Shown here: in pieces, positions 1 through 64,000 of the stretch
Layout of the letters: each line of letters starts with the position of its first letter
How positions within the stretch are numbered: position 1 is the first letter of the stretch
Assembly (NCBI RefSeq): GCF_028274965.1
Contig: NZ_JAQCNO010000040.1
Location: 1-64,000, forward strand
DNA from: Natronomonas sp.
GTDB taxonomy: Archaea; Halobacteriota; Halobacteria; Halobacteriales; Haloarculaceae
Length of the DNA stretch: 64,000 nt
Direction of reading: 5' to 3'
The notes under the pieces: model-generated
Databases searched by the model: none
The model's input: the letters and a program-made list of their open reading frames with translations, nothing else
Told to the model about the DNA's origin: nothing
Position numbers and translations under genes: made by a program

Positions 1-67
1 GGGCAACCGTCACGGACTGGTCGCTTTCTTCGGTGCCGATCTGCGTTGGTGACTTCGTCTGTTTCAT
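1..67 (-). CDS. 5' end of an unidentified protein (partial)
   Basis: The first 22 codons of a gene running off the left edge on the minus strand. The peptide begins MKQTKSPTQIGTEESDQ. It starts at an ATG preceded on the minus strand by a TATA-like ttaatatc box roughly 20-25 nt upstream, the usual haloarchaeal leaderless layout. Too little is visible to assign a family. The reading frame call rests on the open frame to the edge and the promoter position. Confidence 0.45.
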   Translation of the reverse strand, partial: MKQTKSPTQIGTEESDQSVTVA

Positions 68-427
68 ACTCTCACAACGGTTGCAGGGATATTAACCCGC
101 CCACAGCGCTTTCAAAATCCGAATATCGACCGATAATTTTATGTACTGCGATCGACTCCCGGGCGGCGTTCCGCCGCGAGGACCGGCGGGAGCGATCACT
201 GTTTGACTCGGCGGCATGAATGAGTCGGGCGAAACGGCGTCGGGGAGGGACGGCCCGACGAGGCCCTCGCGGGCTACCGCGCCGTTTCGGTCCGAAGCGA
301 AGTCACCTGTCCCTCTGTCAAGACCCGACGGACGGCGGCGGTATAAGGGGGCCGGCCGGATCACCGCTCGAAACGGGCGGCGGGGAGCGTTCGGCGATCG
401 GACGGCCGAGCGCCCGACCGGAGCCGG
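68..427. other. Gap without a convincing gene
   Basis: About 360 bp between the partial gene at the edge and the ABC permease. Near position 80-95 lies the minus-strand promoter of the partial gene. A plus-strand ggtataaggg near 340 looks like a TATA element but is followed by no credible ORF. The ORF-track frames here are arginine/proline-rich, unlike acidic haloarchaeal proteins, and I treat them as non-coding. Confidence 0.5.
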
Positions 428-1195
428 TCACTCAGTCAAGCCGTACCCGCGCTCGAACAACAGCAGATCGACGGCCAGAACCGCCACCGTCGCGGCGGTC
501 AACACGGCCAAGGAGACGTTCGGGTCGATCTCGGTGACGCCGATCATCCCGTACCGGACGCCGTTGACCATGTAGACCATCGGATTGAAAAACGAGAGGG
601 TGCGCCACAGCGGCGGGAGGAGTTCCAGCGAGTAGAACACGGCCCCGAAAAACACCAGCGGCCGGAGGATGAACTGGGTCATGACCGTGAGGTAATCGAA
701 GTCGCTCGCCCACAGCCCGCCGATCACGCCGAAGCCCGCAAACAGGGTGGTGATGACGAGAACGAACGCGAGCAGATACAGCGGGTTGGCGACGGGAACG
801 GGGGTAAACACCAGCCCAACGGCGATGATCAACACGGAGGTGACGACCCCCCGGAGCGCGCTCGCGGAGACGTACGCCGCCACCATGCCGCGGTCCGACA
901 TCGGGGAGATCAACACCGCCTGAATGTAGTCGTTCCACCGGCCGTGGAAGATCGAAAACGAGGCGTTCTCGAAGCTGTCCGATATCGCCCCGAGGACGAC
1001 CAGCCCCGGCAGGACGAACTGGAGGTAGCTCACGCCCGCGATCTCCCCGATCCGGCTGCCGAGTATCACGCCGAAGACGGCGAAGTACAGCGTGTTGGTG
1101 ATGATCGGGGGCAGGAACGTGTTGTACGGCCGGCGGACGAACCGGAGCACCTCCCGCCGGACGAGCGTGCGAAACTGCGTCGCGTTCCGCGTCAC
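428..1195 (-). CDS. ABC-2 type transporter, permease subunit
   Basis: A 255-residue integral membrane protein with about six hydrophobic segments and the ABC-2 layout (charged amino end RTLVRREVLRFVRRPY, then TM helices). It should form the membrane channel for the ATPase encoded immediately upstream, which ends 22 bp before it. The start is GTG, chosen because a ggagg ribosome-binding motif lies just ahead and the family begins here. Such two-gene modules usually export drugs or lipids; the substrate cannot be read from sequence. Confidence 0.85.
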   Translation of the reverse strand: MTRNATQFRTLVRREVLRFVRRPYNTFLPPIITNTLYFAVFGVILGSRIGEIAGVSYLQFVLPGLVVLGAISDSFENASFSIFHGRWNDYIQAVLISPMSDRGMVAAYVSASALRGVVTSVLIIAVGLVFTPVPVANPLYLLAFVLVITTLFAGFGVIGGLWASDFDYLTVMTQFILRPLVFFGAVFYSLELLPPLWRTLSFFNPMVYMVNGVRYGMIGVTEIDPNVSLAVLTAATVAVLAVDLLLFERGYGLTE

Positions 1196-1217
1196 GCCGG
1201 ACCCTCCTTAGGGGGCA

Positions 1218-2165
1218 TCACTGGATCGCCCCCAGTTTCTCCGCCGGCTCGTCCGGGCGCGTCATGTCGACGAACACCTCCTCTAAGGAGGCCCGTCGGA
1301 TCTCGACGTCGAGGGCCTCGTAGCCCTCGTACTCGAGCGTTCGGAGCAGTTCGGGGACGACGCGGCCGCCGCCCTGTGCGGTGACGACGAGGGCGTCGCC
1401 GTCGAGTCGCGCGTCGACGATGCCGTCGATGCCGAGGTCCGGGACCGACGACGGCCGGGTCGAAAGCGTCACGAACACCTCGTCGGTGCCGCGGGCCCGC
1501 AGGTCGTCCGGCGTCGCCACCTCGACGATCCGGCCGGAGTCGACGATCGCGACCCGATCGCAGAGCCGCTCGGCCTCCTCGATGTAGTGCGTGGTGAGCA
1601 GGATCGTCGTCCCGTCGGCGTTGAGCCGCTCGATGACGCGCCACAGGTCCCGGCGCAGTTGGACGTCGACGCCGGCGGTCGGCTCGTCGAGGATCAACAG
1701 CTCGGGGTCGGTGACGAGCGCCCGCGCCAGGAGAAAGCGGCGCTTCATGCCCCCGGAGAGCCAGTCGAAGCGGGTGTCGCGTTTGTCCCAGATGCCGACG
1801 GTCTTCAGGGCGTCCTCGGCCCGTTCGGCCGCCTCGGCCTTCGGCACGCCGTGGTAGCCGGCCTTGTGCTCTAAGACCTCATGGATCGGGAAGAACCGAT
1901 CGACGTTGAACTCCTGTGGGGCGAGGCCGATCCGGTCGCGGGCCCGCTTGTACTCCGTCTCGACATCGAACCCGAACACCTCGGCGGTCCCGCCCGTCTT
2001 CCGGACGAGGCCGACGAGGACGTTTATGAACGTCGTCTTCCCGGCTCCGTTGGGGCCGAGAAGGCCGAAGAACTCCCCGCGATCGACCGTGAAACTCAGC
2101 CCGTCGAGCGCCCGGACGTCGCCGTAGCTCTTCCGTAAGCCGTCGGCGCGTATCGCCGTCTCCAT
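1218..2165 (-). CDS. ABC transporter ATP-binding protein
   Basis: A 315-residue ATPase of the ABC-2 (DrrA/CcmA-like) class. Visible are the Walker A GPNGAGKTT, the signature LSGGMKRR, Walker B LLILDEPTAGVD and the switch His in TTHYIEEAE. The C-terminal ~90 residues are the extra domain common in this class. I start at METAIRADGLRKSYG rather than the longer ORF, because upstream residues are basic and the family begins there. It is first in an operon with the permease that follows. Confidence 0.9.
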   Translation of the reverse strand: METAIRADGLRKSYGDVRALDGLSFTVDRGEFFGLLGPNGAGKTTFINVLVGLVRKTGGTAEVFGFDVETEYKRARDRIGLAPQEFNVDRFFPIHEVLEHKAGYHGVPKAEAAERAEDALKTVGIWDKRDTRFDWLSGGMKRRFLLARALVTDPELLILDEPTAGVDVQLRRDLWRVIERLNADGTTILLTTHYIEEAERLCDRVAIVDSGRIVEVATPDDLRARGTDEVFVTLSTRPSSVPDLGIDGIVDARLDGDALVVTAQGGGRVVPELLRTLEYEGYEALDVEIRRASLEEVFVDMTRPDEPAEKLGAIQ

Positions 2166-2244
2166 ACGAAACAGCGGGGCCGGAACGCGGTTAAGGGTGC
2201 TGAAACGCTCGGAGCGGCGGGGCGTACGGTCGGGACCGCACCGA

Positions 2245-2331
2245 GCGCTCACAAGGCCCGCTCGATGGAGGCGGCGCTCACAAGGCCCGCTCGATGGAGG
2301 CGGCGCTCACAAGGCCCGCTCGATGGAGGCG
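2245..2331. repeat. 29-bp tandem repeat, three exact copies, over the FAU-1 stop codon
   Basis: Three perfect head-to-tail copies of a 29-bp unit (2245-2273, 2274-2302, 2303-2331). On the minus strand each unit encodes the last residues of the FAU-1 protein (ASIERAL) and its TGA stop. The first copy encountered in translation ends the gene; the other two are duplicated downstream. 29 is not a multiple of three, but the duplication lies after the stop so the protein is unaffected. Confidence 0.95.
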
Positions 2332-3698
2332 GCGACCTCGCGGGCGCGGGCGGCGAGGGGCTCGGAGACGTCGCCGTCCGAGACGGCGGCGTCGAGTTCG
2401 TCGTCGTCGACGCGGCGGACGGCCCCGTCGGGCCCCTTGACGACGTCGACGTGGAGGTCGACGTATCGGGCGGCCTCCGGGAACAGCTCGACGGGGGTAC
2501 AGACGTTGACGTAGGTACCCCGGCGCTCGCCGTCGGCGCCCTCGTAGACGGTGGCGTACCACCACCGCCCCTCGACGAACGTGGTCGTTGCGACGTCGCC
2601 GTCGACCCGATCGACGCCGAGGGCGTCGTACGTTCCCCCACCGGAGATCTCCCGCTCGACGGTCACCGACCCGTCGTCGTCGACCGCGGTCACCTCGCCG
2701 CGGCCGAGCGTGATCGTCCGCCCGTCGGGTTTGCCGTGCTCGATCGCGATCCGGTCGCCGGCCCGCGGTCCGAACTGTCGGGCGACGACGCCGAAGGGGA
2801 ACTCGTCGCCGGGCTCACAGAGCGCCTCGACGAAATCGACGGCGGCGCCCGCGGGTTCGGCGGCGGCCTTGATGCGGTGGTGGCCGGCCATCGTCGTCAG
2901 GACGGACCGACGGATCGCGTCCAACTCGAAGCGGCTCTCGCGGCCGAACCACAGCCACGCCCCCGCAAGCGGCGCGACGAGTCGCCCCGGCGGGCCCCCG
3001 GAAGATCCGTCGGCCACCGCCGCCGCGACGGCCTCGGCGCGGTCGTTGGCGAGCCGGAGCGCGTCGGCCATCGCCTCGAGAGAGGCGTCGTCGGCCGCCC
3101 GCGACCACCGGGGGGACCACCCCTCGGCCGGATCGACCTCGAGGAGATCCGCCATCCGCGCCGTTTCGCCGCCCCGAGCGCGCCCCCGCCCGCCGCGGCG
3201 GAGCTCGACGAGGCCGCCCGGGACCCGGAGGTCGGTCCCGAGGGTCGGGCGCTCGTCGGTCCACGGCGGGGCCGACGCGGCGACCTGGACGCGAAGGCGA
3301 TCGCTCTCCCCGACGTAGTCCTCGGCGCGGTCGTACGGGAGAAACCCCGAGACGTCGGTCCCGTCGACGGCGCCGAGATCGACGATCGCGCCGGAGCCGA
3401 GCGTCTCGACGACGTCGCCGACGAAGACCGCCCCGCTCGGCGCGGGGTCGCGCCACGCGAGGGCGTCTCTGCCGACCGATTCGAGGCGGCTTCGGACCGA
3501 GTCGACACCGGCGGGGTCGCCGCGCAGGCCGACGCCGAGTCGGTCGTCGGTGGTGTCGACGGCGACGGTCTCGGGTTCGACGGGAAAGGCCTCCTCGAAG
3601 CGCTTGCGGATCGGCGGGGACGCGGCGACGACGTCGTGCTCCGAGCGGAGCAACTCGGTGAGCGCGGTCGCGTACACGCCGCGGATCCGAACGCTCAT
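2307..3698 (-). CDS. Ribonuclease FAU-1 family RNA-binding protein (DUF402)
   Basis: A 463-residue protein matching the archaeal FAU-1 (AU-1) family, which joins an S1-like/RNase E-type N-terminal half (GAVFVGDVVETLGSGAIVD) to a C-terminal DUF402 domain (about residues 300-440, YATVYEGADGERRGTYVNV). Family members bind A/U-rich RNA and have been linked to rRNA maturation. The start at MSVRIRGVYATALTELL is the family start; the longer ORF adds basic, low-complexity residues. Its 3' end is a 29-bp triplication. Divergent from the PrsW-like gene. Confidence 0.85.
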   Translation of the reverse strand: MSVRIRGVYATALTELLRSEHDVVAASPPIRKRFEEAFPVEPETVAVDTTDDRLGVGLRGDPAGVDSVRSRLESVGRDALAWRDPAPSGAVFVGDVVETLGSGAIVDLGAVDGTDVSGFLPYDRAEDYVGESDRLRVQVAASAPPWTDERPTLGTDLRVPGGLVELRRGGRGRARGGETARMADLLEVDPAEGWSPRWSRAADDASLEAMADALRLANDRAEAVAAAVADGSSGGPPGRLVAPLAGAWLWFGRESRFELDAIRRSVLTTMAGHHRIKAAAEPAGAAVDFVEALCEPGDEFPFGVVARQFGPRAGDRIAIEHGKPDGRTITLGRGEVTAVDDDGSVTVEREISGGGTYDALGVDRVDGDVATTTFVEGRWWYATVYEGADGERRGTYVNVCTPVELFPEAARYVDLHVDVVKGPDGAVRRVDDDELDAAVSDGDVSEPLAARAREVAASIERAL

Positions 3699-3944
3699 CG
3701 CCCGGGGCGATCGACCCGGAGGCGGGCCCGATCGCTGGTCGGCGGTCTCGGCGTCGGATCGCGGGGCGGCTCGACGGCGGCTGTCCTCGTCGTCCGGAGC
3801 GCGGACGCCGAACGCGCCGTCCGCACCCGTCGGTCGGCGTGCATACCCGTCGTTCGGGGGGACCGGTAAAAACGTCCCGGGGCGGGCGGCGGCGGCGCGT
3901 CCCGCCGGCGGAAAGGTTAGGGGTCTGCCCCGAGAGACCGACGT

Positions 3945-4997
3945 ATGAAGGATCCGGTCGAGTCCCGAGCAGACGGCTCGGAGGACCTCTACGACGTCAC
4001 CGCCTGGGAGCCGCGCACCGCGCTCGACCGACTGGCGATCAGAACGCACCGCGGCGTCGTCAGAGCCGGGCGGCGCTTCGTCGTGGCGCTCGGCGTGCTC
4101 ATACTACTCGCCATCCTCACGCTGAGCGGGGCGGGCGGGCTCATCATCGACGACCCGTTCATCCTCGGGTTGGCCCTCATGTCGGTCGTTCCGGCCGGAG
4201 GGCTGGCGCTGTACATCTACCGGGCCGACATCACGACGAAGGAGCCGGCGACGCTGCTCGTCGCGACGTTCGTGCTCAGCGTGCTGTTCGCGGGCTTCGC
4301 GGCGATCATCAACAGCGCGCTCGGCTTTCTGCAGCTGTTTCCCCTCGTCGGGATCGTGCTGTTTTTCTATCTCGTCGTCGGCCCCGTCGAGGAGTCCGTC
4401 AAACTGCTCGCGGTGTGGCTGTACCCCTTCCGGGACAGCCGGTTCGACTCCGTCGTCGACGGCGCGGTCTACGGGGCCGTCGCAGGCCTCGGGTTCGCCG
4501 CGATCGAGAACGTCCTCTACATCACGCAGAACCTCCAGACGCCCTCGTCGGCGGTGATACTGGCGAGCGCCGGCGTCGTCGGCGGGATCGCCGAGACGAT
4601 CGAGGCGGGCGGGCAGATCGCCGCGATCCGGGGGCTGGCGGGACCGGGCCACGTCGTGTACTCGGCGTTCGCCGGCTACTACCTCGGGTTGGCGAAGTTC
4701 AACCCCGAGAACGCGGGACCGATCGTCGCGAAGGGGCTTCTCATCGCCGCGTTCATCCACGCCACGTACAACACCCTCGTCGGGCTGGTGCCGGGGCTCG
4801 TTTCGCTTCTCGTCCCCGGCGTGCCGGTGCTCGTGTTGTTTTTCGGGTTCGTCGTCGTGTTTCAGGGCGTCTTCTTCTACATCCTCTACCGGAAGCTCGA
4901 GCGGTATGCGGCGGCCTACAGGCGGACCCACAGCGGACCGGAGACGGCCCGCGGGTTCGAGTCCGATCTGGCCGAGTTCGACCCCGACAGCCGGTAG
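3945..4997 (+). CDS. PrsW-family intramembrane metalloprotease
   Basis: A 350-residue multi-pass membrane protein. The PrsW/CAAX-like signature residues are present: EESVK in GPVEESVKLLAVW, the ENVLY helix, and the histidine in FIHATYN, spread over 7-8 predicted membrane segments. PrsW in Bacillus performs site-1 cleavage of an anti-sigma factor; archaeal substrates are unknown. The N-terminal ~45 residues are a cytoplasmic charged leader. Transcribed divergently from FAU-1 and convergently with npdG, so probably monocistronic. Confidence 0.85.
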   Translation: MKDPVESRADGSEDLYDVTAWEPRTALDRLAIRTHRGVVRAGRRFVVALGVLILLAILTLSGAGGLIIDDPFILGLALMSVVPAGGLALYIYRADITTKEPATLLVATFVLSVLFAGFAAIINSALGFLQLFPLVGIVLFFYLVVGPVEESVKLLAVWLYPFRDSRFDSVVDGAVYGAVAGLGFAAIENVLYITQNLQTPSSAVILASAGVVGGIAETIEAGGQIAAIRGLAGPGHVVYSAFAGYYLGLAKFNPENAGPIVAKGLLIAAFIHATYNTLVGLVPGLVSLLVPGVPVLVLFFGFVVVFQGVFFYILYRKLERYAAAYRRTHSGPETARGFESDLAEFDPDSR

Positions 4998-5015
4998 GGC
5001 GGCCGGCCACCGGAG

Positions 5016-5684
5016 CTACCAGAACTTCACGCCGAGATCGTGAAGCCCCTTGTTCTCCGAGGCGACGTTTATCAGAAGCGGCGTGACCGACTCGATTTCG
5101 GCGGCGTTGCCGAGCCCGCCGGCGTCGAGCGGGCGGAGCCCCTCGATCTCCGCGGCGAGATCCGAGACCGTCGCCTTGGCGTCGGGGTCGTCGCCGAAGA
5201 CAAGCGTGTCCCAGTCGAACTCCTCGTCGAGATCCGCCAGCCCTCCGGCGGGGAGGTTGTGGAACGCGCCGACGAGGGGGACGTCGTCGGGCTTGGCCTC
5301 GGCGGCGAGGGCGGCGACGCTGCCCGCGCCCGGGCGGTTGTAGTGAAAGCCGTCCTCGTCGCGTTTCATCCCGACCGCCGGCGTGACGAGCACCGTCTCG
5401 GAGTCGAGCCGGTCGGCGACGGCCTCGACCGTGTCGACGAGGTGATACGCCGGGACGGCGAGGACGACGACGTCGGCGCGGTCGGCCGCCATCGCGTTCT
5501 CGAAGCCGTCGATGTCCGCCGACGCGCCGCGGTCCTCGAGCGTCGCCTCGTACGATTCCGCCTGTTCGCGGGCCTTTTCGGGGTCCCGGGAGCCGACGAG
5601 GAGGTCGTGGTTCGCGTCGCGTCCCCACCGGAGCGCGAGGCCGCGTCCGATGTCGCCGGTTCCGCCGAGTAGTGCGATTCGCAT
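5016..5684 (-). CDS. npdG: NADPH-dependent F420 reductase
   Basis: A 222-residue cytosolic enzyme that moves hydride between NADP(H) and coenzyme F420. The N-terminus MRIALLGGTGDIGRGLALRW is the glycine-rich dinucleotide fold of NpdG/Fno, followed by VGSRDPEKA, which sets NADP specificity. The body matches archaeal NpdG in length and order, including VLAVPAYHLVDTVE and TPAVGMKRDEDGFHY. Single gene, with its stop facing the PrsW-like gene. Confidence 0.9.
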   Translation of the reverse strand: MRIALLGGTGDIGRGLALRWGRDANHDLLVGSRDPEKAREQAESYEATLEDRGASADIDGFENAMAADRADVVVLAVPAYHLVDTVEAVADRLDSETVLVTPAVGMKRDEDGFHYNRPGAGSVAALAAEAKPDDVPLVGAFHNLPAGGLADLDEEFDWDTLVFGDDPDAKATVSDLAAEIEGLRPLDAGGLGNAAEIESVTPLLINVASENKGLHDLGVKFW

Positions 5685-5767
5685 ACGGGCACGTCGGGCG
5701 ACGGCGCATTAACCGTTGTGTGATCGGAGCCGGATGCCGCCGGGGGCGGCGGGCGGCTTCTGGGGCC

Positions 5768-6631
5768 TCACTCGACGAGATCCGGCAGTTCGTTTATCGT
5801 CTCGATGATGACGTCCGCGCCGGCGTTGCGGTACGTCCGGCGGCCGCCGTCGCCGGAGAGCCCGCCGCTGAGGACGCCGACGCTGCGGAACGTCCGTTCG
5901 GGGTCGGTCTCGCTCGCGTTGGTGACCGTGCGGATGTCGTCGAGCGTGTCACCGACGTAGACGACGCGGTCGGCGTCGAGTCGGTCCGCCAGCGCAACAA
6001 GCGCGCCGGGGTCGGGCTTGCCCGCCTCCCAGTCATCCATCGTAAAGCGGTGTTCGTCGGGGATCGAGAGCCCCGTTCGTTCGAGGGCGATCTCGGCCTC
6101 GGCGGCCGGACGGCCGGTGATGATACCGAGGGGCCACGCTTCGAGCGCGCGGCGGGTGTCCTCTGCGAGCAACACCGGCTCGTCGTGGATGAACCCCTCC
6201 GTGTCGAGGTCGGGGTCGCCGCCCTCGAGTTCCCGGTAGAGGTCGGTGCCGAGATACAGCTGCTGGAAGACGTCCCGGAGGCGGTCTCTGTCCCACTCGG
6301 CGAGGACCTGCTCGCGGGAGGCCGGATCGAGCTCGTCGGCGATGGCCGTTTCCGCCGCCGCCGGGCCGCCGCCCGAGGCGGCGATCAGACCGGTGTAGGT
6401 CTCGATGCTGAGCCGCGGCTTCTCGCGGCGCGCCAACACGTACAGCGCCGCCGCGTGGGTCAGTTCCCAGTCGTTGTTGAACCCGCCGGCGTTCTTGAAC
6501 AGCTGGATGTCGTCGTACTCGATGGTGTCGCCGTGGACGTGTTCGATCGACTCGACGATCGCGCGCCGGTAGGAGTCCGCGACGTCGATCAACACGCCGT
6601 CGATGTCGAGGACAACCGCGTCCGCGTTCAT
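5768..6631 (-). CDS. HAD superfamily hydrolase (TIGR01548-like)
   Basis: A 287-residue haloacid dehalogenase-like phosphatase. Motif I is DIDGVLID with the nucleophilic Asp, motif II is in ITGRP, motif III is the Lys of GKPDPGAL, and motif IV is [10 protein letters not shown]. The cap sequence [16 protein letters not shown] fits the HAD-IA hypothetical family found in haloarchaea. Start ATG overlaps the stop of the upstream UPF0146 gene by ATGA, so the two are translationally coupled. The substrate is unknown. Confidence 0.85.
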
Positions 6632-7014
6632 GGGTTCACCTCGAACAGCGTGCCGTCGGCGAGCGTCTCCGGGGCGGCGTCGACGACGGCCGGATCGCCG
6701 CCGAGCGTGCTGAACAGACAGTCGGCCGAGTCCGGGGCGGCGGCGGCGAGGGGCGCTTGAAGCTCCGGCGGGCAGTTCAGCGCGTAGACCGCGTCCGCGC
6801 CGCCGTAGACCGCCGGTTCGGGATCGGTCACGTCGTCGCGGACGAACCGGACCGGCTCCGGCACCGGGCGCGGTCGGACGTCCGTCGCCGTGACCCGACA
6901 CCCGCGGTCGGCGAGGGCGGCCGCGACCCCCGGGCGCGCTCCGACGCCGACTTCGACCAGTTCGTCGTACCGGGCCAGGCGACCGACGAGCGCCGCGTTC
7001 CGATCTGTATGCAC
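6628..7014 (-). CDS. UPF0146 family protein (Rossmann/methyltransferase-like)
   Basis: A 128-residue protein resembling archaeal UPF0146: a short Rossmann-like unit with [19 protein letters not shown] and [20 protein letters not shown], like the SAM-binding half of a methyltransferase but lacking a catalytic half. The GTG start at 7014 was chosen because a TATA-like cataaac lies about 15-25 nt upstream and the longer ORF runs through the divergent gene. Overlaps the HAD gene by 4 bp, so the two probably act together. Confidence 0.75.
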
Positions 7015-7053
7015 GTCGGGATGTTTATGAACAACGGTATCTAACCATTTCGC
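7015..7053. promoter_or_regulatory. Compact divergent promoter region
   Basis: Only 39 bp separate the GTG of the UPF0146 gene and the ATG of the archaemetzincin gene. It contains an AT-rich gtttatgaaca element readable as a TATA box on the minus strand and a ggtatctaa element for the plus strand. Both transcripts would be leaderless or nearly so. Confidence 0.5.
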
Positions 7054-7575
7054 ATGCACGTCGACATCGTGCCGGTCGGCGACCTCCCGGCGGTCGTAAA
7101 GCGGGAAGCCTCGAGCGGGCTTCGGTCGGTCTACGACTGCGAGGTGACGATCCACGACGGCCAGCCGATCCCCGACGGCGCGTACGACGCGGACCGCGAG
7201 CAGTACCGCGCCGAGGAGTTCATCGAACTCGCCGGCCGGACGGGCAGCGGCGAAAAGAACATCGCGATCACCGCTCACGACCTCTACTACCGGCGTCGGA
7301 ACTACGTCTTCGGGCTCGCGTACCTCTCTGGCAACGGGTCGGTCATCTCGACGTACCGGCTGCAGACCTCCTCGGACGGCGGCTTCTCGGAGCGGCCGGC
7401 GGGCGACATCTTCGCCGACCGGGTCCGAAAGGAGGTCGTCCACGAGATCGGCCACACGCTCGGGCTCGAACACTGCGACAACAACCGCTGTGTGATGAAC
7501 TTCTCGCCGACGGTCCGGGAGGTTGACGTCAAAGAGGAGAACCTCTGTGGGAGCTGTCAGCGGCTGGTGCTCTGA
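7054..7575 (+). CDS. amzA: Archaemetzincin zinc metalloprotease
   Basis: A 173-residue cytosolic metalloprotease. The full archaemetzincin signature is visible near the C-terminus: HEIGHTLGLEHC with the three zinc-binding His and general-base Glu, then CDNNRCVMNF with the Met-turn, then the CGSC pair forming a second zinc site. Length is normal. Divergent from the UPF0146 gene across a 39-bp promoter. Its last 19 bp overlap the 3' end of the convergent GIY-YIG gene. Confidence 0.92.
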   Translation: MHVDIVPVGDLPAVVKREASSGLRSVYDCEVTIHDGQPIPDGAYDADREQYRAEEFIELAGRTGSGEKNIAITAHDLYYRRRNYVFGLAYLSGNGSVISTYRLQTSSDGGFSERPAGDIFADRVRKEVVHEIGHTLGLEHCDNNRCVMNFSPTVREVDVKEENLCGSCQRLVL

Positions 7576-7862
7576 CCGGGGTCGGGGTCCGGATCGGAGT
7601 CCGGATCGCCTTCGGCGACGAGAGCCTCCTTTCGTGACCGCGAGAGCGATTTGATCTCGTGTTCGCGGGACATCGCCGCCGGCCGGGAGTCGAACGGCTC
7701 CACGCGGCGGAGTTCGACCGGCGTCCGCCCGCGGGTGTACTTCGCGCCCTCGCCGGCGTCGTGTTCGGCGACCCGCCGCTCGACGTCGGTCGTGTAGCCG
7801 GTGTAGTACGAGCCGTCGGCGCACTCGAGTACGTACACGAAGTGTGCGGAACCGTCCGACAT
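7557..7862 (-). CDS. GIY-YIG nuclease domain protein (UPF0213-like)
   Basis: A 101-residue single-domain protein of the UvrC-like GIY-YIG fold: FVYVLECADGSYYTGYTTDVERRVAEH supplies the Tyr pair, the catalytic Arg of ERR, and GAKYTRGRTPVEL follows; the conserved Glu is in SREHEIKSLSR. Stand-alone members are presumed DNA-processing enzymes. The acidic C-terminal tail DPDSDPDPDPGQ is low complexity and overlaps amzA tail to tail. Confidence 0.85.
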   Translation of the reverse strand: MSDGSAHFVYVLECADGSYYTGYTTDVERRVAEHDAGEGAKYTRGRTPVELRRVEPFDSRPAAMSREHEIKSLSRSRKEALVAEGDPDSDPDPDPGQSTSR

Positions 7863-7934
7863 CGCGGCTAGGTTCGTGGCGGGAGAAAAAAGCCGGTCGG
7901 TTCGGGTCGCGTTTCGCTGGCGGTTCGGCCGTCG

Positions 7935-8081
7935 TCACTCGCGTGAGCGGTCCCGGGAGACCTCGGCGATGCCCGCGTTCGCGGAGCAGTTCGGACACGC
8001 GCGGACGTGTCCGCTCTCGTCCGCGAACACCCGGGCGAACCGGTCCGAGACGTGCGCATCACAGTGGTCGCATGTGGGCAT
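7935..8081 (-). CDS. Small CxxC zinc-ribbon protein (DUF7563-like)
   Basis: A 48-residue protein absent from the ORF track. It starts MPTCDHCDAHVSDRFARVF and carries a second pair in CPNCSANAG, giving a four-cysteine zinc ribbon. The haloarchaeal family of tiny zinc-binding proteins has this shape (I recall it as DUF7563). A second member lies at 11479-11637. A role in nucleic-acid or protein binding is inference only. Confidence 0.75.
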   Translation of the reverse strand: MPTCDHCDAHVSDRFARVFADESGHVRACPNCSANAGIAEVSRDRSRE

Positions 8082-8190
8082 TCTGTTGTCGACGAGGGGT
8101 CGCCCTGCCGATACCGTACCCAGAACGCCGGGGCACTAATACCCTCGTTATAGAGTACCAAACGACCGGATCCGCGGCCGTTAAGTGTCT

Positions 8191-8958
8191 CTATTCACCG
8201 CGGGCGTCGGCGATCGAGCGGGCGATGAGACCGGCCTGTGCGCCCGCGGTGAACCCGGCGTCGATGTTGACGACGGCGATCGGCGCACACGACTGAAGCA
8301 TCCCGGAGAGCGCCGCCTCGCCGGCGCCGCCGTGGCCGTACCCGGTCGAGACAGGAAGGCCGATGAGCGGGACGTCGACGAGGCCGGCGAGGACCGTCGG
8401 GAGCGCTCCCTCGCGGCCGGCGGCGACGACGAGGGCGTCGGCGGCCCGGATCGGGTCGAGGCTGTCGAGCAGGCGGGCGATGCCCGCGACGCCGACGTCG
8501 TCGATCTCCTCGACGGTCGCCCCGATTTCGCGGGCGACGACGGCGGCCTCGCCGGCCGGGAACGCGTCGGAGGTTCCGGCGGTGACGACGGCGACGGTCG
8601 CCTCGAGGGCCGGCGGTTCGTACTCCGGACCGTGGGCGACGAGCGTTCTGGCGCGGTCGTCGTGGGTGACGTCGGCGTCGGGAAACCGCTCCTCGAGACG
8701 CCGACGGCAGGCCTCGAGCGCGTCGTCGTCGATCCGGGTCACGAGGGCGCGGCCGGTCGTTTCGAGCGCCGCCTCGGCCATCGTCGCCGTCTCCTCGGGG
8801 GTCTTACCGGCCGCGATGATGCCCTCGGGGATCCCGGTTCGCCGGCGCCGCGCCGCGTCGAACCGCCCCGCGTCGGTCCGGGTGTACCCCCGGAGCTCCG
8901 CCGCCGCCGCCTCGGGCGAGAGGGTGCCGGCGGCGACGGCTTCGAGTATCTCTCGCAT
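8191..8958 (-). CDS. larB: LarB-like nickel-pincer cofactor synthase (AIR carboxylase family)
   Basis: A 255-residue protein. The N-terminal ~50 residues (MREILEAVAAGTLSPEEAA-like, ELRGYTRTDAGRFD) and the PurE-like C-terminal domain (VVTAGTSDAFPAGEAA, GIARLL, VVAAGREGALPTVLAGLVDVPLIGLP, STGYG) match LarB. LarB carboxylates and hydrolyses nicotinate adenine dinucleotide in making the Ni-pincer cofactor of lactate racemase. No larC or larE partner is seen in the window. The start is set by the family N-terminus. Confidence 0.85.
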   Translation of the reverse strand: MREILEAVAAGTLSPEAAAAELRGYTRTDAGRFDAARRRRTGIPEGIIAAGKTPEETATMAEAALETTGRALVTRIDDDALEACRRRLEERFPDADVTHDDRARTLVAHGPEYEPPALEATVAVVTAGTSDAFPAGEAAVVAREIGATVEEIDDVGVAGIARLLDSLDPIRAADALVVAAGREGALPTVLAGLVDVPLIGLPVSTGYGHGGAGEAALSGMLQSCAPIAVVNIDAGFTAGAQAGLIARSIADARGE

Positions 8959-9086
8959 GCCCCGACGTTCGTCCGGAGGGACAGGAACCTGTCGCTCGGG
9001 GGCGGCGTCCCCCGGCGGGGCGGGGGTGCCGAGGCATCTCGCTAAACCGGCAATAGAAGCGGCTACGCCGCGTTCTTTTGGGAAAG

Positions 9087-9094
9087 TATATAAG
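9087..9094 (+). promoter_or_regulatory. TATA box of the histone-fold gene
   Basis: A clear tatataag element sits 25 nt before the ATG at 9119 in an otherwise GC-rich stretch, so transcription should begin at or just before the start codon and give a leaderless mRNA. Confidence 0.7.
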
Positions 9095-9118
9095 GACCCC
9101 GACGAAACCATCGCGTGT

Positions 9119-9286
9119 ATGGCAGACCTTATAGTCAAAGCCGCTGTGAAAGAAGCGCTCGACGACATGAACGTCGCCTCGGACTTTTATACCGCCCTCG
9201 ACGACGAGGTCGAGGAGCTGCTCGAGGACGCCGCACGCCGCGCCGAGGAGAACGACCGGAAGACGGTCCAGCCTCGCGACCTGTAG
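9119..9286 (+). CDS. Minimal histone-fold protein (DUF1931-like)
   Basis: A 55-residue protein beginning MADLIVKAAVKEALDDMNVASDF. Its second half, DEVEELLEDAARRAEENDRKTVQPRDL, follows the histone fold alpha2-L2-alpha3 pattern (compare RAEANGRKTV-type sequences in archaeal histones). DUF1931 proteins are small histone-fold proteins of uncertain DNA-binding role. It is very acidic and short of basic DNA-contact residues, so protein-protein roles are possible. The strong leaderless promoter suggests good expression. Confidence 0.75.
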   Translation: MADLIVKAAVKEALDDMNVASDFYTALDDEVEELLEDAARRAEENDRKTVQPRDL

Positions 9287-9348
9287 AGCGGGTCACATCC
9301 TCCGTTTTCGTTTTTTGAGCCACGAGCCGCAGCGCCCAGCTCGGAGCC

Positions 9349-10038
9349 TCACTTGGGGGCGTCCCTGACGTCGACCCCCGAGTCCGTCCCGACGTAAAGC
9401 GCGTCCGTCATCGAGACGAACAGGCCGTGCTCGACGACGCCCGGGATCGCCGCGATCCCGTCTGCGAGGGCCTCCGGATCGGGGATCTCGCCGAACGCAC
9501 AGTCGAGAACGAGGTTCCCGTTGTCGGTGACGACGGGGCCGTCCTTTCGCTCCGCGGCCCGGAGCGTCGGCTCGCCGCCGAGCGCGCCGAGACGCGAGCG
9601 AACGACCGGTACGGCGTCCGGCAGCACCTCGATGGGGACCGCGATCGAGAGCACCCCGGCGAGTTTCGTCTCGTCGATGACGACGAGATAGCGGTCGGCC
9701 GCGGTGGCGACGAGCTTCTCGCGGGCGTGCGCCGCGCCGCCGCCCTTGACGAGGTCGAACCCGGCGACCTGGTCGGCCCCATCGATCGCGAGGTCGGGGG
9801 TCGCGTCCTCGAGCGTCACGAGCGGTATCGACGCCTCGCGGGCGAGCCGTCTCGACTGGTACGACGTCGGAACGGCGCGGACGGCGAGCCCCGAGGCCAC
9901 CCGGTCGCCAAGAGCCCGGATCGCCGCCGCGGCCGTCGACCCCGTTCCGAGCCCGACGACGGCGCCGTCCGGCACGGCCGCGGCCGCGCGCTCGCCAGCG
10001 CGGCGTTTCTGTCCGTCCGTCCCGCCGGGCTGTTTCAT
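9349..10038 (-). CDS. rpiA: Ribose-5-phosphate isomerase A
   Basis: A 229-residue RpiA, interconverting ribose-5-phosphate and ribulose-5-phosphate for nucleotide synthesis. Signatures are VGLGTGSTA (phosphate loop), IDGADQVAGFDLVKGGGAAHAREK with the catalytic Asp/Lys region, and DNGNLVLDC. The start at MKQPGGTDGQKRRAGERA gives the normal length; the longer ORF is not supported. Divergent from glmM with about 95 bp between starts. Confidence 0.93.
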   Translation of the reverse strand: MKQPGGTDGQKRRAGERAAAAVPDGAVVGLGTGSTAAAAIRALGDRVASGLAVRAVPTSYQSRRLAREASIPLVTLEDATPDLAIDGADQVAGFDLVKGGGAAHAREKLVATAADRYLVVIDETKLAGVLSIAVPIEVLPDAVPVVRSRLGALGGEPTLRAAERKDGPVVTDNGNLVLDCAFGEIPDPEALADGIAAIPGVVEHGLFVSMTDALYVGTDSGVDVRDAPK

Positions 10039-10132
10039 ACCCCTCTGTGGGGGCGAGATCGAAAAAGCGCTTGCGGTGCCGTCGGCCCGGCGCGACGGGT
10101 AGAGTTTTTGCCCTGGCAGCGGAGAGGTGGGT

Positions 10133-11464
10133 ATGTTCGGGACGAGCGGGATCCGCGGGCCGGTCGGCGAAGACGTGACCGCCGAGGTAGCCCTCCGGGT
10201 CGGGCGGGCCCTCGGGGTCGAGACCGACCGCGTCGTCGTGGGGCGCGATCCCCGATCGAGCGGCGAGGCGCTTTCGGACGCGCTGACCGCCGGGATCAGG
10301 GAGCTCGGCACGGACGTCGTCGATCTCGGGGTTGCCGCCACGCCGACCGTCGCCAGGGCGGTCGGGTGGGAGGGGGCCGACGCCGGCGTCGTCGTGACGG
10401 CGAGTCATAACCCGCCGTCGGACAACGGCCTCAAGCTGTGGCAGCCCTCGGGGCAGGCCTACGACACCGCGGACCAAGCGCGGATCGAGTCCCGCATCGA
10501 GGCCGGCGAGTACGACCTGCGGCCGGCCGACGAACTCGGCGCCCGGACGCCGGGGGCGGCCGACGAGCGCCATCTTGAGGCGCTCACAGAGGCCGCGGGT
10601 GGGAGCGGAGCGATCGGTCTCGACGTGGCGGTGGATCTCGGCAACGGGGCCGGCGGCGTCACCGTCGAGGCGCTCACAGAGGCCGGGTGTCGGGTCGAAA
10701 CGCTCAACGCACAGCCGGACGGCCGGTTCCCGGGACGGCCTTCGGAGCCGACGGAGGCGAACTGTCGGGCGCTCGGAACGCTCGTCGGGGGCGGCGAGTA
10801 CGATCTGGGGATCGCCCACGACGGCGACGCCGATCGGATGCGGGCCGTTGCGGGCGACGGGACGTTTCTCTCGGGGGACGCGCTGCTGGCGCTCTTTGCG
10901 GCCGACGCCGCCGAGTCGGGCGATCGGGTCGCCGTCCCCGTCGACACGAGCCTCGCCGTCGAGGACGTCCTGGCCGAGCGGGGCGTCGGCGTCACCAGGA
11001 CGCCCGTCGGCGACGTCCACATCGCCGAGGCCGCCACCGAGACTGCGGTCGTCTTCGGGGGCGAGCCCTCGGGGGCGTGGATCTGGCCCGGGGCGACGCT
11101 CTGTCCGGACGGTCCGCTGGCGGCGGTCCGGATCGCCGCGCTGGCCGCGGCGGTGCCGCTCGCCGACCGACTCGCCGAGATCCCGTCGTACCCGATCCGG
11201 CGGGACAGCGTCGGGCGAGACGACAAGCGGGCGGCGATGGCGGCCGTCGAAACGCGCGTCCGGAGCGAGTACGGGTCGGTGGAAACGCTCGATGGGGTCC
11301 GCGTCGAACTCGACGACGGGTGGTTTCTGATCCGGGCGAGCGGCACCCAGCCGCTCGTCAGGCTCACCGCCGAGGCGCGCTCGCCGGAGCGGGCCGAGGC
11401 GCTGCTCTCGACGGCTCGGTCGCTGTTGGACGGGACCGAACGGGACGAGGAGGCGGCGCAATAA
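10133..11464 (+). CDS. glmM: Phosphoglucosamine/phosphohexomutase
   Basis: A 443-residue alpha-D-phosphohexomutase. MFGTSGIRGPVGEDVT opens domain 1; the active-site serine loop is VVTASHNPPSDNGLK; the metal-binding loop is AHDGDADRM; the sugar-binding loop is GGEPSGAW; and the phosphate loop is RASGTQPLVRLTAEA. GlmM converts glucosamine-6-phosphate to glucosamine-1-phosphate for UDP-GlcNAc; phosphomannomutase or phosphoglucomutase activity is also possible. I start at the second methionine because the first ORF codon is GTG two codons earlier. Confidence 0.88.
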   Translation: MFGTSGIRGPVGEDVTAEVALRVGRALGVETDRVVVGRDPRSSGEALSDALTAGIRELGTDVVDLGVAATPTVARAVGWEGADAGVVVTASHNPPSDNGLKLWQPSGQAYDTADQARIESRIEAGEYDLRPADELGARTPGAADERHLEALTEAAGGSGAIGLDVAVDLGNGAGGVTVEALTEAGCRVETLNAQPDGRFPGRPSEPTEANCRALGTLVGGGEYDLGIAHDGDADRMRAVAGDGTFLSGDALLALFAADAAESGDRVAVPVDTSLAVEDVLAERGVGVTRTPVGDVHIAEAATETAVVFGGEPSGAWIWPGATLCPDGPLAAVRIAALAAAVPLADRLAEIPSYPIRRDSVGRDDKRAAMAAVETRVRSEYGSVETLDGVRVELDDGWFLIRASGTQPLVRLTAEARSPERAEALLSTARSLLDGTERDEEAAQ

Positions 11465-11478
11465 AAGCGGGCCGTCGG

Positions 11479-11637
11479 TCAGCTGCGACGGGTCGAACGC
11501 GCTTCGCGGACGTCCGAACCGTCCCGGATCTTGTCTTCGCACTGTGGACAGACGCGGGGGTTCTCGACGCCGTTGGGCGTGAAGACCCGCGCGTACGCTG
11601 CCGTGACGAACGCGCCGCAGTTCTGACATTCCGGCAT
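11479..11637 (-). CDS. Small CxxC zinc-ribbon protein (DUF7563-like), second copy
   Basis: A 52-residue protein absent from the ORF track: MPECQNCGAFVTAAYARVFTPN then RVCPQCEDKIRDG. The two CxxC pairs and the conserved Ala-Arg-Val-Phe between them match the protein at 7935-8081, so the two are paralogues about 3.5 kb apart. Convergent with glmM, with the stop codon 15 bp past the glmM stop. Confidence 0.75.
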   Translation of the reverse strand: MPECQNCGAFVTAAYARVFTPNGVENPRVCPQCEDKIRDGSDVREARSTRRS

Positions 11638-11741
11638 GGGTCGTCACACGGCCCAAACGCACATAACGGTAGCGTGAGAGACGGTGACGCGGTCCGGATC
11701 GGGGGCCGGCGCGGCGGTCGCTGCGGCGCCGAGGACGCGGG

Positions 11742-12860
11742 TCATTCGAGCGCGAGCAGCGCGTCGATCTCCTCGGCCGTGTTGAACGCGTGGACGGAGG
11801 CCCTGACGGCGCCGGAGGGGAGTTCGCGCACGACGACCCCCTCGCTGTCGGCGCGAGCAAGGAACGTCTCGGTGTCCTCGACATCGAACGCGACGAGGCC
11901 CGACTCGTAGCCCCCTGGGGAGAGACACCGATCGCCGAGGCCCGCCTTGAGCCGGTCGGTGAGGCGTTCGACGCGGGACTCGATCGTTCCGAAGCCGATC
12001 GCTTCGAGCGTGTCGATCGCCTCGACGAGACCGGCGTAGGGCGCGAGCGAGCGCGTCGAGATCTCGAAGCGCGTCGCGTTCGGCTTGTACTCGAGGCCGT
12101 CGCCGGTCGGGTCGACCGCGCTGTTGTACCCGATGTGGCGGGGGCGGAACGAGTCGACGGCGTCGGGAGCGGCGTAGAGAAACCCCGTCCCCCACGGTCC
12201 GAGGAGCCACTTGTGGCCCGACGCGCAGACGGCGTCGGCGCCCCACGCCTCGACGTCGATCGGGTGTTGCCCGACGGTCTGGACGGCGTCGACGACGACG
12301 AGCGCCCCGGCGTCGTGTGCGATCTCGACGGCCTTCCGGACGGGGAGTCGCGTCCCGTGGAGCCAGCTCTCGGAGCTCAGACAGACGAGGCGGGCCCCCT
12401 CGACGGCCTCCCGGTAGGCGTCCATCGGCAGCCGGCCGTCGGGGCACGAAAGCGTCGTCACCTCGACGCCGGACTCCCCGAGTCGCCGCCACGGCAGCAC
12501 GCCCGAGGGGTGTTCGAAGTCGGTCCGGACGACGCGGTCGCCGGGGTCGAACTCGACCGCGTTGGCGACCCGGCTGATCCCGTCGCCGGTCGATTCGACG
12601 AGCGCGACGTCCTCGGGGCGGGCGCCGAGGTAGCCGGCGATCGCGTCGCGCGCGGCGTCGGCGAGTCCGGCGGCCGCGGTGTAGTGGTCCGTCCCGCAGG
12701 CGTCGAACTCGTGGCGGCGCTGGGCCTCGTTGACCGCCTCGACGACCGAGGCCGGAGCGGGGCCGCTGGCGCCGGTGTTCAGGTACGCGCACGACTCGCA
12801 GGCCGGGATGTCGGCCCGGAGCCCGTCCGGGGTCGTCGGGTCGGGGTCGGTCGCGTCCAT
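11742..12860 (-). CDS. Class V aminotransferase (cysteine desulfurase-like)
   Basis: A 372-residue PLP enzyme. The pyridoxal-binding lysine is in ASGHKWLLGPWGTGFLY, with the upstream Asp in VVVDAVQTVGQH and a substrate loop LNTGASGPAP near the N-terminus. It fits the IscS/SufS/CsdA-like or isopenicillin N epimerase-like branch. No nearby Suf or Isc genes support sulfur transfer to Fe-S assembly, so the substrate stays open. Confidence 0.82.
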   Translation of the reverse strand: MDATDPDPTTPDGLRADIPACESCAYLNTGASGPAPASVVEAVNEAQRRHEFDACGTDHYTAAAGLADAARDAIAGYLGARPEDVALVESTGDGISRVANAVEFDPGDRVVRTDFEHPSGVLPWRRLGESGVEVTTLSCPDGRLPMDAYREAVEGARLVCLSSESWLHGTRLPVRKAVEIAHDAGALVVVDAVQTVGQHPIDVEAWGADAVCASGHKWLLGPWGTGFLYAAPDAVDSFRPRHIGYNSAVDPTGDGLEYKPNATRFEISTRSLAPYAGLVEAIDTLEAIGFGTIESRVERLTDRLKAGLGDRCLSPGGYESGLVAFDVEDTETFLARADSEGVVVRELPSGAVRASVHAFNTAEEIDALLALE

Positions 12861-13009
12861 GCACCCGGTTCGGCCGGGAGCGAAAAAAGGGCTATCGCTC
12901 GCGAGAGGTCCTCAAGACGGTGCGATCCCAACGGCGTCGAGCGGGCCGGAGGTCGGGTCCTCGGGGGCGGCCGGGACGCGTTTATTATCCCGCCGGACGT
13001 ACGACGGTC

Positions 13010-13456
13010 GTGGCCACCGGACGAACGGAACTCGCCGAACGGTCCGAGCGCACGATACAGGTGCTCATCCTCGTGGCGTTGTACGCGCTCGTGGCGGCGT
13101 TCTGTATCGGCGTGTTCGACCTGCTGTTCGGGCTGTACCGGCTGCTCACAACGGGGCGGTTCGGCGATCCCGGGGCGGTGGTGGGGCTGATACGGACCGT
13201 CCTCTCGCTCGCGATCGTCGTCGAGGTCCACGGGGCGCTCGTCGCGTACCTCAAGGACGGCCCCGTCAGGCGGCTGATCGTCGGCGTCGCGCTCATCGCC
13301 GTCGCCCGGGAGACGCTCAGCTTCCGGACGGCGGCGTTCGGTTCGGTCCGGGCCCCGGTCACGGGCGCACTCGGTGTGGGTCTGTTGCTCGTCGCGCTCG
13401 GGGTGCTCTACTACACGGTGGCGCGGGTCGGTTCGCGGCCCGTCGAGGCGGGGTGA
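13010..13456 (+). CDS. PsiE-like membrane protein
   Basis: A 148-residue protein with four predicted membrane helices (ILVALYALVAAFCIGVFDLLF, VVGLIRTVLSLAIVVEVHGALVAYL, LIVGVALIAVARE, VGLLLVALGVLYYTVA). The pattern fits the phosphate-starvation-inducible PsiE family (DUF2318-type naming uncertain). GTG start chosen because ttattatcc lies about 22-30 nt upstream and further upstream residues are basic and non-family. Confidence 0.7.
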   Translation: MATGRTELAERSERTIQVLILVALYALVAAFCIGVFDLLFGLYRLLTTGRFGDPGAVVGLIRTVLSLAIVVEVHGALVAYLKDGPVRRLIVGVALIAVARETLSFRTAAFGSVRAPVTGALGVGLLLVALGVLYYTVARVGSRPVEAG

Positions 13457-13544
13457 CAGCCGGACGCGTCGGGGTGGAGCACCGGAGCGATCGCGCGTCG
13501 ACCCGGAGGGCCAAAGCTATCCGTCGGGGGCGGAACCGTTCGGT

Positions 13545-14327
13545 ATGCCGACGGTGACGGCCGACGGGACGACGCTCCGCTACGAAATCGCCGGCGAAAC
13601 GGATCGCCCCGTCGTCGCGTTCGTCCCCGACGTCGGGTTCGGGCCGTGGGTGTGGGGGTGGCAGGCGCCGGCCCTCTCGGGGCCCTACCGGACGCTCGTC
13701 TACGCCGCCCGCGGCACCGACGGGTCCGAGTCGGAGGGACCCTACACCGTCGATCGCTTCGCCGCCGACCTCGAGGCCGTGCTCGCGGCGGCGGCGGTCC
13801 GTCGCGTCCACCTCGTCGGCGCGGGGCTGGGCGGCGCCGTCGCGCTCAGGTACGCGCGCGAGTACGGTCGCGCCCGCTCGCTGACGCTTTTCGGGACGCC
13901 GCCGAGCGGCGACCGGATCGACGGCGAAGCGCTCAAGACGCTCCACCCCGCGGACCCCTCCCGTCTCCGGTCGTCCCTCGACTCGGCGTTCGGCGAGCGG
14001 TTCCGCTCGGAGTCCGGCGTCGTCGACCGGATCGTCGGGTGGCGGACCGAGGAGGACGCGACCGGCGAGGCCCTGCTCGGCCACCGGGCGGCGGCGCTCG
14101 GGTTCGAGGCGGGCCCGTTGTACGAGATACCGATCCCCGCGTTCGTCTGTCACGGGACCGACGACCCGGTCGTTCCGATCGAGACCGGGCGGGACCTCGC
14201 GGACGGACTGCCGCGGGGGCGTTTCGAGGCCGTCGCGGGCAGGCGCTGTTGTTACATCGAACGCGCGGCGGCCCTAACGGACGCGATCGAGGGGTTCCTC
14301 GAGGGCGTCGGCTCCGACGGGGGCTGA
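13545..14327 (+). CDS. Alpha/beta hydrolase
   Basis: A 260-residue alpha/beta hydrolase. The fold is clear: VVAFVPDVGFGPWVWGWQAPALSG, the middle AADLEAVLAAA segment, and the nucleophile elbow region HLVGAGLGGAVALRYARE. The elbow reads G-A-G-L-G where the usual family has G-x-S-x-G, so the nucleophile serine is replaced by alanine; the late HGTDDPVVPIETGRDLADGL supplies the Asp. It may be inactive as an esterase or may use another chemistry. Start MPTVTADGTTLRYEIAG fits the family. Confidence 0.8.
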   Translation: MPTVTADGTTLRYEIAGETDRPVVAFVPDVGFGPWVWGWQAPALSGPYRTLVYAARGTDGSESEGPYTVDRFAADLEAVLAAAAVRRVHLVGAGLGGAVALRYAREYGRARSLTLFGTPPSGDRIDGEALKTLHPADPSRLRSSLDSAFGERFRSESGVVDRIVGWRTEEDATGEALLGHRAAALGFEAGPLYEIPIPAFVCHGTDDPVVPIETGRDLADGLPRGRFEAVAGRRCCYIERAAALTDAIEGFLEGVGSDGG

Positions 14328-14406
14328 CCGATCGGCTGGCTCAGTTCGGTTCGGTCTGACCCGGTCCGGTTCGGCGGGTGTCGCCGGGCCGTCTAATGCG
14401 AGTGTT

Positions 14407-14431
14407 TTTTATTCTCGCGTCTAAGAAGGAG
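14407..14431 (+). promoter_or_regulatory. Promoter and Shine-Dalgarno of the acyl-CoA dehydrogenase gene
   Basis: A tttattct TATA-like element is followed, just ahead of the ATG at 14433, by aagaaggag, a good ribosome-binding match. It combines a short leader with a real Shine-Dalgarno, unlike the leaderless starts common in this window. Confidence 0.55.
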
Positions 14432-14432
14432 T

Positions 14433-15593
14433 ATGCTCGATTACTTCGACCTCGAATCGGACCTGAGCGAACAGGAGCGGATGGTCCGGGACACGGCCCG
14501 GGAGTTCGCCGAGGACCGGGTCAGAGACGACATCGGACAGCACTGGATCGAGGGGACGTTCCCGACGGAGATCATCACCGAGATGGGCGAACTCGGGTTC
14601 TACGCGCCGAACCTCGATGGGTACGGCCTCGCGGGGCTCTCGGAGCGCGCCTACGGCGTTCTCATGCGCGAACTCGAGGCGTGCGACTCCGGGCTGCGAT
14701 CGATGGCGTCGGTGCAGGGGTCGCTCGTGATGTATCCGATCCACACCTACGGCAGCGAGGAACAGAAAGAGGAGTACCTCTGGGGCCTCGGGACCGGCGA
14801 GACGGTCGGCTGTTTCGGGCTCACGGAGCCCGAACACGGCTCGAACCCCTCGGCGATGGAGACGCACGCCGAACGGGACGGCGACGAGTACGTCCTCAAC
14901 GGGGCGAAGACCTGGATCACGAACTCGCCGATCGCGGACGTCGCCGTCGTCTGGGCGAAGGACCGCTCCGAGGGCGACACCGTCCGGGGCTTTCTCGTCG
15001 ACACCGACGACCCGGGGGTGACGACGAACGAGATCGACGAGAAGCTCTCGTTGCGCGCCTCGATCACCGGCGAGATCCACCTCGACGACGTGCGGGTGAA
15101 CGAGGCCGACGTCCTGCCCGGGGTCGAGGGGATGAAAGGGCCGCTGTCGTGTCTCACGCAGGCCCGGTACGGGATCGCGTGGGGCGCGGTCGGCGCGGCG
15201 AGGGACTGCTTCGAGACCGCCCGGCAGTACGCGACCGACCGCGAGCAGTTCGGCGGTCCCATCGGTCGGTTCCAGCTCCAACAGGAGAAGCTCGCGGAGA
15301 TGGCGACGCAGATCACGCTGGCGCAGCTGCTCGCCGACCGGCTGACGACGCTGAAAGAGCGCGGGGAGATGCGGCCCCAGCACGTCTCGATGGCAAAGCG
15401 CAACAACGTCCGGACGGCCCGGGACCAATCGCGGATCGCCCGGGAGATCCTCGGCGGAAACGGGATCACCGCCGACTACTCGCCGATGCGGCACATGGCG
15501 AACTTCGAGACCGTCTACACCTACGAGGGGACCCACGACATCCACACCCTCGTCCTCGGCGAGGACCTCACCGGGATACAGGCGTACCAGTGA
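14433..15593 (+). CDS. Acyl-CoA dehydrogenase, glutaryl-CoA dehydrogenase-like
   Basis: A 386-residue flavoprotein. FGLTEPEHGSNPSAMET and NGAKTWITNSPIADV bind FAD/acyl-CoA, and ARYGIAWGAVGAARDCFETARQYA and the C-terminal YEGTHDIHTLVLGEDLTG are diagnostic. The catalytic Glu is in YEGT, the position used by glutaryl-CoA dehydrogenases. In haloarchaea this type usually serves lysine/tryptophan catabolism or general fatty acid oxidation; no adjacent ETF is seen. Confidence 0.85.
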   Translation: MLDYFDLESDLSEQERMVRDTAREFAEDRVRDDIGQHWIEGTFPTEIITEMGELGFYAPNLDGYGLAGLSERAYGVLMRELEACDSGLRSMASVQGSLVMYPIHTYGSEEQKEEYLWGLGTGETVGCFGLTEPEHGSNPSAMETHAERDGDEYVLNGAKTWITNSPIADVAVVWAKDRSEGDTVRGFLVDTDDPGVTTNEIDEKLSLRASITGEIHLDDVRVNEADVLPGVEGMKGPLSCLTQARYGIAWGAVGAARDCFETARQYATDREQFGGPIGRFQLQQEKLAEMATQITLAQLLADRLTTLKERGEMRPQHVSMAKRNNVRTARDQSRIAREILGGNGITADYSPMRHMANFETVYTYEGTHDIHTLVLGEDLTGIQAYQ

Positions 15594-15667
15594 GCGGAAA
15601 AACCGTGGCGAAAGTCGGAACGTAGCGGGGACGACGCGATAATGGCGGAGCGGCCGTTCGAGCGTGT

Positions 15668-16453
15668 TCAGACGTCCTCGAGCGCGTCGAACGTCGCCTC
15701 GGCCCACTGGACCGCGAAGTCGGCCCCGTGTTGGGCGTAGGCGGCCGTGTCGAGCGCGTCGAAGGGGGTCGGGATCTCGACGCCGTGTTTGATCGCGCTG
15801 CAGGCCAACTCGGCGGCGTCCGCGAAGTCGGTCCGACCGATGGCGACGTCCTTCGAGAGGTCCGCGAGCCGCGGTTCGAGCCGTTCGCCGGCGTCGACCC
15901 ACTGGGCGTGCAGTTCCGCGTGGGTCGGCTCCCACGCCGAGAAGACCTCGCGGGTTTGTCGGCCGACGAAGGCGTCGAACAGCGCGGCGGCGAGTTGGTA
16001 GGTGTCGGCCGGCGAGAGTGCGGCCGCCTCGGCGAACTCGCGGTACCGTGCACCGAAAAAGCCGAGAAAGTGCTCCGGGACCTCGAGGCCGACCTCGACG
16101 AGCGCCTCGCTGACGAGAAAATCGACGAACCCCTCGGGGGAGCCCTCGAGTCTCGGTTTGACGAACACCGACGGCGGGGTCGTCTGGCGGGTCCAGGCCA
16201 CGCCGCCGTCGCCGGGGGCACCGACGGTGAACGTCTCGCTCGCGAGTCCGGACAGGGCCCCGGGTGCGTCCTCGGGGAGCCACGCGTCGTCGTACGAGAG
16301 GGGGTCGATCCCGTCGACGACGGCGAGGAGGTTCTCGGCGACATCCGGCGGGAGCGTCTCGAAGTCCGTCCGGACGTCGAAGACGAGCGCACCCGGGGCG
16401 TGCTCCTCGCGAACGCCGAGCAGTTCCTCGGAGAGATCGCGCCGCTCGAACAT
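15668..16453 (-). CDS. Conserved haloarchaeal protein (DUF7089-like)
   Basis: A 261-residue soluble protein with no catalytic motif I recognise. It looks like a haloarchaeal conserved family (I recall DUF7089, unconfirmed), with phrases such as DGGVAWTRQTTPPSVFVKPRLEGSP and AAELACSAIKHGVE. No signal peptide or TM helix. Its ATG shares one base with the stop of a 29-residue membrane peptide gene upstream, so the two are co-translated. Confidence 0.7.
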   Translation of the reverse strand: MFERRDLSEELLGVREEHAPGALVFDVRTDFETLPPDVAENLLAVVDGIDPLSYDDAWLPEDAPGALSGLASETFTVGAPGDGGVAWTRQTTPPSVFVKPRLEGSPEGFVDFLVSEALVEVGLEVPEHFLGFFGARYREFAEAAALSPADTYQLAAALFDAFVGRQTREVFSAWEPTHAELHAQWVDAGERLEPRLADLSKDVAIGRTDFADAAELACSAIKHGVEIPTPFDALDTAAYAQHGADFAVQWAEATFDALEDV

Positions 16454-16542
16454 CACAACAGGACGACGGCGACGATCAACAGTAGTCCGATGACGACCGA
16501 AACGCCGATGACGCCGAGTACGATCCGGGTGGCCTGGCTCAT
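16453..16542 (-). CDS. 29-residue single-helix membrane peptide
   Basis: Starts MSQATRIVLGVIGVSVVIGLL and ends VAVVLL: a short charged N-terminus and one long hydrophobic helix, with nothing beyond it. It ends TGATG with the following gene, a one-base overlap. A tttttaaac TATA-like element lies about 25-30 nt ahead of its ATG, so it is the first gene of the operon. Tail-anchored-like small proteins of this form are known in haloarchaea; function unknown. Confidence 0.6.
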   Translation of the reverse strand: MSQATRIVLGVIGVSVVIGLLLIVAVVLL

Positions 16543-16664
16543 GTGGCACGGGTTCTCCCGGGATGTTTTTAAACGCTTCAGTTCGTCTCCTCCGGTCGGT
16601 CGGGGGGTTCGGGGCGGAGGGTCAGGCGGATCGGGCGGCGCGTTCTCCATCGGAAACGGAGGGG

Positions 16665-18419
16665 TCAGTTGTCGAACCGGGACTGGACGAACGGCTGGGT
16701 GTCCTCGACCTCGCCGACCCGGGAGTCCGAGAGGAGGACGGCTTCGGTCTCCTCGAGCGGCACCGAGAGGTTGATCTCCTTCGTCCGGCCGTAGCGGCCC
16801 TTCGAGACGACGACGGCGTTGACGATGCCGAGCATGTCGAGTTCGCTTATCAGGTCTGTGACGCGCCGCTGTGTGAGGACGTCGGCGTCGATCTCCTGAC
16901 AGAGCCGCTTGTAGATGTTGAACACCTCGCCGGTGTTGATGTTGTGGACGCCGTTCTTCTCGAGGAGGATGGTGGCGTAGAGGACGAGTTTCGATTGGGT
17001 CGGCAGCGTCCGGACGACCTCGACGACGCGGTCGAGTTCGATCTTCTGTTGGGCCTTCCGGACGTGGCGTTCCTCGACCGTTTCGGTTCGGTCCCGCTCG
17101 GCGAGCTCGCCGGCCGTCCGGAGCAGATCGAGCGCGCGGCGGGCGTCGCCGTGCTCCTGTGCGGCGAAGGCGGCACAGAGCGGGATGACGTCCTCCGAGA
17201 GGATGTCGGGTTTGAACGCAGTCTCCGCGCGGTGCTGGAGGATGTCGCGGAGTTGGGTGGCGTCGTACGGCGGGAAGACGATCTCCTCCTCGCCGAGGCT
17301 GGATTTGACCCGGGGATCGAGGAAGTCGGTGAACTTGAGATCGTTGGAGATGCCCATGATCGACACCCTGGAGTTCTCGAGTTCCGAGTTCATCCGCGAG
17401 AGATTATACAGCGTGTCGTCCCCGCTTTTCTCGACGAGTTTGTCGATCTCGTCGAGCATGATGACGACCACCCGTTCGTGGTAGTCGACGGCCTCAAAAA
17501 ACGTCGAGTACACCCGGTCGGTGGGCCACCCGGTCATCGGGACCGGGTCGAACTCCGCGAGGTCGGCCTCGAGTTCCTCGATCCGGCCGTCGACGGCGGG
17601 GACGCTGTCGAAGCCGGTGTCCTCGAGGGCGGCCTCGGCGTCGGCCGCCCGCTCTCGGAGTTCGGTGAGCGTTTCGAGGCGCTCTTCGATGTGGGTCTCG
17701 TTGTTCTCGATGAACTTGTTCGCGAGCTGTGCGAGCACGCGGTACTGGGTGTCGGTCACCTCGCAGTTGATGTACTGGACCTCACACGGGACCTCGTACT
17801 TTTTCGAGGTCGTTTCGAGTTCCTCGCTGACGAACTTCGCGCTCGCGGTCTTTCCGGTCCCGGTCTTCCCGTAGATGAGGATGTTCGACGGCGTGTCGCC
17901 CCGGAGCGCCGTCACCAGGATCGTCGCCATGTTGTTGATCTGCTCCTCGCGGTGGGGGAGCTCGTGTGGGGTGTACGAGGGCCGGAGGACCTCCTTGTTC
18001 TCGAAGATCGGCTCGCCCTCGAGGAGGTCGTCGAAGAGCCCGCGGGAGGCCTCGTCGGGTTCGTCGCCGGGGTCGTCCTCGAGATCGAGGTCGTCGAGCG
18101 TGATGTCGTCGGCGAACCTGTTTATCTCGGTGGATCCGGTCGGTCCGTCGGCCGCGGCGTCGGGGTCCGCGTCCGGCGCGTCCGCTTCAGGGCCCAACCC
18201 GGACTGATACCCCTTCGTTTCGTCTGGAGCGTTCGGGTCTGGAACGTTCGTGTCGTCGGACAGCGTCCCTGGGCTCGGGGTTTCACCGTCGGGTACGCCC
18301 GTCTGCTCGTCGGAACCCGTCGCTCCGTTCGACGGCGAGTCGGCGGAACCGTCTTCCCCCGAATCGCCGGACGAGGCGTCCCGTTCCGACCGTCGTTCTC
18401 CGGTGTTTTCGTCTGTCAT
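16665..18419 (-). CDS. orc1: Orc1/Cdc6 replication initiator (oriC1-linked)
   Basis: A 584-residue AAA+ initiator. An acidic disordered N-terminal extension of about 130 residues precedes the AAA+ domain: Walker A in IYGKTGTGKTAS, Walker B in VVIMLDEIDKLV, sensor 1 MGISNDLK, sensor 2 HGDARRALDLLR, then the DNA-binding winged helix. An extra coiled-coil-like insert (ERLETLTELRERAADAEAAL) lies between. This form sits beside the main origin in haloarchaea. An ORB-like box lies just upstream of its start and another inside its 5' coding part, suggesting autoregulation. Confidence 0.92.
   Translation of the reverse strand: MTDENTGERRSERDASSGDSGEDGSADSPSNGATGSDEQTGVPDGETPSPGTLSDDTNVPDPNAPDETKGYQSGLGPEADAPDADPDAAADGPTGSTEINRFADDITLDDLDLEDDPGDEPDEASRGLFDDLLEGEPIFENKEVLRPSYTPHELPHREEQINNMATILVTALRGDTPSNILIYGKTGTGKTASAKFVSEELETTSKKYEVPCEVQYINCEVTDTQYRVLAQLANKFIENNETHIEERLETLTELRERAADAEAALEDTGFDSVPAVDGRIEELEADLAEFDPVPMTGWPTDRVYSTFFEAVDYHERVVVIMLDEIDKLVEKSGDDTLYNLSRMNSELENSRVSIMGISNDLKFTDFLDPRVKSSLGEEEIVFPPYDATQLRDILQHRAETAFKPDILSEDVIPLCAAFAAQEHGDARRALDLLRTAGELAERDRTETVEERHVRKAQQKIELDRVVEVVRTLPTQSKLVLYATILLEKNGVHNINTGEVFNIYKRLCQEIDADVLTQRRVTDLISELDMLGIVNAVVVSKGRYGRTKEINLSVPLEETEAVLLSDSRVGEVEDTQPFVQSRFDN
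18208..18231 (-). promoter_or_regulatory. ORB-like origin recognition box inside orc1
   Basis: The accccttcgtttcg core of the origin boxes, followed by tctggagcg, lies within the 5' part of the orc1 coding sequence. Orientation is the same as the left main ORB at 18876. About 19 of 22 core positions match the main boxes. Confidence 0.55.
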
Positions 18420-18430
18420 GCTCGTGAGAA

Positions 18431-18454
18431 CCCCCTTCGTTTCGGATGGAGTCG
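18431..18454 (-). promoter_or_regulatory. ORB-like origin recognition box in the orc1 leader
   Basis: A cccccttcgtttcgg box followed by atggagtcg, starting 12 bp upstream of the orc1 start codon on the other side of the ATG. Same orientation as the left main ORB. The likely orc1 TATA element (tttattata on the minus strand, near 18562-18572) is about 145 bp upstream of the ATG, so this box would be inside the mRNA leader, well placed for binding by its own product. Confidence 0.55.
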
Positions 18455-18875
18455 CGCCGTCCGACGCCCGGAATACCCCCGATGGCCCGTGACACCCGGT
18501 TCGGCGCGCGTCGGCGTTTCACCGCCCTCTGATTGATGCAGTCGAAACGATGGTCGAACGGTATAATAAACCTTGTCATCGGGTGAGCGTCCTGCTGCCC
18601 CGGGCGTACCACCGCCGTTGCGGGGCTCAACGTTCGCCGATAAGGTAAATACGTCTAAGTGGTCTCGAAAGGCGGACTGTCCGGGCGAACCGGGAACGCG
18701 TCCCGAGGACCAGATCACTCGGATCGCCAGCGACACCGCGGGACGTTCACCGAGAAGCCACCCGGATGTCGCGGCGTGATAGCTCTCATTGGGGCACCAG
18801 CCGAGACTGTGCCGAGTCCGGGGTCGGACTGTGGACACCGGGCAGTTGTCGGATGGCGGGCTGAATGGCGGGTAC

Positions 18876-18905
18876 CCCCCCACCCCTTCGTTTCGAGTGG
18901 AACAG
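18876..18905 (-). promoter_or_regulatory. Left origin recognition box (ORB)
   Basis: Minus-strand box with core gttccactcgaaacgaagg and a following G-rich string. It is an exact 30-bp reverse complement of the right box at 19227-19256, the strongest inverted repeat in the window. Orc1/Cdc6 binds ORBs asymmetrically, with the G-string a haloarchaeal addition. Confidence 0.88.
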
Positions 18906-18929
18906 AGAACGGGTGGGTGGGGGAGGGGT

Positions 18930-19120
18930 CGGGGAGTATTATTTCGTTACTTATAGGGAAAGTTTTAATATAGTGTATGAGAAAATATATCCGTATGACA
19001 AGAACAGCTGAATAGGTTACGCTTCTAGTTACTGTACGGTATGTTCTAGTGTAATTTAATTTATGCTGTCCGTACATTGTTCAAAGGTACTAAAATACAG
19101 TCTGGATGTAATAATGTCGG
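18930..19120. promoter_or_regulatory. AT-rich candidate DNA unwinding element
   Basis: About 190 bp with long A/T runs (for example agttttaatatagtg and gtaatttaatttatg), unlike anything nearby and lying exactly between the two inverted ORBs. It contains no credible ORF. This is where origin melting would be expected. Confidence 0.75.
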
Positions 19121-19226
19121 AAGGACTCCGACAGCCAAACCCGTGCCCTCCTTCGACTCTCCTCCCGTCTCCTGTTCGCAGCGGCTCAAACCCGCCACAT
19201 CCCTTCCCCGCCCACACGCCGTTCGA

Positions 19227-19256
19227 CTGTTCCACTCGAAACGAAGGGGTGGGGGG
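19227..19256 (+). promoter_or_regulatory. Right origin recognition box (ORB)
   Basis: Plus-strand partner of the left ORB: gttccactcgaaacgaagg followed by the G-string ggggtgggggg. Thirty of thirty bases match the reverse complement of 18876-18905; the boxes are separated by 321 bp. Confidence 0.88.
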
Positions 19257-19572
19257 CATGAGGCGGATCGGCAGTACCGTTTCACCACCGCACGTCCCAC
19301 CGCCGTCAGCACCGACGCTGCCTCCGCCCCCGATGCAGACACTGATACCGACCCGACCGGTACCGATCCGACCGGTGCTTCTCGTACCAACGCGTCGCCC
19401 GGCACCCGCCAACGAGCCCGAAACCGGACACCGGGCCAACAACACCGCACTCGTCCGTCGATCGCCCTCCGACTCCGACGGCGGTCCGCGTCCGCGACGG
19501 CGGCTCGACGTATGCCGTCCGTCTGACGTACGCTTAAGTAAATCCGGCGTGGACCTGAAGCAAGAGCGACTC

Positions 19573-19592
19573 CGATTTCGACCCGAAATCGG
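19573..19592. promoter_or_regulatory. Short inverted repeat ahead of oapA
   Basis: An 8-bp inverted repeat, cgatttcg and cgaaatcg separated by 3 bp, lies about 20 bp before the oapA start. A TATA-like cttaagtaaa is farther upstream (about 19532). It could form a hairpin in the mRNA leader or be an operator. Confidence 0.4.
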
Positions 19593-19609
19593 GGGCGTCG
19601 GAGGATGAT

Positions 19610-20251
19610 ATGGGACTGTTAACAACCCTCAAATCGAGCGTTTCCCGGGCGACGTCGAGTCTGTTCGCGGGCGAAGAGACGAAACGGATCGGGATCTACG
19701 GCCCGCCCAACGCCGGCAAGACCACGCTGGCGAACCGTATCGCCCGCGATTGGACCGGCGACGCGGTCGGACCCGAGAGCCACGTGCCACACGAGACGCG
19801 CCGCGCTCGCAGAAAGGAAAACGTCGAGATCAAGCGCAACGGCAAGTCGGTCACCATCGACGTCGTCGACACGCCGGGTGTCACAACGAAGGTCGACTAC
19901 ACCGAGTTCCTCGAACACGACATCGAGAAGGAGGACGCCGTCCGCCGATCCCGCGAGGCGACCGAAGGCGTCGCCGAGGCGATGCACTGGCTCCGGGAGG
20001 ACGTCGACGGGGTGATCTACGTCCTTGACGCCGCCGAGGACCCGTTCACGCAGGTCAACACGATGCTCGTCGGCATCGTCGAGAGCCAGGACCTCCCGGT
20101 GCTCATCTTCGCCAACAAGATCGATCTCGAGGAGGCGAACGTCCAGCGCGTTGCGAACGCGTTCCCGCAACACGAGACGGTACCGCTTTCGGCGCTCGAA
20201 GGCGAAAACATGGACGAAGTGTACGACAAGATAGCGGAGTACTTCGGGTGA
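19610..20251 (+). CDS. oapA: OapA, origin-associated Era/Der-like GTPase
   Basis: A 213-residue GTP-binding protein with G1 GPPNAGKTT, G3 DTPGVTT and G4 NKID, preceded by gaggatgat ahead of the ATG. It fits OapA, the first of three genes flanking oriC1 in haloarchaea. In Haloferax the oap genes have been studied as origin-linked genes; a direct replication role is suspected, not proven. Operon with oapB and oapC, gaps of 4 and 21 bp. Confidence 0.88.
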   Translation: MGLLTTLKSSVSRATSSLFAGEETKRIGIYGPPNAGKTTLANRIARDWTGDAVGPESHVPHETRRARRKENVEIKRNGKSVTIDVVDTPGVTTKVDYTEFLEHDIEKEDAVRRSREATEGVAEAMHWLREDVDGVIYVLDAAEDPFTQVNTMLVGIVESQDLPVLIFANKIDLEEANVQRVANAFPQHETVPLSALEGENMDEVYDKIAEYFG

Positions 20252-20255
20252 CACG

Positions 20256-20741
20256 ATGCCTGAAATAACCGCCAACGACGACCCCGACGACCGCGCTCTC
20301 GACGACGCCGACCCGGGCCGCGAGGACCGCGACCCCGCTCCCGACGATCCCCCCGAAGACGGATCCGACGGCACCGACGACGGCGGGATCCAACTCGACA
20401 TGATAAGCGCCGAACGGATGGAGGGCATGCGGACGATGGAGAAGATCCGGCTCATCCTCGACGGCGTCCACGACGGCAACATCGTCATACTCGAGGAGGG
20501 TCTCGAACCCGACGAGGAGTCGAAGCTCATCGAGGTCACGATGTCGGAGATCAACCCCGACGGGTTCACCGGCATCGAGATCGAAACGTACCCGGGCGAA
20601 CAGAGCGGCGGCGGCGGGCTCCTCGGTCGCCTCATGGGCGGCAACGACGCGAACAAACTCACGGTGATCGGGCCGGCCAACCGGATCGAAACGCTGCACA
20701 AAGACGAGACGCTGATCAGTACGCTCGTGACGCGCACGTGA
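20256..20741 (+). CDS. oapB: OapB, DUF2073 family protein
   Basis: A 161-residue protein with an acidic, disordered first 45 residues and a conserved DUF2073 body (GIQLDMISAERMEGMRTMEK, VHDGNIVILEEGLEPDEESKLIEVTMSEI). The C-terminal NKLTVIGPANRIETLHKDETLIS is typical. Middle gene of the oapABC cluster. No catalytic motif recognised. Confidence 0.88.
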   Translation: MPEITANDDPDDRALDDADPGREDRDPAPDDPPEDGSDGTDDGGIQLDMISAERMEGMRTMEKIRLILDGVHDGNIVILEEGLEPDEESKLIEVTMSEINPDGFTGIEIETYPGEQSGGGGLLGRLMGGNDANKLTVIGPANRIETLHKDETLISTLVTRT

Positions 20742-20762
20742 GACGACCGACATAGCTCCACC

Positions 20763-21761
20763 ATGCCACACCAGTGTACCGGCTGCGGCCGGACGTTCTC
20801 GGACGGATCGAAGGAGATGCTGTCTGGGTGTCCGGACTGCGGCGGCAACACGTTCCAGTTCCGGCCGGCCGATCCGTCGTCCGGCGGCCCCGGCGACGCA
20901 GAGAGCGCGGCCCAAACCGACGCGACCCAAACCGAGACGGGTGACCCTCCCGGCGGCTCCCCGAGCCGACCGGAGACGGACACCTCCTCGGTCGCCGAGA
21001 CCGTCGGGCGGGCGACGACGAAGGTGCGCGATCTCGTTTCGTCGGACCCGACCGGGACGGAACCGGATGCGGACACCGAATGGCCCGACGACTGGGGGAG
21101 CCAACCGACGTCCTCGAACCCCTCGGTTTCGAGTGGAAAACGCGACGCCGAACGGAACGCCGCCGATCGGGACGGCATAATCGACGCCGACGCCCGTCGG
21201 GAGACGCCCGAGGACTCCGAACCGAAGGAAAGCGCCGCCCAGGCGAGCGCCCGAACGGACGTGGTTTCGCCCGACGAACTCCGCTCCGACCCAGACACCC
21301 CCGACACCCCCGACCCAGACACCCCCGACACCCCCGACACCCCCGACCCAGACACCCCCGACACCTCCACTCCCGATACCTCCGAGTTCGATAGCCTTGA
21401 TCCCGTACCCGAGGAAGCCGAACGCCCCGACGGGGAGACTGAAACCAAGGGCGAACGGCCGGAGACCGAGACCGAGGCTGAACGGCCCGAAACGTCGGCA
21501 CAGAACGCCCGAGACGCCCCGGCCCCCGCCTCCGGCGAGATCGTCAGCGAACCGACCGACGAGGACCCCGACCTGGCGGAGCTCCGAGAGCAGCTGAACG
21601 ACCAGTTCGAATCGATCAAGATCATCGAACCGGGGCAATACGAACTCAACCTGATGGAGCTGTACGACCGCGAGGAGTACATCATCGCGCTACAGGAGAA
21701 CGGCCGTTACGTGATCCAGGTCCCCGAGCAGTGGATCGGCGACGATCCCGAGGGCCGCTGA
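20763..21761 (+). CDS. oapC: OapC, zinc-ribbon origin-associated protein
   Basis: A 332-residue protein: an N-terminal zinc ribbon (HQCTGCGRTFSDGS, SGCPDCGGNTFQF), a long acidic low-complexity middle with a PDTPDT/PDPDTP tandem tract (about residues 180-200), and a conserved C-terminal domain of about 70 residues (FESIKIIEPGQYELNLMELY, YVIQVPEQWIG). The layout suits OapC. An ORB-like box lies inside the coding region at 21117-21142. Confidence 0.87.
   Translation: MPHQCTGCGRTFSDGSKEMLSGCPDCGGNTFQFRPADPSSGGPGDAESAAQTDATQTETGDPPGGSPSRPETDTSSVAETVGRATTKVRDLVSSDPTGTEPDADTEWPDDWGSQPTSSNPSVSSGKRDAERNAADRDGIIDADARRETPEDSEPKESAAQASARTDVVSPDELRSDPDTPDTPDPDTPDTPDTPDPDTPDTSTPDTSEFDSLDPVPEEAERPDGETETKGERPETETEAERPETSAQNARDAPAPASGEIVSEPTDEDPDLAELREQLNDQFESIKIIEPGQYELNLMELYDREEYIIALQENGRYVIQVPEQWIGDDPEGR
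21117..21142 (-). promoter_or_regulatory. ORB-like box inside oapC
   Basis: aacccctcggtttcgagtgg, followed by aaaacg, matches 19 of 22 positions of the oriC1 boxes in the same orientation as the left ORB. It lies in the disordered part of the OapC protein, where codons are free to drift, so a DNA-level constraint is plausible. Confidence 0.45.
21296..21372. repeat. Proline-aspartate-threonine repeat tract in oapC
   Basis: Roughly 75 bp of ccagacacccccgac-type units encoding alternating PDTPDT and PDPDTP. It arises by DNA slippage and lies in the disordered linker of OapC. Confidence 0.8.
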
Positions 21762-21789
21762 GTCCGCCGGTTCGATCCGCGGTCGTCGA

Positions 21790-21880
21790 ATCCTCCCGCG
21801 GTCATCACCTCGTCCTGCATCGCATCCTCCCGCGGTCATCACCTCGTTCTGCGTCGTATCCTCCCGCGGTCATCGTGTCG
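21790..21880. repeat. 34-bp tandem repeat, about 2.6 copies
   Basis: Units start at 21790, 21824 and 21858 with core cctcccgcggtcatcacctc. Copies 1 and 2 differ at only a few positions; the third diverges after about 17 bp. It lies in the 244-bp convergent gap between oapC and the second orc/cdc6 gene. No ORF. Confidence 0.85.
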
Positions 21881-22005
21881 CACCTTCCGCGGTCGCCACG
21901 TCCCGTCCAGTCCCGCCAGGCGCCCTCGATACCCGTCTCAGCGTCCGACGGGCCTGTCGCGTTTCGAGCCCTGTCCCCGCCTCCCGGACCCCGTTTCGGG
22001 CCGCG

Positions 22006-23133
22006 TCACTCGTCTTCGAGGCGATCGAGGACCGCCTCGGCGTCGTAGGACAGAGACAGCGCGCGCGACCGACCCCGTCCGTCGACGTCGGTGTACTCGG
22101 CCTCGATCAGCCCGAGCTTTTCGAGTTTGTTGATTATCTCGGAGTACCGCGTGTACCCGAGGTCCGTCCGGTCGCTGAACGCGTCGTAGACGTCGCCGGC
22201 CTGTTCGCCGTCGTGGTCCGCGAGCACGCGAATCAGCGCTGCCTCCGAGTCCGACAGCCCGCGCAGATGCCGCGATAGGTGGACGTACTTCGCCTTCTGG
22301 TAGGCCGTATCGACGTCTTCGATGGCGACGTCCGCCGAGCCGCGCATCTCCGCGTTCAGCCCGGCCCGCCGGAGGAGATCGATCCCGACCCGGAGGTCGC
22401 CCCCGCTGTCGGCCGTGTGCTCCGCGATCCGATCCAGCACGCGCGGCCCCACGGCGCCCTCCCGGAAGCCGCGTTCGACGCGCTCTGTGAGGATGTCTGC
22501 GATCTCCCCCTCGCCGTACGCCCCGAAGTACACCTCCTCCGGGCGAAAGACCGACTGAACCCGGCCGTCCAGCGCCTCGATGACGTCCAACTCGAGGTCC
22601 GACGAGACGATGATGACGCCGATCTTCGCCCCCGAGTGGGCCTCGTGGGCGCGCAACAGCGAGTACAGCGTCTCCGACGCCTCCCCCTCGTAAAAGAGGT
22701 AGTTGACGTCGTCGAGCGCGACTGTGAGGACCTCGTCTTCCTCCACCAACCGGTCGGTGATCTGCCCGAACAGCTTCTTGAAGGAGATCCCCGACGTCGG
22801 CGGTTCGTACTCGAAGAGCCCCTCGAAGAGACGCGAGAACACGGCGTACCGCGTCGAGTCGACCTGACAGTTCACCCGGATCGCCTCGACGTCGTTGACC
22901 CCGGCGAGTTCGTCGAACAGCTTCTGTACGGCCGTCGTCTTCCCGGTTCCGGGCGGCCCCCTCGCCATCACGTTCAGCGGTCGCGAACCGCGAACGGCCG
23001 GCCGGAACGCGTACTTCAGCGTCTCCATTTGCTCGTCCCGGTGGAGAAACGCCTCGGGGAGATAATCGAGTTCGAGGACGTGCTCGTCGCGAAACACCGA
23101 CTCGTCCCACGAGAGCATGTCGTCGTCGGCCAT
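22006..23133 (-). CDS. Second Orc1/Cdc6 family protein, divergent Walker B
   Basis: A 375-residue AAA+ protein of the Orc1/Cdc6 family: Walker A GPPGTGKTTAV, sensor 2 GGDLRVGIDLLRRAG, and a C-terminal winged helix (YTRYSEIINKLEKLGLIEAEY). Walker B reads VALDDVNYLF, so the usual Asp-Glu is Asp-Asp, and sensor 1 is VSSDLEL rather than the ISN type. It lacks the long acidic extension of Orc1. It faces the oap operon tail to tail; its own start region has no recognisable ORB. Confidence 0.85.
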   Translation of the reverse strand: MADDDMLSWDESVFRDEHVLELDYLPEAFLHRDEQMETLKYAFRPAVRGSRPLNVMARGPPGTGKTTAVQKLFDELAGVNDVEAIRVNCQVDSTRYAVFSRLFEGLFEYEPPTSGISFKKLFGQITDRLVEEDEVLTVALDDVNYLFYEGEASETLYSLLRAHEAHSGAKIGVIIVSSDLELDVIEALDGRVQSVFRPEEVYFGAYGEGEIADILTERVERGFREGAVGPRVLDRIAEHTADSGGDLRVGIDLLRRAGLNAEMRGSADVAIEDVDTAYQKAKYVHLSRHLRGLSDSEAALIRVLADHDGEQAGDVYDAFSDRTDLGYTRYSEIINKLEKLGLIEAEYTDVDGRGRSRALSLSYDAEAVLDRLEDE

Positions 23134-23193
23134 TTCACTTTCACCACGCTGCCGCGGGTGTTAAGCCTTCGGGCGACCCCGGAGCAAAACCGG

Positions 23194-23282
23194 ACGCGAC
23201 AGAACGGAACACGACAGAACGGAACACGACAGAACGAAATAAAACAAACCCAAACAGGACAGAACAGGACGGAACGGAACGG
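23194..23282. repeat. 15-bp short tandem repeats upstream of nac
   Basis: About 90 bp built from repeats of acgacagaacggaac, then related aacaggacagaacagg units, unusually A/purine-rich for this genome. It lies between the second orc/cdc6 start and nac. Confidence 0.75.
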
Positions 23283-23335
23283 CCCAGAGAGGACGGACCA
23301 GCAGTCTTTTTGCCCCGTCGAACCCTCTGTAGGGT

Positions 23336-23740
23336 ATGTTCGGAGGAGGCGGCGGACTGAACCCGCGCAAAATGAAGCAGATGATGAACCAGATGGGGAT
23401 CGACCTCGAGGAGATCGACGCCGAGGAGGTCATCATTCGGACCCCCGAGGAGGAACTCGTGTTCCACGACGCCGACGTCCAGCGGATGGACGCCCAGGGT
23501 CAACAGACGTATCAGGTCGTCGGCGACCCCGACAGCCGCCCCCGCGGATCGGACGACGCCGTGACCGACTCCGGCTCCGACTCCGACTCCGCCGATGCGA
23601 GCGCCGTCGCCGGCGACACGGCGTTCTCCGAGGACGACGTTGCGATCGTCGCACAGCGGACCGGCGTCCCCGAGGAGACGGCCCGCGAGGCCTTAGAGGA
23701 GACCGGCGACCTCGCGGCCGCCGTCCAGAAACTCGAGTGA
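23336..23740 (+). CDS. nac: Nascent polypeptide-associated complex protein
   Basis: A 134-residue archaeal NAC. The NAC domain (residues about 5-60: [30 protein letters not shown]) is followed by an acidic linker and a C-terminal UBA domain ([33 protein letters not shown]). NAC binds at the ribosomal exit tunnel and chaperones emerging chains. Its stop overlaps the GTG start of trmI (GTGA), a coupled pair. Confidence 0.93.
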
Positions 23741-24528
23741 CGCGGACGGATCGCCGTCTGCTCGTCGTCCGCGGGACCCGCGAGTTCCTGCTCGCCCCGG
23801 GCGACACCCAGGAAACCGATCTCGGCGTCCTCGAACTCCCCGCAGACGTCCGACCGGGAACGGTCGTCGAGACCCACCTCGGCGAGCCGTTCGAGGTCAG
23901 ACGGCTCCGCGGGCCCGACCTCTTCGATCACCTCGAACGCACCGGTACGCCGATGATGCCGCGCGACATCGGCCTCGTCGTCGGCCACACCGGCGTCGCC
24001 GCGGGCGATCGGGTCCTTGACGCCGGAACGGGGACCGGCGTGCTCGCGGCCTATCTCGGCCGCCTCGGCGTCGACGTGGTGACCTACGAGATCGACGCCG
24101 AGTTCGCCGCGGTCGCCCGCGAGAACATGTCGACCGCCGGCGTGGCCGAGGCCGTCGAGGTTCGGACCGGCGATCTGACCGAATCGATCGACGACCTCTC
24201 CGACGGGATCGACGGAATCGACGGAATCGACGGTCTCGGGGCGGGCTTCGATCTCCTCACGCTCGATACGGCCGATGCGCCGACGATCGTCTCTCGCGCG
24301 ACGGAGCTGCTGGCACCCGGCGGCTTCGTCGCCGTCTACTCGCCGTTCGTCGAGGCCGCCCGCGAGGCCGTTGAGGCCGCCCGCGAGGCGGGGCTCTCGG
24401 ACGTCGAGACCCTCGAGACGATCCAACGCGAGATGGACTTCGACGAGCGCGGCTCCAGGCCCTCGACCGCCGGCGTCGGCCACACCGGCTACCTCGTTTT
24501 CGCGCGGTTCCGCCCCCGTCTCGGGTAG
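23737..24528 (+). CDS. trmI: tRNA (adenine-N1)-methyltransferase TrmI
   Basis: A 263-residue methyltransferase. The SAM-binding loop is [15 protein letters not shown], then [17 protein letters not shown]; the preceding [23 protein letters not shown] and the C-terminal [12 protein letters not shown] match archaeal TrmI, which methylates A57/A58 in the T loop. A small [11 protein letters not shown] repeat, absent from the usual family, sits in the catalytic domain. The GTG start overlaps the nac stop by four bases and is in the family position. Confidence 0.88.
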
Positions 24529-24606
24529 CCGCCTCATCCGGTTCCGCTATGAGACGCGCCCCGTTCGGGCCGCGAACAGCCGTCTACCGCCTCTGTCGCC
24601 GAACCG

Positions 24607-25332
24607 CTACGTGACCGTCCGGATGAGAGCCGAGAGCTCCTCGCCGCCGCCCTCCGGGTCGGCCCACCCGTCGATCGCCCCCGACGGTCCGGCGCAGCCG
24701 GCGACGAAGAACCCGTCGTCGTACCAAAGCGCCAACCGCCCGACGATGCCGACCTCGGTTTCGGCGCCGGCTCCCGAATTTTTGCTTCCGCCCTGATCCT
24801 CGTCCCCGCTTCCGTTCCCGTTCCGAGTCCCATCCCTGCTTCCGTTCCCGTTCCCGTTTCCGTCCCCTTCGCCGTCCCTGCTTCCGTTTCCGCCCTCGTC
24901 TCCATTCCCGCTTCCGTTCGTCTCCGCGGTGATCGTTCCTCTGTACGGCGTCAGCCGCGCGTGGCGGTCCCCGGCTAACTCCACCCGTTCGGTCTCGCCC
25001 GTCCCGATCCGCTCGATCCCCCGGTCGTGGAGCTCCTCCGCGAAGGACTGCTTGGCCTCTCTGAGAACCTGCGGGCGGACGGCCGCTTTCGCTCCGAACG
25101 CGAGCGACGGGGTTATACCGAGCCGCGACACGAACAGAAACCGCCAGATCCGGTCCGGTCCGCCGGCCTCGACGACCGCCCGCCGGAGCTCGGCGTCCTC
25201 GTAGACGAGCGTTCGGCTCTCGACGGTGACGCCGAGACCCTCGAAGACGGTCTCCGAGCGGTCCGCCGAGCGGGTCCAACCCTGCGCTTCGAGTTCCGCC
25301 TCGGGGACCTCCGGGGGTGCTGGCGGGGCCAT
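24607..25332 (-). CDS. Unidentified haloarchaeal protein with Gly/Asn/Ser-rich linker
   Basis: A 241-residue protein with two ordered parts: residues 1-135 (RTLVYEDAELRRAVVEAGG, RIWRFLFVSRLGI) and a short C-terminal part (GIVGRLALWYDDGFFVAGCAGP). They are joined by about 60 residues of GNGNGSRDG low-complexity, written by cttccgttcccg-type DNA repeats. Convergent with trmI. No signal peptide or clear catalytic motif. I do not recognise the family. Confidence 0.65.
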   Translation of the reverse strand: MAPPAPPEVPEAELEAQGWTRSADRSETVFEGLGVTVESRTLVYEDAELRRAVVEAGGPDRIWRFLFVSRLGITPSLAFGAKAAVRPQVLREAKQSFAEELHDRGIERIGTGETERVELAGDRHARLTPYRGTITAETNGSGNGDEGGNGSRDGEGDGNGNGNGSRDGTRNGNGSGDEDQGGSKNSGAGAETEVGIVGRLALWYDDGFFVAGCAGPSGAIDGWADPEGGGEELSALIRTVT

Positions 25333-25437
25333 ACGGTGTCTCCGGACGAGACCCACTTAACCGACGGGGTGGTCGCGCGGACGGCGTCGCGGCTTCCGAC
25401 CCTCGACCGTCCGCACGCCGTGGTCCGCTCGCCGGTG

Positions 25438-26139
25438 TCACATCGCCGTCGGATCGACCCGGCTTCCGACCCAAAGCAGCGTCCCCAAGAGCGACACGAC
25501 CGCGAGCGGAACCATCCACTGCATCGCGGCGATAACCCCGGCGGAGGCCTGTACCCCGATGACGACGAGCAGTTGCGGCCCGCAGCACGCGAACCCCGAA
25601 ACGAGCCCCGGAAGGCCGGCGCTCGCGCCGGCCCCGGCGCCAAGCCGGCAGGCCGCTGGCCCGCGCCAGGAGACGACGGAGACCGCAAGCGTCACCCCGA
25701 CGAGAGCCGCCAGCCCGACCCCGAGCAGGAGGTTCACCGGCCCGAAGAGGTAGACGACCGGTCCGGCCTCTATCACGGCGACCGTCTCGTAGGCGAACGC
25801 CGACCGCTGCTCGAGGGCCGTCCCGAGCGGGTCGTCGACGACGAACACCTCGACGCCGCCGGTCCCCGACAGCGCCAGGTGCCGGATCGCCCACAGGTAC
25901 GTGAGCAGGTACGCCGCCGTCACGAGGACGAAGACCCCCTTTCCGTCCCGCCGACCGAGCGCCCCGCGGACGGCGATCCCCGTCCTCGAAACAACCCCGC
26001 CGAACCGCCCGATCCACCGCCGCCAACGCGACCGCCGTTCCGTCGCTCCGACGGCGCGGCCGGCCTCCCCTCGGATCCCGCCTTTCGTCGGCTCCCGATC
26101 CGGTCCCGCGGGGCTCTCCTCGCCGTCGCCGGGGCTCAT
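25438..26139 (-). CDS. Multi-pass membrane protein of unknown function
   Basis: A 233-residue protein: a basic cytoplasmic N-terminal ~50 residues (MSPGDGEESPAGPD...RRSRWRRWIGRF), then about five membrane helices (VFVLVTAAYLLTYLWAI, VVYLFGPVNLLLGVGLAALVGVTLAVSVV, LPGLVSGFACCGPQLLVVIGV, MVPLAVVSLLGTLLWVG). The vicinal cysteines in FACCGPQ could bind metal or form a disulfide. Start overlaps the stop of the DUF3179 gene by ATGA, suggesting a shared process at the membrane. Confidence 0.7.
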   Translation of the reverse strand: MSPGDGEESPAGPDREPTKGGIRGEAGRAVGATERRSRWRRWIGRFGGVVSRTGIAVRGALGRRDGKGVFVLVTAAYLLTYLWAIRHLALSGTGGVEVFVVDDPLGTALEQRSAFAYETVAVIEAGPVVYLFGPVNLLLGVGLAALVGVTLAVSVVSWRGPAACRLGAGAGASAGLPGLVSGFACCGPQLLVVIGVQASAGVIAAMQWMVPLAVVSLLGTLLWVGSRVDPTAM

Positions 26140-27362
26140 AGCCCGACCCGCTCGCTGTCCGGGTAGAACCCGTTCCAGGCGAACCACATCGCGTCGAAGG
26201 CGACGATCCGTTCCAGCGGTAGCTCCCCGGCTGCCGCGATGTCGCCGTCGACCGAGTACCCCTCCGCCGTCGGCGTCACGTCGACCCCGCCGGGGTCGGC
26301 GTACACGTACCCCGTCGCCAGCCCCTCGTCGGCGACCGCAACGACCGATTGTGACCCGACGGAGCCCGTCAGAACCGACTCCTCGAGCAGCGTTCGCTTG
26401 TCGAAGGCGATCGCCCCCTCGCTCGTCCGCGCGCCGATGACAACGCGCTTTCCGTCCAGTTCCGGGTCGGCCAGCAGCGGAAAGCTCGGCGACCTCGGTT
26501 CGCCGACCGCGTAGTGCCCCGACACGGGGGTGTACGAGCCGTACGGATCCCTGTTGTAATCCCGCGCCGACCCCGTCTTCTCGGTCATGACGAGCGTATC
26601 GGGGTGTCTGTCGCTCCAGCGTTCCCACGTCGTCCACACGAGACGGAACTCCCGAAGCGACCGTCCGACGAGTTCCTCGCCGCCCCCGCGGTCGCCCCTG
26701 TTTCGCGCCTCGGTCGCCGTCGCCGCCACCTGCGGCCACCGGACGTCGAACGTCCGATCCCACATGATCAGATTCGAGTTGACGAGCCGCCCGGAGACGC
26801 CGAACCCGGTCCCGCCGCGGTAAAACCCCTGGGCGGTGCCGGTCAGCGGACAGTACGTCACCGCGACCGGCTCCCCGCCGACGACGTCGTTCGCGATCTC
26901 GTGGCTGACGAGGATCCGCTGGGGGTACGCCCGGACGTCCCCGTCGATCGAGACCCCGAACACCCGCTCGCAGGCCGGCATCGAGACCGCCGCCGCCGGC
27001 GCGAACCGCGGCTCGTCGACCGACGGGATGCCGTCGTGACCGACCCCCCCGCTCTGGTCGCCGTCGACGAACGCCGTCCGCTCGTGGCCGAGGTGTAACG
27101 TCTCGTCCCGAAGCGGTATTTCGCCGTCGTCGTACGACGTACTCGGCGTCCCCTGTGCCGTCTCGATCTCCGCGGGCCGACGCCCGCCGGATAGCTCCAC
27201 CGTCCCGTCGGTGTCCGCGCAGGCGACACCGAGGTCCGCCTGTACCGACCCGGCGGGTTCGGCGCTCCCGCCGGAGCCGCCGAACCGATCGAGACACCCC
27301 GCGGCACCCACCGCTCCGGACCCCGCGAGCGCCGCGAGCAGCCGCCGCCGGGAGTGATTCAT
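26136..27362 (-). CDS. DUF3179-domain secreted lipoprotein
   Basis: A 408-residue exported protein. The N-terminus MNHSRRRLLAALAGSGAVGAAGC has a twin-arginine-like RRR and a lipobox AAGC, so a Tat-exported lipoprotein. The body matches DUF3179 (YPQRILVSHEIANDVVGG, VAVTYCPLTGTAQGFYR, MWDRTFDVRWPQ), a family whose function is unknown. I start at the second methionine (27362) because the twin-arginine motif then lies at the expected place. Coupled to the membrane protein downstream. Confidence 0.85.
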   Translation of the reverse strand: MNHSRRRLLAALAGSGAVGAAGCLDRFGGSGGSAEPAGSVQADLGVACADTDGTVELSGGRRPAEIETAQGTPSTSYDDGEIPLRDETLHLGHERTAFVDGDQSGGVGHDGIPSVDEPRFAPAAAVSMPACERVFGVSIDGDVRAYPQRILVSHEIANDVVGGEPVAVTYCPLTGTAQGFYRGGTGFGVSGRLVNSNLIMWDRTFDVRWPQVAATATEARNRGDRGGGEELVGRSLREFRLVWTTWERWSDRHPDTLVMTEKTGSARDYNRDPYGSYTPVSGHYAVGEPRSPSFPLLADPELDGKRVVIGARTSEGAIAFDKRTLLEESVLTGSVGSQSVVAVADEGLATGYVYADPGGVDVTPTAEGYSVDGDIAAAGELPLERIVAFDAMWFAWNGFYPDSERVGL

Positions 27363-27602
27363 CACTACGTACACACGTCGGCCCCCGGCATAAACGCCGA
27401 GCGACTGTGTGACCGCGCCGCACAGCGGCGACGACGCCTCAGGGGCGCGGAACGAACGACACGCGCGTTCTCGGAGCGCCTCACGCGGGATAGGAGAGCG
27501 TCAAAGACGAGGAGAGGCGAGCGTCAGAGGCCAAAATAGCCCGACGTTAGAGCACGACAGGCGACGACGCGCACCCCCGCTACACCCGCCGTTCGGACCG
27601 CG

Positions 27603-27929
27603 TCAGTGGTCGTCCTCGCGCCACTTGTGCTCGCAGTCGGTGCAGGTGAAAAAGCGGGTCTCCGACTCGTCGGCCGCCCGGATCTGCTTCATCTCGTAGC
27701 GCGCCCGGTCGTTTCCGCACTCGGGGCACCGCACCGTCGTCGTCGGGCCGATCTCGGCGTCGTCGACCTCCGACATGTCGACGGGGCCGCTGTCGGTGTC
27801 CTGACCCTCAGTCGTGACCATGCTCCCCTCGTTGTCCGCGTCGCGCTCCTTGGTGAACTCACAGGAGCCACAGACCCACAGCCCGCCGTCGCTGTGCATC
27901 ATCGAACCGCACTCGTCGCAGAATTCCAT
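27603..27929 (-). CDS. tfs: Transcription factor S (TFIIS-like)
   Basis: A 108-residue RNA polymerase cleavage factor. An N-terminal zinc ribbon (MEFCDECGSMM, WVCGSCEF) is followed by a C-terminal ribbon (RCPECGNDRARY, FFTCTDCEHKW) carrying the catalytic Asp-Glu loop AADESETRFF. It rescues backtracked RNA polymerase. A gttaaata TATA-like box lies about 25 nt before its ATG. Divergent from the MFS gene. Confidence 0.95.
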   Translation of the reverse strand: MEFCDECGSMMHSDGGLWVCGSCEFTKERDADNEGSMVTTEGQDTDSGPVDMSEVDDAEIGPTTTVRCPECGNDRARYEMKQIRAADESETRFFTCTDCEHKWREDDH

Positions 27930-28097
27930 ACCGTACCGTCCGGCACGCGACGTATTTAACTACCGGGATCCTCCCCCCGGCCGACGTCGCAGACCCCTCG
28001 CGGCGTTCGCTCCGGGCGTTCGAGCCCTCGCCCCCGCGCTCGGGCTCGGAGAACGCCTTCGGAAACGTGATACCGCGCCGCCTCGTCGCTCCGGTAG

Positions 28098-29390
28098 ATG
28101 TTCGGGACGGACCGGCGGGTCGTCGTGCTGGCGCTGGCCCGGATGGCCGACGCGGTCGCGAACTCGTTTCTCATCATCGTGTTGCCGCTGTACGTCGCCA
28201 GCGGCGAACTCGCGTTGCCGGGCTACGAGGGCGCGGCAGTCCTCGGCGTCCCCGTCACGCTCGAGTTACTCATCGGTCTCGCGCTGTCGCTTTTCGGATT
28301 TCTGAACAGCTTCGCACAGCCCTTTACCGGCCGGCTCTCCGATCGGACCGGCCGCCGGAAGGTGTACATCCTCTTCGGGCTCGTCGTGTTGGCCGTCACG
28401 AGCGTCGCCTACGCGCTCGTCGAGAGCTACGAGGCGCTGTTGGTCGTCCGGGCGATCCAGGGGCTCGGCGGCGCGTTCGTCATTCCGACGACCATCGCCT
28501 TGGTCAACGACCTCGCGCGCACCGACGCCGAGCGCGGGGGCAACTTCGGCGTGTTCAACACGTTCCGGCTCATCGGGTTCGGGTTCGGCCCGGTCGTGGC
28601 CGGTCTCGTCGTCCAGGCCGGGCCGTACGCGCTGCCGTACGGCGCGGTGCTTTCGGGGTTCAACGCCGCCTTCGGCGTCGCCGTCGTCGGCGCCCTGGTC
28701 AGTTTCACGCTCGTGACTGTCCTCATCGAGGACCCACAGACGGGGGCCGCCGACGCCGGCGAGGACCTCTCGATCGCGGTCCTCGACGACGGCAGCGCGC
28801 GCCTCCTCGATCCGGTCTTCGTCCTCGGCGTCGGGACGCTGTTCATGGCGATCTCCATCGCCCTGTTCGCGACGCTTCAGGAGCCGGTCAACCGCCGACT
28901 CGGTCAGGGGCCGACGTGGTTCGGCGTCCAGTTTTCCGCCGTCGTGCTCGCGAACGTCGTCCTCCAGGTTCCGATCGGACGCGCCGCCGACCGGATCGGC
29001 CGGAAGCCGTTCCTGACGTGGGGGCTGGCGCTTCTCATTCCCGCCGTGTTGGCACAGGGGCTCGTCACCGGCCCGTGGCCGATGCTTTTCGCCCGCCTCG
29101 TCCACGGCGTGTCGGTCGCAATGGTGTTCGCCCCGGCGCTGGCGAGCGCCGGTGACATCGCCGGCGAGGGCGAGTCCGGCACGACGCTTTCGGTGCTGAC
29201 GACCGCGTTCGGGTTCGGCACCGCGATCGGCCCGCTCGTCTCGGGGGCGCTCTTCGGCTACGGCTTTCTGGTCCCCTTCGCCGTCGGCGCGGGCCTCGCC
29301 GCTGCCGCGCTGTTGCTCGTCGTCACGCAGATCGACGAGACGCTCGAGGGGGCCGTCTCCGTCGGCTCGCTCGTCCGCCCCGGCGACTGA
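28098..29390 (+). CDS. Major facilitator superfamily transporter
   Basis: A 430-residue transporter with 12 predicted helices. The signature loop GRLSDRTGRRKVYILFGL follows helix 2 and is repeated in the C-terminal half as GRAADRIGRKPFLTWGL. The substrate cannot be inferred, but the layout is drug- or sugar-efflux-like. No regulator is adjacent. Confidence 0.9.
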   Translation: MFGTDRRVVVLALARMADAVANSFLIIVLPLYVASGELALPGYEGAAVLGVPVTLELLIGLALSLFGFLNSFAQPFTGRLSDRTGRRKVYILFGLVVLAVTSVAYALVESYEALLVVRAIQGLGGAFVIPTTIALVNDLARTDAERGGNFGVFNTFRLIGFGFGPVVAGLVVQAGPYALPYGAVLSGFNAAFGVAVVGALVSFTLVTVLIEDPQTGAADAGEDLSIAVLDDGSARLLDPVFVLGVGTLFMAISIALFATLQEPVNRRLGQGPTWFGVQFSAVVLANVVLQVPIGRAADRIGRKPFLTWGLALLIPAVLAQGLVTGPWPMLFARLVHGVSVAMVFAPALASAGDIAGEGESGTTLSVLTTAFGFGTAIGPLVSGALFGYGFLVPFAVGAGLAAAALLLVVTQIDETLEGAVSVGSLVRPGD

Positions 29391-29529
29391 GGGCCGCCCA
29401 GACCCGATCGGATCCGATTTGACCTGCCCCGCCCCGACAGCCCGGGCGTCCCGATCGGGAGCCGAAGCCGGACCCGCCCCCGGATCCGGTTCCGGGAAAC
29501 ATATGGCTGTCCTCGACCAACGTTCGGGT

Positions 29530-29898
29530 ATGACCGACGACGTGTTCGTGTACGACGACGACTGTGGGTTCTGCACCTGGTGGGCCGACTTCTTCGCACA
29601 GCGGACCGACCTCGAGATCGTCGGCTTCGCGGAGTTGACCGACGAGCACCTCAAGCGGCTCCCCGAGGAGTACGAGTCCTGCTCGCACCTGCTGACCGAC
29701 CGGACCGTGTACTCCTGTGGGGCGGCGATCGAACAGGCGCTGGTCCGGGCCGACCTCCCGCCGGGGTCGAAACAGATCGTCGACTTCCTCGGGCAGTTCG
29801 AGGACTACAACCGGTTCCGCGAGCGGGCCTACCGCGAACTCGCCGACCGCCGCGGCCTGTGGGGCCAGTTCGTCTCGAAGGACCGCCTCGACCGATAA
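29530..29898 (+). CDS. DCC-family thiol-disulfide oxidoreductase (DUF393)
   Basis: A 122-residue protein. The family motif is VYDDDCGFCTWWADFF with the CGFC active-site pair, and the following FAELTDEHLKRL, YSCGAAIEQAL and RERAYRELADRR complete the domain. The start MTDDVFVYDDDCGFC was preferred over an earlier Met 27 nt upstream because the family begins close to the motif. Confidence 0.85.
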   Translation: MTDDVFVYDDDCGFCTWWADFFAQRTDLEIVGFAELTDEHLKRLPEEYESCSHLLTDRTVYSCGAAIEQALVRADLPPGSKQIVDFLGQFEDYNRFRERAYRELADRRGLWGQFVSKDRLDR

Positions 29899-30002
29899 CC
29901 GCGCCGACGGCCGCGTCCGGACACCGACACCTCCTCTTCTTCGCTTCGCGTCCTGTGCGTTCCGGCCGTCGACGCCACCCCAACGGCGCGAAAGGGGTAT
30001 AG

Positions 30003-30011
30003 TTTTAAATA
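30003..30011 (+). promoter_or_regulatory. TATA box of the lipase-like gene
   Basis: ttttaaata lies 24 nt before the ATG at 30035, predicting a leaderless transcript. Confidence 0.65.
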
Positions 30012-30034
30012 CGTCCACCCTGTGTTCGGTTGAT

Positions 30035-30907
30035 ATGGCGGCTGGTACACCTACCCACGGGCTGTCCATCCCCTGGACGATCCTGGGTAGCCTGCGGGAA
30101 CTCCGGGAGGCGAAGCGTCAGGACGGGTGTGCCGTGGACTGCGAGCACGACCGGACCGACGACAGCCGGCTCCCGTGGTCGACGGACGGCGAGTACGGCG
30201 GCTGGGGCGGCAACGAACACCACGGAACGGGCGACGAGAGCGGCGGGACGCCGGTCGTGTTCGTCCACGGCAACCAGCGGGACGCCTGCGACTGGGAGCC
30301 CCACGCCGAGTTCTTTTTGCGGCGCGGCTACACCGGCGACGACCTGTGGGCCATCACCTTCCGGGAGGGAACGCCGACCCACGAGTCGATGGCCGAGCAA
30401 CTGGACGAGTTCGTCGGGCGGGTCCGGGAGCACACCGGCGCGGAGTCGGTCGCCGTCGTCGGCCACAGCCTCGGCGTCACGGGCCTCCGGTACTGGCTTT
30501 TGAGCCGCGATCGCTTCGCGTGGGTCGACACCCTCGTCGGGCTGGCCGGGGCGAACCACGGGACCGTTCTCAGCACGATGTGCGTCGACGCCGGCATGAG
30601 CGACGGCGCCTACCGCAGCAGCGAGTTCCTCCGGGCGGACTACGACGAACTCCACGAACACCCCCTTTCGGTGCTGAACCTGAACGAGACCCCCGGCGAT
30701 GTCGAGTACTACACGCTCCGGGGAACCGACGACGCGCTGTTTTGGCGCTGTCAGGACAGCCCGGTGTTGGAGGGCGCGACGAACGTTCTCCTGGAGACGG
30801 ACCACGACGGCGTCCGGACGGACCAGAAGGCCATGGAACACATCTACCAGTGGGTCTCGGGGGTCCACCCGTACAACCTCCAACACCAGGTCTCGACCCC
30901 CTCGTAG
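30035..30907 (+). CDS. Class-2-lipase-like alpha/beta hydrolase (paralogue A)
   Basis: A 290-residue hydrolase. The oxyanion region is VVFVHGNQRDACDWEPHAEFF, the nucleophile elbow is VVGHSLGVTGLRYW with Ser, and the late HDGVRTDQKAMEHIYQWV carries the expected His. An N-terminal block (DGCAVDCEHDRTDDSRLPW) conserves two cysteines. No signal peptide, so cytosolic. It is highly similar to the gene at 49138-50037 beside the PHA synthase genes. A lipase/esterase or PHA-depolymerase-like role is plausible. Confidence 0.8.
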   Translation: MAAGTPTHGLSIPWTILGSLRELREAKRQDGCAVDCEHDRTDDSRLPWSTDGEYGGWGGNEHHGTGDESGGTPVVFVHGNQRDACDWEPHAEFFLRRGYTGDDLWAITFREGTPTHESMAEQLDEFVGRVREHTGAESVAVVGHSLGVTGLRYWLLSRDRFAWVDTLVGLAGANHGTVLSTMCVDAGMSDGAYRSSEFLRADYDELHEHPLSVLNLNETPGDVEYYTLRGTDDALFWRCQDSPVLEGATNVLLETDHDGVRTDQKAMEHIYQWVSGVHPYNLQHQVSTPS

Positions 30908-30964
30908 CCTCGACCGTCGTAGCTCCGACCGTCGTAGCCTCGACCGTCGTAGCTCCGACCGGCG
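30905..30964. repeat. 30-bp direct repeat, two copies
   Basis: Two adjacent copies of a 30-bp unit, itself built from two near-identical 15-mers (cctcgaccgtcgtag and ctccgaccgtcgtag). It follows the lipase-like gene stop and lies in the short gap before the next gene. Confidence 0.75.
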
Positions 30965-30998
30965 TCATCCTTACCAGCCGCGGCGACCTCTACCACGC

Positions 30999-31277
30999 AT
31001 GGCCGATCGAATCATGCGGGTCAACGCGTACACGACGCTCGATCTCATAGACGGCGAGGCCGAAGGCCACGGGTTCACCGAGGAGGCCTACGCCGTGTTG
31101 AACGTGACGAGCCCCCGGGAGGACCCCGATCACGTCTCGCTGCAACTCGAACTCGACAACACCGAACTCGAGGAGCTACGCCCCCACGCCGACACCGTTC
31201 GGCTCTCCGCGACGGAGGCCAGAGAGCTGGCCGAGGACCTCGAGAAACACGCCGCCAAGGTCGACGCGGCCGAGTGA
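30999..31277 (+). CDS. DUF6360-like haloarchaeal protein
   Basis: A 92-residue soluble protein, MADRIMRVNAYTTLDLIDGEAEGHGFTEEAYAVLNV. It matches a haloarchaeal conserved family I recall as DUF6360, with LELDNTELEELRPHADTVRLSATEARELAEDLEKHA. Function unknown. A start five codons later (MRVNAYTTLD) is also possible. Confidence 0.7.
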   Translation: MADRIMRVNAYTTLDLIDGEAEGHGFTEEAYAVLNVTSPREDPDHVSLQLELDNTELEELRPHADTVRLSATEARELAEDLEKHAAKVDAAE

Positions 31278-31311
31278 GCGGCGCCGTGTCGCCGTTTCGT
31301 CCCCGCCCGCG

Positions 31312-31635
31312 TCACTCCGCCGGTCCGAACCGGTAGGTCAGGACCTCGCTCGTGTCGTCCCACTCGAACCCGCCCGGGTGGACCTTCCGCATCCGGGCCT
31401 TGTAGGCCTCCAGCGACGGCGACCCCTCCCGTTTTGCGTCGACGTCGGTCAGGTCCCCGAGCGTCCGCTCTTCGACGCGGTCGATCTCGAAGGTCGTCCC
31501 GTCGAGTTCGAACGTGTCGCCGGCCTCGGCGTACCGGGTGCCGGCTCCGCGGCTGAGCTGCGTGATCTCGCCGTCGAGAACGGCGCTCTTTACGCGGTCG
31601 TTCGGCAACAGCGCGTCGGGATCGATCTCGCCCAT
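31312..31635 (-). CDS. ASCH-domain protein
   Basis: A 107-residue small beta-barrel protein. The C-terminal LGDLTDVDAKREGSPSLEAYKARMRKVHPGGFEW is the ASCH signature (GDL.DVDA.REG), an RNA-binding PUA-like fold. Some members are RNA-modifying or nucleoside deaminase enzymes; the substrate is open. Monocistronic. Confidence 0.82.
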   Translation of the reverse strand: MGEIDPDALLPNDRVKSAVLDGEITQLSRGAGTRYAEAGDTFELDGTTFEIDRVEERTLGDLTDVDAKREGSPSLEAYKARMRKVHPGGFEWDDTSEVLTYRFGPAE

Positions 31636-31835
31636 GCGTGGCGTAGGCGCGCCACCGACTTAACCGGTGAGGCCGCCGCCGACTCAACGAATGAACTCGA
31701 CACCACCGAGGCGACGATGACCCCGCCGATCCGACCGCCGGGGCGGTTTCACGCCTCCGAGTCCTCCGCCCGCAGCTTCGCGGTTTCCCTACCGGCGGGC
31801 TCCGTTTCCGTCCGCTTTCGGCGCTCGGTTCCCGT

Positions 31836-32198
31836 TCAGCCGGCGAGGATCCCGCCGATCGCACCGCCGATCGCGCTGTCGACCGCCAGAAGGAGCGCGA
31901 TCACCGCGCCGATCGCGAAGACCCCGAGCCCGCCCAACAGCCCGAACGGACCGGCGACGCCGGCCCCGACGACGGAGACGACGATCGCCAACAGCACGGC
32001 GACGACGAGCCCGCCAAGGGCTCCGGCCAAGAGCCCGTGCCACGCGCCGTCGCCGAGTCCGCTCCCGCCGAGATACCCCGCGACCCCGCCGCCGAGCAGC
32101 CCCGCGCCGACGTGTCCGATCACCGGGATCGCAAACGCGAACACGCTCGCGACGACCCCGACCGCGAACCCGACGAGAACCGCCTTCCAGTCAGTCAT
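31836..32198 (-). CDS. DUF5518-like small membrane protein
   Basis: A 120-residue hydrophobic, glycine-rich protein with about four helices (GFAVGVVASVFAFAIPVIGHVGAGLLGGGVAGYL; VVAVLLAIVVSVVGAG; FAIGAVIALLLAV). The family is common in haloarchaea (DUF5518) and of unknown role. Separated from the upstream ASCH gene by a 200-bp gap with no gene. Confidence 0.75.
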   Translation of the reverse strand: MTDWKAVLVGFAVGVVASVFAFAIPVIGHVGAGLLGGGVAGYLGGSGLGDGAWHGLLAGALGGLVVAVLLAIVVSVVGAGVAGPFGLLGGLGVFAIGAVIALLLAVDSAIGGAIGGILAG

Positions 32199-32359
32199 GT
32201 CCGGACACTCGCGGGCAGCGGCTAAACCGCTACCGGCCGAGGCGACGGCCGGCCCGAAAACAGGGGCGTGGGTCCACCCGGAGCCGCCGGCTCCGGGGTC
32301 TCCGTTTCGAGCGTTGAGCCGCGGTGACAGATGAAGCCGCTCGGCCCCCGATCGGAGCC

Positions 32360-32776
32360 ATGAGCGACACGAGGGTTCTTCTCGTCGAGGACAGCGGCTT
32401 CATGGCAACGCACACGTCGGGAACGCTCGAATCGGTCCACGGCATGACCGTCCGGATCGCCGGAACGGCGCGCGAAGCCCGGACGCTTCTCGCCGACGGC
32501 GGGTTCGACTGTCTCGTCGTCAACACGCAACTCCCCGGCGAAAACGGCATCGAGTTCGTCCGGTCGGTCCGGAACGACGACGACCTCCCGGCGGTGCCGG
32601 CGATACTCTTCACCAGCGGGAACCTCGAGACCGTCGCCGGCGACGCCTTCGCGGCCGGCGTCGTCGACGTCGTGAGCAAGGACCACCACGCCGGCAACTC
32701 TATGGACGTGTTCGCAAACCGGATCGAGGTCGCGATCGACGCGTTCGAGCGACGGAAACGGCTCGGAACGACCTGA
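32360..32776 (+). CDS. Receiver-domain protein lacking the phospho-acceptor aspartate
   Basis: A 138-residue stand-alone CheY-like receiver. The acidic pair is retained in LLVEDSGF, the switch Thr in ILFTSGN and the Lys in VVSKDH. At the phospho-acceptor position, however, the sequence is CLVVNTQLPGENGIEF: Asn replaces Asp (compare CLLSDYKMPEMNGIEL in the kinase at 55636). No output domain. It is probably an atypical, phosphorylation-independent receiver that signals through binding. Confidence 0.85.
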   Translation: MSDTRVLLVEDSGFMATHTSGTLESVHGMTVRIAGTAREARTLLADGGFDCLVVNTQLPGENGIEFVRSVRNDDDLPAVPAILFTSGNLETVAGDAFAAGVVDVVSKDHHAGNSMDVFANRIEVAIDAFERRKRLGTT

Positions 32777-32901
32777 AGGGCCGGTCTGCGTCGTCCCCGA
32801 CTACCGCCTCGAGCGCCGCCGCGTTCGGCCCGTTCCGACGCCGCCCGCCGCTCCGGCGCGCCTTCGAAGCGTTTTTCTCCCGCACCATCGCACTCTACCG
32901 C

Positions 32902-33111
32902 ATGGACCGAGACGCCGTCGTCGAGGCCGTGGTCGCGCTTTTCGGTGTCGTGACGCTCGCGGCCGTCATCATCTGGATCGGCTCCGCCTACACGAACGGC
33001 GGGACGGATCTCGGGCTCACCGATCAGGGCGGCATCGCTCTGGTCGGCGCGATCGCCTTTTTCATCCTGTTCATGTCCGCGATCGGCCTCGGTCTCTCCC
33101 GGCGCTACTGA
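32902..33111 (+). CDS. Two-helix small membrane protein
   Basis: A 69-residue protein with two hydrophobic helices (VEAVVALFGVVTLAAVIIWIG and GGIALVGAIAFFILFMSAIGLGL) and a short TM-flanked loop. Overlaps the priL gene tail to tail by 7 bp. Haloarchaeal conserved hypothetical; no function. Confidence 0.65.
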   Translation: MDRDAVVEAVVALFGVVTLAAVIIWIGSAYTNGGTDLGLTDQGGIALVGAIAFFILFMSAIGLGLSRRY

Positions 33112-34160
33112 CGCCAGTCGACGATCCTGTCGTCCGGCGACCTGTCGATCCGCCGCTCGTAGTACGACAGCGGATGCCTGATCGTCTCGCAGACCTCGTC
33201 CGTGTTGACGCAGTCGCCGTACTCCTCCATGACCGCACAGGACGGCGGCGCGGCGACGGTCCCCTCGTCGTCGCGGAGCCGCCGCGCCTGCGTGCGGATC
33301 GCCTCGGCGTCGTCCCCCGACAGCGAGCACAACTCGACGATCCCCTCGGCGTCGAGCCCCGTTGCGAGCAGGAACGACACGAGCGAGAACCGGGAGTGAT
33401 CCGGCAGCGCGCCCCCGTCTTTCGCCCGCGTCAGGAGGGCCCGCATGCAGGGCGGGAACAGCCCCGGAACGACCGCCTCGAACGACATCGGCGGGTCGAG
33501 GTCGGCGATGGCCCGCCGGATCGAGGACAGCTCCCGCGAGAGCGGCTCGGCGACGCTGTCCGGCACGTCGAGCGGCAGCCCCTCGGCGACGCGGGAGCCG
33601 ACCGCCTCGCGCAACAGCGTGTACAGCTCCGGGCGCGTGATCGGGATCGTCCCGGCGTCGAGGGGTCGCCCGGCGAGCCGCCAGTCCGCGTCGTCGAGTT
33701 CGCCGGCGAGTTCGAGATACGCCGTCACCGCGACGTCGAAGCGGCCGTCGCCGGTCGGCTCGACGCCGCCCCCGAGGTCGAAATCGGCGAGCAGCCGATC
33801 GAGCGTGAGGCGCTCTCCGGGGGTGCTTTTGAGCCCCAGGTCCGCCTCGAAGTCCTCGACGAAGCGCTCGCGCGCGGTCGCCGCCTCGGCCGCCGCGTAC
33901 TTTTTCGTCGCCCCCGGGAGATCGAGAAGCGACACGAGCACCCGGGCGATGGGGTACGAGAGCAACTCGGCGCGGGTACTCCAGAGCCGCGGCTCCTCGG
34001 GGGCCGTCGTTCCCTCCAGGAGCGCCCGCTCGACCCGCTCGTGTCCGCGCTCGACCGCCGGACCGCCCTCCTCGACGAGCGCCGCGAGGTCGACGTCGGC
34101 CTCGCTTACGGCCTCCCGGGACGCGTCGAGAAACGGGTACCGGGCGTGGAGCGCCTCCAT
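33105..34160 (-). CDS. priL: DNA primase large subunit
   Basis: A 351-residue PriL. The conserved C-terminal Fe-S region has four cysteines (LFPPCMRALL; PPSCAVMEEYGDCVNTDEVC), ligands of the 4Fe-4S cluster in archaeal and eukaryotic primase large subunits; SFEAVVPGLFPPCMRALL and FSLVSFLLATGL are also typical. With PriS it makes RNA primers. The ATG at 34160 was chosen over a GTG two codons earlier. The priS gene is not in view. Confidence 0.92.
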   Translation of the reverse strand: MEALHARYPFLDASREAVSEADVDLAALVEEGGPAVERGHERVERALLEGTTAPEEPRLWSTRAELLSYPIARVLVSLLDLPGATKKYAAAEAATARERFVEDFEADLGLKSTPGERLTLDRLLADFDLGGGVEPTGDGRFDVAVTAYLELAGELDDADWRLAGRPLDAGTIPITRPELYTLLREAVGSRVAEGLPLDVPDSVAEPLSRELSSIRRAIADLDPPMSFEAVVPGLFPPCMRALLTRAKDGGALPDHSRFSLVSFLLATGLDAEGIVELCSLSGDDAEAIRTQARRLRDDEGTVAAPPSCAVMEEYGDCVNTDEVCETIRHPLSYYERRIDRSPDDRIVDWRQ

Positions 34161-34313
34161 GTTCACCGCTACCGGATCGGCGCCGATAAACGCACCGACC
34201 GCGTCGACGGCGCGGGTCGACCCGGCGCGAGCGACCGTCCCGACGGCGCCCCGACAGCGCTCCGCCGGACGCGAGCGATACGGTTTTCAACGCCGCCACG
34301 CCCAGTCTTAGGC

Positions 34314-34904
34314 GTGCGACTCAGGTACCGCTGTCCGGGCTGTCGGACGACGAGTAACCTCCACGATCCCGGCTGTGAGTTCGAGGGGACCGACCGCCGC
34401 CACATCGAGAAGGCCTACACCGACCTCCTCGGGCCGCTCTCGATCCGGGACTACGACGACGAGGACGCGCTCCGGGAGGCGGTCCCGGAGCGCTGGAGCG
34501 GCCTCCACGCGGCCGTGTTCCGCCGTCTCAAGAGCGACCAGCGGGTCGTCGAGGAAGACGGGAGCCTCAGGCTTCTCGCGCCGGAGGCGTACCGCGATCG
34601 CGTCTCGCGCCCGACGTTCGAGCCGCTGCAGACGATCTACGAGAGCGGCAGCGTCCCCGGCGCACACGACCACTCCGTGTTCGCCATGATCGCCTTCTAC
34701 GAGATGGTCGGACTCTCCTGGGAGGAGGCCCGCGAGAACACGATCGAGTGGCTCGAGGAGTCCGGCACCTGGGCCCGCGGCGGGTTCGAGGAGTCCTCGC
34801 CGGGCGAACTCGTCGATTCGAAGAAACACGTGTTCGAGGAGGGCTACGGGTGGAAACAGGCCGCGACGGAGGCCAAAGCCGTCATCGATCGCCGCGTGTC
34901 CTGA
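34314..34904 (+). CDS. Conserved haloarchaeal protein beside priL
   Basis: A 196-residue protein starting with GTG, VRLRYRCPGCRTTSNLHDPGCEFEG: a three-cysteine zinc-binding N-terminus. The remainder is helical and acidic (SGLHAAVFRRLKSDQRVVEEDGSLRLL, FAMIAFYEMVGLSWEEARENTIEWLEE). The pattern suggests a DNA-associated winged-helix-like protein. Divergent from priL, and I see this neighbour next to priL as a possible functional link. Family not recognised. Confidence 0.65.
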   Translation: MRLRYRCPGCRTTSNLHDPGCEFEGTDRRHIEKAYTDLLGPLSIRDYDDEDALREAVPERWSGLHAAVFRRLKSDQRVVEEDGSLRLLAPEAYRDRVSRPTFEPLQTIYESGSVPGAHDHSVFAMIAFYEMVGLSWEEARENTIEWLEESGTWARGGFEESSPGELVDSKKHVFEEGYGWKQAATEAKAVIDRRVS

Positions 34905-34992
34905 CCGCCCGAGGCCGTCTCAGACTGCGGAGCCGACGCGGACCCCTCGACGTCGCCGTTCTGGCGGCCGACCTCGGGCCTCCTCGCCGCGG

Positions 34993-35382
34993 TCACAGCG
35001 CCGGCGTCCACCGGTACTTGACCGTCCTCGTGCCGTCGAACCGGGGCCCGGCGCCGCGGCGCTCGAAGCCGGCCCGCTCTGCGGCCGCCTTCACCGCCTC
35101 GTCCGTCTCCATCGCGAGCAGTTCGACGCGCATGTCCTCGCCGTCGGCGAACCGCCGCGGCTCCGCCAACAGCCGCTCGCAGACCTCGGTGCTCCCCTCA
35201 AGTTGCGTCACGTACACCGTCGAGTCCTCCGCGTCGTAGCTGATGAACCCCTCGACGGCATCCCCGCTGCCGACGACCCGCACCGTCCGGTCGTGGACGA
35301 GGTTCCGCATCACGTCGGTCGGCGCGTCGGTAAAGGCCGCCAGTCGCTCCGCGTCCGCCTCGACCGCGTCCCGTATGCTCAT
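34993..35382 (-). CDS. GNAT-like acetyltransferase domain protein
   Basis: A 129-residue protein starting MSIRDAVEADAERLAAFTDAP, the opening of a GNAT fold, and continuing VRVVGSGDAVEGFISYD and AMETDEAVKAAAERAGFERRG, the usual C-terminal GNAT end. The motif-A CoA-binding loop is poorly conserved, so binding of acetyl-CoA is not certain. Single gene. Confidence 0.7.
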   Translation of the reverse strand: MSIRDAVEADAERLAAFTDAPTDVMRNLVHDRTVRVVGSGDAVEGFISYDAEDSTVYVTQLEGSTEVCERLLAEPRRFADGEDMRVELLAMETDEAVKAAAERAGFERRGAGPRFDGTRTVKYRWTPAL

Positions 35383-35558
35383 GCTACGGGGTAACGTATC
35401 GGGCGGTATTAACGTTTGGCGGGCGGCGAGCGCGCCGCCGAGGTGCGCGAACCGCCCGAGCGCTCGACGCCGAACGGGGCGGCGGAGATGAACACCGTTA
35501 TCTTCCATGCCCGGCAACCGGGGGCCATGAGCCATCGCACGGGATCGCGGGTGAGACG

Positions 35559-36743
35559 ATGCGGGTGATCGCCAAGTTCGGCGGGACCAGCCTCGGCAAC
35601 GGTGACCGGGTCAACCGGGCCGCCGACTCGATCGCCGATGCGGTCAACGAGGGCCACGAGGTCGCCATCGTCGCCAGCGCCATGGGATCGACGACGGACT
35701 TCCTGCTCGATGCGATCACCTTCGAGGTCGACGAGGCCGACGAGGCCGAGATCGTCTCGATGGGCGAGCGCACGTCCGTCCGGATGCTGAAGGCGGCGCT
35801 CGGAGCCCGGGGCGTCGACGCGAAGTTCCTCGAACCCGGCTCCGACGACTGGCCCATCATCACCGACGAACACGGCCAGGTCGACGTCGAGGAGACCCAG
35901 CGTCGGGCGAAGAAACTCGCCGCCGACATGGCCGCAAACGGGTACGTCCCCGTATTCACCGGCTTTCTCGCACAGGACCACGCCGGCAACGTGACGACGC
36001 TCGGCCGGGGGGGTTCGGACACGACCGCCGTCATGCTCGGCAACTACATGGACGCCGAGGAGGTCGTCATCATCACCGACGTCGAGGGCGTCATGACCGG
36101 CGACCCGCGGGTCGTCGAGGGGGCCCGAAACGTCGGCGAGATCACGGTCGACGAACTCCGGAACCTCTCGTTTCGCGGCGCGGAGGTCGTCGCGCCCTCG
36201 GCGCTGTCGTACAAGACGGGCGACATGATCGTCCGGGTCGCACACTACCAACACGGCGACTTACTCGCCGGCGGCACGACGATCTCCGGGCAGTTCGAGA
36301 ACCTCATCGATATGCGGGAGGAACCGCTCGCCTGTCTGACCGCGGCCGGCCGGGCGATCCGGAACACGCCAGGGGTCCTCTCGGATCTCTCGACGGCCCT
36401 CTCGGAGGCCGACATCAACGTCGACGCCGTCGCGAGCGGGATGGACTCGGTGTCGTTTTACGTCGACTCCGCGGTCGCCGAGCGGGCCGAGAACGTCCTC
36501 CACGAGGCGGTCATCGACCTACAGGAGGTTTCGAGCGTCACCGTCGACTCGGACGTGGCGGTCGTCCGCATCACCGGCGGCGAACTCCCGAACCAATCGG
36601 GCGTCCTCGAGGAGGTCATCGTTCCGCTGGCGAACGAACACATCAACGTCCTCGATCTGATCACGAGCGCCACCTCAATCGCGGTCTTTATCGAGTGGGA
36701 CGACCGCGAGCAGGCCCTCGACATCATCCAGCGGGCGGTCTGA
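35559..36743 (+). CDS. lysC: Aspartate kinase
   Basis: A 394-residue aspartokinase for the first step of lysine/threonine/methionine biosynthesis. MRVIAKFGGTSLGNGDRVN is the N-terminal ATP-binding KFGGTS signature, then FTGFLAQDHAGNVTTLGRGGSDTTAV, TDVEGVMTGDPRVVEGA; two ACT domains (about residues 260-390, with NTPGVLSDLSTALSEADINVDAVASG) provide feedback regulation. No other biosynthetic genes are adjacent. Confidence 0.94.
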   Translation: MRVIAKFGGTSLGNGDRVNRAADSIADAVNEGHEVAIVASAMGSTTDFLLDAITFEVDEADEAEIVSMGERTSVRMLKAALGARGVDAKFLEPGSDDWPIITDEHGQVDVEETQRRAKKLAADMAANGYVPVFTGFLAQDHAGNVTTLGRGGSDTTAVMLGNYMDAEEVVIITDVEGVMTGDPRVVEGARNVGEITVDELRNLSFRGAEVVAPSALSYKTGDMIVRVAHYQHGDLLAGGTTISGQFENLIDMREEPLACLTAAGRAIRNTPGVLSDLSTALSEADINVDAVASGMDSVSFYVDSAVAERAENVLHEAVIDLQEVSSVTVDSDVAVVRITGGELPNQSGVLEEVIVPLANEHINVLDLITSATSIAVFIEWDDREQALDIIQRAV

Positions 36744-36848
36744 GACGGGCCGCCGCGACCGCGCGACACCGACCGCCGGAGGGCGCCGACCTTGTGGGCG
36801 TGTCGATCCGACAGGTTTCTGTCGACGCGGCCGCCTCGTGTTCGATGT

Positions 36849-37313
36849 ATGCGCGTCGCCGTCATCGGCGGATCCGTGATCGACGAACCGACCTACGAGG
36901 CCGCCTCCGAGGTCGGCCGGCGCCTCGGCGAACGCGGCCACGCCGTCGTCTGTGGCGGCACGACCGGCGTCATGGAAGCCGTCTGCCGGGGGGCGAGAGA
37001 GGCCTCGCCAGACGCGAAAACGATCGGCGTCCTCCCCGGCGGGGACCGGACGGCGGCCAACGAGTGGGTGACGACGCCGATTGTCACGGGGATGGGCAAC
37101 GCCAGAAACGCCCTCGTCGTCATGAACGGCGACGCCGTCATCGCGATCGACGGCGAGACCGGGACGCTCTCGGAACTCGGTCACGCACTGGATCTCGGGC
37201 TGCCGGTCGCTGGCCTCGACACGCACGCGATCGCGCTCGACGGGTTCGAGGCCGTTTCGACGCCCGCCGCGGCGGTCGAACACGTCGAGCGCGAGGCCGC
37301 CGATCGGCGCTAG
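36849..37313 (+). CDS. TIGR00725-like Rossmann protein (LOG-related)
   Basis: A 154-residue protein, MRVAVIGGSVIDEPTYEAASEVGRRLGERGHAVVCGGTTGVMEAVCRGA, then GVLPGGDRTAANEWVTTPIVTGMGNARN and AIDGETGTLSELGHALDLG. The fold resembles LOG (cytokinin riboside monophosphate phosphoribohydrolase) proteins, in a small-length archaeal/bacterial subfamily. Exact substrate unknown. Confidence 0.8.
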   Translation: MRVAVIGGSVIDEPTYEAASEVGRRLGERGHAVVCGGTTGVMEAVCRGAREASPDAKTIGVLPGGDRTAANEWVTTPIVTGMGNARNALVVMNGDAVIAIDGETGTLSELGHALDLGLPVAGLDTHAIALDGFEAVSTPAAAVEHVEREAADRR

Positions 37314-37365
37314 TGGGCCGTCTCTCTCGATCCCAACTCACAGGTCTCGGAGTCCCTTCGTTCGC

Positions 37366-38229
37366 CTACGCGTCCCCGAGCAGGCCTCCGAGGAGGTCCT
37401 CCGTGTCGACCGACAGCAGGTGCGACCTGAACTCCGCGGACGCGTAGGGGTCCGACCGAACGCCCGACGCGGGAAGGGACTCCCCGACGCGGTCGGCCGC
37501 GGCCGCCGCCGTCGCCGCCTCGGCGCTCGCCCCCTCGAGTTCCGCCTCAACCCCGCGGAGCCGGATCGGGTGCGGCCCGACGGCCGTCACCCCGACTCGG
37601 GCCTCCTCGATCGCGCCCTCGTCGCACCGGAGGTAGCCGGCGACGCCGACCGCGGCGTAGCCCGACAGCGGGTTCCGACGCTTGTGGTAGGCGCTCGTCC
37701 CCGCCCCGTCGGTCGGCACCTCGAGGGCCGTGACGATCTCGTCGGCCCCGACCGCCGTCTCGAACTCGCCCTCGAAGAGCTCCGACGCCGCGAGCGTTCG
37801 CTCGCCGTCGGGGCCCCGAAGCGTCGTTTTGGCCTTGAGCGCGAGCACCGCCGCCGCCGGATCGACCCGGGGGTCGCCGTGGGCGAGGTTGCCGCCGATC
37901 GTCCCGCCGGCGCGCACCTGGAGGTCGCCGACGGCCCCGGCGGCCTCGGCCAGCGCCGGCGCGTGTTCGCGGACCGCCGTCGACTCCGCGATGTCCGCGT
38001 GGGTCGCGAGCGCGCCGACGGTGAGAGAGCCCCCGTCGCGTTCGATCCCCGAGAGCCGCTCGATGCGGCTGATGTCGACGAGCGCCGGGGGCGATTCCTC
38101 GTCGGTCTTCATCCGGGGCAACAGCCCGTGGGCCCCGGCGAGCGGTTCCGCGTCCGGGATCGACCCGAGCAGGTCGACCGCCTCCTCGACGGTCCCGGCC
38201 CGGTGGTACTCGAAGCCGTCGGCGTGCAT
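37366..38229 (-). CDS. Molybdenum hydroxylase FAD-binding subunit (coxM-like)
   Basis: A 287-residue medium subunit. The FAD loops are AGAHGLLPRMK and AGGTIGGNLAHGDPRVD, and the C-terminal CO-dehydrogenase flavoprotein domain is present. It transfers electrons between the Fe-S subunit and quinone/other acceptors. Its ATG overlaps the stop of the large subunit by one base. Last gene of a three-gene operon (small, large, medium). Confidence 0.88.
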   Translation of the reverse strand: MHADGFEYHRAGTVEEAVDLLGSIPDAEPLAGAHGLLPRMKTDEESPPALVDISRIERLSGIERDGGSLTVGALATHADIAESTAVREHAPALAEAAGAVGDLQVRAGGTIGGNLAHGDPRVDPAAAVLALKAKTTLRGPDGERTLAASELFEGEFETAVGADEIVTALEVPTDGAGTSAYHKRRNPLSGYAAVGVAGYLRCDEGAIEEARVGVTAVGPHPIRLRGVEAELEGASAEAATAAAAADRVGESLPASGVRSDPYASAEFRSHLLSVDTEDLLGGLLGDA

Positions 38230-40622
38230 CACTCCGCACCCCCGAGGGCCCGCCAGACCGTCTCCGGCGTTATCGGCATGTCGAGGTGCTCGATGTCGAA
38301 CGGTTCGAGCGCGTCGACGACCGCCGACACGACCGCCGGCGCGGCCGCGATCGTCGCCGACTCCCCGACGCCCTTGACGCCGAGGGGGTTGTGCGGGCTC
38401 GGCGTGACGGTGTTGTCGGTCTCGAAGTCCGGCAACTGCGTCGCGTGCGGGACGGCGTACTCGTCCATCCGCCGGGTCTCGAGCGTGCCGTCGTCGCCGT
38501 AGGCGGCCCCCTCGTACAGCGCCGCCCCGATTCCCTGTGCGATGCCGCCGTGGACCTGCCCCTCGACGATCATCGGGTTGATGACCTCGCCGCAGTCGTC
38601 GACCGCGACGTACTCCTCGATCGACGTCTCGCCCGTCTCGGGGTCGACCTCGACGACCGCGACGTGGGTGCCGAAGGGGTACGTGAAGTTCTCCGGATCG
38701 TAGAAGTTCGTCTCCTCCAGCCCGGGGTCCATCCCCTCCGGGAGGTCGTGGCCGAGGTACGCCTCGTGGGCGATCTCCTGGATGTGCAGCGACCGGTCGG
38801 GCGCGCCCTCGATGTGGAACGTCCCGTCGTCGAAGACGACGTCCTCCGAGCTCGCCTCCAGTTGGTGTTCGGCGATCTCCCGCGCCTTCGATCTGACCTC
38901 CCGGGCCGCGCGGGCGATCGCCCCGCCGCCGACCGACGCGCTCCGGCTGCCGTAGGTGCCCATCCCCTGCGGGATCCGGTCGGTGTCGCCCTCGATGACC
39001 TCGATGTCCTCGAGGTCGACGCCGAGTTCCTCGGCGGCGATCTGGGCGTACGTCGTCCGGTGGCCCTGCCCCTGATCGGCGGTGCCGGCCATGACCGTCA
39101 GCGTCCCGGTCGAGTCGAACCGGACGATCGAACTCTCCCAGCCCCCGGCCTGAGAGCCGAGATCGCCCGCCAGCCCCGAGGGCGACAGCCCGGCCGACTC
39201 GACGAAGTTCGCGACCCCGATCCCGAGGTAGCGGCCCTCCTCGCGGAGCCGCTCTTGGCGCTCGCGGAGGTCCTCGTAGCCGACGTGCTCGAGCGCCTTG
39301 TCCATCGCGCGCTCGTACTCGCCGCTGTCGTAGACGAGCGCCGCCGCGCTCTCGTAGGGGAACTCCTCGGGCTGGACGAGGTTCTTCCGACGGAACTCGG
39401 CGGGGTCCATCCCGACCGCCCGCGCGCCGACGTCCATCAGCCGCTCGATCACGTAGATCCCCTCGGCCCGCCCGGCGCCGCGGTAGGCGTCGACGGGTGT
39501 GGTGTTGGTGAACGCCCCGACGACGCGGCAGTGGATCGCCGGCACGGTGTACTGTCCGGACAGCACCGTCGCGTAGAGATACGAGGGCGTCGCGGTGCCG
39601 AACTGCGAGAGCTGTGCGCCCAACCCGGCGTGGGTCTCGGCCCGCACGCCCCGGACCGTCCCGTCGTCGTCGAGTGCGATCTCGGCGGTGGTGTCGTGAT
39701 CGCGGCCGTGGCAGTCCGTCACGTACCCCTCCTGTCTGCTCGCCCGCCACTTCACCGGCCGGCCGAGCTGCATCGAACACCACGCCGTCACCGCCTCGTC
39801 GGGGTAGTGGTAGATCTTGCTGCCGAACCCGCCGCCGACCTCCGGGGCGATCACCTCGATCCGGTTTTCGGGAACGCCGAGCGTCCCGGCCGACAGGAGC
39901 ATCCGGTGGAGATGGGGGTTCTGGCTCGTCATCCAGACGCGCAGCTTCTCCGTTCGGTCCTCCCACTCGGCGACGGCGGCCCGCGGCTCCATCGCGTTCG
40001 GGACGATGCGGGGCTGTCGGAGGTCGACGCTCGCAACGTGGTCGGCGTCGGCGAAGGCCTCCTCGACGGCCTCCTCGTCGCCCAACTCGAAGTCGAAGGC
40101 GACGTTGTCCTCGGCCTCCTCGTGGACCGGCGGGACGTCTTTCTCGACGGCCTCAACCGGCTCCGTGACCTGATCCAGCTCCTCGTACTCCACGTCGATG
40201 CGATCGAGGGCGTCCCGCGCCCGCTGTGGGGACTCGGCGACGACCGCCGCGACCCCGCTGCCCTCGTGGCGGACCTTGTCGGTCGCCAGGATCCGGTACT
40301 GCGGCGTGACGAGCCCCGGGAGCATCCAGGCCGTCGGGATGCTGTTGGGAACGCCGCTGTCGACGACGTCCTCGCCGGTGTAGACCGCGGCGACCCCTTC
40401 CATCGCCTCGGCCTCGCTCGTGTCGATGTCGACGATCCTGGCGTGGGCGTGGTCGCTGCGCCGGATGGCGAGGTGCGCCATCCCCGGCCGCGAGACGTCG
40501 GCCGTGTAGTCGCCCTCGCCGGTCAAAAGCGGGATGTCCTCCCGGCGCTCGACGCCGGAGCCGAATACGCCCTCGGCGTCGTCGGGCTCGCCGACGCCAC
40601 CGCCCTCGGCGGCGTCGCTCAC
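38229..40622 (-). CDS. Molybdenum hydroxylase large (Mo-binding) subunit, form II type
   Basis: A 797-residue xanthine dehydrogenase/CO dehydrogenase-family Mo subunit. Present are GVPENRIEVIAPEVGGGFGSKIYHYPDEA, GTADQGQGHRTTYAQI and the C-terminal HNPLGVKGVGESATIAAAPAVVSAVVDAL with its Mo-ligand Glu region. The active-site motif is AYRGAGR, the form II type, rather than the AYxCSFR of true form I CO dehydrogenase, so the substrate is more likely an aldehyde, purine or other hydroxylase substrate. GTG start overlaps the small-subunit stop by four bases. Confidence 0.88.
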   Translation of the reverse strand: MSDAAEGGGVGEPDDAEGVFGSGVERREDIPLLTGEGDYTADVSRPGMAHLAIRRSDHAHARIVDIDTSEAEAMEGVAAVYTGEDVVDSGVPNSIPTAWMLPGLVTPQYRILATDKVRHEGSGVAAVVAESPQRARDALDRIDVEYEELDQVTEPVEAVEKDVPPVHEEAEDNVAFDFELGDEEAVEEAFADADHVASVDLRQPRIVPNAMEPRAAVAEWEDRTEKLRVWMTSQNPHLHRMLLSAGTLGVPENRIEVIAPEVGGGFGSKIYHYPDEAVTAWCSMQLGRPVKWRASRQEGYVTDCHGRDHDTTAEIALDDDGTVRGVRAETHAGLGAQLSQFGTATPSYLYATVLSGQYTVPAIHCRVVGAFTNTTPVDAYRGAGRAEGIYVIERLMDVGARAVGMDPAEFRRKNLVQPEEFPYESAAALVYDSGEYERAMDKALEHVGYEDLRERQERLREEGRYLGIGVANFVESAGLSPSGLAGDLGSQAGGWESSIVRFDSTGTLTVMAGTADQGQGHRTTYAQIAAEELGVDLEDIEVIEGDTDRIPQGMGTYGSRSASVGGGAIARAAREVRSKAREIAEHQLEASSEDVVFDDGTFHIEGAPDRSLHIQEIAHEAYLGHDLPEGMDPGLEETNFYDPENFTYPFGTHVAVVEVDPETGETSIEEYVAVDDCGEVINPMIVEGQVHGGIAQGIGAALYEGAAYGDDGTLETRRMDEYAVPHATQLPDFETDNTVTPSPHNPLGVKGVGESATIAAAPAVVSAVVDALEPFDIEHLDMPITPETVWRALGGAE

Positions 40623-41101
40623 AGGCTCTCACCCCCGCCGTCGGTCGCGACCTGTTCGACCGCGTCGACGATGTTGTGGTAGCCGGTGCACCGACAGAGG
40701 TTCCCCTCGATCGCCTCTCTGATCTCCGCCCGGGAGGGGTCCTCGGCGTCCTCGAGGAACGTCCCGGCGGTCAGCAGCATCCCCGGCGTGCAGAACCCAC
40801 ACTGGAGGCCGTGGTTCCGCTTGAACGACGCCTGCAACCCGGAGAGTTCGCCCTCCTCGGAGAGGCCCTCGACCGTCTCAATCTCGGCCCCGTCGGCCTG
40901 GACGGCAAAGCGCGTACACGACTTGAGCGCGTCCCCGTCGACCCGGACCGTACAGGCCCCACACCGGCCCGTCTCACAGCCGACGTTCGCCCCGGTGTAG
41001 CCCAACTCCTCGCGGAGGGCCTCGACCAGCAGCGTCCGGGCCTCGACCCGCAACTCGTGTTTCTCGCCGTTTACCGTCAACGTGATTTCGTGTTCTGACA
41101 T
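40619..41101 (-). CDS. Molybdenum hydroxylase 2Fe-2S subunit (coxS-like)
   Basis: A 160-residue iron-sulfur subunit with two clusters: plant-type ferredoxin cysteines in CETGRCGACTVRVDGDALKSC and the C-terminal helical-domain cysteines in LQCGFCTPGM and NLCRCTGYHNIV. First gene of the operon; overlaps the large subunit by GTGA. Promoter lies upstream in the 466-bp gap. Confidence 0.93.
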   Translation of the reverse strand: MSEHEITLTVNGEKHELRVEARTLLVEALREELGYTGANVGCETGRCGACTVRVDGDALKSCTRFAVQADGAEIETVEGLSEEGELSGLQASFKRNHGLQCGFCTPGMLLTAGTFLEDAEDPSRAEIREAIEGNLCRCTGYHNIVDAVEQVATDGGGESL

Positions 41102-41567
41102 CGTGGACTCCGTCCGGCGACGCGCTACCTGAAAACGCCGTCGTGGCTCGTGATAACGCGTCCCATCTACCGTACCCACAACGGAGCGGCACTTATAGAT
41201 TTGGAGTGCGCGCCGAGCACGAGGGGCCGAAACTGCTGTCGGGCGCGGCTTCGACACCGATAGCGCGGCCCTAGTAGCGCGGCCCCGCCGACGCCGGAAC
41301 TGCCGGCGGGAACGGTACAGTCTCAGGACGTTTCCGGCCGCCCCGGTCGGTCCCGGGCGGCGACGGGTAGATTATTATCCTCCCGGTCGAACACGCCGGT
41401 GGTGGCGGTGACGAGAGTTACCCCCTCCGAGCCCCTTGTGACGAGGGCACCCTCCCGAGCCACCGTTCGGCGTGCCCGGGTCGACCCGGAGAGCGTCCGG
41501 AACAGAACCAGTCACACCACAGCCTCGGCGTCGGGGGCATCCGGCCGGAGGCAACCCAGTCGGTCGT
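41102..41567. other. Gap holding the Mo-hydroxylase operon promoter
   Basis: A 466-bp stretch between the coxS-like start and the winged-helix gene's 3' end. A ctataag-like element near 41190-41203 is a possible TATA box for the coxS operon on the minus strand. A plus-strand attattatcc near 41371-41380 is followed 25 nt later by a GTG, giving a 76-codon arginine-rich frame antisense to the regulator, which I do not believe is coding. A short tagcgcggccc direct repeat occurs at 41261 and 41275. Confidence 0.5.
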
Positions 41568-41849
41568 TCAGTCGTCGGAAACGGCGGGGTCGGCGGTCCC
41601 GTCGGCGGCCGCCTCGCCCGTCTCGGTGAGTTCGTAGAGGTTCTGTCTCGCGTCGGCGAAGTAGACGTCCTCGGAGACGATTTCGATGTCCTCGAGCCGT
41701 TCGAGCGCGTACCGAACCGTCCGCGCGGAGAGCATCGACTCCTCGACGATGTCCTTCTGTGTCATCGCGCCGTTGTACTCTAAGACTTTGTACACGAGCT
41801 TCGCGCTGGGCGGGAGGTCAGGCAAGGCTTCCCCGTCAGAATCAACCAT
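41568..41849 (-). CDS. Winged-helix transcriptional regulator, MarR-like
   Basis: A 93-residue protein with the winged helix in PPSAKLVYKVLEYNGAMTQKDIVEESMLSARTVRYALERLEDIEIVSE: a helix-turn-helix followed by a wing (VYFADARQNLYELTETG). Typical of small archaeal phage-lysis/MarR-like regulators. gtttatacg about 25 nt upstream gives a leaderless start. It lies next to the Mo-hydroxylase operon, which it may regulate (inference). Confidence 0.82.
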   Translation of the reverse strand: MVDSDGEALPDLPPSAKLVYKVLEYNGAMTQKDIVEESMLSARTVRYALERLEDIEIVSEDVYFADARQNLYELTETGEAAADGTADPAVSDD

Positions 41850-41975
41850 CTCTACTGATCAAGACGACCGCCAAGCGTATAAACGTTGATGCAAACGTGA
41901 CAGGTCCTCACCGCCTGCAGCGCCCGGTCGGCGCGGGAGCGAACCGCTTTTGACGACGGGTGATCCAGTGTTGGT

Positions 41976-42293
41976 ATGGCAACCGATACGGCCGATCGCC
42001 GGACCGCCCACATCCGCGGGGTAACGGTGACCGCGATCGCGTGTCTGGCCGGTGTCGCCGCCGCCGTCGTCTCGTCGGCCGTCGCCGCCGGCGCCGACGA
42101 TCTCATCGGGGTCTACGTGCTCAGCGGGGCGATCATTGTGCAGTTCCCGCTCCACCGGGTTGCGGAGGCGGCCGGCGTTGATCTCGACACCGACGACTTC
42201 GGCGCAAAGGACTACCTCTACGTCGCGTTCATGACCTTCTCGCTTTGGTTCGTCTGCTGGGCGATCCTGCTCACGACCGGGGCGAGCTTCTGA
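41976..42293 (+). CDS. EMC6-like small membrane protein
   Basis: A 105-residue protein with three membrane helices (VTVTAIACLAGVAAAVVSSAVAA; LIGVYVLSGAIIVQFPLH; YLYVAFMTFSLWFVCWAILLTTG). The C-terminal half resembles what I recall as archaeal EMC6-like protein (ER-membrane-complex homologue); homology is not proven. Its TGA stop overlaps the rli start by one base (TGATG), a translational coupling with ribosome-recycling that would suit membrane insertion. Confidence 0.6.
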   Translation: MATDTADRRTAHIRGVTVTAIACLAGVAAAVVSSAVAAGADDLIGVYVLSGAIIVQFPLHRVAEAAGVDLDTDDFGAKDYLYVAFMTFSLWFVCWAILLTTGASF

Positions 42294-44131
42294 TGGCCGA
42301 CGACAGCATCGCCGTCGTCGATCTGGACCGCTGTCAGCCCGATCGGTGCAACTACGAGTGCGCGAACTTCTGCCCGCCGAACCGGACCGGCGAGGAGTGC
42401 ATCGTCACCCGCGAGGAGCGCCACGACGAGGGCGAACACTACGCCGGCGGGGCCGACCAGATCTCGATCTCCGAGGAGCTGTGTCTCGGCGAGACCTGCG
42501 GGATCTGCGTCGAAAAGTGCCCCTTCGACGCGATCGAGATCATCAACCTCCCGCAGGAACTCGACGAGGAGCCGACCCACCGCTACGGGGAGAACAGCTT
42601 CGCGCTCTACGGGCTCCCCGCGCCCCAGGAGGGTCGCGTGACCGGGATCCTCGGCCCCAACGGGATCGGTAAGACGACCGCGGTCCACGTGTTGGCCGAC
42701 GAGATCACGCCGAACCTCGGTCGCTTCGAGGACGAGCCCGAGTGGGACACCGTCCTCGAGGAGTACCGCGGCACCGAGCTCCAGGGGTATCTCGAGGACC
42801 TCCAGGAGGGCGACGTCACCGTCGCCCGCAAACCGCAGTACGTCGACAGGATCCCCGATACCTTCGACGGGAAGACGAGCGAACTCCTGGCCGGCGTCGA
42901 CGAGCGCGGCGTCGCCGACGACCTCGTCGAACGGCTCGGCATCAAGGCCGTCGTCGACCAGCCGATCGGTACGCTCTCTGGCGGGGAACTCCAGCGGGTC
43001 GCCCTGGCCGCCACCCTCGTCCGGGACGCCGATTTCTATTTCCTCGACGAGATCACGCCGTACCTCGACATCGGACAGCGCGTCACCGCCGCCCGCCTCG
43101 TGCAGGAACTCTCCGCCGAGGGGCGATCGATGCTCGTCGTCGAACACGACCTCGCGGTGTTGGACCTCCTCGCCGACGCCCTCCACGTCGCCTACGGCGA
43201 ACCGGGCGTCTTCGGGGTCGTCACCCCACCGAAATCGACCAAGGCCGGGATCAACCAGTACCTCACGGGCTATCTCGAAAACGAGAACATGCGGGTCCGC
43301 CCGGAGGCGATCGAGTTCGAGGAGCACGCCCCCCGGAGCGGGGGCTACGGCGACACGCTCGTCGAGTACCCACAGGTGCGGAAGTCCTACGGCGACGGCG
43401 AGTTCACCCTCGAGGTCGATTCGGGGGAGATCAGACACAACGAGGTCCTCGGCATCGTCGGGCCGAACGGGATCGGCAAATCGACGTTCGCGAAGCTGCT
43501 CGCGGGCCGGATCGACGCCGACGAGGGCGGCTTCGACGCCGACCTCGACATCTCGTATAAGCCGCAGTACGTCGAGATCGACCGCCGGATGCGCGTCGAC
43601 GCCTTCCTCCGCTCGATCACCGACGAGTTCGGCACCTCCTACTGGAACACCGAGATCGCACAGCCGCTGCAACTCGAGCGGATCATGGAGCAGAACCTCA
43701 CGGACCTCTCGGGCGGCGAGCGCCAACGCGTCGCCATCGCCGCCTGTCTCTCCCGGGAGGCGGACCTCTATCTGCTCGACGAGCCCTCCGCGCACCTCGA
43801 CGTCGAACAGCGCGTCCTCGCGACCCGGGCGATCCGGCGCTACACCGAGACCCACGACAAGACGGCGATGGTGATCGACCACGACATCTACATGATCGAT
43901 CTGCTCTCCGATCGCCTGCAGGTGTTCGATGGGACCCCGGCCGAGCGCGGCCACGCCGGCCGACCGATGGGGATGCGCGAGGGCATGAACGCCTTCCTCT
44001 CGGAGCTCGACGTCACCTTCCGCCGGGACGAGCGCACCGGCCGCCCGCGGATCAACAAGCCCGGCTCCCAGAAGGACCGCGAACAGAAACGCGAGGGCGA
44101 GTACTACTACGCGCCGACCGAAAGCGAATAA
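42293..44131 (+). CDS. rli: ABCE1/Rli ribosome recycling ATPase
   Basis: A 612-residue ABCE1. The N-terminal Fe-S domain has two ferredoxin-like cysteine sets (CQPDRCNYECANFCPP; CLGETCGICVEKCPFDA); then two ABC ATPases, Walker A GPNGIGKTT and GPNGIGKST, signatures LSGGELQR and LSGGERQR, and hinge. It splits ribosomes after termination. The start at 42293, not the earlier ORF, follows from overlap with the membrane protein. Confidence 0.96.
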   Translation: MADDSIAVVDLDRCQPDRCNYECANFCPPNRTGEECIVTREERHDEGEHYAGGADQISISEELCLGETCGICVEKCPFDAIEIINLPQELDEEPTHRYGENSFALYGLPAPQEGRVTGILGPNGIGKTTAVHVLADEITPNLGRFEDEPEWDTVLEEYRGTELQGYLEDLQEGDVTVARKPQYVDRIPDTFDGKTSELLAGVDERGVADDLVERLGIKAVVDQPIGTLSGGELQRVALAATLVRDADFYFLDEITPYLDIGQRVTAARLVQELSAEGRSMLVVEHDLAVLDLLADALHVAYGEPGVFGVVTPPKSTKAGINQYLTGYLENENMRVRPEAIEFEEHAPRSGGYGDTLVEYPQVRKSYGDGEFTLEVDSGEIRHNEVLGIVGPNGIGKSTFAKLLAGRIDADEGGFDADLDISYKPQYVEIDRRMRVDAFLRSITDEFGTSYWNTEIAQPLQLERIMEQNLTDLSGGERQRVAIAACLSREADLYLLDEPSAHLDVEQRVLATRAIRRYTETHDKTAMVIDHDIYMIDLLSDRLQVFDGTPAERGHAGRPMGMREGMNAFLSELDVTFRRDERTGRPRINKPGSQKDREQKREGEYYYAPTESE

Positions 44132-44239
44132 CCCCTCGGCGCCCGCCGTTCTCGGACGCTTTTCGACTCGCCGACCAACGCCCCGCCGGCCGCCGACCCG
44201 AACGCCTGGGTTTATCGCCCCGGCGGGCGAGACGTCTCC

Positions 44240-45538
44240 GTGCGACTCGTTCAGGTCACGATCCCGACCGGCAAGCGCCGGACGGTGCTGAAGCTCCTCG
44301 ACGACGAGGGGATCGACTACGTCGTCACCGACGAGACGAGCGGCCGGAAGTACACCGCCGTCGCGTACTTCCCGCTCCCGACGAACGCGGTCGAGCCGGT
44401 CTTGGAGAAACTCCGCGAGGCGGGGCTCGAACGGGAGGCCTACACCGTCGTCCTCAGCGCCGAAACCGTCGCCTCCGAGCGCTTCGAGGCCCTCAAGGAG
44501 AGCTACGCCGAAACGGAGGACAGCGAGGAGCGCATCGCGAGACAGGAACTCGAGGCCCGCGCCGAGGAACTGGCCTCCGCGCTGCCGACCTACGTGATCA
44601 TGACGGTCGTGTCGGCGATCATCGCCACGGCGGGGCTCCTACTCGACTCCCCGGCGACGGTCGTCGGCTCGATGGTCATCGCCCCGCTCATCGGCCCGGC
44701 GATGGCCGCCGCCGTCGGCACCGTGGTCGACGACGGCGAACTGTTCCGCCGCGGCATCAGCCTCCAGGTCCTCGGCGTCGCGCTGGCCGTCGTCTCCGCG
44801 ACGGCCTTCGCCGTGTTCGTTCAGGCGACGAACCTCGTCCCGCCCGGCCTCGATCCGCTCACGCTCTCGGAGGTCGAAGAACGGCTCTCGCCGAGCGTCC
44901 TCTCGCTGGCCGTCGCCCTCGGGGCCGGCGTCGCCGGCGCGATAAGCCTCACGACCGGCGTCTCCGCGGCCCTCGTCGGCGTGATGATCGCGGTCGCGTT
45001 GATCCCGCCGGCGGCGACGGTCGGGATCGGCATCGCGTACGGCAACCCCACGCTCGCGGTCGGGTCCGCCGTCCTCGTCGCCGTCAACGTGCTCTCGATC
45101 AACCTCGCCGCCATCGTCGTCCTGTGGTACGTCGGCTACCGGCCACAGCAGCTTTTCAAACGCGACCGGGCGAGGATCGCAACGCTGCAGCGCGTCGCCG
45201 TCCTCGTCGTTGCGATCGCGCTGTTGTCCGTGTTTCTCGGCGGCGTCACCTACGATTCCTACCGCGCCGCGACGACGGAACAGGAGATCCGAACCGGCGT
45301 TGCGACCGAACTCGCAGAGCCGACGTACTCGGGGTACGAACTCATCGAGGTCGACGTGGTGACCGACACCGACTACCTGCTGTTTCAGCACCCGACAGAC
45401 GTCGTCGTGACGGTCGGCGTTCCCCCCGACGACCCCCGGCCGGGGCTCGCGACGGCGGTTGCGACCCGCCTCGAGGCCCAACACGGCATCGCGGTCGGCG
45501 TGGACGTCCGCTATCTCGAGGTCGAACGCTCCGGGTGA
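44240..45538 (+). CDS. TIGR00341/DUF389 membrane protein
   Basis: A 432-residue protein: a cytosolic N-terminal ACT-like ~100 residues (MRLVQVTIPTGKRRTVLKLLDDEGIDYVVTDE), then the DUF389 core of six or so helices (VIMTVVSAIIATAGLLLDSPATVVGSMVIAPLIGPAMAAAVG, GVAGAISLTTGVSAALVGVMIAVALIPPAATVGIG), then a C-terminal extracytoplasmic domain. Function of the family unknown. GTG start with tttatcgc about 25 nt upstream. Confidence 0.88.
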   Translation: MRLVQVTIPTGKRRTVLKLLDDEGIDYVVTDETSGRKYTAVAYFPLPTNAVEPVLEKLREAGLEREAYTVVLSAETVASERFEALKESYAETEDSEERIARQELEARAEELASALPTYVIMTVVSAIIATAGLLLDSPATVVGSMVIAPLIGPAMAAAVGTVVDDGELFRRGISLQVLGVALAVVSATAFAVFVQATNLVPPGLDPLTLSEVEERLSPSVLSLAVALGAGVAGAISLTTGVSAALVGVMIAVALIPPAATVGIGIAYGNPTLAVGSAVLVAVNVLSINLAAIVVLWYVGYRPQQLFKRDRARIATLQRVAVLVVAIALLSVFLGGVTYDSYRAATTEQEIRTGVATELAEPTYSGYELIEVDVVTDTDYLLFQHPTDVVVTVGVPPDDPRPGLATAVATRLEAQHGIAVGVDVRYLEVERSG

Positions 45539-45556
45539 CGGCCCTCGGGGACCGCT

Positions 45557-45584
45557 TGAGCGATCGGTCAAACGATCGTTTGAC
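45557..45584. promoter_or_regulatory. Double overlapping palindrome, candidate operator
   Basis: Reads ttgagcgatcggtcaaacga then tcgtttga: two palindromes sharing the middle tcaa. The right one, gtcaaacgatcgtttgac (45567-45584), is a perfect 18-bp palindrome. The left, TTGAgCGATCGgTCAA, is near-perfect. The consensus TTGAnCGATCGnTCAA is TetR-operator-like. It lies 41-69 bp upstream of the SIMPL gene ATG, adjoining a possible TATA box (aggtatacc). Confidence 0.75.
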
Positions 45585-45625
45585 GTTTCGCGAGGTATAC
45601 CACCGAACCGGGTCTCGGTGGGCGT

Positions 45626-46375
45626 ATGCACCGAAAACGGTTCGCCACACTGATCGTTCTCGCGTCGCTCGTTGCGATGGCGCTCGTCGGCGTCGCCGTC
45701 GTCTCGCCGACCGGCGCGAACGCCCCGACGGAGCGCGGTGACAGCACCATCACCGTCAGCGCCACCGGCGAGGCGTCGGCCCCGCCGGATCGCGCCCTCG
45801 TCCGGGTCGCCGTGACCGCGACCGGCGACGACGCCGGGGCGGTCCGTGAGGACATCGCGGCCGACGCCGACGCGCTCCGGGAGGCGCTCGCGGACGCCGG
45901 GGTTGCCGAGGGGGCCTACGAGACGACCGAGTACCGGATCGCAGAGCCCCGCCGCCCGCCGGAGAGACGGGACGGACCCGCCCCCGCCTACCGCGGCGTC
46001 CACGGCTTCGAGGTGACGCTTTCGGACCCCGACCGCACCGGCGCGGTCGTCGACGCGGTGGTCGACGCCGGCGCCGAGATCGAGGGCGTCGAGTTCACGC
46101 TCTCGGACGCCGAGAGGAACGAACTCCGCGGGGAGGCGATCGAGGTCGCGATGGCCGACGCCCGATCGCAGGCCGAGACCATCGCCCGCAACGGCGACCT
46201 CCGCGTGACCGGCGTCCGGCGCGTCGACGCCTCACAGCGCCGGTTCAGCCCCGTCCGGTACGACGCCGAGGCGGGCGACGCTGCGGCCCCGAGCGAGAGC
46301 GCACTCGACGGCGGCGACGTCTCCGTGACCTACGAGGTCACCGTTGGGCACAACGCGACTTCGGTTTCGCCCTGA
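45626..46375 (+). CDS. SIMPL-domain (DUF541) exported protein
   Basis: A 249-residue protein: N-terminal signal/anchor helix (FATLIVLASLVAMALVGVAVVSPTGA) and a SIMPL domain (ITVSATGEASAPPDRALVRVAVTATGDDAGAVREDIAADADALREAL; VNAPLYRGVHGFEV-like). Related proteins bind outer-membrane or extracytoplasmic partners; function in archaea unknown. It lies behind a strong double palindrome. Confidence 0.85.
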   Translation: MHRKRFATLIVLASLVAMALVGVAVVSPTGANAPTERGDSTITVSATGEASAPPDRALVRVAVTATGDDAGAVREDIAADADALREALADAGVAEGAYETTEYRIAEPRRPPERRDGPAPAYRGVHGFEVTLSDPDRTGAVVDAVVDAGAEIEGVEFTLSDAERNELRGEAIEVAMADARSQAETIARNGDLRVTGVRRVDASQRRFSPVRYDAEAGDAAAPSESALDGGDVSVTYEVTVGHNATSVSP

Positions 46376-46429
46376 TCGCCCAGCGGGCGCTGGGCGCTTC
46401 GGATCTTTCGGATCGGATCGCCGGCCCAC

Positions 46430-47407
46430 TCAGGACTCGAAGGGCAACTCCGGTTCGTGGCCGACGGCCTCGATCGCGGCCGCGAGGACCGCCTCGACGC
46501 CCTCGCCGGTCTCGACGCTCATGTAGTGGTCCGCCTCGACGTCCGTCGAGCAATCGGACTTGTTGCAGACGACGAGGACCGGGACCTCGAAGGTCGCCTC
46601 GACGTCCGCGAGGAGATCCGACTGCGCGCCGATCGGGTACCCGCACTCGCCGCTGGCGTCGAGCACGAAAAGCACCGCGTCGGCCAGGTGCGTCAGCGCC
46701 GACACCGCCTGCGATTCGATCGCGTTGCGCTCCTCGGCCGGCCGATCGAGCAGCCCGGGTGTGTCGATCAACTGGTACCGGACGTGGTTCCGCTCGAGGT
46801 GGCCGACGTCGATCCGCGTCGTCGTGTAGGGGTAGGCGGCCGTCTCGTTTCGGGCGTTCGTCACCCGGTTGACGAACGACGACTTCCCGACGTTCGGGTA
46901 GCCGGCGACGACGATCGCGGGTTCGTCCTCCCGGATGTCCGGCAGCGTTTTGAGGGCGTCGCGGGCCGCCCCGATCGCCAGCAGGTCGGGCTCGACCTGC
47001 TCCGTCACGTCCGCGAGACGGGCGAAGGCCTGCTTGCGGAGCTTCCGGGCCGTGCCGGTGTCGGCGGTCCGGATCCGGCCGTGGTACTCGCCTCTGATGT
47101 CGTCGGTCTGCCGGGAGGCCCACATCACCTCCGAGAGGTGCTCTCTGAGCCGGTTGACGCCGCCGACGTCCGTGTCCGAAAGCGTCGCGTCCGCGAACTC
47201 GTAATAGAAGTCCCCCACGGTATCGAAATCGGGCCAGGAGGTCACGACGTTGCCGAGGTTGTCCGAGAGGATGTTCGCGGCCGTCTGTAGCATCGACTCC
47301 TGGGCCTCCTTGCCGGTCTTGGCCCGCCCCGCCCGTGCCGCCCGAGAGAACGCCTTGTCGACCAGCTCCTCCGACCGGGGCGTCGTCGGAAGGTCCTCGA
47401 AGTGCAT
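46430..47407 (-). CDS. Nog1-like ribosome-assembly GTPase
   Basis: A 325-residue GTPase. G1 GYPNVGKSSFVN, G3 DTPGLLD and G4 NKSD define an Obg/Nog1-type G domain preceded by a helical N-terminal ~150 residues (TPRSEELVDKAFSRAARAGRAKTGKEAQESML). Archaeal Nog1-family proteins act in large ribosomal subunit assembly. Single gene. Confidence 0.9.
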   Translation of the reverse strand: MHFEDLPTTPRSEELVDKAFSRAARAGRAKTGKEAQESMLQTAANILSDNLGNVVTSWPDFDTVGDFYYEFADATLSDTDVGGVNRLREHLSEVMWASRQTDDIRGEYHGRIRTADTGTARKLRKQAFARLADVTEQVEPDLLAIGAARDALKTLPDIREDEPAIVVAGYPNVGKSSFVNRVTNARNETAAYPYTTTRIDVGHLERNHVRYQLIDTPGLLDRPAEERNAIESQAVSALTHLADAVLFVLDASGECGYPIGAQSDLLADVEATFEVPVLVVCNKSDCSTDVEADHYMSVETGEGVEAVLAAAIEAVGHEPELPFES

Positions 47408-47512
47408 ACCACCGCTTGTGTGTCGCGGCTTATAAGCGGCGTGTCTCCCGCCGACGCGGGTGATTTCGCGGGGTACGGCTCCCGGGCCGACGGGCGGCGT
47501 CGGGGGCCGCGC

Positions 47513-48028
47513 TCAGAGCATCTCCAGGGCGTCGTCGACGGAGAGATCGCCCCGCCGCACCGCGCTCAGCACGTCGCGCCTGTCGTCGCTCTCGGCGCGG
47601 ACCGAGACCTCTTCGAGGGTCACCTTCCGGGACTCGCCGGTGAACTCGGCGAAATCGGTGCCGTCGGCGAGCGCCGTCTCCTTTTTGACCCGGTAGTTGC
47701 CGCCGTCGGTCTCGTAGAGCTCCCCGGGGTGAAAGAAGTACCACTCCTCGCGATCGAACCGGACGCCAACCCGGGGGTTCGCACCGAAGTTCCGCGCGAA
47801 GTAGACGAGCGCCTCGATCTCCTCGCCGGTGAGATAGATCGGATCGCCGGCGGAGGACTTGGCCTCGATCGCGTAGAACGTCCCGCCGTCGCCGGCGAGC
47901 ACGTCGGGCAGCTCCCGCTCCGTTGCGCTCCCCGACGCCGGCGCGCGCATGACCGCGAAGCCGGCCTCGTCGAGCGCCGTCACGAGTTCGCGCTCCCTGC
48001 GATCGCCCTTCGCGTTCGGGTTCGCCAT
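47513..48028 (-). CDS. hjc: Holliday junction resolvase Hjc
   Basis: A 171-residue archaeal Hjc. The nuclease core is [24 protein letters not shown] with the catalytic Glu, [11 protein letters not shown] with Asp and AIEAKSS with Glu/Lys. A C-terminal extension of about 45 residues beyond the resolvase core is somewhat longer than the shorter members. attttaagc-like TATA element (about 48055) lies 25 nt upstream. Divergent from the nucleoside phosphorylase gene. Confidence 0.92.
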
Positions 48029-48157
48029 CACCGACCGTTCCGTGGCGGGCGGGCTTAAATGACGCCCTCCGGCTCCCCGCCGCGCTCTCGGATCCATCCG
48101 CTTGAGGACCCGCTCGGCACCGACGGCCCTTTCGACGCGGCCCACAAAGCGCCCGGC

Positions 48158-49003
48158 ATGACCGTCGATCCCGACGCCCTCGTGTTACCGGCCTTCGAGG
48201 ACCTCGCCGACCTCCCCGGCGAGGCGACCCCGTGGCACAACGCCTACGACCTCGATCGGTCCGCGTCGATCGACGGCGTGCCGCCCCCGGTCAGGTACGG
48301 GGACCGCGGGGTCGCCGTGGTCCCGACGGGGATCGGCAAGACGGCGGCCGCGACGACGACCGCCGCCCTCTGTTCGAGCCCCCGGATCGACCTCGACGGC
48401 GCGCTCGTCCTCTCCGTCGGCGCGGCCGGGGGCCCGCCGGCGCTTCCGATCGGCTCCGTCGTCGTCGCCGACACGATCGTCGATTGGGACGACAAGTGCC
48501 GGGTCGACCCCGACGACGAGGGCTCACTCGCGTTGAACCCCTACACCGACGAGGGGGCCTTCGAACTCGACGCCGGCTTGCTCGAGGAGGCCCGGGCGGC
48601 CGCCGACGCCGTCGACCTCTCCGAGGGGCCCGACCGCGGAACGCGCAGTTCCGACGCCGCACCGGACCCGCCGACGATCGCGGGCGGGACGAACCTCTGT
48701 GGGGACGAACTCTGGCACGGCCGCGAACTCGCCGCGCAGGCGGCGTGGCTCGTCGAGGCCAACGAGGCCGGACCGTACCGGGCGACCGAGATGGAGGACG
48801 CCGGGACCGCGGCGGCCCTCGAGCGCTTCGGCCGCCTCGATCGGTACCTCAGCGTCCGGGGGATCTCGAACCACGACCGCCCGCCGGCCGGCGTGCCCGC
48901 CCGGGAGTCGCTGCTCGATCCCGGGTTCGAGGCGGGGTTCGGCCCCGCGATCGAAAACGCCGTCCGGGTCGCCCGGAGCGTGATCGAAGACCTCGCGGCG
49001 TGA
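48158..49003 (+). CDS. Purine nucleoside permease/phosphorylase-like protein
   Basis: A 281-residue protein of the nucleoside phosphorylase superfamily: [85 protein letters not shown] and RGISNHD. Start here because the longer frame (ATG 48059) adds proline-rich residues that look like leader DNA, and the divergent hjc TATA lies there. Some members are annotated as nucleoside permeases, but I see no signal peptide. Substrate not certain. Confidence 0.75.
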
Positions 49004-49137
49004 CGCGTCGACGGAACGCCCACACGCCCTCGCCGGCGCTCACGGAGGGACGGACGCAGGCGCAGACTCGGGCGCAGCGGAAACAAACGTAGACGCGGAG
49101 GCGGACACGAACACGGCGCGCGAGACCCCGACCCGCG

Positions 49138-50037
49138 TCACCGCGAGAGCCCGACCTGGTTGCGGAGGTCGTAGGGGTGTTCGCCGGTGATCCACTCGAA
49201 GAGATACCCCTTCGTTGCCCGGTGGGTCCGGACGCCGTCGTGGCCCGTCTCGAGGGTGACGTTCGTCGCGCCGTCGAGTTCGGGGCTCTCCTCGCAGCGC
49301 CAAAACAGCGCGTCGTCGGCCCCGCGGAGCGTGTAGTAGTCGGTGTCGCCCGGCGTCTCGTCGCGGTTGAGGACCGAAAGCGGGTGGTTCTCCATGTCCT
49401 CGTAGTCCGCGCGAAGCACCGGGCTCACCTGGTAGCCGTGGCTCCTGATCCCGGCCTCGTCACACCAGATGTTGAACACCGTCCCGTGGTTCGGCCCGGC
49501 CAACCCGACGAGGGTGTCGACCCACTCGTAGCGGTCGCGACTCGCGAGCCAGTACCGGAGGCCCGTGACGCCGAGGCTGTGGCCGACGACGGCGACCGAC
49601 TCCGCGCCGGTGTGCTCCCGGACCCGCCCGACGAAGTCGTCCAACTGTTCGGCCATCTCCCGGTGGGTCGACGCCCCCTCCCGGAAGGAGATGGCCCACA
49701 GGTCGTCGCCGCCGTACCCGCGCCGCAAAAAGAACTCGGCGTGTGACTCCCAATCGCAGGCGTCCCGCTGGGTCCCGTGGACGAACACGACCGGCGTCGG
49801 GGACGCGTCGCCCTCGAAGGCGCCGGCCGGCCCGTCGACGCCGTGGAACGCCCGTCCACCCCAGCCGCCGTACTCGCCGTCCGTCGACCACGGGAGCCGG
49901 TCGTCGTCCGTCCGGTCGTGCTCGCAGTCGACGACGCATCCGTCGTTGCGCCGGGAGCGCCGCAACCGCCGGAGGATCCGAAGCACCGCTGGCGAGAAGG
50001 GCCATCCACGCGTCGCTGTCTCCGTGAACATGCTCAT
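49138..50037 (-). CDS. Class-2-lipase-like alpha/beta hydrolase (paralogue B)
   Basis: A 299-residue hydrolase, closely similar to 30035-30907: both have the DGCxVDCEHDRTDD block, VFVHGTQRDACDWESHAEFFLRRGY, the nucleophile VVGHSLGVTGLRYWL and GADDALFWRCEES. No signal peptide. A second start two codons on (MFTET) is possible. Transcribed in the same direction as, and immediately downstream of, the phaE-phaC operon, so a role in PHA turnover is attractive but unproven. Confidence 0.82.
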   Translation of the reverse strand: MSMFTETATRGWPFSPAVLRILRRLRRSRRNDGCVVDCEHDRTDDDRLPWSTDGEYGGWGGRAFHGVDGPAGAFEGDASPTPVVFVHGTQRDACDWESHAEFFLRRGYGGDDLWAISFREGASTHREMAEQLDDFVGRVREHTGAESVAVVGHSLGVTGLRYWLASRDRYEWVDTLVGLAGPNHGTVFNIWCDEAGIRSHGYQVSPVLRADYEDMENHPLSVLNRDETPGDTDYYTLRGADDALFWRCEESPELDGATNVTLETGHDGVRTHRATKGYLFEWITGEHPYDLRNQVGLSR

Positions 50038-50217
50038 GATCGTCGCCCGTGTCCCGGCCGCCGTCGGGGATCACCCCACCGGCCGGCGGTCTGCGACCCG
50101 GACGTTCTTACGCACCGAACGGTCTATCATTATTTATATGCTGCGATGGGCACGCCCGGCGTTTCGACCCCGAGGGCGACCCGGTCCGGCGGCCCCCGTT
50201 CCGTCCGGTGCGCCCGG

Positions 50218-51534
50218 CTACTCCGTTCCGCCTTCGGCCCGCTCGACCCACTCCCTGAGGCGGCCCTCGGGGACGTCGATCCCCCCGGCGAGCGCCGCGG
50301 GGTCGACGCCCTCGAGATCGCCGACGGTGTCGATCCCGGCCGCTCGGAGCCGCCCCGCGTAGGTCGGGCCGATCCCGTCGACGTCCTCGAGACCCCGCCT
50401 GCGTTCCGCCTCGGATTCGGCCCCGGAGCCGTCCCCGCCGGCCCCCTCCTCAAGCCGGGAACGCTCCTCGTACCACGCACAGACGTCCGGCCACAGATCG
50501 CCGTGTGCGCGCCCCGAAACGGCGAGGCCCATGTGTCCGGTGTCGGCCTCGAAGACGGCCGGATCGCCCGGAAGCACCCCGGTGAACGCCCGCTGTGCCT
50601 CCGGCGGGACGACGTGGTCGTAGTTGCCGATCACCTGAACGATCGGCATCGTCAGGTTCCCGAGGTCCGCGTGCCTGCCGCCGACGTACATCTCGTTGTT
50701 CGAGATCGACTCCTCGTGGTAGACCGCATCGACGAAATCGACGAGCAGCTGCCCCGGGATGTCGATGCTCTCGTCGATCCACTTCTCCATCCGGGCGAAG
50801 TTCCCAACGAAGTCCTCGTCCTCGATGCCGTCGAAAAAGCGCAGGTACTTCGTGAGGTTGTCCGCGACCGGCTCCCGCAGCGAGAAGCCGGCGTCGACGT
50901 ACTCCGCCGGGGCGTTCCCGTAGGTGTCGACGAGGCTCCGCACGTCGAAGAAGTCCTCGCCGACCCACTGATCGAGCACGCTGTCGGTGTCCCGGAGGCC
51001 GACGGAGATCGCCATGAGCCCGAGGGTGTGGACCTTCTCGGGGTACAGCGCGGCGTACAGCACCGACATCGCCCCGCCCATGCAGTACCCGAGGTGGTTG
51101 ATCGCCTCCCGTCCGGAGCGGTCCCTGACGACGTCGACGCAGTTGTCGATGTAGCGATCGACGTAGTCTTCGAAGGTGAGATGGCGGTCCATCAGCGACG
51201 GCTCGTTCCAGTCGATCATGTAGACGTCGAACCCGTGATCGAGGAGCGTCCGGACGACCGAACGTTCCGGCTGGAGATCGAGGATGAACGGCTTGTTGAA
51301 AAGCGCGTACACGATGAGGATCGGCACGTCGTGTTGCTCGTCCGTCCGTGACTCGTAGTGGAGAAGTTCGAGTTTGTTCTCCTCGTAGACCACCTCGCTC
51401 GGCGTCTGTCCCACCTCGACGTCGGCGACCCGTCTGTTCGCGTCGTCGACGCGGGCGAGCTTTTCGAGGAACTCCCCCGCGTTCTCCCAGGTCTGGCGCT
51501 GGAGGTCGAACGCGGTCTCCGGCGGGGTGCTCAT
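50218..51534 (-). CDS. phaC: Class III polyhydroxyalkanoate synthase PhaC with HhH tail
   Basis: A 438-residue PHA synthase catalytic subunit. The lipase-like nucleophile box is LGYCMGGAMS, with Cys in place of Ser; catalytic Asp and His lie in IGNYDHVVPPEA and ADTGHMGLAVSG. The last ~50 residues (GLEDVDGIGPTYAGRLRAAGIDTVGDLEGV) are a helix-hairpin-helix repeat unrelated to the synthase fold. Start overlaps the phaE stop by ATGA. With PhaE it polymerises hydroxyacyl-CoA into storage granules. Confidence 0.93.
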   Translation of the reverse strand: MSTPPETAFDLQRQTWENAGEFLEKLARVDDANRRVADVEVGQTPSEVVYEENKLELLHYESRTDEQHDVPILIVYALFNKPFILDLQPERSVVRTLLDHGFDVYMIDWNEPSLMDRHLTFEDYVDRYIDNCVDVVRDRSGREAINHLGYCMGGAMSVLYAALYPEKVHTLGLMAISVGLRDTDSVLDQWVGEDFFDVRSLVDTYGNAPAEYVDAGFSLREPVADNLTKYLRFFDGIEDEDFVGNFARMEKWIDESIDIPGQLLVDFVDAVYHEESISNNEMYVGGRHADLGNLTMPIVQVIGNYDHVVPPEAQRAFTGVLPGDPAVFEADTGHMGLAVSGRAHGDLWPDVCAWYEERSRLEEGAGGDGSGAESEAERRRGLEDVDGIGPTYAGRLRAAGIDTVGDLEGVDPAALAGGIDVPEGRLREWVERAEGGTE

Positions 51535-52118
51535 GCCGACCGCTCCAGGTGTTCGAGCACGCGGTCTAACTTCTCCTCGACGGCGTCGAGCCGGTCGAGT
51601 TCGTCCTCGACCCGCTGTTGGCGGCGCTCGAGTTCGACGAGACGCTCGCCGAGTTCCCGGACGTCCCGCTCGGTCGCGAACCCGAACTCGTGAAGCGTCT
51701 CCTGGGCGTTCTCGTCGGCCCGCTGTCGCATTTCGAGGAGGTCCTCGAGGTTCTGCCCCGTCGCCGCCGCGAACGCGTCCGTCGACATCACCCGCTTGAA
51801 CGCCTCGTTGGCGTTGTCCAGCCAGACGTCGCGGAACTCCTCCGGCGAGACCTCCTCGCCCTCCGCCGCCGCCGAGACCTTCTCTGCGGTCTCCTCGGCG
51901 GCGTCCATCCAGGCCTCGTACGCCCCGCCGTACCCCTCGACGGTCTCGGCGACGTACTCGGGGTTCTCCATCGATCCGACGGCCTCCTGCCAGGACTCGA
52001 CGAACTCAGAGTTGGCGTCCGCGCTCGCCTCCATCGCCGTCGTCACCTGTTCGTTCATCCGTTCGACGAGCTCCGCCCAGTGGTCCGACGTCGACCCCGG
52101 GTCCCGCTGTCCTGCCAT
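51531..52118 (-). CDS. phaE: PHA synthase subunit PhaE
   Basis: A 195-residue PhaE-type subunit with a helical N-terminal part and a C-terminal coiled coil (LGERLVELERRQQRVEDELDRLDAVEEKLDRVLEHLERS). Partner of PhaC in class III haloarchaeal PHA synthase. Start overlaps nothing; its stop is coupled to phaC. Confidence 0.9.
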   Translation of the reverse strand: MAGQRDPGSTSDHWAELVERMNEQVTTAMEASADANSEFVESWQEAVGSMENPEYVAETVEGYGGAYEAWMDAAEETAEKVSAAAEGEEVSPEEFRDVWLDNANEAFKRVMSTDAFAAATGQNLEDLLEMRQRADENAQETLHEFGFATERDVRELGERLVELERRQQRVEDELDRLDAVEEKLDRVLEHLERSA

Positions 52119-52265
52119 GCGATGAGTTAACTAACGGCCCGCTTATAGTGGTTCTGTTCGCCGCCGCGGCCGTTGGGTCTCGGATCCGAGCGCTCCGACC
52201 CAACGGTTCGACGGTCCAACACGTCGGCTCGACGGCCTAACGCGTCCCCGCCCGGGCCTCCGGTC

Positions 52266-52409
52266 TCAGGCCTCGCGGCTCTCGCTCAGATGCTCCCAGA
52301 CCTCGGCGCACCCGCACCCGTCCTCGATACCGGCGAGGTGTGCCCCCTCCGGTCGGTCGCGCTTGCGCTCGGTCTCTCCCGTCTCGGATCCCGCCGTCTC
52401 GTTCGTCAT
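52266..52409 (-). CDS. Small haloarchaeal cysteine protein
   Basis: A 47-residue protein: MTNETAGSETGETERKRDRPEGAHLAGIEDGCGCAEVWEHLSESREA, not in the ORF track. It is acidic, with a CGC cysteine pair followed by a helix. Lies behind the PHA operon's upstream region and is transcribed in the same direction. The shape recurs in haloarchaea but I cannot name a family. Confidence 0.6.
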   Translation of the reverse strand: MTNETAGSETGETERKRDRPEGAHLAGIEDGCGCAEVWEHLSESREA

Positions 52410-52623
52410 ACATACAGTAGGTCCTCCGACGTAATAAACCACGCCGGAGCGTCGATAGCGTGGGACACGGTATCGCGCTCAGAGGCGTCCGGCCGGGCGC
52501 CGCCGTGGTCCGCCCGATTCCGAACCCACCTCCGGAGACCGCATCCCCGGTCGGGCCCGCGGAACCGCTGCCGACGGTGGCCGCGCGGAAAGGCTTTCAC
52601 TCGACGGATCCGTACCGACGCGC

Positions 52624-53292
52624 ATGTCGACGTACGTCACCGGGCGAACGCTGAACGAGCGCGGCGATCCGATCCCGGACACCGGCTTCGAGGTCGAGCG
52701 GGGGAGTTGGCTCGACGACCGGATCCGAGACCGGACCGGGCCGATCACCTCCCATCCGACCCGGGCGGTCTGGGGGCTCCCACTGACCGACGGGGACGGA
52801 CCGATCCGGACGGCGAGCGTTCTCGGCCCCGGGTATGACGGCCCGCCCGCCCACTACCACGACCGGAGCGTCGAACTGTTCGACGTCAAGACCGGATCGC
52901 TGACGATGACGCTCGACGAGGAGGACCGGACCGTTTCGGCGGGCGAGACGGCGACCGTCGACACCGGCGTCGTGCACACGCTCCGCAACGAGACGACCGA
53001 GCGGGTCGTCGTCGTCACGGAGATCCGCTCGCCGGGGCGCCTCCGGCAGGTGCTTCCCACGCTCGGCGGGCTCGCTCACGACCGCTCGCGGACCTCCGAG
53101 GACCCCCTACAACAGGCGCTCATCGCCGACGTGCTCGGGGACAACACGACGTTCGTCCGCGAGGAGGGCCTCGCCGGTTCGGCGGCGAGCGCTCTCGCTC
53201 CGATCGCCCGCCTGGCCGGCTACCAGGGCGCGTACGCGACGTACACCCAGCCGGCCTTCTGGCGGGCGCACGTCGAACAGCCGGCGGGGTGA
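52624..53292 (+). CDS. Cupin-domain protein
   Basis: A 222-residue protein with a cupin core: GPPAHYHDRSVELFDVKTGSLTMTLDEEDRTV and the second motif SAGETATVDTGVVHTLRNETTERVVVVTE, giving His/Glu metal ligands. The C-terminal ~60 residues (SALAPIARLAGYQGAYATYTQPAFWRAHVEQ) are an extension. The enzyme or binding role is unknown. Confidence 0.82.
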   Translation: MSTYVTGRTLNERGDPIPDTGFEVERGSWLDDRIRDRTGPITSHPTRAVWGLPLTDGDGPIRTASVLGPGYDGPPAHYHDRSVELFDVKTGSLTMTLDEEDRTVSAGETATVDTGVVHTLRNETTERVVVVTEIRSPGRLRQVLPTLGGLAHDRSRTSEDPLQQALIADVLGDNTTFVREEGLAGSAASALAPIARLAGYQGAYATYTQPAFWRAHVEQPAG

Positions 53293-53375
53293 TCCGACTC
53301 TCGCCCGGGCGGGAGCCGGGACGCCCCCAGGGAGGCGTCAGATTATAGTGTCTTCGGCCCGTGTTAACGGTACAC

Positions 53376-53549
53376 ATGAACGTCGAAACGGAACTCACCG
53401 CCGAGAACGTGATCGTTCACGTCGACGGGGACGCCGTCGGCACCCTCACGCGCGAGTTCTGGGACGAGTGGACCGACCGCATCGAAAACGACCCCGAGTC
53501 GTGTCTGTCGGCCTGTCTGGCCGACCGGCCTATCGCCCCCAACGCCTGA
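53376..53549 (+). CDS. Small haloarchaeal hypothetical protein
   Basis: A 57-residue protein, MNVETELTAENVIVHVDGDAVGTLTREFWDEWTDRIENDPESC. gattatag is about 25-30 nt upstream of this ATG, which I prefer to the earlier in-frame GTG-like start. Function unknown. Confidence 0.6.
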   Translation: MNVETELTAENVIVHVDGDAVGTLTREFWDEWTDRIENDPESCLSACLADRPIAPNA

Positions 53550-53731
53550 GCGGCGCTCACGGCCGATACCGGTCGTCTCAGTCGGCGCCGTGGCTTCCGG
53601 GGTTTCGCGGTCGGAAACACCCCCTGCGATCGACGGGAACGAAAACACCACGTTCCGGGCTGTGGCCGTCCGAAAGACTCGCTGTTGCTTGCGGGAGCGA
53701 AGATCTCGAACGAGAATCGCGCGGAGACCGG

Positions 53732-53748
53732 ATGCCGCCTCCCGGATT
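53732..53748. repeat. Partial copy of the tRNA-Phe 3' end
   Basis: atgccgcctcccggatt (17 bp) exactly repeats the 3' end of tRNA-Phe (53846-53862 on this strand, minus-strand gene), then after one inserted base continues tgaac like the T arm. It lies 114 bp from the tRNA, on its 3' side, with no acceptor/anticodon arms: a tRNA-integration-scar-like fragment. Confidence 0.8.
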
Positions 53749-53750
53749 GT

Positions 53751-53799
53751 GAACTACGCCCAGAAATGCTCGCTTCGCTGCGCCTTTCTGGTCTAGTTC
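53751..53799. other. Inverted repeat hairpin between the tRNA-Phe copies
   Basis: gaactacgcccagaaa and tttctggtctagttc form a stem of about 13 pairs with small bulges around an 18-20-nt loop. It lies between the partial copy and the tRNA, 3' of the tRNA on its strand. It could be a terminator-like or small RNA structure, or an element-derived arm. Confidence 0.5.
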
Positions 53800-53846
53800 A
53801 AATCCGCTCGGGAGCATTTTCACTGCTCACGTAGCTCGCAGGAAAA

Positions 53847-53920
53847 TGCCGCCTCCCGGATTTGAACCGGGGACAGCTCGATCTTCAGTCGAGTGCTCTC
53901 CCAGTCTGAGCTAAGGCGGC
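53847..53920 (-). tRNA. tRNA-Phe (GAA)
   Basis: A 74-nt cloverleaf on the minus strand. Acceptor GCCGCCT/AGGCGGC, D arm AGCTCAGA, anticodon stem CTCGA/TCGAG with loop CTGAAGA, anticodon GAA for Phe, and T arm CCCGG TTCAAAT CCGGG. Discriminator A. No intron. No CCA is encoded. It is at one edge of the accessory island. Confidence 0.95.
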
Positions 53921-54632
53921 CTGCGTCTCCGAGGAGGCCCAGGCCCTCAAAAAGGGTTTCGGAAGCCGGCGACGCGACGGGGTTCGGGCACGTCCGATCG
54001 ACGACCGGCGGCCCCGCGACGACCCGCTTTGCTCACTGTCGATCGGCGGATGGGCCCCGACGGAACAGTATGTGATCTACCCCCGAGATACCAGGCAGTA
54101 TACTCATCGACGGATATTACACACGATCGACTACTTCACATCCGAAATTAATATCCGATCTACTGGTAGCCTTGCGGTCTGAAACGCTCACGTCCTAAAG
54201 CCACCGATAGATGAAACTGCAGGGTCAACCGACACATCCTCACATAAGACGCCATGGGATGCCTGTGTCGCTGCCCTGTCTCGTCGGGGGTTGTGACAAC
54301 TGCCTGATCCTCCGAAGCGTCGAGTGGTGTCCCAATCGCGTTGCCCTCGCCGTCTTCGAAGGTGAACGTTGTCTGATCGCCGAACGTTCGGGCGGCAGTT
54401 CTCGGGTATAGCGGCTCCGACCCCCGGTCCAAACCGGTTCGTGTTGCCACCCGGTCGGTAGCCGATGCAGATAGACAATTCCCAGGTGAGACCACAGTAG
54501 GACGCCGCTGGACCGGGAACGTTCAAATATTGCAGCTATCGTCAGCGATTAACTCGCAACGTCTTAGATGTTTATATACGCCTGGCTAACACGGTTAAAG
54601 GACTGATCATCGCACAGGTCGCTGCACTATGG
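53921..54632. other. AT-richer intergenic island start
   Basis: About 700 bp that is visibly lower in GC than the surroundings (for example ccgaaattaatatccgat). It holds no complete gene. A minus-strand frame near 54300-54410 reads ARTFGDQTTFTFEDGEGNAI, an acidic, exported-protein-like fragment without intact ends. A ggatgggccccgacgga at 54048-54064 matches 15 of 17 bases of the tRNA-Val 3'-copy (57727-57743). Confidence 0.55.
54280..54420 (-). pseudogene. Degraded exported-protein-like fragment
   Basis: The minus-strand frame includes ARTFGDQTTFTFEDGEGNAIG and PLDASEDQAVVTTPDETGQ, acidic as in halophilic secreted proteins, but lacks a start and a recognisable continuation. I treat it as a remnant. 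The family is unidentified. Confidence 0.3.
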
Positions 54633-54836
54633 GTGGCCGTATTCACCCTTGGACTGACTCACGAGATGGGTGTCAACTATCTACTGATTGGAGGCACTGC
54701 CCCGAGTAACCCACTCGTCCATGCCACGAACGATACAGTAGTTAGCCTCATTCCGTATCTTGCAACGCTTGGAGTCGCTGAAGTGATTGTCCGGCAGATT
54801 AATCCCGGCAACAGAACTCGACAGTCCACCGCGTAA
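54633..54836 (+). CDS. Short membrane protein or gene fragment in island
   Basis: A 67-codon frame from a GTG: VAVFTLGLTHEMGVNYLLIGG, then a second hydrophobic segment (TVVSLIPYLATLGVAEVIV). The frame stays open upstream with hydrophobic residues (GLIIAQVAALWVAVFTLG) but without a start, and a tttatata lies near 54570-54577. It may be a true small membrane protein with a poor start, or a truncated gene. Confidence 0.35.
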   Translation: MAVFTLGLTHEMGVNYLLIGGTAPSNPLVHATNDTVVSLIPYLATLGVAEVIVRQINPGNRTRQSTA

Positions 54837-55635
54837 CAAACGCACACGATCGGCCGTTCGAAGCGCCACTGAGCAGTATTGGACGTACTGCGGTACCTGA
54901 AACAGAGGCTGTAACCGAACAGCCAAACACGACCAGGCCATTCACAGCACGCTCTGAGGAATCTCGCGTAAATCGGCCTGAAAACCGGGGCGAAAACGCG
55001 ATAACCGACCGTCTGCACGCGACTCGGTACCACGGAGTTTGAGACGACTCGATAGGTACTGCTGGGCGCAGTGCGCGTCTCTTATACAGATGTTTCTCGG
55101 AGGCATAGTCGATCAGATCGATCAGCGAAGAGTATCTAAGCACGGTTCATAAACAGTTATGACGAAGCTAATGGACCTGTTCGTGTTCGGACGTCGGCAC
55201 TGCTGATCACCTCGATCCATGCTCTGAAGAGCGTGGAATCAGGCTATCGGACGTCCGGCACGCGTAGCGGCGGCGGTCTCAACGCGCACTGAAATGAACC
55301 GGCGACACACCGGGAGGACGTTCGTCTGCCTCTCGTTGAGCCGTGTCCCGGCAGCGTGGCCCGCTAGAATCTGTGCCATCGCCGCATGGCTCACACCGAT
55401 GGTTCAGTTCTCCCTGTGGTCCGGGGACGGCATCCCACCGACCCCGCAGCGTAACGTGCTATTTGACTCACGACGTTCAATATAGCGGCACGGTTCCACA
55501 AGCGTTGCTTACCCCAACCCCGCCCGAGGACAGAGGTGTGCGCCCGCGGAGTTATAACTCCGCGCTCAAATGCCGTGTTGACCTATCAGTGTAGTCAGAT
55601 ACAATAACGTATTACAAAACCGCACAGCACAGAAT
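54837..55635. other. Gene-poor island interior
   Basis: About 800 bp of mixed composition without a complete ORF. A minus-strand frame at 54799-55143 (LRYSSLIDLIDYASEKHLYKRRALRPAV) has a broken, transposase-like texture but I cannot assign a family. I see no terminal inverted repeats. Confidence 0.4.
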
Positions 55636-57432
55636 CTATTTCGCAAACTCAACGCCAGTAATATCGAATCGCACACCGCCGTCGCGCCCCTCGGTTATGT
55701 TGATCTCCCAGCCGTGGGCCTCAACAATCTCTTCGACAATATTTAATCCAAAGCCCGTCCCTCCCTCAGACGAGGAATACCCGGGTACGAAGACTTTCTC
55801 TCGGATATCTACTGAGATACCCGGTCCGTCGTCTTCAATATAAAACCCTCCCCCACTCTCTCCAACCCGTAGTTCAACATCCGATCCACCGTGCTCGATT
55901 GCATTCCGGTAGATGTTTTCGAACAAACTCTTCACCCGCCCCGGAGCCGCCTCAATACTCCGGTCCGTAGATACACGCAGACGTGCGTCTGCTGTCTCGA
56001 CGGTCTCCCACGTTGATTCTGCGACTCCTCGAAGGCTAACCGGCTCCGTATCGGCCACAACCTCACCTTGTTTCGCTAGGGTCAGTAGTTCCTCAAGCAT
56101 TTCTTCCATCCGACGTAGCGCCCGATCAGCCTCCTCGAGTGACTCGGCGGCAAGCTCTTCGGTCAGTTCCTGAAGCGCCAGTTCAATCCGTCCTTGAGCA
56201 ACGTTCAGTGGTGTCCGGAGGTCGTGTGACACGATGCTCGTGAACTTCTCGAGTCGATCTCGCTCCCGGCGCAGTTGCCAGTAGCTTTCGTCGCTCTCAT
56301 CGACGTCCACAGCGGTCCCAATGACCGCTGGCTCGCCGTCAAGTTCGATCTTCCGCGCCAGCAGTTCAATACTAACCGCGTCTCCGTCGACTTGGACTCC
56401 GACAAACGGTTCCCGGATCGAGTCTCTGTCACCGACCATCACCTCTCTGAGATTTTCCGCCAGTCGCTCTTGATCATCCGGCTGGACACACTCCAGTAGC
56501 GACTCGCCAGCCAGTGCATTCGCATCATCCGTATATCCGAACAACTCCGCGAGTCCTGGGTTGTGGTATATGAGCTCCGTGCCGCGGGTGATGTACAGCC
56601 CGATCAGATTCTGTTCAACAAGCAGCTGATACCGTTCTTTGGCTTCGCGGAGCTGTCGCTCGCGTTCTTTCCGCTCAGAGATGTCCCGGAGAATGCCGAG
56701 TGAGCCACGAAACTGATCGCCCTCATACGGCAGAACGCCCATCCGGTCCTCACAGATAACAGTGCCACCGCTTTTCGGTTCAATACGGACCTCAAACGTG
56801 ATACTGTCCGGCCCGTCGTCCGAGAGAATCCGAGCCAAGTGCTTTTCACCGAGTGCGACGGCTCGATCATCTTTGACCAACGACGGCTCACTACCTTGGA
56901 TCGCTGCCCGGTCATATCCGGTTAGCTCACAGAACGCATCGTTAACGTAGCTGAACCGACCGGTGTTATCAAGAACATACACCGGGTCGTCGATAGCGCT
57001 CAGAAGGGTATCGAACCGCTGGCTGTCGCGGTGGGCCTGCATCGTCTTGATATCGTGCTGAATCCGCGTGGCAACGTATTCGTACACGTCGGGATCGCCT
57101 TTTTGAATATAGCTGCTGGCACCGGCGTTCAGTGCTTCTGCTGCTACATCCTCGCTTCCTTCGCCGGTCAGGAGGACGAACGGAATCGAAAGGCCGGGGA
57201 ATTGCTGTTGAACTGTCTGTAAAAGCTCTATGCCGTTCATTTCCGGCATCTTGTAGTCACTGAGCAGACAGTCGGTCTGCTCTTGTTCTGCCTGTATGCG
57301 ATCAAGGGCGTCTGTGGGGGAGTGCTCAGAGACAACCTCGAACCGGGGGTCGTGCCGGTGTAGAAACTCCCGGGTCAGATCACAGAACGATGGATCATCA
57401 TCAACGTGTAAAATTCGGATCGTCTCTGGCAT
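55636..57432 (-). CDS. Receiver-PAS-PAS histidine kinase
   Basis: A 598-residue hybrid sensor kinase: an N-terminal CheY-like receiver (LHVDDDPSF, LLSDYKMPEMNGIELL, IQKGD), two PAS domains (about residues 145-260 and 270-380), HisKA with SHDLRTPLN, and an HATPase with NAIEHGG, DDGPGI and GGTGFGLNIV. No TM helices, so cytosolic. Start at MPETIRIL. Base composition is AT-richer than neighbouring genes, pointing to transfer with the surrounding island. The signal is unknown. Confidence 0.9.
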   Translation of the reverse strand: MPETIRILHVDDDPSFCDLTREFLHRHDPRFEVVSEHSPTDALDRIQAEQEQTDCLLSDYKMPEMNGIELLQTVQQQFPGLSIPFVLLTGEGSEDVAAEALNAGASSYIQKGDPDVYEYVATRIQHDIKTMQAHRDSQRFDTLLSAIDDPVYVLDNTGRFSYVNDAFCELTGYDRAAIQGSEPSLVKDDRAVALGEKHLARILSDDGPDSITFEVRIEPKSGGTVICEDRMGVLPYEGDQFRGSLGILRDISERKERERQLREAKERYQLLVEQNLIGLYITRGTELIYHNPGLAELFGYTDDANALAGESLLECVQPDDQERLAENLREVMVGDRDSIREPFVGVQVDGDAVSIELLARKIELDGEPAVIGTAVDVDESDESYWQLRRERDRLEKFTSIVSHDLRTPLNVAQGRIELALQELTEELAAESLEEADRALRRMEEMLEELLTLAKQGEVVADTEPVSLRGVAESTWETVETADARLRVSTDRSIEAAPGRVKSLFENIYRNAIEHGGSDVELRVGESGGGFYIEDDGPGISVDIREKVFVPGYSSSEGGTGFGLNIVEEIVEAHGWEINITEGRDGGVRFDITGVEFAK

Positions 57433-57837
57433 GTACACTGGTCAATCCTACGGAGTAAATAAGTGTGACTGCTTCCGGAACGACGTCCCCGCGAGACTAA
57501 CACCGGGGCCTCTCAGCAGTTTCGAGCCGGGGCCTCGGCCTCAGAAAGCGCCGGGCTCCCGACTGATCGGAGGCGCAAAGCGGGTATGCCAGGCCGGGCG
57601 TCGACCCCCGCAACACAGATGACCGGCCTGTAACCGCCTGACTCGCAAAGCACTTCTCACGGGCGAACCGAACTACCCGCAGGTAAACGGACCGGATCCA
57701 ATTCGGCTAACGACCGTGCAAACTGTGGATGGGCCCGGGCGGAGTCGAACCGGAGAACGACTCACTTCGTTCGACGTTCAGGGTTCGCTCCGCTCGCTGC
57801 GCTCACGGCTTCGCTGTTCGCCCTCCGCGAGCGCCAG
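57433..57837. other. Gap with duplicated tRNA-Val end
   Basis: About 400 bp between the kinase start and tRNA-Val. It contains the 22-bp tRNA-Val 3'-end copy (57730-57751) and a short filler (cacttcgttcgacgttcagg-type) between copy and tRNA. No gene is seen. Confidence 0.55.
57730..57751. repeat. 22-bp copy of the tRNA-Val 3' end
   Basis: tgggcccgggcggagtcgaa then cc is a perfect copy of 57838-57859, the 3' end of tRNA-Val, 108 bp away and on its 3' side. It stops at the T loop. This is the form of attachment-site scars. Confidence 0.85.
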
Positions 57838-57911
57838 TGGGCCCGGGCGGAGTCGAACCACCGGTCTCGGCCTTGTAAAGGCCGCGTCATAACCAACTAG
57901 ACCACGGGCCC
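57838..57911 (-). tRNA. tRNA-Val (TAC)
   Basis: A 74-nt minus-strand tRNA: acceptor GGGCCCG/CGGGCCC, anticodon stem CGGCC/GGCCG with loop TTTACAA, anticodon TAC for Val, and T arm GGTGG TTCGACT CCGCC. Discriminator A. No intron. Its 3' end is duplicated at 57730-57751. Confidence 0.94.
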
Positions 57912-57997
57912 GTCGTTCGGGAGGAACCGGCGGGAGCGCATAACGCTTACCCTCCGTGACGGAACGCTTAGGTCGACGCCTCCCTACGTGCGGTACG

Positions 57998-58522
57998 ATG
58001 GATCGCCGCCGCCTCGGCTACGGTGTCGCCGTCCTCGCCGTCCTCGTGGTCGTTTCGGTCGCGCTCTCCGGTGGCGCGTTCACCCTGTTGTTCGGCGACG
58101 GCTACGATCCGAACGCAGAGGACGACGCCGGATACGACCGCACAACCGTCGCCGTCGTCGACGGCGAGACGGGCGCGGAACTCGGGTCCGTCGAGGCGGC
58201 GGTCGCCGACACCTTCGGCAAGCGCTACCTCGGACTGAGCCGGACCGACAGCCTGCCCGAGAACGGCGGTATGCTGTTCGTCCACGACGAGTCGTCGGAG
58301 TACACCTACGTGATGCGGGGGATGTCCTTCGGGATCGACATCGTGTTTGCGGCCCCGAACGGGACGATCACGACGATCCACGAGGCGCCGGCGCCGGCCC
58401 CCGGCGAGGACGGCAGCGACCGGGCCTACACCGGCGACGGGCGGTACGTCCTCGAGGTGAACCGCGGGTGGACGGCTGATCGTGGCGTCGAGGTCGGCGA
58501 CGAACTCGTCTTCGAGGTGTGA
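57998..58522 (+). CDS. DUF192-domain exported protein
   Basis: A 174-residue protein with an N-terminal hydrophobic anchor (LGYGVAVLAVLVVVSVALSGGAFTLL) and a DUF192 domain (AAVADTFGKRYLGLSRTDSLPENGGMLFVHDESSEYTYVMRGMSFGIDIVFAAPNGTITTIHEA, LEVNRGWTADRGVEVGDELVF). DUF192 is a small exported beta fold of unknown function. Start ATG at 57998. Confidence 0.85.
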   Translation: MDRRRLGYGVAVLAVLVVVSVALSGGAFTLLFGDGYDPNAEDDAGYDRTTVAVVDGETGAELGSVEAAVADTFGKRYLGLSRTDSLPENGGMLFVHDESSEYTYVMRGMSFGIDIVFAAPNGTITTIHEAPAPAPGEDGSDRAYTGDGRYVLEVNRGWTADRGVEVGDELVFEV

Positions 58523-58577
58523 CCGCCCCCCAGCGGCGGTCGCCCGGAGTTAAGTCGCCGGGGTCCGTTGAGCGGGT

Positions 58578-58754
58578 ATGTGTGCGTTCGCGCTCGGTTC
58601 GGTCGCTCGCGCCGCTCCGACGCCGTCCGGTCGGGCCGCCGGAGTCGCCGCTTCGTCCCGCGGACCCGTCCGCCCCCGCAGCACTCCGAACGCGCCGCCG
58701 GAGCGGCCCGTCCCGTCCGCCGACCCGCCCGTCGACCGAACGGGGGTCGCCTGA
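58578..58754 (+). CDS. Candidate 58-residue leader ORF
   Basis: Starts ATG 20-25 nt after a gagttaag box, and its stop overlaps the following gene start (TGATG). The encoded peptide (MCAFALGSVARAAPTPSGRA) is Ala/Pro/Arg-rich and unlike typical acidic haloarchaeal proteins, so it may be non-coding. If real, it is translationally coupled to the membrane protein. Confidence 0.3.
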   Translation: MCAFALGSVARAAPTPSGRAAGVAASSRGPVRPRSTPNAPPERPVPSADPPVDRTGVA

Positions 58755-59449
58755 TGGAACCGGAGTACGGCGAGACGTGGACGTACGAGAGCATCGTCAG
58801 CGCGCTCCCCGGCATCGACATCCCCGACTCCGTGGCGATCGCGATCCAACTGGTCGTCTTCGAGGTCTCGGTCCTGGCGCTTGCGTGGTACTACGACCTC
58901 TGGAACGCGGTCCTTGTCGGGACCGCGGCGGTCGTCGTCGCCGCCTTCGGCAGCTTCGAGATGCTCCGGATCAGCGCCGCGGCGCGCCGGCCGAAGACGC
59001 CCGAGTCGTACCGTCGGCTGCTGTTCGGGTCCAACATCGAGGTCGTCCTCTCCGTGCTGGCGTTCATCGCGCTCGTGACCCACCTGTTCGTATTCGACAC
59101 CGCCTCCGAGGCCCCGCTCGTCCGGACGCTTTTCGGCCCCGACCCGCCCGTCCTCGTCGTCTACGCGACCCTGCTCGTGCTCTGGGACCTCTGTTATCGG
59201 ATCGGGACCGGCTGGTGGGCGTCCGTCGTCGGGCTCTGGCGGTCGTTCCGGTACCGCTTCGACACCGAAACCGCCGCGATCCTCCGCCGCGTCGACAGCG
59301 AGATCATCCTCTTTTCGACCGCACAGCTCCTCCTGTTGCCGTTTCTCACCGGCCATCCGGTCTTGTTCGCGGCCCTCGCCGGCCACGTCGTGGCGGTGAC
59401 GGTCGTCTCAGGGACCTCAATACTACTCTTGGGGCTCAGGCAGTACTGA
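58754..59449 (+). CDS. Multi-pass membrane protein (haloarchaeal, unassigned)
   Basis: A 231-residue protein with about six membrane helices (VAIAIQLVVFEVSVLALAWYYDLWNAVLVGTAAVVVAAFGSF; VVLSVLAFIALVTHLFVF; VLVVYATLLVLWDLCYRIG; ILFSTAQLLLLPFLTGH; FAALAGHVVAVTVVSGTSILLL) with a basic cytoplasmic loop ISAAARRPKTPESYRRLLFG. Function not recognised. Starts at ATG sharing a base with the upstream candidate ORF stop. Confidence 0.7.
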   Translation: MEPEYGETWTYESIVSALPGIDIPDSVAIAIQLVVFEVSVLALAWYYDLWNAVLVGTAAVVVAAFGSFEMLRISAAARRPKTPESYRRLLFGSNIEVVLSVLAFIALVTHLFVFDTASEAPLVRTLFGPDPPVLVVYATLLVLWDLCYRIGTGWWASVVGLWRSFRYRFDTETAAILRRVDSEIILFSTAQLLLLPFLTGHPVLFAALAGHVVAVTVVSGTSILLLGLRQY

Positions 59450-59457
59450 CCGAGGGG

Positions 59458-59628
59458 TCACTCCTGGATCCGCTTGAACTGATCGATGAGCGCCTCCGCG
59501 GAGTCGCCCGAGTCGTAGCTGACCGCGCCCTCGTAGGTCGTCCGTCCGTCGTCCTCGCCGATTTCGACGTTCGATGTCTTCCGCTCGCGACGCTCGTGTT
59601 CGGCCTCGTCGTAGGCACCCATTGACAT
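59458..59628 (-). CDS. DUF5786-like small acidic protein
   Basis: A 56-residue protein missing from the ORF track: MSMGAYDEAEHERRERKTSNVEIGEDDGRTTYEGAVSYDSGDSAEALIDQFKRIQE. It fits the small haloarchaeal family I recall as DUF5786. gataatacc lies about 25 nt upstream of the ATG. A start two codons later (MGAYDE) is also possible. Function unknown. Confidence 0.78.
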   Translation of the reverse strand: MSMGAYDEAEHERRERKTSNVEIGEDDGRTTYEGAVSYDSGDSAEALIDQFKRIQE

Positions 59629-59738
59629 GGTATAGATCCACTTGGTTGGTAGGTATTATCAATATATCGCCGCCGCGACCGCGCCGCCGGTGTTTCGGGA
59701 AGCGCAACCGCTAAACCGCCGGCCGGGTAGTATCAGGC

Positions 59739-60734
59739 GTGGCAGGGCCCCTCCGTTTTCGGGCGTCCACGGGGACGTGGACGCGCGATCGCGTCCGCAG
59801 CCAACTCCTCGCGCCGCTCGCCGACTCCTTCGGCGCGAGACTCGAAGAGCCGTGGTTCGAGATCGGCGACGACCGCTACGACGCGGTCCGCCTCGAGATG
59901 GACAACGGCGACCTCGCGCTGTTTTGCTTTCGTCCGGGTTCGGCCTACTGGCTCGGCAACACGGAGACCCCCGAGGCGCTGTGGCGGACCGACAAGTACA
60001 CCTTCGCCGAGGCGCCCTACGCCGTGACGCGGTGGGCCAAGCGGGAACTCACGGCGCGGTTAGAGGTGACCGACCCCTGGCTCGCCGACTTCGAGTACGT
60101 CTCGTGGTTCTTTTTGCCGGTCTTCTTCTCGAAGGACGGCCAGAACACGACGCGTCGGTTCTTCGCGGAGGACGCCGCCGGCTTCCCCGACGCGACCCGC
60201 GAGGAGGGGCTGTCGTTTTACGAGTCGCTGCTGTCGACGGGCGTGCTGGACGAGCACCGCTACACGATGTCCTCGAAACTCGGGACCTCCCCAGGGTACG
60301 ACCGCACGCGGATGCGCGCGACGATGTCGGAGTTCACCGTCGCGAAACTGCTCGTCGACGCCGGCCTCGCGTTCGAACCCGAGGTCGAGCAGGCGAGCGG
60401 ACACGCGCTGGATTTCGCCGTTGGCGAGCACCTCGTCGAGGTCACCCGCCCGGAGCCGCCCGCCCGCCGTTCGCACGCGGATCACCCGGTCGCGGCCGTC
60501 AGGGAAACCGGCGGCGCAAAGCGGACCGACCAGCTCGCCGAACACCCCGAGGCGACCCTGATCATCGACTGTACCTCGTTCAGCGACGCCGAGTGGACGG
60601 CGGTCGCGGCCGAGCGCCCGGCGGTCGGCCACGAGCCGACCGTCGTCGTCAGAGCCCGCCCGAACGGCCGGATCGAAGGCTACGTTCACGGGCGGGTGCC
60701 GTTCGATCTCACCGCGGCGCTCGCGGACGCCTGA
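59739..60734 (+). CDS. DUF5784-like haloarchaeal protein
   Basis: A 331-residue soluble protein starting GTG: MAGPLRFRASTGTWTRDRVRSQLLAPLADSFGARLEEPW. It resembles the haloarchaeal family I recall as DUF5784 (SWFFLPVFFSKDGQNTTRRFFAE, YTMSSKLGTSPGYDRTRMRATMSEFTVAKLL). The C-terminal half has a nuclease-like topology (ALDFAVGEHLVEVTRPEPP, TLIIDCTSFSDAEW), but catalytic residues are not clear. Function unknown. Confidence 0.7.
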   Translation: MAGPLRFRASTGTWTRDRVRSQLLAPLADSFGARLEEPWFEIGDDRYDAVRLEMDNGDLALFCFRPGSAYWLGNTETPEALWRTDKYTFAEAPYAVTRWAKRELTARLEVTDPWLADFEYVSWFFLPVFFSKDGQNTTRRFFAEDAAGFPDATREEGLSFYESLLSTGVLDEHRYTMSSKLGTSPGYDRTRMRATMSEFTVAKLLVDAGLAFEPEVEQASGHALDFAVGEHLVEVTRPEPPARRSHADHPVAAVRETGGAKRTDQLAEHPEATLIIDCTSFSDAEWTAVAAERPAVGHEPTVVVRARPNGRIEGYVHGRVPFDLTAALADA

Positions 60735-60801
60735 GCGCTTCGCCGGTCGGGACGGTGCCGAGTCGGAACGGCTAACAGCCAGCCGCACACACACCGCTAC
60801 A

Positions 60802-62319
60802 ATGAGACTGCCCGAAACGCAACTCGCGCTGCTGGAAGCCGCCAGCGCGACCGAGGCGCGGACGATCGCACGGCTCGCCGAACGCCTCGGCGAGGACCCC
60901 GCGTCGCTCACGCGGGCCGCCTTCGAGCTCGAAGACCGGGGGCTGCTCGCCGTCGAGGAACGCGCCGCCGAAACGCGCTCGCTGACGGCCGAAGGCGAGC
61001 GGTACCGCGAGGTCGGCCTCCCCGAACGCCGGCTCCGGGCGGCCGCCCTCGAGGCCGGCGGTGCGGACGAGCCCGTCGAGATGGGGCGACTGATCGGCGA
61101 GGCCGATCTCGAGGGCGAGGTCGACATTGCCCTCTCGAACCTCGCGCGGAAGGGCTACGGCGACATCGACGGCGGCGCGGTCTCGGCGGCGCCGGACCCC
61201 GAGACCGACCCCGACGCCGATCCCGAGGCCGAGGCGCTCGACTCGATCGCCGGCGACGCCGACGCCGAGGCCGACGTCGAGAGCGCGGTTCTGGACCGGC
61301 TCGTCTCCCGCGGGCTCCTCGAGCGATCCGAGACGACCGTCCGGAGTGTCACGCTCACGGAGGCGGGCGTTACCGCGCTCATGGAGGGGATCGAGGCGGC
61401 CGAGACGGTCGGTGCGATCACGCCGGAACTGCTCACCTCGGGCGAGTGGGACGCGGTTGAGTTCGCCGAGTACAACGTCGAGGCCGACGCCGAAACGACC
61501 CACGGCGGCAAGGAGCACATCCTCCGTCGGACCGCGAACCGCGTCAAGGACGTCCTCGTCGGGATGGGCTTCGAGGAGATGTCCGGTCCCCACGCCGACG
61601 CCGACTTCTGGATCAACGACTGTCTGTTCATGCCGCAGGATCACCCGGCGCGGACCCACTGGGACCGCTTCGCGCTCGAGGTGGCCCCGATGGCCGACCT
61701 CCCGCCGGACCTCGTCGAGCGCGTCGCCGACGCCCACCGGAACGGCGTCGGCGAGGACGGCGACGGCTACCACTCGCCGTGGGACGAGGACTTCGCCCGG
61801 GCGGTCGCGTTACGCGGGCACACGACGTCGCTCTCGATGCGGTATCTCTCCGGGCAGGCCGTCGGCGAGTTGGAGCCGCCACAGCGGTACTTCAGCGTCG
61901 AGAAGGTCTACCGGAACGACACGCTCGACCCGACGCACCTCCTCGAGTTCTTCCAGATCGAGGGGTGGGTGATGGCCGAATCCCTCTCGGTGCGGGACCT
62001 GATGGGCACGTTCACCGAGTTCTACGAGCAGTTCGGGATCACGGACTTGGAGTTCAAACCGCATTACAACCCCTACACCGAACCGAGCTTCGAACTGTTC
62101 GGCCGCCACCCGGAAACCGGCGACCTGATCGAGATCGGCAACTCCGGTCTGTTCCGCGAGGAGGTGCTCTCGCCGCTCGGCGTCGAGTGCGACGTGATGG
62201 CGTGGGGACTCGCCTTAGAGCGACTCCTCATGCTGATGTACGGCTTCGAAGACATCAGGGACGTCCACGGGACGCTCTGTGATCTCGAGCTCCTGCGGAA
62301 CGTGGAGGTGGTGTACTGA
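60802..62319 (+). CDS. pheS: Phenylalanyl-tRNA synthetase alpha subunit
   Basis: A 505-residue catalytic subunit. N-terminal winged-helix domains (residues 1-170) precede the class II core: FEEMSGPHADADFWINDCLFMPQDHPARTHWD (motif 2 region), RALRGHTTSLSM, PTHLLEFFQIEGWV, and motif 3 VMAWGLALERLLMLMYG. It charges tRNA-Phe as an alpha2-beta2 enzyme with PheT. Stop overlaps the pheT start by TGATG. Confidence 0.95.
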   Translation: MRLPETQLALLEAASATEARTIARLAERLGEDPASLTRAAFELEDRGLLAVEERAAETRSLTAEGERYREVGLPERRLRAAALEAGGADEPVEMGRLIGEADLEGEVDIALSNLARKGYGDIDGGAVSAAPDPETDPDADPEAEALDSIAGDADAEADVESAVLDRLVSRGLLERSETTVRSVTLTEAGVTALMEGIEAAETVGAITPELLTSGEWDAVEFAEYNVEADAETTHGGKEHILRRTANRVKDVLVGMGFEEMSGPHADADFWINDCLFMPQDHPARTHWDRFALEVAPMADLPPDLVERVADAHRNGVGEDGDGYHSPWDEDFARAVALRGHTTSLSMRYLSGQAVGELEPPQRYFSVEKVYRNDTLDPTHLLEFFQIEGWVMAESLSVRDLMGTFTEFYEQFGITDLEFKPHYNPYTEPSFELFGRHPETGDLIEIGNSGLFREEVLSPLGVECDVMAWGLALERLLMLMYGFEDIRDVHGTLCDLELLRNVEVVY

Positions 62320-64000
62320 TGCCCGTCGTCGAGATCGACCCCGAGGAGCTCAAAACGCTCGCCGGAGCCGAGGACAAACCCGACGAGGAGCTGAAATCGG
62401 ACCTGTTCGCGCTCGGCCTCGAGTTCGAGGGCCGGACCGACAACGGGGCCTTCGAACTCGAGTTCGCCCCCGACCGGCTCGACCGGCTCTCCGTCGAGGG
62501 GATCGCCCGATCCCTCCGGTACCAGTACGGCCACGACCGCGGCGTCTACCTCCCGAGCGTCAACGACGCCGAGTGGGCGATCGAGGTCGACGAGTCCGTG
62601 CCCGACGAGCGCCCCTACGTGACCGGTGCGGTCGTCCGGGGGGTCGACCTCGACGAGAGCCGGCTCGAATCGATCATCCAACTCCAGGAGAAACTCCACG
62701 CGACGATGGGCCGAGAGCGCGCCAAGGGGGCGATCGGCGTCCACGACCTGGCGATGCTGAAGGGGCGCTCGGCCTCTGACGCCGGCGCCGAGGGCGCCGA
62801 CGAGCCCGGGACCGACCCGACAGGAGACGCGCCCCCAACGTCGATGTCGACGCCGGCGACGAGCGACGACCCGACGAACGGGCCCGAAAAGACGATCACG
62901 TACCGCGGCGTCGCGCCCGACGGCGATCGCTTCGTCCCGCTCGACGACGACGCGGACCGGACGCCGGCCGAGGTGCTCGAGACGCACCCGACCGGCGACA
63001 CCTACGGCGATCTCGTTTCGGGCTTCGAGCGGTACCCGGCCATCTACGACGACATCGGGCTCTTCTCGTTCCCGCCGGTCATCAACGGCAAGCGGACCGA
63101 GGTCGACGAGGGCTCGCGGGACCTCCTCATCGAGATGACCGGCACGGACCAATGGACGATCGACCGGATGCTCGCGATCGTCTGTTACGCCCTCGACGCC
63201 CGCGGCGGCCAACTCGAGGCGCTCGAGGTCCGCTACGGCGACCGGACGCTCCCCCGGCCGGACCTCTCGACGGAGACGAAACGCCTCGCCCACGAGCACG
63301 TCGAGACGACCCTCGGCATCGACCTCCCCGGCGCTGACGTCGTCGATCTGCTCGAACGGGCCGGCCTCGACGCCGACGCGACGAACGATCCGGACACGGA
63401 GCCGTCCCAGCATGACGCCTCCGGCCCCGACATCGAGCGCGTCCCGCGGCGCGCGGCGAGCCCGGACACCGCCCCCTCCGATCCGGACGACGGCTCCGGG
63501 TCGACTGACGAATCGGGGCTCGTTTACGAGGTCGAGATCCCGCCGTACCGGGTCGACGTGCTCCACCCGATGGACCTCGTCGACGACATCGGCCGGGCCT
63601 ACGGGTTCAACGACCTCGACCCGCGATACCCCGACGTCTCGACGGTCGGCGGTCGAACCGAGGCCTCGCGGCTCGAGGACGCGGCCCGCGACGCCCTGGT
63701 CGGCCTCGGCTTCGAGGACCTGTTGAACTTCCATCTGACGGACGAGACGGCGCTGTTCGAGCGGATGTCGCTGTCGCCCGACGACGACGCCCTCGGGGCC
63801 CGGACGCCGCCGCGGATCACCGAGCCCTACAGCGAGGCCTACACCGCCGTCCGGACGTGGGCGCTGCCGTCGCTGCTGTCGGTGCTCGAGAACAACACCC
63901 ACCGGGCGTACCCCCAGGACCTCGCCGAGATCGGACTCGTCGCCGGCGTCGACGACGACGAGCCGACCGGCGTCGCCGAACACCGCTCCGTGGCCGCCGT
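62319..64000 (+). CDS. pheT: Phenylalanyl-tRNA synthetase beta subunit (partial)
   Basis: The first 560 codons run off the right edge. B1/B5 domains are visible: MPVVEIDPEELKTLAGAED, FELEFAPDRLDRLSVEGIARSLRY, GFERYPAIYDDIGLFSFPPVINGKRTEVD, YEVEIPPYRVDVLHPMDLVDDIGRAYGFND. Two acidic, disordered inserts (near residues 155-195 and 350-395) interrupt conserved blocks. Not in the ORF track because it lacks a stop in the window. Confidence 0.93.
   Translation, partial: MPVVEIDPEELKTLAGAEDKPDEELKSDLFALGLEFEGRTDNGAFELEFAPDRLDRLSVEGIARSLRYQYGHDRGVYLPSVNDAEWAIEVDESVPDERPYVTGAVVRGVDLDESRLESIIQLQEKLHATMGRERAKGAIGVHDLAMLKGRSASDAGAEGADEPGTDPTGDAPPTSMSTPATSDDPTNGPEKTITYRGVAPDGDRFVPLDDDADRTPAEVLETHPTGDTYGDLVSGFERYPAIYDDIGLFSFPPVINGKRTEVDEGSRDLLIEMTGTDQWTIDRMLAIVCYALDARGGQLEALEVRYGDRTLPRPDLSTETKRLAHEHVETTLGIDLPGADVVDLLERAGLDADATNDPDTEPSQHDASGPDIERVPRRAASPDTAPSDPDDGSGSTDESGLVYEVEIPPYRVDVLHPMDLVDDIGRAYGFNDLDPRYPDVSTVGGRTEASRLEDAARDALVGLGFEDLLNFHLTDETALFERMSLSPDDDALGARTPPRITEPYSEAYTAVRTWALPSLLSVLENNTHRAYPQDLAEIGLVAGVDDDEPTGVAEHRSVAA

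Follow-up and report, generated by a model that had tools for sequence, protein, structure and literature searches.

The oriC1 region of a Natronomonas-like haloarchaeon and ORB-like boxes in and near replication genes

The intergenic region between orc1 and oapA of Natronomonas sp., which occupies exactly positions 18420–19609 of the window (the whole 64,000-nt stretch of DNA analysed here), carries two inverted origin recognition boxes (ORBs) that are identical over 30 nt. This locus raises the questions of whether it is the chromosomal origin oriC1, what keeps its two boxes identical, and whether such boxes are confined to the origin.

Organization of the origin region

The genes and elements of the region are as follows.

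16665..18419, minus strand: orc1/cdc6 initiator gene (Cdc6_C, Cdc6_lid, AAA), homologous to crystallised archaeal Orc1
18876..18905, plus strand: left ORB, one arm of the 30-bp inverted repeat, bearing a halophile G-string and kept in 112 oriC1 loci
18911..18934, plus strand: G-rich element GGGTGGGTGGGGGAGGGGTCGGGG next to the left ORB on its inner side, forming the left part of the G-rich inner inverted repeat, which is imperfect
18947..19096, no strand: AT-rich putative duplex unwinding element, the highest-AT 150 bp of the window (69% AT)
19200..19219, minus strand: G-rich element next to the right ORB on its inner side, the right-hand counterpart of 18911..18934 in the imperfect inner repeat
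19227..19256, minus strand: right ORB, 30 nt identical to the left one (inverted-repeat and core searches)
19610..20251, plus strand: oapA (ArvA), small GTPase (PMC10927574)
20256..20741, plus strand: oapB (ArvB), PF09846
20763..21761, plus strand: oapC (ArvC), PF09845

Both arms of the inverted repeat (18876–18905 on the plus and 19227–19256 on the minus strand) read CCCCCCACCCCTTCGTTTCGAGTGGAACAG; they lie 321 bp apart and the sequences mismatch at both ends of the 30-nt arms. No other exact inverted repeat in the window with its arms within 1 kb is as long, and 20 dinucleotide shuffles gave maxima of 13–17 nt; the 23-mer core of the ORB occurs twice in the window against an expectation of 0. 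The AT maximum of the window, whether taken over 100, 150 or 200 bp, sits between the arms (18934–19133, 66–70% AT), so that the exact ORB pair around an AT-rich core reported in the preliminary description is borne out. The cumulative GC skew peaks at 19124, consistent with an origin, and the inner G-rich inverted repeat is present in an imperfect form (82% over 51 nt).

Among archaeal Orc1 proteins of known crystal structure, 2qby and 2v1u match the orc1 product, and the closest named relatives of OapA are from Natronomonas. OapA owes its original name to its position; it is now called ArvA and is a GTPase involved in vesicle formation (PMC10927574). The presence of oapA therefore marks synteny rather than a replication function.

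The window thus combines inverted ORBs bearing the halophile-specific G-string, an AT-rich region between them, an adjacent orc1 of the oriC1 type and the oap synteny. By analogy with known haloarchaeal origins, the region is oriC1, the presumed ancestral chromosomal origin of a Natronomonas-like haloarchaeon. Gene content, AT-rich core, skew peak, inner G-rich repeat and the conservation of the locus among haloarchaea all support this assignment, which the preliminary description also made from the G-string ORBs between orc1 and oapABC. It is an origin of a known kind and adds one more well-formed oriC1 to those described. The Haloarcula hispanica oriC1-cdc6A locus (as well as those of Halobacterium NRC-1 and Haloferax volcanii) likewise has inverted G-string ORBs, an AT-rich region and a G-rich inner repeat, with orc1 and oap genes alongside. 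In H. hispanica, autonomous replication is impaired by deletion of either ORB and does not occur at all once either G-string is mutated; the G-rich inverted repeat adjoining the ORBs on their inner side serves as an enhancer (PMC3936714). The window differs from the known cases in that its arms are identical over 30 nt, its 22-nt cores are farther apart than most (325 bp, the median being 238) and its inner repeat is imperfect instead of perfect. As in these relatives, Orc1 encoded by the adjacent gene would be expected to bind both inverted G-string ORBs, and the AT-rich stretch between them would open, leading to MCM loading and bidirectional replication.

A divergent second Orc/Cdc6 paralogue, 28–33% identical to orc1 in the matched parts, is encoded on the minus strand at 22006–23133, just past oapC. 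A search of the genome (2.28 Mb in 73 contigs, 94% complete) with Orc1 matched only these two genes. Two is a low number for a haloarchaeon; possibly the strain relies on oriC1 only, or further genes are missing from the draft.

Identity of the two ORB arms

Aligning oriC1 across relatives, as proposed in the preliminary description, revealed the same layout in 112 distinct haloarchaeal loci, of which the window is the extreme case. The accompanying statement that the ORBs of haloarchaea as a rule differ at several bases also held: among the 112 distinct ORB pairs the modal counts were 26 and 27 matches out of 30, and 30/30 was found in the window only. The 22-nt core was identical in 16 of the 112 pairs and an exact run of at least 28 was present in nine.

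Most of the 30 ORB positions are near-invariant across all haloarchaea, so the two boxes of a genome have to agree at just a few free positions. When left and right boxes were taken from different genomes, 30/30 was reached in 0.26% of combinations; given this cross-genome rate, one such pair among 112 does not stand out. Purifying selection on the box accounts for most of the arm identity.

The arms could also have been homogenised lately, through gene conversion or inversion-mediated exchange, and the standing of the window as the sole 30/30 pair of the 112 fits such an event. Within-genome pairs are in fact more alike than shuffled ones (31 identical variable triplets against 16 expected), and they slightly exceed cross pairs with the nearest relatives (26.0 vs 25.4 of 30, P = 9e-5); the outer flanks of the ORBs show a marginal within-genome excess as well (P = 0.03). 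The inner 30-nt flanks, however, show no excess similarity in within-genome over cross-relative pairs (P = 0.47), and since they are not homogenised gene conversion is not indicated. The arm identity in the window ends at the box ends, and most of the positions involved are near-invariant in all haloarchaea anyway. We therefore regard recent homogenisation as improbable. The slight within-genome excess fits co-adaptation of the two boxes to one Orc1 at least as well as it fits conversion, and the simplest reading of the arm identity is such co-adaptation together with strong constraint. Thus, of the two causes put forward in the preliminary description, strong selection is upheld by the near-invariant positions, whereas recent gene conversion finds no counterpart in the inner flanks.

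ORB-like boxes in and around orc1 and in the DP1 gene

The preliminary description was limited to the oriC1 ORB pair and overlooked accessory boxes near and inside orc1. Pattern searches with the box motif, from which all whole-genome box counts given here derive, found a few further boxes in the genome; several are near orc1 and oap and one convergent pair is on another contig (C22), inside the gene for DP1, the small subunit of PolD.

18431..18450, plus strand: accessory ORB-like box situated 11 nt before the orc1 start codon and lacking the extended G-string (motif search)
18209..18228, plus strand: accessory ORB-like box in the 5' coding part of orc1, coding for PDETKG (motif search; codon constraint in orc1 homologues)
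16646..16665, minus strand: ORB-like box at the orc1 3' end, fitting the degenerate consensus, with three mismatches to the strict one
21118..21137, plus strand: ORB-like box inside oapC with 1–2 mismatches, weakly supported across genomes
C22:14392-14469 (L003 ~1500-1577), beyond the window: two convergent ORB-like boxes within this genome's gene for PolD DP1 (motif search)

Across 81 oriC1 loci totalling 667 kb (the window and 80 named ones), the degenerate box had 305 matches, the oriC1 pairs included, compared with 0 for the reversed pattern. In 49 of 72 genomes, going from the left ORB towards orc1, at least one further plus-strand box was found within 1.1 kb (56 plus-strand vs eight minus-strand boxes). 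The oapC box is unsupported as a general feature, with too few matching motifs in 80 oapC genes. An element of the sequence TTTATTATA at 18562–18570 (read on the minus strand) looks like the orc1 TATA box; if it is, the boxes at 18431 and 18209 come after the transcription start, the former within the leader and the latter within the 5' coding region.

The orc1 and DP1 boxes match the ORB core consensus ACCCCTYCGTTTCNNNTGGA. The extended halophile G-string is absent from the accessory boxes, the 6 nt that precede the box containing on average 1.9 C in DP1 and 1.2 on the orc1 side, compared with 5.6 at oriC1. They are for this reason referred to here as ORB-like and not as full haloarchaeal ORBs.

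Of 70 distinct DP1 genes from haloarchaea, 61 had one or more boxes (up to two mismatches allowed) in their N-terminal linker region, and the control gave 0; four of the 70 had no box even at three mismatches. All 88 boxes detected in DP1 genes are in the linker and none is in the catalytic part. The convergent pair was found in 33 of the 70 genes, with a spacing of 58 bp in 29 and of 55 bp in four. In Natronomonas, the box occurs in all 20 genomes searched and, among the matches listed, many have the 58- or 55-bp pair. Six genomes in which the DP1 gene is ~24–58 kb distant from oapA or located on a different contig (G000, G149, G033, G139, G116 and G148; loci L167, L169, L186, L187, L202 and L218; positions compared by hand) keep at least one box at no more than one mismatch. 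The boxes were absent from 20 DP1 genes of other Halobacteriota, and we rejected the view that they are an ancestral archaeal feature.

The peptides encoded by the DP1 boxes (DPSVSTG and SPVETKG) and the reading frame are constant wherever the boxes occur, as would be the case if the boxes were a by-product of selection on the protein. Codon usage was therefore compared in motif instances chosen by peptide, not by DNA. In the DP1 motifs, the codons were CCA in 54/54 cases (background 10%), GAA in 54/54 (29%), GTT in 34/34 (9%), ACT in 25/25 (9%) and GGA in 30/31 (13%), although the binomial P values of this test overstate the significance, the genomes being related. Similarly, PxETxG in orc1 homologues was coded by CCA..GAA in all 23 of 23 instances (the open frames were left untrimmed at their start, so a few may lie just upstream of the start codon). 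Rare synonymous codons are thus near-invariant inside the motif and not elsewhere in the same genes, which places the constraint on the DNA; judged from the sequences, this is not the pattern that protein selection would give. Furthermore, the two DP1 boxes are inverted and code for different peptides, and the same box is also found outside coding sequence, both at oriC1 and ahead of orc1. Peptide-level constraint as the sole cause of the DP1 boxes is rejected by the codon usage, and a by-product origin of the in-gene boxes is very improbable.

A combination of oriC1 with accessory boxes constrained at the DNA level is a highly probable overall reading of these data.

Possible functions of the accessory boxes

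The accessory boxes matter more than oriC1 itself. They are most likely candidate Orc1-binding regulatory sites: Orc1 may bind them as regulatory or titration sites, tying the initiator level to the output of orc1 and PolD. Gene control as an effect of this putative binding is proposed tentatively. It is conceivable, with a similar degree of reserve, that boxes in the haloarchaeal orc1 and DP1 coding sequences are bound by Orc1 and kept at the DNA level, the initiator directly controlling its own gene and that of a replicative polymerase. If so, they would link initiation capacity to replisome supply. The accessory boxes lack the extended G-string that origin activity in H. hispanica requires; they are therefore unlikely to be origins, and for the same reason they could be weak or unbound by Orc1.

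In Escherichia coli, the datA locus and the DnaA boxes of the dnaA promoter are initiator boxes outside the origin that serve in titration or autoregulation. The initiator and the box are unrelated to those discussed here, where the boxes are in coding sequence and binding is putative.

The accessory boxes might instead form an initiator-titration reservoir, comparable to datA or to oriC2D of H. hispanica, and have no part in regulating their host genes. Many of them cluster within ~10 kb of oriC1, and in H. hispanica an ORB cluster downstream of oriC2 limits that origin, likely by titration (PMC3936714). Like the accessory boxes, oriC2D consists of ORB elements near an origin that are not an origin themselves, and it has been proposed to titrate Cdc6. 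It differs in being intergenic, downstream of cdc6E; the boxes described here are beside or inside orc1 and inside DP1, often as a fixed-spacing pair in the latter. A reservoir of this type is rather unlikely, given that the number of boxes is small and that the distant DP1 genes still keep a box.

That the DP1 pair is a second, dormant origin is hardly credible: its boxes are convergently inverted, in the same orientation as at oriC1, but these 20-nt boxes are just 38 bp apart, sit within coding sequence and have the low C count given above in place of an extended G-string.

Searches of the openly readable literature turned up no description of ORB-like boxes inside the DP1 or orc1 coding sequence, although an earlier description is possible. 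The 2012 survey of haloarchaeal ORBs was confined to the intergenic DNA on either side of orc/cdc6 genes and counted a box only if it had a G-string (PMC3528665), so in-gene boxes would have escaped it. For studying how the initiator level is coupled to the expression of replication genes in archaea, a conserved pair of initiator boxes in a replicative polymerase gene offers a cheap and concrete target.

In Haloarcula genomes, another box, ACCCCTTCGTTTCATCTCGA, is found repeatedly at sites distant from oriC1 (G020 C21:55329, G126 C1:969314 and G091 C1:160086).
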